The position numbers and the translations under genes were made by a program. Below are positions 1-24,283 of a DNA stretch of 24,283 nt, one piece after another. How positions within the stretch are numbered: position 1 is the first letter of the stretch; the number at the start of each line of letters is the position of its first letter. The stretch lies in IMG/VR virus record IMGVR_UViG_3300032291_000873, positions 1 to 24,283 of that record; one strand, given 5' to 3'. The DNA comes from a virus. The notes below the pieces were generated by a model that was not told where the DNA came from, ran no database searches, and saw only the letters and a list, made by a program, of their open reading frames with translations.

Positions 1-264
1 CCGTGCAACTATCTTTTCCCCATCAAAAGAGAACACATTACAGGTGATGTCGTATGGGCTTGTTCCACAATGGAACTTCTTGCCATTAAAAAACATTGTC
101 TTTGCACCGCCTATAAACTCCCAAGAGGCATACGGTTCTGGGGTTGTGGCTGGGAAGTAAAAATCTATATCGTTGTATTCCTCACCCCTAATTAGATAGT
201 CCCTAACAAACCCACCACAAAACAAACCGCCAGCCTTAATGATTTCAGTCAGCTTCTCTTTCAC
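1..264 (-). CDS. Nucleotidyltransferase-like protein (poly(A) polymerase/CCA-adding head-like), partial
   Basis: This is the first 88 codons of a gene whose 3' end lies beyond the left edge of the window. The frame is open from a GTG at 264-262; an in-frame TAA lies two codons upstream, so GTG is the only usual start available, and no clear ribosome binding site precedes it. It overlaps the end of the 245-862 gene by 20 bases, suggesting coupled translation. Residues 17-22 read GGFVRD and residues 31-35 read NDIDF, the GG..VRD...DxD signature of the pol-beta-type nucleotidyltransferase head seen in tRNA CCA-adding enzymes and poly(A) polymerases. A later PYDITCNVF segment resembles the third strand of that fold. 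The substrate is unknown. Similar short nucleotidyltransferase-like genes occur in phages, but I cannot assign one function. The family call is fairly firm, the role is not. Confidence 0.7.
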   Translation of the reverse strand, partial: MKEKLTEIIKAGGLFCGGFVRDYLIRGEEYNDIDFYFPATTPEPYASWEFIGGAKTMFFNGKKFHCGTSPYDITCNVFSFDGEKIVAR

Positions 265-862
265 TATTTATAGTTATGTTTGTTGATGTGTTGTTGTAAA
301 TTTGCGGTCCGCCAGAATTATCATATATGGTAAATGGGTACTGGTTTCCATTGATTGTAATTGTTGCTGTATAGCCAGTATCATTCCCGCCAAAAATATT
401 AGACCATTCAAGATAGGAATAATATCCACCAGATCGCAAAAGGACTATTCCTGGATAATAAAGGTCATCCCTTAAAACAATACCACCACCAAGTATCTGA
501 AAATAGATATAGTCTTGGAAAAAATATGGGCCGGGATTTGTGGCTTCTGGAAGTGTTATTGAAAATGTGCCAGATTGTCCACTAGCCTCTATTGTTGGAG
601 CGCAACAAAGATCGCTCATCTTGTTTAGGTCTCCACCAGGAGTTAGGATTGTGTCTGTGCTTCCAGTGACGGTGGCTCCAGTGTCCTCCCGAAGGGTGTT
701 CCAGGTTTCTATAATACGAAAAGATTTAGCCTTCCAATATAAGGCCATTGCATCCTCAAGAGACATTCCAATTGGATACGCTGTTCCATCCCCAATATTA
801 CCAGCGCCTTCATAAATACAGAATGGGAAATATCCACTTCCGCTTGCGTGCAAAAAAGCCAT
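245..862 (-). CDS. Hypothetical tail-region protein, 205 aa
   Basis: I do not recognise a family with confidence. The 205-residue protein has no signal peptide or membrane helix. The N-terminal third (about residues 30-60) looks helical; the rest is rich in Gly, Tyr, Thr, Ile and Asn with short alternating hydrophobic stretches, as in beta-structured virion proteins. Two adjacent cysteines lie near residues 86-87. It follows the long fibre-like gene at 891-2597 by 28 bases and sits at the distal end of the tail module, so a tail-tip, fibre-associated or host-recognition role is reasonable but inferred. The start lacks a Shine-Dalgarno sequence; instead GAAATCCTA runs directly into the ATG, and a small GGGC/GCCC hairpin (875-886) lies just upstream. 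Confidence 0.75.
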   Translation of the reverse strand: MAFLHASGSGYFPFCIYEGAGNIGDGTAYPIGMSLEDAMALYWKAKSFRIIETWNTLREDTGATVTGSTDTILTPGGDLNKMSDLCCAPTIEASGQSGTFSITLPEATNPGPYFFQDYIYFQILGGGIVLRDDLYYPGIVLLRSGGYYSYLEWSNIFGGNDTGYTATITINGNQYPFTIYDNSGGPQIYNNTSTNITINSEREAD

Positions 863-890
863 AGGATTTCGTTAGGGCATTAGCCCAAGT

Positions 891-2597
891 TCAATATCCG
901 ATGACGGTGACTCTGAATGTTGTTGCGTTTTGTGTCTTTCCACTTCCAGTCACATTTAGGGCATCAATATGAATTTGATTAGCAGTAACAACGTGACCAC
1001 TAAAAGCAAGTCCTTCCTCAACATCCGATGGCAACCCAAGCAAAACAATGTCATTTAATTGGCATCCAGTAATTACAATTGTTTTAGAAACAACATTATT
1101 GGATTGAACTAGTCCAAATGTGGTATAAGTTATTGCCGTGAGAGTCCTTGGAGATTGCGGCAACACTCCATAGGTAGTCGAGCCACTTTGTAGCAAGCCT
1201 AGATTTACCAGATTTGTTACAACATTTGGCTGGTTGGGCTGTGTTACTGGGGTAGAGCCAAAGAAGGCAAGTTTTGAACTTGTGCTAACGCCAATCTTTG
1301 TCCCAGTAGTTGTGCCAACGCCAAGGTTATATCCGTCTGTGATTGTTACGGCTGTTCCAGATAGATCGAGAATGGTAGAGCCAGTTCCAATGGAACTATT
1401 TTGCCAATCCAGGAATACTGAACCACTAGAGTTGTAGAGTTTGCGGTTGGTTGCATCAACATTGGAAGTTGAATCTTCAACAAAAAGTGCATTGGCTTCT
1501 GCCTTAGTGTAGTACGATGCCTGGTCTGCTGGAACTACAGCCCCTGTGGTGATAAGGTCACGGCGAACACTGATTGTTCCCTGGTAAACCGTCTTGGGGG
1601 TTCCGCCCTGGGTAAGCTCAATTTCAATGGTGGGTGTAATGGTATCTGTTCCAGCTTCAGCAAAAAGCTCATCGAGCTCGGCCGTGGCCATTGTGACAGA
1701 CGCCACAAGATAACTTCCATAAATAACACCAGTAGAATCAAGAACCAATTGATAGGGCAAAGCCTGGGAGCCTAGAGACCTAACAAATGAAATAGAGTAA
1801 TCTCCAGCATTGTTTCCAGAGTCCACAGAAACATTGTTGGCTCCAATTCCAGTGACTGCTGTTAGGGCTTCTGCAAAGCTTGCGGCACTAGAACCAATTG
1901 GAATGGCTGTGGTAGTGTTGTTGTTATATGACAGAATAACTGAACCACCCTCTGCGTCTGCACCAATAGCAAGGTTGTAGGTTTCATTCCTTGGAAATGT
2001 GGTTGAACCAATTTGAGTTCTTGCCAGGGAGACAACACCAGAAACAGAAGATGCAACAAATGAATCTGAATATACTGCTGGATTTCTGCGAAGCTTAACC
2101 ACCTGCTGGGCTTCCACGCTAGGTGCAGGGTAGCGGCGGGTGCTTATGATAACTGAACTAGTTGGGAAAAGAGTGAAGCTTGAACCACCAAAAGACATGG
2201 CAGTATTGGGCTGAGTTGCGGTCAGTAGGTAGGCATCTGGCTCCAAGCCATAAATAGTGCAAGTAGAAACATTGTTTGAAACTGCTGTAAAAATCCTGGA
2301 TGCAACCGTAGCCTCATCTGAACTCCAGGTAATGGCATTTGAAGTTACAGAGTTGATCACAAGCTTAAAGGCTCCATCACTGGGGCCGTCATCAATCCCG
2401 CCAATGCCAAGCTTAATTGAAGAGCCCGTTGTATCTAAATCTCTAAGAAAACCAGTTGTGTCTCTCTCTTGTAATCGAACCCGCAGGTTATAAGAGTCGT
2501 TGCGGGTAAGAGTTGGGAGGGCTCCATTCCTGGCTGAACCTGCGGCAACCAAGTTTCCGTTGGTTACATCAATAAAAATGTCTAAACTTTGAGCCAT
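891..2597 (-). CDS. Tail fibre or tail-tip adhesin-like protein, 568 aa
   Basis: This is a large, beta-rich protein dominated by Ser, Thr, Gly, Val and Asn, with almost no long helices, which is typical of phage fibres or baseplate-associated adhesins. The N-terminal part contains two similar-looking stretches: SYNLRVRLQERD near residue 36 and TYNLAIGADAEGG near residue 206. A central stretch with PADQASYYTKAEANALFVE (about residues 358-376) resembles the short helical linker seen in trimeric fibre proteins. The following SSKLAFFGSTPVTQPN motif is a pattern I associate with phage fibre or virion repeats. The C-terminal 60 residues form a separate beta-like unit. An AAGGGA ribosome binding site precedes the ATG. 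It lies downstream of the tape measure, where lambda-like phages place tail-tip genes. The receptor and the attachment point on the tail are unknown. Confidence 0.7.
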   Translation of the reverse strand: MAQSLDIFIDVTNGNLVAAGSARNGALPTLTRNDSYNLRVRLQERDTTGFLRDLDTTGSSIKLGIGGIDDGPSDGAFKLVINSVTSNAITWSSDEATVASRIFTAVSNNVSTCTIYGLEPDAYLLTATQPNTAMSFGGSSFTLFPTSSVIISTRRYPAPSVEAQQVVKLRRNPAVYSDSFVASSVSGVVSLARTQIGSTTFPRNETYNLAIGADAEGGSVILSYNNNTTTAIPIGSSAASFAEALTAVTGIGANNVSVDSGNNAGDYSISFVRSLGSQALPYQLVLDSTGVIYGSYLVASVTMATAELDELFAEAGTDTITPTIEIELTQGGTPKTVYQGTISVRRDLITTGAVVPADQASYYTKAEANALFVEDSTSNVDATNRKLYNSSGSVFLDWQNSSIGTGSTILDLSGTAVTITDGYNLGVGTTTGTKIGVSTSSKLAFFGSTPVTQPNQPNVVTNLVNLGLLQSGSTTYGVLPQSPRTLTAITYTTFGLVQSNNVVSKTIVITGCQLNDIVLLGLPSDVEEGLAFSGHVVTANQIHIDALNVTGSGKTQNATTFRVTVIGY

Positions 2598-2618
2598 TCA
2601 AGTGTTCCCTTATGTCAA

Positions 2619-2879
2619 TTACTCTTCCTCAACTGGCTTGCCAAATACAAGAATTTGGTCTGGTGTTCCATTTGAGCATACATTGAGAGTAATGGCTGTA
2701 TATCCGGCAACACTGCCTACACCACCACCAGAGATTTCAAAACCGTTCTCTTGCTCTTTAATGGTAATTCCAGAACCAGCCAAAGGCTTTGTGCATTCAA
2801 TCCTTCTTATTAGCTTATTGAAAAATGACTTCGTGAGAATGCTAGTTCCTTGAAGCTCGTTAAGTTGTTGTTCTCTCAT
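2619..2879 (-). CDS. Small tail-region protein, 86 aa
   Basis: This short protein begins with a charged helical segment (residues 1-30, MREQQLNELQGTS...) followed by a Gly-rich beta-like part and an acidic C-terminus ending VEEE. No family is recognised with certainty. It is wedged between two tail genes, with 11 bases to the upstream gene and 21 to the downstream fibre-like gene, and has a good GAGG ribosome binding site about 8 bases before the ATG. Small proteins with a helical N-terminus and a beta C-terminal half are common next to phage fibre genes, so a structural or fibre-attachment role is possible. That role is inferred from position only. Confidence 0.65.
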   Translation of the reverse strand: MREQQLNELQGTSILTKSFFNKLIRRIECTKPLAGSGITIKEQENGFEISGGGVGSVAGYTAITLNVCSNGTPDQILVFGKPVEEE

Positions 2880-2890
2880 CTACACTACCT

Positions 2891-3577
2891 CTAACTGAAC
2901 GCCCCTTGAGTGCTTATGGCAACTTGCTGTACTTCGTGATAGGTATTTCTAGCAATTAGAAAAAGCCCTCTCCTATCACAAGACATTGATAAAACACAAT
3001 ATCCACTATATTGAACAAATGCACCGCTACCAAAACTAGTTTTCGGGCCACTAAAGAATGCTTGTCTTGGGTCACGAGGCATTGTTGTTCCGTTAATAAC
3101 TGAAGGCATTTTAATTACATTACTGAAGATTTGTATTGACCCCAAGCCAGTATTTTGAGCAAGTTGCCCAGCCATAAACTCTGTCTCGCTTACATCAGTC
3201 ACATACTCTGCCTCAATAACCAATGGCGGCCCGTACACGCCCTCGCCAGCCGTTGGGATAAGCCTTACAATGGGTGGAGGCAATCCAGTGGATGTAGTTA
3301 GCCCCACAAATGTAACAAGCATTTGAGTAATACCGCCGTCTTGCTCCTCTGTATTTACAGACTCTACAACCATTCTAGAGTATTTCTTTGTAGAGGATGA
3401 GAACGCAGAATGGAGTGTGTCCTTCTCTGGAACTATTAAATCTCTGTTCTCTGTCTTAATAGCATAAGCCTCTATGATTGTTTCTAGGCCATTGGGTTCT
3501 TTGTTGAAGTTCTGTCTTTGCAGAACCTTTGCTGTCGTGGACGAGTTAAGGGATGAGCCAACGATTGAGAATCCCAT
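2891..3577 (-). CDS. Hypothetical minor tail protein, 228 aa
   Basis: The gene starts one base after the stop of the tape-measure gene, and no clear ribosome binding site is seen, so translation is probably coupled. The 228-residue product has no signal peptide or membrane helix and mixes charged segments with beta-like stretches, for example SRMVVESVNTEEQDGG (about residues 67-82) and a Pro-rich linker near GLPPPIVRLIPTAGEG. In lambda-like maps the gene right after the tape measure encodes a tail-tip or distal tail protein, so this product is a candidate for that position. I see no diagnostic motif of distal tail proteins, so the assignment rests on synteny alone. Confidence 0.7.
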   Translation of the reverse strand: MGFSIVGSSLNSSTTAKVLQRQNFNKEPNGLETIIEAYAIKTENRDLIVPEKDTLHSAFSSSTKKYSRMVVESVNTEEQDGGITQMLVTFVGLTTSTGLPPPIVRLIPTAGEGVYGPPLVIEAEYVTDVSETEFMAGQLAQNTGLGSIQIFSNVIKMPSVINGTTMPRDPRQAFFSGPKTSFGSGAFVQYSGYCVLSMSCDRRGLFLIARNTYHEVQQVAISTQGAFS

Positions 3578-3578
3578 A

Positions 3579-5057
3579 TTATTGCACCAGGGTTCCAGAC
3601 TTCATAAGATCAACTAATTTCATAATTGCTTGATGGGTCTCATCGCTTAAACTGCTTTTTTCTTGCCCAAGATATCCCTGGGAAAACAGCCCAGGTGCTT
3701 GGGCTTCCATGCCCTTTGGGTTAGCCCTTTCTTTTTCAAATCTAGATAGTGCATTCATGCTGGCTAGTCGTGCTGGGTCAGTTTCAAGCATTCCAGCTTG
3801 AATTCTTTCTCCCAATGAAGGCATCTCAGCGGCCGCTTGCTGTGCGGCAACCCTTTCTCTCATGCTTTGTGCTGTAACTGGTGGAAGTCCAGCCTTTTCT
3901 CTTTTAAGATTTTCTGCCCCAGCCATTTCATTGAAGAAATTTTCTTGTGTCTTGAAGTCCTCGCTCTTAACTTGCCTTGCCCTTTTCTTCCTTTCTGTGT
4001 CTAGGGCTTTTTGTCCCCCCCTGGTAACCCCCAATAATCCACCGCCAAGATTGGATTTATTTTCAAAGTCTTTCTCTGCCTGGGCGTCTTGTTCGGCTAT
4101 CTTTTGAGCCGCCTTTCTCGATGCTTCTGCAACTTGTCTATTTGCCTCTTCCGCCGCCTTTATCTTCTCTTCTTGTGCATCCTTAAAATCCTTAGCACCC
4201 TTCTCAAACAATGCATCCTCTTGCTTAATGAGATTATCTGTAATTTTGATTGAAAGCCTTGCAGATTCTTCATCATTCTTCTTCTTCTCCTCAAAGATTT
4301 TTTTATCAGCTTCCGCCTCTTTCTTGAGTCTTAATGCCCTCAGCTTGTCTGCCTGTTCTTCCCTGGCAAGATTGGCCATCTCAAGCTTTTGTTGTGAAGT
4401 AAGTGCATCATTAGCCTCAATCTCTCCAAGCTTTTTCCTTGTCTCAATGTTGATCTTAAAGACTTCAGCCATTTCATCATCCAAATCCATGATGATTTTC
4501 TGCTGGGCAATTCTTTCTGCCTCTTGCTTTATGAGTTTATCACCAAGAGAAATTCTGGTTTCAACTGCCTTTTCAAAAGCTTTGGCCGCTTTGTCTGCAT
4601 CATCATTAAAGAAGAACGCGGCTATGGAGTTCATTGCTCCTTGGCCTCCGATTGCCGCCTTGCTTTCATTGATGGCATTAGTAAGGGATTGCATCTTTTG
4701 CGTGGTTCCCTGGATGCTGTCTCCAGCTTTTGCCCCAACAGCCTTGTTCAGTGTCTCTGCAAGTTTATCTGATTCCTCTTGGGCATCCACCAGCCCTCTA
4801 GTCATTTTATCAATTGCAAGATAGGCGGCCACCCCAAAGCCACCAAAACCAGCCGCACCAGCTAAGCCCTTAACTACCTTGCCCAAAGACAATCCCCTTG
4901 CCCCAGCCTGTAGTATGCTTTTGGCAAGACCATCCATGCTTACACTTGCCCTCTGGGATTCAGCCCGAAGACTTGCCAGGTATGCTCTCAGACTATCTAC
5001 ATTTTTGGCAGACTTCTGTGTATGGACAAGAAGCTCTCCTTCTGCAATCTTCTTCAT
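3579..5057 (-). CDS. Tail tape measure protein, 492 aa
   Basis: This protein sits directly after the tail chaperone and minor tail genes. The N-terminal 50 residues are helical, followed by a Gly/Ala-rich hydrophobic segment (about residues 57-83) of the kind found in tape measures. A very long Lys/Glu/Ala-rich coiled coil covers about residues 160-330, and a less ordered C-terminus follows. Tape measures set tail length and are ejected into the host during infection. At roughly 0.15 nm per residue, 492 residues would give a tail near 70-75 nm, short for a siphovirus; that figure is an estimate from the family rule. No lysozyme or peptidase domain is visible. The ATG overlaps the stop of the preceding gene (ATGA at 5054-5057). 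Confidence 0.85.
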   Translation of the reverse strand: MKKIAEGELLVHTQKSAKNVDSLRAYLASLRAESQRASVSMDGLAKSILQAGARGLSLGKVVKGLAGAAGFGGFGVAAYLAIDKMTRGLVDAQEESDKLAETLNKAVGAKAGDSIQGTTQKMQSLTNAINESKAAIGGQGAMNSIAAFFFNDDADKAAKAFEKAVETRISLGDKLIKQEAERIAQQKIIMDLDDEMAEVFKINIETRKKLGEIEANDALTSQQKLEMANLAREEQADKLRALRLKKEAEADKKIFEEKKKNDEESARLSIKITDNLIKQEDALFEKGAKDFKDAQEEKIKAAEEANRQVAEASRKAAQKIAEQDAQAEKDFENKSNLGGGLLGVTRGGQKALDTERKKRARQVKSEDFKTQENFFNEMAGAENLKREKAGLPPVTAQSMRERVAAQQAAAEMPSLGERIQAGMLETDPARLASMNALSRFEKERANPKGMEAQAPGLFSQGYLGQEKSSLSDETHQAIMKLVDLMKSGTLVQ

Positions 5058-5773
5058 GACATTAGGCTTTTGTCAGCCCTCTCCTGTATTTTTCTGAATA
5101 TATAGACCATCATATCCTGTGTCTCTTCATCCACTGCCTTTTGCAGTGCTGTATTTAGCCTGGATTCAATAGACACCGGCCCTTTTGCAAATGTCCTGGG
5201 GTTGGCTGTTGAGTAGAAATATGCCCTCATAGTTTCACCAGGAGTTGCCCTTACGCCGCCACCAAAGCTGGCCGTTCCCTTTTTGCCCTTTAATTTTGCG
5301 GAGTCTTTGGCTCCACCTGCTTGCTTAAAAACTCTCAATGCTGGCAACCATCCAGACTTCAAATACCCAACTGCACTTCCCAGGGCTTTGAATGTTTTCC
5401 TTATGTATGCCTTCATTGATGCCCCACCCAATCCACCACCAGGAGGGTTCCCTGTTGGCCTTCTGCCCATCCTTATGTTCCTTCTATAATTGGCTATTCT
5501 ATACCCATCCATGGTTCCGTGGACAACTTTCTGCCTTGGCCTTGAAATCCTGGTTATGCCTGTTTTCTTGTTTGTTGTTGCCCTCATTACCGTTGCACTC
5601 CTAGAGAATAACGATCTTAGAGCCCCCAGGCTGGCCTTTTCTGTATTTGCAATGGCCTTCATGAGGATGTTGGCAGAACGCCTATTAAGCTCATTGGTTA
5701 TATCTTTTCTGGCCAGGGGAACATACTGCTCCAGCCTTCTTTCGAATTGCCTGGTATCTAGTTTGAAGCTCAT
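5054..5773 (-). CDS. Minor tail protein (gpZ/HK97-gp10-like by position), 239 aa
   Basis: A basic protein of 239 residues, rich in Arg and Lys, with a helical N-terminus and a C-terminal helical part after a Gly-rich middle (NPPGGGLGGAS near residue 109). No catalytic motif is visible. It lies between the gpGT frameshift product and the tape measure; ATGA overlaps join it to both neighbours. Basic proteins of this size in tail modules are often annotated as minor tail, gpZ-like or tail completion proteins that join tail to head. The sequence alone does not decide between these. The start is fixed by overlap with the stop of the frame-shifted T extension at 5770. Confidence 0.7.
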   Translation of the reverse strand: MSFKLDTRQFERRLEQYVPLARKDITNELNRRSANILMKAIANTEKASLGALRSLFSRSATVMRATTNKKTGITRISRPRQKVVHGTMDGYRIANYRRNIRMGRRPTGNPPGGGLGGASMKAYIRKTFKALGSAVGYLKSGWLPALRVFKQAGGAKDSAKLKGKKGTASFGGGVRATPGETMRAYFYSTANPRTFAKGPVSIESRLNTALQKAVDEETQDMMVYIFRKIQERADKSLMS

Positions 5774-5985
5774 AAGCCTAATTGTTTTTCAATGTCTTTA
5801 ATGTTGGCAGTATCTAAATAACCCCTCCTTCTCAACTTAAAACCAGACATCCACAGGTGAACATGGTTTGCTTGGTTTAATAAGCTGATTGGAAGCTCCC
5901 ACATAATATAGTCAATACTCCAGCCTGTTCTTTGTGCCAACGAGAATACAGATGCCGCTATTCCAGTTGGCAGTGTTAGTTTCCC
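5770..5985 (-). CDS. gpT-like extension of tail assembly chaperone gpGT, made by -1 frameshift
   Basis: This open frame has no start codon of its own near its beginning and lies in the -1 frame relative to gpG, overlapping its end. If ribosomes slip at 5979-5985, the G reading continues as LTLPTGIAASVFSLAQRTGW and onwards for 69 residues to TGA at 5770-5772, giving a 194-residue gpGT. The segment contains a Trp-rich helix (RTGWSIDYIMWELPISLL) that resembles T domains of tail chaperones, and a basic tail (KLRRRGY). In lambda, gpG and gpGT bind the tape measure during tail assembly and are absent from the virion. Its stop overlaps the start of the next gene (ATGA). Without this extension, 200 bases between genes would be unexplained. 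Confidence 0.88.
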   Translation of the reverse strand, partial: GKLTLPTGIAASVFSLAQRTGWSIDYIMWELPISLLNQANHVHLWMSGFKLRRRGYLDTANIKDIEKQLGL

Positions 5986-6353
5986 TGGGTTGTTGCCCCT
6001 GGGGTTGGGATAGGCTCAACCTGCCCCCTGCTTGCCTCATCAAGAATGGATGCAACAAGATTGCTTGCATCCTCCCTGTCTGAATCTGTTTTGTCTGCAA
6101 TCCAATCAAGAATAGATTCTCTGAATAGGTCTTTATTCCAACAAAGCTTGATTGCCTCTTTTCTATTCTTCTGAATCTGAATATGAAGGAACACAAAAGC
6201 CCAGACAAAGAATGCAGTTGAATCCTCATCACTCCTAGCCTGTATCATCAGAAGCCTGGAGCCCTCTGTATATGGTGCAAGGGATTCTCCCTTAAACTGC
6301 TTTTGTGGAGCCACAAAGGCTGATGCTAATGCTTCTTCTAGGATGTCGTTCAT
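5976..6353 (-). CDS. Tail assembly chaperone gpG-like, 125 aa
   Basis: The 125-residue product is acidic and helical, with no membrane segment or signal peptide. Its position between the tail tube gene and the tape measure and, above all, the slippery heptamer at its last two codons identify it as the G part of a lambda-type G/GT chaperone pair. The last sense codons are CAG GGA AAC, then TAA, so the normal product ends exactly at the frameshift site. The start overlaps the stop of the upstream gene by ATGA. The chaperone is expected to coat the tape measure before tube polymerisation. The family role is established for lambda; that this protein does the same is a strong inference from the gene architecture. 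Confidence 0.88.
   Translation of the reverse strand: MNDILEEALASAFVAPQKQFKGESLAPYTEGSRLLMIQARSDEDSTAFFVWAFVFLHIQIQKNRKEAIKLCWNKDLFRESILDWIADKTDSDREDASNLVASILDEASRGQVEPIPTPGATTQGN
5979..5985 (-). promoter_or_regulatory. Programmed -1 ribosomal frameshift site, GGGAAAC
   Basis: Reading the minus strand in the gpG frame, the sequence is CAG GGA AAC TAA. The heptamer G GGA AAC fits the X XXY YYZ rule: both tRNAs can re-pair with GGG and AAA after a -1 slip. Lambda uses GGGAAAG at the same place. The zero-frame stop lies directly behind the heptamer, and the -1 frame stays open for 69 more codons. I see no strong downstream stem-loop, which is also not required in lambda. Confidence 0.88.
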
Positions 6354-6727
6354 ATATGTCTTAAAAGTGCCTTCTTTCTTTCTGGGCTGGCATTCTCCGG
6401 CACCATGAGGGTTTGCCCGCCTATCTGGATAATTCTTATCGGCTCTGCACGCTTCACAAGACCAAGAAGTGTCTCACGATTCTCCAAGGCCGCCCTAACA
6501 TATCTGATTGGAGATTCCTGGTCAGACTGCATATCTGCCCAGGTTCTTTCCATTTCCTTCTTTGCGATGTCTCCATTGCCATCAGATATGAACCAAAATG
6601 TTACTTGTTGCTGTCCATCTCTAATTACCCTGGTTACAGGGTCAACAGGTCTAGGCTTTGCACCAAACGCCGCAACAGCAGATGCAACTTTGAGATTTGT
6701 GGTTCCCCAGTAAGTATGGCCTTCCAT
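6350..6727 (-). CDS. Hypothetical tail-module protein, 125 aa
   Basis: A 125-residue protein with no signal peptide or membrane segment. It contains a beta-like stretch QQQVTFWFISDGNGDI (about residues 39-54), a helical part, and a short IRIIQIGGQTLMVP unit. The C-terminus (NASPERKKALLRHI) is a charged helix. I do not recognise the family. It lies between the tail tube gene and gpG and overlaps gpG by ATGA, so it probably takes part in tail assembly or early chaperone steps. The start has no Shine-Dalgarno sequence, but GAAATCCTA (6730-6738) lies immediately upstream of the ATG. Confidence 0.7.
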   Translation of the reverse strand: MEGHTYWGTTNLKVASAVAAFGAKPRPVDPVTRVIRDGQQQVTFWFISDGNGDIAKKEMERTWADMQSDQESPIRYVRAALENRETLLGLVKRAEPIRIIQIGGQTLMVPENASPERKKALLRHI

Positions 6728-6768
6728 TTTAGGATTTCATGATCTGGGGATTGAACCCAGTATTCTTA

Positions 6769-7122
6769 TTAACTTACGTTAGGGTATCCAGTGGCACTGA
6801 TGTCCAGGGTAACAAAGGCATCATTGCTCTTGTTAATGGTGATGGAATCAATGCGGAGGGAGCCAGTGCCAATTGCCGTGGTTGCATTAGCCAAGGCGGC
6901 CAAGGCGGCTCCAGCAGTCACATTATAAGCACCAGTTACAGCAACAGAGAGGCTGTATCCAGTGGTTGCATTGTAGTATGCAATTCCAACGATGTCGCCA
7001 GTCCGATCGCGAATTTCATTTTTCTCAATGTTGCGTGTTTCACTGAAGCTTTGAACTAGTCCAATTCCTTCAGTGGTTGCACCGAATACCAATCCGGGTT
7101 GTCCAATAGTCGTTGCGGGCAT
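6769..7122 (-). CDS. Major tail (tube) protein-like, 117 aa
   Basis: This small Gly/Ala/Thr-rich protein has alternating beta-like segments: GLVFGATTEGIGLVQSFSET, a polar turn NEIRDRTGDIVGIAYY, then GYSLSVAVTGAY and a C-terminal SITINKSNDAFVTLDIS. That pattern fits the beta-sandwich fold of tail tube proteins. It lies after the tail-terminator-like genes and two genes before the tape measure, the place of lambda gpV. At 117 residues it is shorter than lambda gpV (about 246) and lacks an added C-terminal Ig-like domain, but small tube proteins are known. The ribosome binding site AAAGGAG nine bases before the ATG is among the best in the window, as expected for an abundant virion protein. The leader also carries TTGACATAA. 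Confidence 0.7.
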   Translation of the reverse strand: MPATTIGQPGLVFGATTEGIGLVQSFSETRNIEKNEIRDRTGDIVGIAYYNATTGYSLSVAVTGAYNVTAGAALAALANATTAIGTGSLRIDSITINKSNDAFVTLDISATGYPNVS

Positions 7123-7145
7123 AGTAATGTCTCCTTTATGTCAAG

Positions 7146-7379
7146 TTAGGGTTTAGTAAGAAATTTTGATTTAATTATTTCCCATCCAATAGTGAATAGG
7201 AATCCACATACAGCAACCATTCCAAGCATTCTGTGCTTCAGAATCTCCAGGGCATTTACTCTGTTCACAAGGTCTGCATACCTGGAAAGGCTCATTTCAA
7301 GCATGGCTCCAATGTTCTTTTGGCGTTCTTCCATCCTGGCTAGGCGCTCCTTTATCTCACTAGAGTCATTTTCACTCAT
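7146..7379 (-). CDS. XhlA/holin-accessory-like membrane protein, 77 aa
   Basis: The first 48 residues form an amphipathic, coiled-coil-like helix (EIKERLARMEERQKNIGAML). A single membrane helix at about residues 51-69 (MLGMVAVCGFLFTIGWEII) and a short basic tail, KSKFLTKP, follow. This layout matches the XhlA family, small membrane proteins associated with phage lysis. The start overlaps the stop of the 49-residue gene upstream (ATGA). A lysis role would be unusual here because no endolysin is visible nearby; a tail-associated membrane function is the alternative. The topology is clear, the function is inferred. Confidence 0.68.
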   Translation of the reverse strand: MSENDSSEIKERLARMEERQKNIGAMLEMSLSRYADLVNRVNALEILKHRMLGMVAVCGFLFTIGWEIIKSKFLTKP

Positions 7380-7525
7380 AGTTCTGAACCTGCATCTGTG
7401 ACCCTAATGAACCATTCACCACTTTCATCTTGGTAAGCCTCAATAAATCCCTCATCAAAAAGATAAGATAATGCCCCAATCTTCTCCTCATCGGATACTT
7501 TTGACCAATCAACCTCAGAACTCAT
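7376..7525 (-). CDS. Small acidic protein, 49 aa
   Basis: This short frame runs from ATG at 7525 to TGA at 7376-7378 and is joined by ATGA overlaps to both neighbours, which argues that it is a real gene. The protein starts MSSEVDWSKVSDEEKIG and continues with a pattern like LSYLFDEGFIEAYQDESGEW, FIRVTDAG, which resembles the recognition-helix-plus-wing part of winged-helix proteins. At 49 residues it is too short for a full domain, so the resemblance may be superficial. There is no membrane segment. No function can be assigned. Confidence 0.6.
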   Translation of the reverse strand: MSSEVDWSKVSDEEKIGALSYLFDEGFIEAYQDESGEWFIRVTDAGSEL

Positions 7526-7659
7526 AAGGCTCCAGCCCTGTCAGCATCTCCCATGGTTGGGGTGTTTGGGTATTTAGTGGGGTGATTGTCTCCCTGCACT
7601 TGCACTGGGGAGCATGAGCAAAAAACAAAAGAAGTAGAGATGAACAAAATAGCAATCAT
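7522..7659 (-). CDS. Small lipoprotein-like protein, 45 aa (possible spanin-type)
   Basis: The frame starts with ATG at 7659, overlapping the stop of the upstream tail gene (ATGA), and ends with TGA overlapping the next start. The product begins MIAILFISTSFVFCSC, a short hydrophobic signal followed by cysteines at residues 14 and 16 in a lipobox-like setting, although no basic residues precede the hydrophobic stretch. The mature part is short, polar and Pro-rich (HPTKYPNTPTMGD). Small Pro-rich lipoproteins of this size include the outer-membrane spanin Rz1 of phages. An XhlA-like membrane protein two genes downstream fits a lysis theme. This is a hypothesis; the signal and lipobox are imperfect. 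Confidence 0.55.
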   Translation of the reverse strand: MIAILFISTSFVFCSCSPVQVQGDNHPTKYPNTPTMGDADRAGAL

Positions 7660-8078
7660 TGTGGTGTTGCAAACACATTCAATGTTAAACCTCTTTGCCA
7701 TGCATCCTTATCTGTTCTTATGGATGGGGTCTGGCTAACAATCCTGGCCATGAATACCTTTGTGCTTGATATTGCATTCTGAATCTTAACCACCAAGGTT
7801 GGTGTTTGTTCATAGAATGCATTGAATATATCACAATACTTTGAATCAAAATCCTCCTGGGTGATTTTAACCGCAGTGTCTGAGTAGTTCACCAGAACAT
7901 TCAAATCATAGACACCAGTATAGTTGCCCAAAAGCTGGGAGTTAATTGATGCCTGGATGGTTATATATGGGAAAAGCCTACCCCCAACGCGATTGGCAGT
8001 ATAAACATTAACATTGGATACACTGGACAGAATGCTTGCAATGGCATTCTCAAGGTTAAGCTGGATTGATTGGCTCAT
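7656..8078 (-). CDS. Tail terminator/tail completion-like protein, copy 2, 140 aa
   Basis: This protein is visibly homologous to the one encoded just upstream. Both have an N-terminal helix, then an aligned block with VYTANRVGGRLFP here against AYTSERGDARLLP there, then a similar GNYTGVYDL...DFDSKYCDIFNAFY block. Proteins with this layout and length (about 140 residues) at the head-tail junction of the map correspond in position to lambda gpU, which caps the tail tube. The start overlaps the upstream stop by ATGA. Position and length support the terminator call; the duplication means one copy may have another role. Confidence 0.65.
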   Translation of the reverse strand: MSQSIQLNLENAIASILSSVSNVNVYTANRVGGRLFPYITIQASINSQLLGNYTGVYDLNVLVNYSDTAVKITQEDFDSKYCDIFNAFYEQTPTLVVKIQNAISSTKVFMARIVSQTPSIRTDKDAWQRGLTLNVFATPQ

Positions 8079-8491
8079 TTTTTAGCTGTTGCACTTATGT
8101 CCAGGGTGATTGTTTTTGACCAGGTTCTATTCTGGGCAATGATCTGTGGGCTTTCACTTGTTACTTTGGCAACATAGACAGAGATGCTTGAAACATTTGT
8201 CATGTAAGTTGGCAGGTCTGGAGCCCTGTAAAGCTGGTTCATGATGTCTTGGAATTTAGCATCGAATGCCACCCTGGTAGTGGAATCAGCCCTAGCCGTA
8301 TAGGTAATGGTTGCTGGAATGCTAAAAACACCAGTGAACGGCCCAAGAATCTCACTTCCAATCTGGGCTTGTGCCACCATATTGGGGAGCAGTCTTGCAT
8401 CTCCTCTTTCACTTGTGTAGGCATTCAGACCAGTTACAGCAGAGACAGCATTGAGAAGCCCATTCTCAACCTCTCTTTCAATAGAGGCCAT
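8075..8491 (-). CDS. Tail terminator/tail completion-like protein, copy 1, 138 aa
   Basis: The upstream partner of a tandem pair. Shared features with the following gene include a helical N-terminus (VENGLLNAVSAVTGLNAYTS), the block GSEILGPFTGVFSIPATITY and the helix VAFDAKFQDIMNQLY, then a C-terminal beta strand TITLDISATAKK. It follows the connector-like gene by four bases and overlaps the next gene by ATGA. Its location between connector and tail tube genes suits a lambda gpU or gpZ-type tail completion protein. The two copies have drifted well apart at sequence level, suggesting an old duplication or separate roles in tail closure and head joining. Confidence 0.65.
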   Translation of the reverse strand: MASIEREVENGLLNAVSAVTGLNAYTSERGDARLLPNMVAQAQIGSEILGPFTGVFSIPATITYTARADSTTRVAFDAKFQDIMNQLYRAPDLPTYMTNVSSISVYVAKVTSESPQIIAQNRTWSKTITLDISATAKK

Positions 8492-8495
8492 AGCT

Positions 8496-8813
8496 TTAAG
8501 TTGTAATCTCTGCCAGGTCTATTGTATAGGAAAGGCCGTCTGTGGATTGTGAGAATCCAGCAATCATCCTTTCAATACCAGACACCGTGCAAAGGTTTCC
8601 AATTACAGGGGCAGAAATCATGGATGCACAGACAACTGCACTCTGCGTAATTCTAAAAACATCTCCACCTACATCTAATTCAGATGACACTGCCAGGTCA
8701 GTGACACTGGCAGAAACAGCACTTGAACCAAGACCAGTGACAGATTGCCACAGGTCTGTTATCATGTAGTTCAAGTCTGTGCTGAAATAGGAAGTTTGGA
8801 TTAAGCCACCCAC
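8496..8813 (-). CDS. Head-tail connector-like protein (gpFII position), 105 aa
   Basis: The frame begins with GTG at 8813, preceded by a G-rich stretch that may act as ribosome binding site; the next start would be ATG at 8765, which would remove the segment IQTSYFSTDLNYM that looks like part of the fold. The protein is small and beta-rich, with DVGGDVFRITQSAVVC and a C-terminal GIERMIAGFSQSTDGLSYTIDLAE, a pattern like small head-tail joining proteins that carry a short consensus before their last strands. It is the first morphogenesis gene after the glycosyl/methyltransferase cassette. Its place in the lambda order suits gpFII. The family call is tentative. Confidence 0.6.
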   Translation of the reverse strand: MGGLIQTSYFSTDLNYMITDLWQSVTGLGSSAVSASVTDLAVSSELDVGGDVFRITQSAVVCASMISAPVIGNLCTVSGIERMIAGFSQSTDGLSYTIDLAEITT

Positions 8814-8828
8814 ACCCCACCACCCCTG

Positions 8829-9506
8829 TCAATCTATTATTACAAGCCCCTCAAAATCAAAGACATTCTGAACTTTATGCTCAAATTTCTCTCCATAGAG
8901 TCTGCTTGTTTTCCCATCCCTTACAGCAGATGCTAGGATAATTGGGCTTGAATTAACAGCCAGGAACTCTTCTGCATCCCTAACTGCCTTTGCCATATCC
9001 TGTATTGTTGGAGCAGTGTAAGTTCTGAGCCCCTGGATGGTTACTTCTTGGGGGCATAAAACAATAACCTTATCTATTCCAAACTCTCTTACTGCATCTT
9101 GTATAATTAAAGTTGGGTCTCTTTTGTATGATTGGCTTATGCCAAATGGTGCAACCAGGACATAATTTGAAGGGAGCCCTTCTGCTGGTGTTTTCTCTAG
9201 CTTGTCCAGAATGATATTGGTTTTATCTGCATCCTTGATTGAGTTGTGGGAATAAACAAAGTCATGCCAGGTCTTTTTGCTGTTTATAAACTCTTCATAC
9301 CTAGTTGGCCAAATCTCCAGGTCAATAGTGACTCCCTGCCTGTGGCCAGCCTTTACATAAGAAACCATTTCAAAGACGCCATGATATTGGGCATAGCAAT
9401 CAAAGAACACATCATGCCCTTGGTCTGCTAAATACTTGCAAGCTGGAAGGCATCTAAGCACATCCCCAAGCCTCTGGCTGTATTTGATTGTTCTAGGCTG
9501 AATCAT
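8829..9506 (-). CDS. GT9-like glycosyltransferase (heptosyltransferase-type fold), 225 aa
   Basis: The N-terminus reads KYSQRLGDVLRCLPACKYLADQG, matching the GD...P.l..L pattern of ADP-heptose-type (GT9, GT-B fold) transferases. A later VLVAPFGISQSYKRD and the EEFLAVNSSPIILASAVRD segment match the nucleotide-sugar side of that family (typically PG..k.W and nSspmHlAaA). At 225 residues it is shorter than usual GT9 enzymes (about 320-350), so it may be a minimal or degenerate form. I chose ATG at 9506; an in-frame TTG lies six bases further upstream. It overlaps the preceding glycosyltransferase by 14 bases. It presumably acts with that gene and the two methyltransferases on one glycan; donor and acceptor are unknown. 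Confidence 0.7.
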   Translation of the reverse strand: MIQPRTIKYSQRLGDVLRCLPACKYLADQGHDVFFDCYAQYHGVFEMVSYVKAGHRQGVTIDLEIWPTRYEEFINSKKTWHDFVYSHNSIKDADKTNIILDKLEKTPAEGLPSNYVLVAPFGISQSYKRDPTLIIQDAVREFGIDKVIVLCPQEVTIQGLRTYTAPTIQDMAKAVRDAEEFLAVNSSPIILASAVRDGKTSRLYGEKFEHKVQNVFDFEGLVIID

Positions 9507-10263
9507 CAGCAACGCTCTTGTCTGTTATGAATGGGAAGTAATCTCTTAATCTAACTGGGCTGGTGGTTTGTTGTAGCTTTTCCCATCCTTCAACAAGCCC
9601 TTTATATCCATAGAAATCTTCCTTAAACTCTACCTGCTCCCTGGTGGCATAGGCAAAATGTTCAAAGGTTAAGCCCCAGGCTTCTGTCATTCCCCTGGGA
9701 ATCATCAGCCCATTCACATTTAGCTTGGGTGGCTCATGGCTAACAAACTCAATGCCCCTTCCCCACTTCCAGGCTCTAAACCATTCATACCAGTTGGAGC
9801 CCAAGCCCTCCCTGGTCACAACCTTTTTACTTTGCCCAACATAGTAATTGCAATGGAACTGCATTGCTCTGCCTTCTTCACATCCCTTCAAATGCCCATA
9901 GATTGCATCAAGCTGGTCTGCTCTCCAAATTTCATCAGCATCAACTTCCATAACCACACCTTTTTCTACACCCTGCAAAGCCTCTTTAATCATGGCCAAC
10001 TTTCCCGGGAAAGGCTTGGCTTGCCAATAAACAGAAACATTGGGCTCTTTAATGCTGTTTAGATATTCATGGGTTCCATCAACACTCACAAAGTTCTTGT
10101 GCCATTTATCTGGAACCTGCTTGCACCACCTGGTGCATCCCAGGGGTTCTGAAACTCCCTCTACAATTCTCCACTGCCAGGGAATCTTTAGTTTCTTGAA
10201 CTCATCAAGATGCCTGTTTATGTATGGCATCCCATTGAGAACAATGGTGAAGATTGTCAGCAT
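9493..10263 (-). CDS. Glycosyltransferase family 2-like protein, 256 aa
   Basis: The protein starts MLTIFTIVLNGMPYINRHLDEF, a GT-A-type opening, and carries a DxD-type metal and nucleotide-sugar site in MEVDADEIW (about residues 105-113). The C-terminal half is rich in Trp and Phe (EWFRAWKWGRG). ATG at 10263 overlaps the end of the preceding FkbM-type gene by seven bases and gives the natural family start; an upstream in-frame start at 10299 would lie deep inside that gene. It probably transfers a sugar from a nucleotide donor in the cytoplasm of the infected cell. The acceptor could be a virion protein or a host glycan; this cannot be told from sequence. Confidence 0.8.
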   Translation of the reverse strand: MLTIFTIVLNGMPYINRHLDEFKKLKIPWQWRIVEGVSEPLGCTRWCKQVPDKWHKNFVSVDGTHEYLNSIKEPNVSVYWQAKPFPGKLAMIKEALQGVEKGVVMEVDADEIWRADQLDAIYGHLKGCEEGRAMQFHCNYYVGQSKKVVTREGLGSNWYEWFRAWKWGRGIEFVSHEPPKLNVNGLMIPRGMTEAWGLTFEHFAYATREQVEFKEDFYGYKGLVEGWEKLQQTTSPVRLRDYFPFITDKSVADDSA

Positions 10264-10769
10264 TTTAGTCTGCCATAGATAACACTGATCTCTGAGCAAA
10301 AAGAAACAGAGTCATATCTGTAGCATTCAAAGCCAATAGACTTGAACCAATCCTTAAACTCCTCAAGCCAACGATCTGAGTAGTGTAGCTCAATGGCAAT
10401 TTCTTTTAGATTGTGGACATTCCCAATTTGTAATAGATGGGCTTCATCGCCCTCAATATCACATTTAACATGGGTAATTGAATTTTCAGTTATCCAGGAA
10501 TCCATTTGGAAGGCTGAGTCTGCCTTTTCACACAGGAACTTCCCTTGTGGGTATTGCTGTGAAAGGGTTGCAATGTCTCCCTGGTTGATGTCCACACCCA
10601 TGTAAAATTCTGGCTTTTGAGACAGGAAATGCTTTGCTGTTCCATTTCCATCCTCCCTCTCTGCTTGAGTCCAGAATGCACACCCTAAATCCAGAACTCT
10701 GCCCCTAGCAACATTGAGATGTTCCCAATGAATCTGAGGGGCTTCTGATGTAATTATTCCTTTAATCAT
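10257..10769 (-). CDS. FkbM-type SAM-dependent methyltransferase, 170 aa
   Basis: This protein has the class I SAM-binding motif VLDLGCAFW (about residues 25-33), a post-II acidic motif in YMGVDINQGD, and the FkbM-type signature HVKCDIEGDEAHLL followed by IAIELHYSDRWLEEF. FkbM enzymes methylate hydroxyls, often on sugars or polyketides. I chose ATG at 10769 because it overlaps the preceding stop by ATGA; a start at 10814 would run 45 bases into the previous gene. It sits between another methyltransferase and a glycosyltransferase, which favours O-methylation of a sugar added by the neighbouring enzymes. The class assignment is firm, the substrate is not. Confidence 0.82.
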   Translation of the reverse strand: MIKGIITSEAPQIHWEHLNVARGRVLDLGCAFWTQAEREDGNGTAKHFLSQKPEFYMGVDINQGDIATLSQQYPQGKFLCEKADSAFQMDSWITENSITHVKCDIEGDEAHLLQIGNVHNLKEIAIELHYSDRWLEEFKDWFKSIGFECYRYDSVSFCSEISVIYGRLKC

Positions 10770-11374
10770 AGCTGAAATATGGCGGCTCCATTCCGCACTG
10801 ACCAATCTTCCCACAGCAGTTTTGAAAAGCCTTTCAGCTTGTTGTAATTTGCCAGGTTCTTAATGTCATTCACATCATACAATGCAATAATTGCTTTTTC
10901 TGCCAGGAATGGCCTCACACATCTAAGCTCAGCCTCACCAGAAAATGGGGAGCCATCAATCAGCACAAAATCAAAATTCACCTTATGCTCTATATGGATG
11001 TCCTCGATTGCGTTTGTTTGAAATTGTTGTGCTGTCTTAAAACATTCAGAATACCAACCATTCACGACTTCCAATGGATATTGATTTAGATTGGTTTTTT
11101 GGTTCGTATAAAATTCAAGCACATCCATTTTGTTCATCCACAATTCTCTAGTAACAGCAGAACCATAAATGGAAACGCCGCCTCTTGCAGATAGGTTCAT
11201 TGAATGCCTACCAATGCGATCTGGGTGGTTCTCAATACTGAATAGCCTTTTTGTCCTAATGCATTGGGTTGAGCCATCCCCAGTTCCACCACCAATCTCT
11301 AAGCCAACATCTAGTCCCTCACTATACTTGGCAAGGGCTTTGCCAAATGAATCATGAATGGTTACTTCTTGCAT
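10766..11374 (-). CDS. Class I SAM-dependent methyltransferase, 202 aa
   Basis: Motif I is LEIGGGTGDGST (about residues 25-36), the SAM-binding loop, and a motif-IV-like strand FDFVLIDGSPFSGEAEL lies near residues 134-150, followed by LAEKAIIALYDVND. This arrangement resembles small O-methyltransferases that act on sugars or small molecules rather than DNA methylases: there is no (D/N)PP(Y/W) motif. The start overlaps the end of the preceding 84-residue gene by 13 bases, and the stop overlaps the next methyltransferase start by ATGA. It likely works in series with the FkbM-type enzyme on a glycan. The exact group methylated is unknown. Confidence 0.75.
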   Translation of the reverse strand: MQEVTIHDSFGKALAKYSEGLDVGLEIGGGTGDGSTQCIRTKRLFSIENHPDRIGRHSMNLSARGGVSIYGSAVTRELWMNKMDVLEFYTNQKTNLNQYPLEVVNGWYSECFKTAQQFQTNAIEDIHIEHKVNFDFVLIDGSPFSGEAELRCVRPFLAEKAIIALYDVNDIKNLANYNKLKGFSKLLWEDWSVRNGAAIFQL

Positions 11375-11616
11375 TTTGCCGCTTCCGCTAATGCTTTTTT
11401 GATTGCGTACTCAATCACAGCTTCTGGGTCATGCTTTAAGGCAAGCATCCCAGCCTCATACAATTCCCTCCCCGCCTTCTCATCATAGGTAATATCAACC
11501 TTCACATACTTGGTGGGGTCGATGCGAGACTTGCCAAATTTAATTATACCAAGTTCCTTGGTATTCTCACCCTTCTTGGATTTTCTACACCCAATTATTT
11601 GCTTTGCGTTTTTCAT
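11362..11616 (-). CDS. Small basic hypothetical protein, 84 aa
   Basis: I start this gene at ATG 11616, which follows an AAAGGA stretch and overlaps the end of the large glycosyltransferase gene by 32 bases; a further in-frame start at 11706 would overlap 122 bases and looks less likely. The first half is very basic (KSKKGENTKELGIIKFGKSR), followed by a helical, Ala-rich half (YEAGMLALKHDPEAVIEYAIKKALAEAAK). A cysteine is present near each end (residues 10 and 82). I do not recognise a family. Lying inside the sugar-modifying cassette and linked by overlaps, it could be an accessory or adaptor for the enzymes around it. Confidence 0.6.
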   Translation of the reverse strand: MKNAKQIIGCRKSKKGENTKELGIIKFGKSRIDPTKYVKVDITYDEKAGRELYEAGMLALKHDPEAVIEYAIKKALAEAAKCKK

Positions 11617-13240
11617 ATATTGCTTTTCCTTTCTCGTAAAACTCTGGCTTGTTGTGGTGAACAAGTTGCTGGTCTGCTTCTTTCCCAGTGTGGATTGGGT
11701 TCTCATGAATAAATTTCAAATCCTTTGCCTCAATAACAACTTGGTCGGCATAGGCTCTTTCTGTGAATTCATTGTCGGAATACAAACCATCGGATTCCTG
11801 GTAGTCTGGATGGAATAGCCATCCACCCTGGGTCTCAAGCCTCTTTTTGTTTAGAATAGCCATACAGAGTAGGTTATCTGACCTGTAGCCATCTGATACT
11901 GCCAAGACTTGATCGGTGGTTTTAGAGCCAATTAAAGAGCAAATAGAGGCATCCCAGTGCCTTGGTGGAGCCCAATCATCGGACATCTGCACAATGATGT
12001 CTGAATTGGCCAGTTTTGCCCCCTGGTTCCAGGCATTGATAATGCCACCAGGATTGCACCTAATCGCCTGGTGTGGGGTGTAATCAGTGGAGTCATCATG
12101 ATCTACCATGAAAAGCCATTCTACCTCCAGGGGTTTCTCGGCCAATGAAAGCCATTGGAACCTCCTCTGCCAGGCAACTTGTGGTCTCCCCCTAGTTGCA
12201 TGAACCATGGTGATTCTTGGGGCTGGCTTTAACTTTTTCATCTTGGCAACCTCATCAGCCTTCCCAACACAAGCTGAAGCAGTCTCATATAAGTCCATTG
12301 ATTGCCAACCATAGATTGCCTCAACTTGGTTCCAGTAATGTGAGGATGGTCTGGGTAGGCTCATGGCCGCCCTGGCTGAACCCCATGCCTTAATCCATTG
12401 ACCTCTTCCAGCATATTCCAATGCTGTCCAGTAGTGTGCCTCTCTTCTGTCTGGCTGGAGTGTAATCGCCTGTCCAAGATATTTCAGCCTGTTCTCTGGC
12501 TTTGCACATCTGCCCATATTGCAAAGAACATCATATCTTAATGTGTCCTCAAGGTCTTTGAACATTAAGGCCATTTCACCAAACTCCAGGCACTTGTCCC
12601 AGTTCATGGAAAGGAAATGCTCTTGCTGGGTATAGTATAGGGAGTTGGGGGCTGGCTCCAGGGTGTCTTTTAAGATTGTAAGGTTTCTGTCTGCTGATGC
12701 CTTTTTATATCCATGTGGCTTGTGAACCCTAACCACTTTGTCCACCCCAAAAAGTTTGTCTGGCTCATTGGCAATCAAAGCTTCATGAACCCTGTTCTTC
12801 CATTTGCATTTGCCTTTTCTGCTGGCCATTTCCCTCAATGGTATAAGTCCAGCATTCTGAACATCGTATCTGAATGCAACCAAATCTGCCCCTCTTTTGT
12901 TTGCCTCTTCAATGGCATTATCTACCAGGGCTTCTGCCCCTGGTTGCATCACATCATCAGCATCCACCCACAAAGCCCACTCATTCTTGCAAGCCTCCAA
13001 GGCCGTATTTCTGGCAGAGGCAAAATCATCTACATGATTCCAGCCATTGTTTTTATTTTTATAATGAACAATTCTAGCACCGTGAGCCAATGCAATCTCT
13101 TCTGTTTTGTCTGCCTCAAGGCTCCCCCTAGAGATGCAAACAATAAACTCTTCTGCCATTGGCTTAAACGACTCCAAGCACCTGGCAATATAGGCTTCTT
13201 CATTTCCAGCTATAAGATAAATTGAAATGTCGTGTTTCAT
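11585..13240 (-). CDS. Two-domain glycosyltransferase (GT2-like, with TPR-like middle), 551 aa
   Basis: The N-terminal domain (about residues 1-180) is a GT2/GT-A enzyme: it opens with ISIYLIAGNEEAYIARCLESF and has the metal-binding motif WVDADDV at 91-97. A helical middle (about 195-330) with paired motifs such as ITLQPDRREAHYWTALEYAGRG looks like tetratricopeptide repeats. A second glycosyltransferase-like domain follows (about 342-530) with RITMVHATRGRP, FMVDHDDS at 378-384 and VQMSDDWAPP at 418-426. Two active sites in one chain could add two sugars in sequence. The start has no Shine-Dalgarno sequence; two copies of a GAAATCC motif precede the ATG. This is the first gene of the sugar-modifying cassette between head and tail genes. 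Confidence 0.82.
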   Translation of the reverse strand: MKHDISIYLIAGNEEAYIARCLESFKPMAEEFIVCISRGSLEADKTEEIALAHGARIVHYKNKNNGWNHVDDFASARNTALEACKNEWALWVDADDVMQPGAEALVDNAIEEANKRGADLVAFRYDVQNAGLIPLREMASRKGKCKWKNRVHEALIANEPDKLFGVDKVVRVHKPHGYKKASADRNLTILKDTLEPAPNSLYYTQQEHFLSMNWDKCLEFGEMALMFKDLEDTLRYDVLCNMGRCAKPENRLKYLGQAITLQPDRREAHYWTALEYAGRGQWIKAWGSARAAMSLPRPSSHYWNQVEAIYGWQSMDLYETASACVGKADEVAKMKKLKPAPRITMVHATRGRPQVAWQRRFQWLSLAEKPLEVEWLFMVDHDDSTDYTPHQAIRCNPGGIINAWNQGAKLANSDIIVQMSDDWAPPRHWDASICSLIGSKTTDQVLAVSDGYRSDNLLCMAILNKKRLETQGGWLFHPDYQESDGLYSDNEFTERAYADQVVIEAKDLKFIHENPIHTGKEADQQLVHHNKPEFYEKGKAIYEKRKANNWV

Positions 13241-13271
13241 TTGGGATTTCAGTAGGATTTCTAGTTTTTAA

Positions 13272-14069
13272 TTATGGCAATCCGAGGCCAGTTCCGACAG
13301 TGGTTTTATATAGGGAATAAACATCCGAATTTAATTGTGTACTCGGAGTTGCATCTATCTTAATGACGGCTGAAATTGTGCCTTGGAAATGATTAGTTCC
13401 CAAAAATGGAACAAAACCTCCGATTGCACAATTTGTTCCACTTTTATTTAGTGTGTTATTCAATGAAAATGATGTGACAGTTCCTCCATTTTTTCCCTTA
13501 AATCCAAGCGTTGTATTTCCTTGAAACAAAGACTTCCAGCTTGTATCTGCGGCTGTGATTGCACTATCGGTAAAAGCCATTGTTGCTAAATCGTTTCCAG
13601 TTGTTCCAGATTTTAAGTGGTAATATGAAACTACTTGTGTTGGGGGATTCCCTGCACCAATAACAACTCTTCCGGTTCCCGCAGTTGGCTGAAAGAATGC
13701 TAAAAATGATTCTGCCGAATTTCCCGTGCTAAAGGTGTTGTCTGAAAGTGATATGTAATCATTACTGCCATCAAACACGATTCCATCCGTTCCCCAAGTC
13801 GGGCCATCTGTTAGCGTTCCGTTTGAGGCTGATAAGCCTCCCAAGGAATATGCCGTTGTTCCAGTTCCAGCGTTTTGAGCAGAACGCAACAGCCAGCATC
13901 TCATATTTGACCAGTAACCCAAACCCTTCATTCCCACTACAAAACTATTGATAGTTTTCTTGTCATCTGGATTCGTTATTCCAGCCGTGGCAAAATAAGC
14001 CAAAGCATCGGCATCAAATGCTGGACTAATGCTTAAGCCACCAATCCGAATCCCACCTTTGATCATCAT
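13272..14069 (-). CDS. LamG/concanavalin A-like virion-associated protein, 265 aa
   Basis: The protein starts MMIKGGIRIGGLSISPAFDADALAYFATAGI, then has a helical linker with INSFVVGMKGLGYWSNMRCWLLRSAQN, and from about residue 90 a jelly-roll-like domain: GIVFDGSNDYISLSDNTFSTGNSAESFLAFF followed by GRVVIGAG and further strands. The wGtDGivFdGsndYi pattern is typical of LamG/laminin-G-like carbohydrate-binding domains. Two ATG codons stand in tandem at the start; either could be used. The position directly after capsid genes suggests a head fibre or decoration that binds glycans on the host, or the glycan made by the enzymes encoded next. That link is inference. Confidence 0.75.
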   Translation of the reverse strand: MMIKGGIRIGGLSISPAFDADALAYFATAGITNPDDKKTINSFVVGMKGLGYWSNMRCWLLRSAQNAGTGTTAYSLGGLSASNGTLTDGPTWGTDGIVFDGSNDYISLSDNTFSTGNSAESFLAFFQPTAGTGRVVIGAGNPPTQVVSYYHLKSGTTGNDLATMAFTDSAITAADTSWKSLFQGNTTLGFKGKNGGTVTSFSLNNTLNKSGTNCAIGGFVPFLGTNHFQGTISAVIKIDATPSTQLNSDVYSLYKTTVGTGLGLP

Positions 14070-14091
14070 AAGGATTTAACCTTACAGACTT

Positions 14092-14388
14092 TTAGTCACC
14101 AATGGCAAGAACAATTCCGCTATGAATAGAGAATGCTGTGCAAGTGCCAGGAAGATAAATCCCTGCATTGATGGTAGAGGCAGAGGCCGCAGTAGCATTA
14201 GCAAGGCCAGAAAGGCCAGTTACAGCAGATGAGATGCTTGAAAACTTTGAATCTGAAATAATATAGATGCCACCAAAACCGCTGGCCAAACTAATGGCTG
14301 TTCCAGTTGTAGTTACATACCTAGTTCCTGGTCGAGCGGCGTGGGAAAGTTGATCGTAATAAACAGATGATGTTGTTGGGTCTGCCAT
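14092..14388 (-). CDS. Small virion-associated protein, 98 aa
   Basis: A 98-residue protein rich in Ser, Thr, Ala and Gly, with beta-like segments RYVTTTGTAISLASGFGGIYIIS and INAGIYLPGTCTAFSIHSGIVLAIGD. The last part, GIYLPG...SG.v.a, is a pattern seen in small phage virion proteins located after the capsid gene. No catalytic motif, signal peptide or membrane helix is visible. It lies between the terminator behind the major capsid gene and the LamG-like gene, so a minor capsid, head fibre or decoration role is likely but inferred. There is no clear ribosome binding site. Confidence 0.7.
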   Translation of the reverse strand: MADPTTSSVYYDQLSHAARPGTRYVTTTGTAISLASGFGGIYIISDSKFSSISSAVTGLSGLANATAASASTINAGIYLPGTCTAFSIHSGIVLAIGD

Positions 14389-14408
14389 AATATGGTTAGG
14401 GTGTTGTC

Positions 14409-14448
14409 AAAAAAGTAGGGGCTGGAAGGTTTTATCCCTCCAGCCCCC
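14409..14448 (-). terminator. Intrinsic terminator after the major capsid gene
   Basis: On the minus strand a 9-bp perfect stem GGGGCTGGA/TCCAGCCCC encloses a short loop, with two further G-C pairs after one mismatch. The stem is followed by TAC and then six T residues. This is the classic shape of a rho-independent terminator. It stands 26 bases downstream of the capsid stop codon and should reduce transcription into the following genes. Confidence 0.88.
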
Positions 14449-14473
14449 ACAAGGAACACACCAACAGCAGTCT

Positions 14474-15439
14474 TTAGGCGAAGCTTGTGGTGATGCGGAC
14501 GGCCGCGTTAGCATCAATCAGTTTCTCACTGGTGTTCATGCGAACACGGAGAACGTTGGAGCGACGGGCTTCATCACGATAGCTTTCAGAAACAAAACCA
14601 CCAGGGGCATCAGCCGACCACACCAGGGTACGACCAATTCCACCAGCAGTGAACTGACCACTCTGCACATTGGCAACAATGATCTGCGTATTGGGAACAA
14701 TGAACCCACCAGAGTAGGCTTTGTTCTTGTTAGCAGAGTTGATTGCGGCCCGACCAACCAAAACCCGCTCAACCCCAAGGGCGGCGGCGATTTCAGCTTC
14801 AGCCAGGAGGCGGCCCTTGGTGTCAGAAACAACACCAAAGAACTGGTTCTGGAGTTTGGTTGTGCGGCGGATACGCTCAAACACAGGGGCAGACATGATG
14901 ATTGTATTTGCTTCGTATCCAAGTTTGTTCAACTCAGTGCGAGCATTTGCAATGTCACCAGCCACATCAATGTTGGAAAGATTCGCATTGGTGTAGGCAG
15001 AGATTGCACTCTGGTCAGCAGTTGTGAATGGGGTTGTGCCAGCAAACAGAATGTCGCTTACACGCTTCTCATGGCCAAGTTTAATTTGGCGGAGGAGGAA
15101 GCGGGCAGACGATGCTTCGAGATCAAAAAACCTGTCAGCATCTGCGCGAAAACCGTCATCGATTAGCTCTTCGAGGCCATACTCGATCGTGTCGTAGGTG
15201 TCAGTCCCAAACGCGCGAACAGCACGGGCGTAGTCAGAAGAGGCTACACGGGGTTTAGAATCATTGTTCAACAGGTCAGCTTGTGCAAGCTGAACTTTGA
15301 GATATTGGCCGCTCTTGGCAGGGACGGGAAGCAAAGGAAGAACCTCTGCTCCAATCAAGCCAGTCTCGGTATTAGGAGCCTCGATCAACGCCTGGTTGAT
15401 ATCGGCCCTTACGGTTGTGCCACCAGAAATAAAACTCAT
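14474..15439 (-). CDS. Major capsid protein, 321 aa
   Basis: This 321-residue protein lies directly after the decoration-protein gene, the place of lambda gpE. It has the general build of an HK97-fold or lambda-E-type capsid subunit: an N-terminal arm (about 1-50) with TETGLIGAEVLPLLPVP, a long helix around DRFFDLEASSARFLLRQIKLGHEKRVSDILF (about 103-133), a domain with YEANTIIMSAPVFERIRRTTKLQNQFFGVVSDTKG, and a C-terminal beta segment. The codon use is richer in G and C than in the neighbouring tail genes, as expected for a highly expressed protein. An intrinsic terminator follows. The ribosome binding site is weak (AAGAAAG about 13 bases before the ATG). Confidence 0.88.
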   Translation of the reverse strand: MSFISGGTTVRADINQALIEAPNTETGLIGAEVLPLLPVPAKSGQYLKVQLAQADLLNNDSKPRVASSDYARAVRAFGTDTYDTIEYGLEELIDDGFRADADRFFDLEASSARFLLRQIKLGHEKRVSDILFAGTTPFTTADQSAISAYTNANLSNIDVAGDIANARTELNKLGYEANTIIMSAPVFERIRRTTKLQNQFFGVVSDTKGRLLAEAEIAAALGVERVLVGRAAINSANKNKAYSGGFIVPNTQIIVANVQSGQFTAGGIGRTLVWSADAPGGFVSESYRDEARRSNVLRVRMNTSEKLIDANAAVRITTSFA

Positions 15440-15467
15440 TTTATTATTATTCTTTCTTGGTTATGGG

Positions 15468-15830
15468 TTAGAACATTGGCACTGCAATTTCAATCACAGC
15501 AGAAGTCGCAGTAGCGGCTTCCAATGCAATTCCAGCAGTAACAAGGTTTGCCGCCAGAGTGGTAACCTGGCCAGCGGCATCGAATTTCATCACATCACCC
15601 ACAGCGGCCACGCCACTGACGGTTGCGAAGAACGTAGGATGAAAGAGCTTGACGGTCACATAACCACCAGCCGTTACATCTTCCAGGGTTGAACCAATGG
15701 CTTTGGTTGCACCAGTCACAGCCACATCAACGCCACCAGCAGTGGTCGTAGAAGGCTGAACCATGCGAAAAGCCGAGATAGCGGACGATGTTGAGAAAGT
15801 CCGATACCCACTATCAATTTGTGTACTCAT
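15468..15830 (-). CDS. Head decoration protein (gpD-like), 120 aa
   Basis: A 120-residue Ala/Val/Thr-rich protein, with beta-like segments GGYVTVKLFHPTFFATV, DVMKFDAAGQVTTLA and AGIALEAATATSAVIEIAVPMF. The short GDVMKFDAAGQVTTLA...AGIALEAAT pattern occurs in capsid-cement proteins of the lambda gpD or DUF2190 type, which bind the outside of the expanded capsid as trimers and stabilise it against DNA pressure. The place between protease/scaffold and major capsid genes is the lambda order C-Nu3-D-E. It has a good AAAGGA ribosome binding site, as expected for a protein needed in hundreds of copies. Which of the two cement families it belongs to cannot be decided here. Confidence 0.78.
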   Translation of the reverse strand: MSTQIDSGYRTFSTSSAISAFRMVQPSTTTAGGVDVAVTGATKAIGSTLEDVTAGGYVTVKLFHPTFFATVSGVAAVGDVMKFDAAGQVTTLAANLVTAGIALEAATATSAVIEIAVPMF

Positions 15831-15848
15831 TTTCTATTTATCCTTTTG

Positions 15849-16295
15849 TTAGATGTTCTTAATGCCACGGCTAAGAGCCTCAGCATATTCTTTGGGGTTT
15901 GAAAGCATGACGGCCTTCATGGCCTTCAGCTTCGAAGTCTTATATTCTGCATGAGCAGAAACAAGACCTTCAAAGTTCTTTGGCTCCTCTTTCTTTTCAA
16001 GAGCAACCTCAACAGCGGGTGACGCAGGAATGGGCTTGATGCCAAACTGGGTCAGAACTTTTTTAACAACTTCTGACATCTCAGATTCATCTTCCTTTTC
16101 CTCTTCGTCTTCTTTTTCAACAACAATAGTGGGGGCTTCTTGAGCCTGGACAACTTCCTCTTTCTTGGAATCGTCCTTAACCACTTCGTCTTTTTTCATT
16201 TCATCCTTGGGTTTCATAGAATCCTCAAGGGCGGATAGGCGAACTTTAATTTCATCCATATCCTTTTTATAATCATAACCTTCTTTATTTTCCAT
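15849..16295 (-). CDS. Internal-start scaffolding protein (lambda Nu3-like), 148 aa
   Basis: Within the protease gene and in the same frame, codon 262 is an ATG at 16295 preceded by AAGGAG with a five-base spacer (AAGGAG at 16301-16306), one of the strongest ribosome binding sites in the window. Translation from here gives a 148-residue protein made only of the scaffold domain: MENKEGYDYKKDMDEIKVRL, a long acidic Lys/Glu-rich middle and a helical C-terminus that would bind the capsid protein. In lambda, Nu3 is made in exactly this way from inside gene C. The start signal is read directly from the sequence; use in vivo is inferred. Confidence 0.82.
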   Translation of the reverse strand: MENKEGYDYKKDMDEIKVRLSALEDSMKPKDEMKKDEVVKDDSKKEEVVQAQEAPTIVVEKEDEEEKEDESEMSEVVKKVLTQFGIKPIPASPAVEVALEKKEEPKNFEGLVSAHAEYKTSKLKAMKAVMLSNPKEYAEALSRGIKNI

Positions 16296-17078
16296 TGCTT
16301 CTCCTTGTTTTGTCAAACCATCACCTTCAACAACTGCATTGGGCAGGTCAATGGGGATTGGCTTTCCTCCGGCCATATAGCCGAGTTTCTTTTCTGCTTT
16401 TACGCAAGAACCTGGTTCATAGGGTTTGGAGCCTTTTGCTGGCTTGTAACCATCCCAACATCTTAATTCTTTTACTTTCTCCATGAACTTAATCATTTCC
16501 TCAAACAATCCATTGGTTGCCGCTGGGCTAGAGACCAGGTCAGCAGAGGCAATGCTTTGGGGTCTGATGTAGTCCTTGCCATTGATTGATTCACTCTCAT
16601 TCACAAATGCCAGGGAGATTCCAAACTGGTCTGGAGCCTCATCTGCCATCTCTTTAATCAATCCATAGTGCTGGCTGTTCTTCAAAAGCTTTAGGTCTGC
16701 AACCAATTTATTGCCCTCAATCCTGGCATTCCTTGCAAAGCCGACGACTGCATCCAATCCAGAGCCGTGGTTCATCTTGACCTTCACTCCATTGGGAGCC
16801 TGTTTCATGATGTCCATTGCCTTCTCCAGGCTGAGTTTATCCACAAACAAGTCGTGCCCCTTAGCCTCACCAATCTCAAGAATGCTTACTCCACCAAAAT
16901 CATTTGCCTCCATTTCCTCATCCCCACATTCCATCTCTTCCTCATCTCTGTAGGTGCTATAAGCCACAGCCGCCCTTTGGGTCTCATCTGGGAATTTTGC
17001 CACAGCTTCTTCATCTCCCATGAATCGAGAAACAAAGTCCTGTTCGGACTCATCACCACTAGGTAGGGGCAGGGGCAT
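15849..17078 (-). CDS. Prohead protease fused to scaffold domain, 409 aa
   Basis: Residues 1-45 carry a module (SGDESEQDFVSRFM...YPDETQRAAVAYSTYR-like) that is common at the start of phage head proteins. The protease core (about 60-200) shows candidate catalytic residues His104 (KMNHGSG) and Ser155 (FGISLAF) and ends with the SADLVSSPAATNGLF signature typical of U35/S78-type prohead proteases. A Cys-containing CWDGYKPAKG...GSCVKAEKK motif follows at 207-230. From about residue 262 comes a very acidic, Lys/Glu-rich coiled-coil scaffold. The protease should cut itself and the scaffold once the procapsid is built. The ATG lies inside a 14-base palindrome (17073-17086), which may limit initiation. 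Confidence 0.85.
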   Translation of the reverse strand: MPLPLPSGDESEQDFVSRFMGDEEAVAKFPDETQRAAVAYSTYRDEEEMECGDEEMEANDFGGVSILEIGEAKGHDLFVDKLSLEKAMDIMKQAPNGVKVKMNHGSGLDAVVGFARNARIEGNKLVADLKLLKNSQHYGLIKEMADEAPDQFGISLAFVNESESINGKDYIRPQSIASADLVSSPAATNGLFEEMIKFMEKVKELRCWDGYKPAKGSKPYEPGSCVKAEKKLGYMAGGKPIPIDLPNAVVEGDGLTKQGEAMENKEGYDYKKDMDEIKVRLSALEDSMKPKDEMKKDEVVKDDSKKEEVVQAQEAPTIVVEKEDEEEKEDESEMSEVVKKVLTQFGIKPIPASPAVEVALEKKEEPKNFEGLVSAHAEYKTSKLKAMKAVMLSNPKEYAEALSRGIKNI

Positions 17079-17086
17079 AAATGCCC
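17073..17086. promoter_or_regulatory. Palindrome covering the protease start codon
   Basis: GGGCAT-AA/TT-ATGCCC forms a perfect inverted repeat. In the minus-strand mRNA the ATG of the protease gene is one arm, so a hairpin would hide the start codon. No Shine-Dalgarno sequence precedes it. This may keep protease-scaffold fusion levels low relative to the free scaffold made from the strong internal site. Confidence 0.5.
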
Positions 17087-17094
17087 AGGTTATG

Positions 17095-17592
17095 TCAAAG
17101 TAGGTCGCCGTCAGCCTGGCGGTAGGATTCTTTCACCTTACCACCACCTGCCATGAGCAGAAACTTGTTCACCCTAGCCAATGCCCAGGCATTCCTAGAG
17201 TTGGGCTTACCACCACCAATGGTTGGCCTAAAGCTTGTTGAGTAGGCTCCAGCACCCCTTCTAAATACTTTCTTTAGGGCTCCCAGGGATGGGGCTTTCT
17301 TGCCAGGGTTCTTGTCTTTCCATTCCTTTAGCTTGTTCTTGATTGATTCCTCTGCACCCTCCCCAATCTCAATCTTTCCACCAGTGCTTTTTGTAGCCGC
17401 TGAACCTGGCTTGTTCTGCTCAGAACCCTTGATTCTTTCCTTTGGTGGGGCTGGAGTCTGAGAGGCAGACTTTGCACCTGGTCTGGCTAGTTCCTTTTCT
17501 TTGGGTGGCTCACTACCAAAGAGCCTTCTCCACCATAAGTCCTTAGTCTCCTGGTAGGATTCTGGAGTAAAATCTTCTTCAGTTATTAGCAT
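17095..17592 (-). CDS. DUF5824-like head-region protein, 165 aa
   Basis: The N-terminal half is Pro/Lys-rich and probably unstructured (residues 25-75). The C-terminal 70 residues carry a compact motif set: KKVFRRGAGAYSTSFRP, then SRNAWALARVNKFLLMAGG and VKESYRQADGDLL. I recognise this G.GAYs.S.RP...RNAWA.ARVN.FL...Y...D.DLL pattern as the DUF5824-type domain often encoded near portal and protease genes in environmental phages. Function is unknown. It lies two bases after the portal stop and ends 17 bases before the protease gene, so a head assembly or internal virion role is likely. Confidence 0.72.
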   Translation of the reverse strand: MLITEEDFTPESYQETKDLWWRRLFGSEPPKEKELARPGAKSASQTPAPPKERIKGSEQNKPGSAATKSTGGKIEIGEGAEESIKNKLKEWKDKNPGKKAPSLGALKKVFRRGAGAYSTSFRPTIGGGKPNSRNAWALARVNKFLLMAGGGKVKESYRQADGDLL

Positions 17593-17594
17593 AA

Positions 17595-20500
17595 CTAGAA
17601 TTTCAGCTTCGGCCCTCGGAGCTCGTTGTAGGCGTCATATATATCCTTAGAATATCTTTTGCCAGCCGTGTGTCCAGCAAAAGTTTCAGCCACAAATTCC
17701 AGTGGGTCTGTTGTGGCATATTTGCTTACCTTGGCCGCCAATGGCCTAATCCTGGCTCGTTGCTCTTTAGGTAGCTTGCTCCACGTCCAAATGTTATTAA
17801 ACCCATCTCTGCCAATTATTTGTCCATGGAGTGAATGCCCGTGCTCATGTGCAACAACGCTTGGAGAAGCCCAATGACCAGATTTAACTGAAAGCACGAT
17901 GGAATCAGAAAACTCTGTAATCTGTCTATATCTTGCACCTTTAGCATGATTAAATTCAACCTCTTGATAATTGCTTCTCCCTGTTGCCCAGGCAACCGCA
18001 CTGCCCATAATCATTCCCCTGCCAAGGCTTTTAGGGGTTCCATATCCAGCCTTCTGAAGGTCGGCCACCTCTTTTTGTATAAGTTTTGCGGCATCAATAT
18101 GATCTGGCAAATCAACATATTTAATGCCCATTTTTAGAAGTTCATTCTCAACCTTTTCAACGGCCTTCTTTTTCTTAACAGATGTATTTCTTCCCTCTTT
18201 TTCTTGTGGGGGAGTCTTGGATGGGGGTGGAGGAGTTTTGCCTGTAGGTGCGGAAGGAGGAGGAGGCGGTGGAGGAGCAGGTGGCTTGGGTGCTGGAGGG
18301 GCTGGCTTTTTAATGATTTTGCCACCTGGTCTCTTGGGGCTATATCCACCAACAAGCTTTGGCCTTCCATAGCCAGAAGAACAGGTATTCTTATCATCAA
18401 AAGTTCCATCGTCCTTCATTCCGCATGGGTTTAGAATTTCTTTGTCATCAGCAAATTCAGTTTCATCTTTTGGTTCTGAAAGGTTCTTGTCTCTTGATTC
18501 CATCTGGCCAACAACTTTCTTTGCCCAGGAATAGCCAGCATCTCCACCCCACCCATTCCAGGCTTGCCAGCCCTTGCCCTGCTCATCCCAGGTTTCACCC
18601 TTCTTATCGACTTCATGGCGATCAAAGAATGCCTTCATTCTGCGGACGGTGTCTGGAGAGAACTTAACCCCATTGATCAAATCCCTAGCCCTGGCAATGC
18701 CCACAGGAGTCATGCCCTTTTGGCTGGCTGGCTTCTCTTCCCTTACATCCAAAGCCCTCTTGGCTGACTCCCTGGCTCCTTCTGGAGGGGTAAAATCAAT
18801 CCCATCATACTTGCCCAACTCAATGCCACCCATCATTCCAGCAATCAGCATTTTCCATTCATGCTGGCTGAGATTCTGAAGTTCTTCTAAATTACTTTTT
18901 TTTTGAGAAAGCCCTGTTGGGGCAACTGGGGCTTTTGGTGTTTCTGGAACTGAAGCCCCACCCTGGCCTTCATCCTGTTGCCCATCCTGGGCGGCTTGCT
19001 TTTCTTTTTCTGTGGTGGGAATGATTTTTCCAGACTGCACACCAGCAACAATGCCAATGGCCTGTTCCCTTGAAATGGTTGGGAAGGCGGCCGTAATAAC
19101 TGAAACTGCGCCCTCCTTGGACAACGCACCAGCCGCCACTGCATTGATAACATTGATAAGGGATGCAACCTGGGCTCCATTGAGGCTTTGCCCAATAACA
19201 TCCTCTTGGCCTTCCACCTGCTGGCCGTCTTGGGTTGTTTGTCCTGGTTGCCCTGCCTGTGCTGGCTGGCCTGTGGGCAAAAGAATTTCAGAAACTGCCT
19301 GGGCTGGAACTCCATATTCCTTTGCCAGGTCTTGAATCATCTTAGTTTCAATGGCTCTCGCCCTAAAGGCCGCTTCAACATCCAGCCCTTTCTCTGCATA
19401 GATTGAACTTGCAGTAGTCAGTCCGGCCTTAAACTCTGCAATGTTTGCCATAGATTCCCGTCCCAGGTCGATAGAAACATTGGCTCCAAAATTGAAAATG
19501 CCCTTGGTTGTTTTGGCTCCATTGCCACTGATCATTCCCCTAGCCACACCATCAGCAATAACAATGTTCTTTATTGGATTCAGAACCTTATCATTAAGTA
19601 GCTTCTGGTATCTGTTGAAGGTTCTTCCAGCCTGTTGCATTTCAAGCCTAGCTGTGGGGCCGGACATGGCAGATGGGTCGACAGCAAAGGAGTAGGGGAT
19701 TCCAAGTCCCATGCAGATATTTCTCAATAAGATTTTATGAAACTCTGCAAAGGCTCCACTGGGTCTGCTGGGGCCGTCTGGGAAAATGATGTCCTCTCCT
19801 GGCTCCAAATAGCTGACCTTGCCAGATTCCATTGATTCCAATTTGATTTGTTGGTTATCAAAGTTTTCCTCTGTGGTTAATGCACTAAGGTCAGAGGCGT
19901 TGTTGTTTGACCTCTTCACAACTGCACTCTGGGAGCTGGCAACCTTCGCGGCCAGCTTTTCAAAATTCACAATATCATAAATATCAGTGGCATCATTGAT
20001 GGCAGTGTGGAAAGCAGACACGCCCCTGTATTGGTCAATCCGAAGTGGGTCAAAATAGTGGAATGCCTGGCTGGCTGAAATGGTTACCTGGTAGGAGTAG
20101 AAATCCCCAATGCTACGATTGTAAATATCATAAGCAGTGGGAGCCCCAGTGTCCCTATCAATATGAATGCCACCAATAAGCTCCAGGCTTGTATAAGTTT
20201 TGTATGGGTCACCGAGTCTATCAGATTCAATGCCCTGGAGTTTTAAGTCTCCATTCTTATCTCTGACCAATACAAAAAGGAAATCTCCATCACGGAGCAT
20301 GGACATGGTTGCAACCTGCATAAGCGTTGAGCCTGTGTGCCTGGTTGATAGGTCGCAATTATTAAACCATTCATTCCAATACGCCTCAATCTCAGTGTTG
20401 GTCTTGGGGTTGTCTGTCCTGGCTTGGTATGTAATGTTTGATGCAACATGACTTGCAAACTTCATCAATATGGAGCGAACCAGGCCATTGTTTTCTGCCA

Positions 20501-20714
20501 AGTCTCTTGCCCTCTTCATCAACTCTACACGATCATAATTTGATCTAAAGTCCTCTGCACCAGATAGATTGCTCGGCCCCCGCCTCTCCCTAGTGTATTT
20601 TACTGCATCATATTCAAACTTGGTAAGGGCTTTTTTTGCCATCAGCCTTTGAACCCCAGCCTGGGGATTTACAAATGAAACAAGCTTATCCAGGAATGTT
20701 TGTTTAAGCTTCAT
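17595..20714 (-). CDS. Portal protein fused to C-terminal zincin-type metallopeptidase, 1039 aa
   Basis: Residues about 1-490 form a lambda gpB-type portal: FEYDAVKYTRERRGPSNLSG..., RDLAENNGLVRSILMKFASHV, and FHKILLRNICMGLGIPYSF. A segment with LNGAQVASLINVINAVAAGALSKEGAV (about 507-533) occurs in many portal C-termini. After this come a domain with TPVGIARARDLINGVKFSPDTVRRMKAFF and WNGWGGDAGYSWA (about 668-730), a Cys motif NPCGMKDDGTFDDKNTC, and a Pro-rich linker (about 800-840). The last 200 residues hold HEHGH at 956-960, a perfect HExxH zinc site, and EFVAE at 1006-1010, which offers the third ligand. Lambda portals have about 530 residues. The dodecameric portal would carry up to twelve peptidase domains. 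ATGA overlaps the upstream gpW-like stop. Confidence 0.87.
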   Translation of the reverse strand: MKLKQTFLDKLVSFVNPQAGVQRLMAKKALTKFEYDAVKYTRERRGPSNLSGAEDFRSNYDRVELMKRARDLAENNGLVRSILMKFASHVASNITYQARTDNPKTNTEIEAYWNEWFNNCDLSTRHTGSTLMQVATMSMLRDGDFLFVLVRDKNGDLKLQGIESDRLGDPYKTYTSLELIGGIHIDRDTGAPTAYDIYNRSIGDFYSYQVTISASQAFHYFDPLRIDQYRGVSAFHTAINDATDIYDIVNFEKLAAKVASSQSAVVKRSNNNASDLSALTTEENFDNQQIKLESMESGKVSYLEPGEDIIFPDGPSRPSGAFAEFHKILLRNICMGLGIPYSFAVDPSAMSGPTARLEMQQAGRTFNRYQKLLNDKVLNPIKNIVIADGVARGMISGNGAKTTKGIFNFGANVSIDLGRESMANIAEFKAGLTTASSIYAEKGLDVEAAFRARAIETKMIQDLAKEYGVPAQAVSEILLPTGQPAQAGQPGQTTQDGQQVEGQEDVIGQSLNGAQVASLINVINAVAAGALSKEGAVSVITAAFPTISREQAIGIVAGVQSGKIIPTTEKEKQAAQDGQQDEGQGGASVPETPKAPVAPTGLSQKKSNLEELQNLSQHEWKMLIAGMMGGIELGKYDGIDFTPPEGARESAKRALDVREEKPASQKGMTPVGIARARDLINGVKFSPDTVRRMKAFFDRHEVDKKGETWDEQGKGWQAWNGWGGDAGYSWAKKVVGQMESRDKNLSEPKDETEFADDKEILNPCGMKDDGTFDDKNTCSSGYGRPKLVGGYSPKRPGGKIIKKPAPPAPKPPAPPPPPPPSAPTGKTPPPPSKTPPQEKEGRNTSVKKKKAVEKVENELLKMGIKYVDLPDHIDAAKLIQKEVADLQKAGYGTPKSLGRGMIMGSAVAWATGRSNYQEVEFNHAKGARYRQITEFSDSIVLSVKSGHWASPSVVAHEHGHSLHGQIIGRDGFNNIWTWSKLPKEQRARIRPLAAKVSKYATTDPLEFVAETFAGHTAGKRYSKDIYDAYNELRGPKLKF

Positions 20715-20947
20715 GGGCCGAATTTTGCATAGGTGGTTCTAATTCTTGTGCCAGATGCAGACTGAATAGCAAGAGTCAATTCAGCAATAATCTCTCTAAC
20801 CTCAGACAGGTTTGCCCTGCTGAACGATCTTCCAGCAATTGAATAACTTGCACCAGCCACCGCAATTGCCTCTAGACATGAAACATACTTGTCACGCAGG
20901 GAATTTAAGGTGGCGATGGGTAAGCCAATGAAATCACCCTTCGCCAT
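20711..20947 (-). CDS. gpW-like head-tail joining protein, 78 aa
   Basis: A small protein between large terminase and portal, the place of lambda gpW. It begins MAKGDFIGLPIATLNSLRDKYVSCLEAIAVAGASYSIAGRSFSRANLSEVREIIAELTLAIQ, two helices joined by a small beta turn, as in gpW, which binds the portal after packaging and keeps DNA inside. I start at ATG 20947, since AGGAG lies ten bases upstream; a TTG at 20956 would sit on the ribosome binding site. The start overlaps the terminase end by 14 bases and the stop overlaps the portal start by ATGA. Confidence 0.82.
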   Translation of the reverse strand: MAKGDFIGLPIATLNSLRDKYVSCLEAIAVAGASYSIAGRSFSRANLSEVREIIAELTLAIQSASGTRIRTTYAKFGP

Positions 20948-22712
20948 TATTCTCAATCTCCTCTGTCAAGCCTGCGGGCATGATCTTCAGCCTCTTATGC
21001 AAAGCCGCACCCACAATGGCCATGCATTCACAATCAAGTAAGTGGTTGTGCTTGCCTATCTGCTTCCATACCCTCCTGGTTCTGCCCGTCATGGGATTCC
21101 TAACCTCTACCTTTGTTTCAGATGAAATGTGAACCTTCCAAACTTCTGGTGTGTCCTCTGCAATAAATCCATCAGTTTTCAAAAGGTTAGATAGGATGTC
21201 TTTGATGGCTGGGTTTGACCACCGCCAAACTGGGCAAAGCTTCCATTTCCAGCCCTCCCTGGAGCCAACATTCTTACCACTGAATGGGTCTCCATTGGCA
21301 ATCCTAGCAAATGGTCTTTGAACCCTCTGCTCCCCCACAATCTCTGAGAAGCTTGATTTGTCTGAACCAACCAGGGCAATAAAACCCCATTGGCAACAAT
21401 GCAAATAAACATCACGGGTTTGGTCACCAGAATCAATGAAGGTTGCTTTAGGCTCAACATTGAACTCATCTGCTTTGGCTTTGATGTCTCCCCAGGTTTC
21501 AAGCCTCCCAGCCCACACCAATCTGCTTTTGCCGTCCATGTCCCAAGCCCTCACAACACACCAGGCATGGAAGCCGCCGGCCTCTTGAATATCACAAGCC
21601 ATGACAAGCTTCTCACCCATGTTCACTTCACCAAGTTTATATTTGCCTGGTATAATCTCTACCCTCTCTTGGTCATGCTCCATCCAAGGTTCTGCAAGAA
21701 CCCTATTCACAAAGTCCTGTAGCCCTATGATTCCGCTGTGCTTGTCCTGTAAGAATTTAACTGCCAGGCTTCCAAAGGTTACCCAAGGCGGATATAGGCC
21801 ATTCAAATGATACGATCTTCTGCCTGGCTCACCCTTTGGGTTGGTTGGCCTCCACTCACCCTGCCTCAACATCATTGTTTTGTGTCCATCCCTAATTGGC
21901 TTCTGGCAGTTTTCACATTCATAGTAGGCTGAATTTTTTACAATCCCAAAGTCATACACTCCATCTTCAAGCTTTGCCTTTTCATCCCACTTCACTCTCT
22001 CCCAAATAAGCTTTTGTTTGTGTCCACAATGGGGGCATGGAACAAAGAAGAATCTCATGTCTCCCTTCTGCCACTCTGCCCAGATGATTGAATCTGCTGT
22101 GGTTGGTGTGCTGGTGGAAACAACCAGGTGGTTTGGATAGGTGGCAACTCTGGCTTCTGCCAACTGCAATGCTCCAGCCTCTTTTGAATTTGTGCCATCA
22201 CTAAACTTATCAACCTCATCGAGCATCAAAAGTGAAACCGACCTGGAGGAAAGATTGGCTGGGCTGTTTGAGCCAACGAACCAAAGGCTCATTTTTCTAA
22301 AGTGCTGTTCGAGTATCTTTATTTTATCTGTGTTCTCTGGCTTTTCCTTTGCCAGGATTGGGCAATCGTCCACCATTGGCAACCACCTGGTTTCTGAGAA
22401 TGATCTTGCCAGTGCTTCAGATGGCATCACCCAAAGTGCTGGGCATGGTTCAACTGCCAGCCTGTAGGAAAGCCCTGCAAGAATTGTGGTTGTCTTGGAT
22501 GTCTGGGCTCCCCACACCAGGGTAATTCTCCTAACAGAATCATTCCCAAAAGCCTCCAGGGGCTCCCTCACATAGGGAGTAAGATTTGTGCTGTACGGGC
22601 CTGGAATGTTTGTGATTCTTGGTGAAAGAACTAGACTCTGCTCACACCATTCTGAAATTGATAATTGCTTCTTGGGAATCAAGAAGCTTTTCATGAAGGG
22701 TACAAGCTTCAT
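20934..22712 (-). CDS. Terminase large subunit (gpA-like), 592 aa
   Basis: The motor of DNA packaging. The ATPase half shows a Walker A-like WGAQTSKT (67-74) and Walker B LLMLDE (161-166). Two CxxC pairs, C226/C229 and C266/C269, form a zinc-ribbon-like insertion, as is typical for lambda gpA-type terminases. The nuclease half has acidic residues in the expected order: D374 in MACDIQEAGG, D427 in TFIDSGDQ and D560 in NHLLDCE. Length is close to lambda gpA (641). It follows the HNH gene with no gap and precedes the gpW-like gene with an overlap. This family usually cuts at cos-type sites. Confidence 0.95.
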   Translation of the reverse strand: MKLVPFMKSFLIPKKQLSISEWCEQSLVLSPRITNIPGPYSTNLTPYVREPLEAFGNDSVRRITLVWGAQTSKTTTILAGLSYRLAVEPCPALWVMPSEALARSFSETRWLPMVDDCPILAKEKPENTDKIKILEQHFRKMSLWFVGSNSPANLSSRSVSLLMLDEVDKFSDGTNSKEAGALQLAEARVATYPNHLVVSTSTPTTADSIIWAEWQKGDMRFFFVPCPHCGHKQKLIWERVKWDEKAKLEDGVYDFGIVKNSAYYECENCQKPIRDGHKTMMLRQGEWRPTNPKGEPGRRSYHLNGLYPPWVTFGSLAVKFLQDKHSGIIGLQDFVNRVLAEPWMEHDQERVEIIPGKYKLGEVNMGEKLVMACDIQEAGGFHAWCVVRAWDMDGKSRLVWAGRLETWGDIKAKADEFNVEPKATFIDSGDQTRDVYLHCCQWGFIALVGSDKSSFSEIVGEQRVQRPFARIANGDPFSGKNVGSREGWKWKLCPVWRWSNPAIKDILSNLLKTDGFIAEDTPEVWKVHISSETKVEVRNPMTGRTRRVWKQIGKHNHLLDCECMAIVGAALHKRLKIMPAGLTEEIENNGEG

Positions 22713-23018
22713 TCATCTCTTAACCAGATAATCTTTGGCATATGCCCAAGCTGGGTTCATATGGATTTGATGATGGCACTCGAAGCACACCGCCAAGAAA
22801 AACTCTACCTCGTTGAGCCTATCCCCAAACCTCCCTCGCCTATGGTGAACTTGGCTCGCCATCTTGCAACGGCACACTTGGCAGACTGGATTTTTGGTTA
22901 GAAACTTCTCTCGCACATCTTTATAGACTTCGTTCTGGCCTTTTCTCTTTGCAGATACTCGGCGTAGTTTCCCACCTCGCTTGAGAGGGGTTTTGCGTTT
23001 AAGTGGAGAGCGTTTCAT
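22713..23018 (-). CDS. HNH endonuclease (terminase-associated), 101 aa
   Basis: A basic N-terminus (KRSPLKRKTPLKRGGKLRR) is followed by a complete HNH zinc-finger unit: C46xxC49, the VHHRRGR catalytic segment with His58/His59, a second CxxC at C78/C81, and HHQIH ending at His86. Phages with an HNH gene beside terminase often need it for specific genome cutting during packaging. Here it lies between small and large terminase. The start overlaps the stop of the micropeptide gene by ATGA and the stop abuts the large terminase start, so the four packaging genes are probably translated together. Confidence 0.9.
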   Translation of the reverse strand: MKRSPLKRKTPLKRGGKLRRVSAKRKGQNEVYKDVREKFLTKNPVCQVCRCKMASQVHHRRGRFGDRLNEVEFFLAVCFECHHQIHMNPAWAYAKDYLVKR

Positions 23019-23089
23019 CGGTCAAAGTATGGAAGCACTATTCCAAGGATTGCGATTGCCACCAGCAGAACAATAAAGCATTCATTCAT
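23015..23089 (-). CDS. Membrane micropeptide between terminase and HNH genes, 24 aa
   Basis: A 25-codon frame begins with ATG at 23089 and ends with TGA at 23015-23017. It overlaps the stop of the small terminase gene by ATGA and the start of the HNH gene by ATGA, so it exactly fills an otherwise empty 67-base gap. The product begins MNECFIVLLVAIAILGIVLP and ends YFDR, one hydrophobic helix long enough to cross a membrane. No ribosome binding site of its own is needed if translation is coupled. It is too short for reliable family assignment. A real micropeptide or a bridge that passes ribosomes to HNH are both possible. Confidence 0.55.
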   Translation of the reverse strand: MNECFIVLLVAIAILGIVLPYFDR

Positions 23090-23694
23090 TTGAATGCTTC
23101 ATCTTCTGTTTTTTGGATTGTAAGCATCAATTGATCTACTGCATCTTGGATTGCTTTTTTGGAACATTCTGGGTCGCTTGGGTTTGCCCTGGTTGCGACT
23201 GACGATGGCATAGCATCCAGTAGTGAACGGATTTGAGAGAGGAACTTAGAAAGAGTTTCTTGAACTTCGTCTGCCGAAAGTGTTTGTCGAAGCCTAGTCT
23301 TTTCTTCTTCATGGCATCTCCTGGCATCTTCATATCCCTTCCTTGCTTCATTGTGGGCATGGATTGCGGCTTTGATGTGGAAGATGTTGTCTGTTTTAAG
23401 GGCTTTCCCAACCTTCCTGGCCGCTGATAGTTCAATTCTTTCTGCCCTAAGAACTCTGCCCAGGCTTGTTGTTGCTGATATATCCTCATCAGAAAAACCT
23501 GCTGGTTCTGGTTCTTCCTGGTTGTCTTTGGTTGGCTCCACTGGAATGGCGTGCTTCTTTGGCATCTTCATGTTCTCCAGCCTCCATCTCATGGCTGAAG
23601 CTTCTGATTCCAGGGGCATTCCCCTTTTCACCATTCTTGAAACCTGCCCTGGGCTGTAGCCCCATTTCTGGCAAAGCTCTTTTTGACTTATCAT
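23086..23694 (-). CDS. Terminase small subunit-like protein, 202 aa
   Basis: The N-terminal 30 residues, MISQKELCQKWGYSPGQVSRMVKRGMPLE, form a helix-turn-helix like that of Nu1-type small terminases, which bind the cos site. A Pro/Glu-rich linker (about 45-70) leads to a long helical, coiled-coil-like region rich in Glu, Lys and Arg (about 75-150), then a C-terminal part expected to contact the large subunit. The location one small gene and an HNH gene ahead of the large terminase supports the call. The start ATG has no strong ribosome binding site. Confidence 0.82.
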   Translation of the reverse strand: MISQKELCQKWGYSPGQVSRMVKRGMPLESEASAMRWRLENMKMPKKHAIPVEPTKDNQEEPEPAGFSDEDISATTSLGRVLRAERIELSAARKVGKALKTDNIFHIKAAIHAHNEARKGYEDARRCHEEEKTRLRQTLSADEVQETLSKFLSQIRSLLDAMPSSVATRANPSDPECSKKAIQDAVDQLMLTIQKTEDEAFK

Positions 23695-23730
23695 AAACTA
23701 GTTTAACTGCTGAAGGGTAATCTTCATTCA

Positions 23731-24210
23731 TTACAAAGGCTTGCCACAGGCTTGGCATTTCTCACCATCTTCTTTTTTGCCCTCATCCTCTGGGGCTGTT
23801 TGTTCCATTAGTTCTGCCAATTCATCAGCACCAAACCCTGTAATGTCTAAATCAACTTCTCCAGTATCCAATTCCTCAATTAGGTCTTTGAGTTGTGGCA
23901 GGTCAAACTCACCACTCAATTTATTCAGTGCAATGTTTGCTGTCTTTTCTTTTTGCTCATCCAGCCACACTGCCCAGACATCTACAACATCAACTCCCAT
24001 GGCCATATAACATTTGAGCCTTTGATGTCCTCCAACAACCCTGCCTGTTTTTGCATTCCAGGTGATGGGCTGGAGATTCCCCAACTCATGCAGAGATTTG
24101 GTTAATCTGCCCAGGGCATCTGAAGAAATTTTTCTGGGATTGTATGAGGCTGGTAAAAGTTCAGAGATTTTTTTCTGAACTAGCATTGGGTATTTTTGTT
24201 CTTTATTCAT
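23731..24210 (-). CDS. ParB/Srx-type N-terminal domain protein, 159 aa
   Basis: This is a ParB-like nuclease/CTPase-fold domain of phage type: ASYNPRKISSDALGRLTKSL (21-40), the QPITWN strand, and the central GGHQR motif at 60-64, followed by ALNKLSGEFDLPQLKDLIEEL. Phages often carry this domain alone or fused to a DNA methylase; here no methylase follows. The C-terminus ends with CQACGKPL (C152, C155), half a zinc ribbon. It is the first gene of the packaging block. Possible roles include DNA binding at the packaging site or action as an adaptor for modification enzymes; neither is proven by the sequence. Confidence 0.85.
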   Translation of the reverse strand: MNKEQKYPMLVQKKISELLPASYNPRKISSDALGRLTKSLHELGNLQPITWNAKTGRVVGGHQRLKCYMAMGVDVVDVWAVWLDEQKEKTANIALNKLSGEFDLPQLKDLIEELDTGEVDLDITGFGADELAELMEQTAPEDEGKKEDGEKCQACGKPL

Positions 24211-24283
24211 AAATCTTTTTACATCAGTTTTTTACAATATGGTTTTTCAAGAAACTCTCACAAAATGATCGTGGCTCGGAACC

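What the first reader, a model, noticed from the sequence alone, without database searches (positions are those of the whole stretch)
17595..20714. Portal protein fused to a C-terminal HExxH metallopeptidase
The portal gene codes for 1039 residues, about twice the lambda portal. After the portal core it carries a small domain of unknown role, a Cys motif, a Pro-rich linker and a last domain with HEHGH (956-960) and a downstream EFVAE (1006-1010) that could supply the third zinc ligand. Zincin domains are known as toxin or effector tips on phage head proteins of the MuF type, but on a portal the peptidase would be placed in up to twelve copies at the DNA exit channel. It might mature the head, process an ejected protein or act in the host cell as an injected effector. 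The linker suggests the domain could be released by the prohead protease.
Basis: partly seen in the sequence, partly recalled or inferred. Interest (0 to 1): 0.78.

Follow-up and report, generated by a model that had tools for sequence, protein, structure and literature searches.

The report
Phage portal carrying swappable protease domain
A phage's DNA-gateway protein ends in a real zinc-protease domain, and near-identical phages swap that end for quite different enzyme-like domains, which suggests the gateway protein is used to carry interchangeable weapons that are probably fired into the bacterium with the DNA.

Summary
On the minus strand, 17595-20714 encodes a 1039-aa lambda-family portal ending in an intact HExxH domain. 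AlphaFold gives a confident model (pLDDT 88). Its best structural match is the M34 lethal-factor protease domain (Z 9.7), then Pro-Pro endopeptidases (Z about 7). All 48 distinct relatives found with a motif-masked profile keep HExxH plus a downstream ExxAE. The same domain ends three portal families and MuF proteins.

The larger finding is polymorphism. Among 80 contigs whose portal core is 78-100% identical, the end past residue ~800 is replaced wholesale by zincin A, a second zincin, JAMM-like, ART-like or other domains, or is absent. Class changes at least 25 times on the core tree. The swapped block, about 0.86 kb in the window, includes the first ~31 codons of the next ORF. That leader co-varies with the zincin (partial Mantel r=0.90) and is under purifying selection; zincin B instead carries a separate 82-86-aa neighbour. 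Maturation roles are disfavoured because complete portals lack the domain.

Best reading: a portal-borne polymorphic effector cassette, probably delivered with the DNA, with a cognate partner. Portal-enzyme fusions and MuF toxins are known; portal-borne swapping with partners is a new variant. Proteolysis, release, delivery and target are untested.

The parts
17595..20714 (-). portal gene, 1039 aa, lambda-family portal with C-terminal modules
19605..20564 (-). portal core matched by PF05136 (residues 51-370); TIGR01539 matches 65-462
19035..19196 (-). SLNGAQV... segment (residues ~507-560), also seen in HK97-type portals of L036 and, without the SLNGAQV start, repeated in L033
   Evidence: sequence comparison by eye
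18489..18812 (-). constant 'small domain', residues 635-742, PHROG 2859, role unknown; also at the N-terminus of the major-capsid ORF of Roseobacter phages
18381..18425 (-). Cys motif CGMKDDGTFDDKNTC (residues 764-778), the usual last conserved segment before an effector domain
18195..18377 (-). Gly/Pro-rich stretch ending in a poly-Pro linker (residues 780-840); sequence identity to other cassettes is lost at ~residue 800
17598..18194 (-). zincin A domain (residues 841-1039), M34-like fold
17835..17849 (-). HEHGH (956-960), two zinc ligands and the catalytic Glu (inferred)
17685..17699 (-). EFVAE (1006-1010), probable third zinc ligand E1006
17461..18315 (-). swapped cassette: linker + zincin + stop + leader of the next ORF, absent or replaced in near-identical phages
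   Evidence: window vs L045, L042
17500..17592 (-). cassette-specific leader peptide MLITEEDFTPESYQETKDLWWRRLFGSEPPK, start of the next ORF, 2 bases after the portal stop; candidate cognate inhibitor or docking peptide
17095..17592 (-). ORF of 165 aa: leader + DUF5824 (PF19141, residues 102-163). In effector-less relatives DUF5824 is fused in frame to the portal

Best explanation
The portal is the anchor of a polymorphic effector system. SHOWN: the C-terminus holds an intact, conserved zincin domain of M34-like predicted fold. In phages with nearly the same portal core, everything from ~residue 800 to ~31 codons into the next ORF is exchanged as one cassette for other zincin, JAMM-like, ART-like or unidentified domains, or is missing. 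The leader of the next ORF travels and co-varies with the zincin. INFERRED: the domain hangs from the portal crown by the Pro-rich linker into the capsid interior, in up to 12 copies. It is freed (perhaps by self-cleavage in the Pro-rich linker, perhaps by the prohead protease), leaves with the DNA and cleaves a host protein early in infection. The leader peptide (zincin A), or the separate 82-86-aa protein (zincin B), keeps the enzyme silent or docks it during assembly.
For: Zincin. The same domain on other head proteins: HK97-type portals L033/L035/L036 (PF04860), Mu-type portal of Halorubrum virus BLv36 (PF06074), MuF proteins of Hardycor1, L037 and L040 (PF04233), and beside an ADP-ribosyltransferase domain in L034. 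Structural neighbours in BFVD include 'Minor capsid protein' and 'Lethal factor' entries of siphoviruses. Polymorphism: 66 complete portals plus the window (67) fall into 24 zincin A, 17 zincin B, 4 ART-like, 2 zincin-like C, 1 JAMM-like, 1 unidentified and 18 without effector. There are 25 class changes on the core tree against a minimum of 7, with zincin A gained or lost at least 14 times on well-supported branches. Junctions: the window and L045 are 94.5% identical over 4.5 kb up to residue 799, unrelated, then 95% identical again 46 codons past the portal stop; L098 and L105 differ by one block. Partner: zincin-leader partial Mantel r=0.90, P=2e-4, given core distance; leader dN/dS 0.11, zincin B partner 0.19. 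Delivery by head proteins is the accepted model for MuF toxins (PMC5576092) and polyvalent proteins (PMC5512222).
Against: No direct evidence of proteolysis, packaging, ejection or a host target. A portal-anchored domain needs a release step that is not shown. Leader-zincin co-variation could come from physical linkage alone. The ART-like and JAMM-like labels rest on motifs read by eye; the AlphaFold model of the ART-like domain failed (pLDDT 43). Foldseek itself found no PDB match at E<=0.001.
Confidence: 0.62

Rival explanations
1. Self-processing protease: the zincin cuts only the portal itself (for example the Pro-rich linker) or neighbouring head proteins during maturation, as proposed for MPTase domains of polyvalent proteins.
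For: The second-best structural neighbours are Pro-Pro endopeptidases (Z about 7), and the linkers of zincin A, zincin B and JAMM-like fusions are mostly rich in PP, while the ART-like ones and L085 have 0-1 PP beyond the constant GRPP. PMC5512222 proposes autoprocessing by MPTase domains.
Against: Complete portals of the same family lack any such domain, or carry ART-like or other domains, so it cannot be a required maturation step. L093 has an intact zincin A and no PP in its linker. Frequent replacement fits effectors better. Self-release and effector action could both be true.
Confidence: 0.2
2. Head-maturation protease needed to build the virion.
For: It is a protease-like domain on a head protein.
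Against: 18 complete relatives without any effector domain. The window also has a protease-like ORF at 15849-17078, in the usual place before the capsid gene; that identity is by position and sequence impression only, as Pfam gave no match.
Confidence: 0.04
3. The leader of the next ORF is a docking peptide that re-attaches DUF5824 to the portal's new C-terminus instead of an inhibitor of the enzyme.
For: Without an effector, DUF5824 is fused to the portal; with zincin A it is cut off and gains a cassette-specific leader.
Against: In L026 a similar leader is a free 45-46-aa ORF, and zincin B has a free 82-86-aa partner not joined to DUF5824, which fits an inhibitor or chaperone better. Not decisive.
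Confidence: 0.35
4. Inert or decaying domain, carried along without activity.
For: None found.
Against: Catalytic residues kept in all 48 distinct domains; dN/dS 0.08-0.24.
Confidence: 0.02

Closest known systems
MuF polymorphic toxins of phages (PMC5576092; Zhang et al. PMC3482391)
   Same: Head protein with a variable C-terminal toxin/effector domain, metallopeptidases among them (20% of 191 putative MuF toxins); the very same zincin family sits on MuF proteins of Hardycor1, L037 and L040.
   Different: Carrier is the portal itself (up to 12 copies) instead of MuF (1-2 copies per capsid in SPP1). MuF toxins were reported only in temperate phages; no integrase was found in 11 related records of 32-39 kb, which may be incomplete. 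The partner is a leader on a virion-module ORF or a small separate protein.
Portal fusions with PBECR, 2H, InPase, Nudix domains and polyvalent proteins (PMC5512222, PMC9503650)
   Same: Enzyme domains fused to portals, proposed to be injected; zincin-like MPTases are common in polyvalent proteins.
   Different: The passages I read name no portal-zincin fusion, no exchange of effectors on near-identical portals and no cognate partner.
M34-type zincins (lethal-factor protease domain, Pro-Pro endopeptidases)
   Same: HExxH plus downstream Glu; predicted fold Z 9.7 over 166 residues (rmsd 4.0, 12% identity) and about Z 7.
   Different: Sequence does not reach the Pfam ATLF cut-off (E=0.21); none of the cell-entry parts of the toxin; carried by a phage portal.
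T4 Alt and internal proteins
   Same: Head-packaged proteins; gpAlt ~40 copies, non-essential for assembly, and IPI is injected (PMC9958956); Alt injection is described in PMC5512222.
   Different: Free core proteins, not fused to the portal; not a protease.

Membership tests
lambda-family phage portal (PF05136) | profile match over the portal core and position next to the terminase gene | tested here: met
   PF05136 E=5e-56, PHROG 21 E=2.5e-57; TerL (GpA) at 20934-22712 immediately upstream
zincin metallopeptidase | HExxH in a helix plus a downstream conserved acidic/His ligand | tested here: met
   HEHGH in helix 113-134 and E166 in helix 164-176 of the model, invariant in 25 sequences; 48 of 48 distinct domains. 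Zinc binding itself not tested
zincin metallopeptidase | peptidase activity | not testable with these tools
   needs biochemistry
M34 (lethal-factor-like) peptidase | fold similarity over the catalytic domain | tested here: met
   VIA-align Z 9.7, 166 residues, rmsd 4.0; the plain Foldseek search gave no E<=0.001
M34 (lethal-factor-like) peptidase | sequence profile PF07737 above its curated cut-off | tested here: not met
   11.7 bits against 27.4, E=0.21: M34-like fold, not filed as a member
MuF polymorphic toxin | N-terminal MuF domain | tested here: not met
   carrier is a PF05136 portal; relatives of the zincin do sit on MuF
MuF polymorphic toxin / polymorphic toxin in general | constant N-terminal carrier with exchangeable C-terminal toxin domains | tested here: met
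polymorphic toxin in general | cognate immunity gene directly downstream | tested here: inconclusive
   cassette-specific, conserved leader or small ORF directly downstream; inhibition untested
MuF polymorphic toxin | temperate phage | tested here: inconclusive
   no PF00589 or PF07508 in 11 related records of 32-39 kb; no relative in two genome-contig scans; records may be incomplete
polyvalent protein | two or more effector domains in one delivered polypeptide | tested here: inconclusive
   window has one recognised enzyme domain; L007 appears to have two zincin-like domains and L027 an extra ParB-like segment, both by eye
polyvalent protein / injected effector | packaged and ejected into the host | not testable with these tools
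   needs virion proteomics or a translocation assay

The most novel reading that the evidence does not exclude
Portals of this uncultured phage group are carriers of a full polymorphic effector-immunity system: each cassette brings an enzyme and its own tiny inhibitor, encoded as the leader of a virion protein or as a small ORF directly downstream of the portal, and the zincin frees itself by cutting its Pro-rich linker as DNA is ejected.
Probability: 0.25. Interest if true: 0.86.

Novelty: new variant of a known kind. Interest (0 to 1): 0.7.

Why it matters
If right, the portal, present in up to twelve copies and required in tailed phages of this kind, is a third kind of delivery platform beside MuF and free internal proteins. 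Its effectors turn over faster than the phage backbone, which points to an arms race over something inside the host, perhaps defence proteins. The natural series of near-identical phages with different cassettes is a ready experiment for what each effector buys. The leader peptides may be very small natural inhibitors of M34-like zincins, which can be tested directly.

Tried and rejected
(1) Chance HExxH: rejected by conservation, masked profile and fold. (2) Head-maturation role: rejected as essential by complete portals without the domain. (3) PP-rich linker as a universal self-cleavage site: linker PP content tends to follow the metallopeptidase classes, but L093 has zincin A and no PP, and the events are few, so it stays an idea. 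(4) Structure of the ART-like domain: AlphaFold failed with 5 shallow sequences (pLDDT 43), so no fold search was run and ART stays a motif-based label (R...SFSP...ExE in L078/L087; weak PHROG 16619 minor head protein match). (5) Looking for hosts: two genome-contig scans found no relatives of the zincin or the portal. (6) Foldseek against PDB gave no significant hit; the zincin match comes from the VIA-align second look at Foldseek's own candidates. (7) Direct sequence search against solved structures found nothing relevant. (8) Pfam search of the zincin B partner found nothing above threshold. (9) L038 (zincin on what looks like a prohead-protease ORF) has no Pfam or PHROG support, so I do not count it as a separate carrier.

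Full report
Observation. The gene is on the minus strand, 20714 to 17595, and reads 1039 codons without a stop. Residues 51-370 are a lambda-family portal (PF05136, E=5e-56; PHROG 21). The 'small domain' is residues 635-742 (PHROG 2859); it also forms the N-terminus of the major-capsid ORF in Roseobacter phages, so it is a mobile head-protein module and not part of the enzyme. The Cys motif is CGMKDDGTFDDKNTC, residues 764-778.

Is it a zincin? Sequence search in phage records found the same C-terminal domain on the MuF protein of Halorubrum phage Hardycor1 and at the end of ORF39 of Halorubrum virus BLv36 (E=6e-4 and 9e-4). An alignment scan of IMG/VR gave 32 loci. In 25 aligned sequences down to ~20% identity the two His, the Glu and a later E-F-V-A-E are invariant. 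With those columns masked, a profile still pulled out 48 distinct domains in the loci held; 47 pass an HExxH + ExxAE test and the 48th (HEMAH, EAVAE) is intact too. The loci were partly gathered with patterns over these motifs, so this set leans towards intact members. The portal survey, gathered on the core alone, also shows no degenerate zincin A. dN/dS within the domain is 0.08-0.24. AlphaFold with the 25 sequences gives pLDDT 87.8 and pTM 0.87; the HExxH lies in helix 113-134 and the candidate third ligand E166 (portal E1006) starts helix 164-176. Foldseek alone found no PDB match at E<=0.001, but VIA-align of its candidates puts the M34 lethal-factor protease domain first (Z 9.7, 166 residues, rmsd 4.0), then Pro-Pro endopeptidases (about 7), then Wss1 and aminopeptidases, nearly all zincins. 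In predicted viral structures the top hits are entries named 'Lethal factor' and 'Minor capsid protein' of siphoviruses. The sequence does not reach the Pfam ATLF cut-off, so I call the fold M34-like and do not file it as M34.

The carrier varies. Beside lambda-type portals the domain ends HK97-type portals (L033, L035, L036; PF04860), a Mu-type portal (BLv36; PF06074) and MuF proteins (L010, L037, L040; PF04233), and occurs in a protein with an ADP-ribosyltransferase domain (L034). A domain that recurs at the end of unrelated proteins whose common property is sitting in the head is most simply head-packaged cargo.

The cargo varies on a constant carrier. A scan with the portal core alone (residues 1-470) returned 80 contigs at 78-100% identity. 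Sixty-six portals read to their stop; with the window that is 67. They end in zincin A (24), a second coiled-coil zincin with HEYGHQIEDG (17), ART-like domains (4), a zincin-like domain with YEE(S/A)AHQ (2), a JAMM-like domain with THNHPNDSGFSRQD (1), an unidentified domain (1), or no effector at all (18, of which 17 end in DUF5824). Zincin B matches the C-terminal part of a 'minor head protein' PHROG (E=1.4e-8) and one ART-like domain another (E=8e-5), so the pool is shared with MuF-type proteins. The ART-like, JAMM-like and zincin-like C labels are my readings of motifs; the AlphaFold model of the ART-like domain failed. On the tree of core DNA the class changes at least 25 times (least possible 7), zincin A at least 14 times on supported branches; L051 (zincin B) and L052 (zincin A) are sisters about 1% apart in the core.

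The junctions are sharp. The window and L045 are 94.5% identical over 4.5 kb up to residue 799; they are then unrelated, and identity of 95% resumes 46 codons past the window's portal stop. L098 (zincin A) and L105 (none) differ only by a block from residue 750 to 1068. So the exchanged unit in the window is about 17461-18315: Pro-rich linker, zincin, stop, and the first ~31 codons of the next ORF. In effector-less relatives DUF5824 is fused in frame to the portal; with zincin A or ART-like cassettes it is a separate ORF that starts within a few bases of the portal stop, often with a 4-base overlap, behind a cassette-specific leader.

A cognate partner. The zincin A leaders share a pattern (roughly F-x-x-E/K-x-Y/F-x-x-A-x-x-x-Y/W-x-x-x-L-F/Y) and co-vary with the zincin even after allowing for core distance (21 cassettes, partial Mantel r=0.90, P=2e-4). 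Adjacent sequence moved as one block would also correlate, so this shows co-inheritance, not binding. The leaders evolve as protein (pooled dN/dS 0.11). In L026 the leader is a free 45-46-aa ORF; the HK97-type portal L036 has a leader-like start on the next ORF, again with a 4-base overlap; the MuF carriers L037 and L040 have short overlapping ORFs of other sequence. Zincin B has a separate conserved 82-86-aa neighbour (dN/dS 0.19). An enzyme with a tightly coupled cognate partner looks like toxin and immunity, but inhibition is not shown.

How it probably works. Portal C-termini form the crown or barrel inside the capsid (P22: PMC4992974; T4: PMC9958956). The zincin therefore most likely hangs on a long linker into the DNA-filled interior in up to twelve copies. 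To act in the host it must be cut loose. The Pro-Pro endopeptidase resemblance and the PP-rich linkers of most metallopeptidase cassettes, compared with the PP-poor linkers of ART-like ones, suggest self-release, but L093 is a counter-example. Delivery with DNA is the accepted model for MuF toxins (PMC5576092) and polyvalent proteins (PMC5512222). The fast exchange of effectors on a constant backbone fits targets under selection in the host, such as defence proteins; no target is known.

Known or new. Portal fusions with PBECR, 2H, InPase and Nudix domains are in the literature (PMC5512222, PMC9503650), and metallopeptidases make up 20% of MuF toxins (PMC5576092). I found no report of a portal-zincin fusion, of effector exchange on near-identical portals, or of leader-type partners, in an open-access library that lacks most subscription journals. 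MuF toxins were reported only in temperate phages; here no tyrosine integrase or large serine recombinase was found in 11 related records of 32-39 kb, though these may be incomplete, and no relative was found in two scans of 84,980 genomes. I rate it a new variant of a known kind.

Noticed in passing
8829-13240 (- strand): A run of sugar-transferase-like and methyltransferase-like ORFs (227, 268, 185, 202, 551 aa) lies between the capsid and tail genes, an unusual place; it may modify the virion or the host surface. Identities are by eye only.
   Followed up: no
L044:8149-8406 and equivalents in L049-L083: Zincin B portals are followed 8-9 bases later by a conserved 82-86-aa ORF with no Pfam match, a candidate cognate immunity or chaperone protein.
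   Followed up: partly
L007:2-2230: One portal appears to carry two zincin-like domains, an YEEAAHQ type upstream and zincin A at the end, each preceded by a Cys motif.
   Followed up: no
L027:1290-4643: A portal with zincin A has an additional segment resembling a ParB-like domain (VDVEYNIDTKKYELLDGYHRYLKA) behind an extra Cys motif.
   Followed up: no
L041:4327-8013: A 1229-aa protein holds three HEIGH zincin-like repeats of this family.
   Followed up: no
L011 (OQ850970.1 21115-23130): ORF39 of Halorubrum tailed virus BLv36, annotated hypothetical, is a Mu-type portal fused to the same zincin family, so the fusion also exists in an archaeal virus; HGTV-1 gp247 (L012) is a solo version.
   Followed up: partly
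18381-18425 and relatives; 15849-17078: The two-Cys motif (CG..xGxF...NxC) precedes nearly every effector domain on several head proteins, and a related two-Cys segment (CWDGYKPAKGSKPYEPGSC) sits in the protease-like ORF; its role is unexplained.
   Followed up: partly
L001, L043, L044 and others, between residues ~600 and 730: An extra Cys-rich module (CGNCAAFNQT...CEIFDFKCAAKRTCDAW) comes and goes in portals of this family, independently of the effector class.
   Followed up: partly
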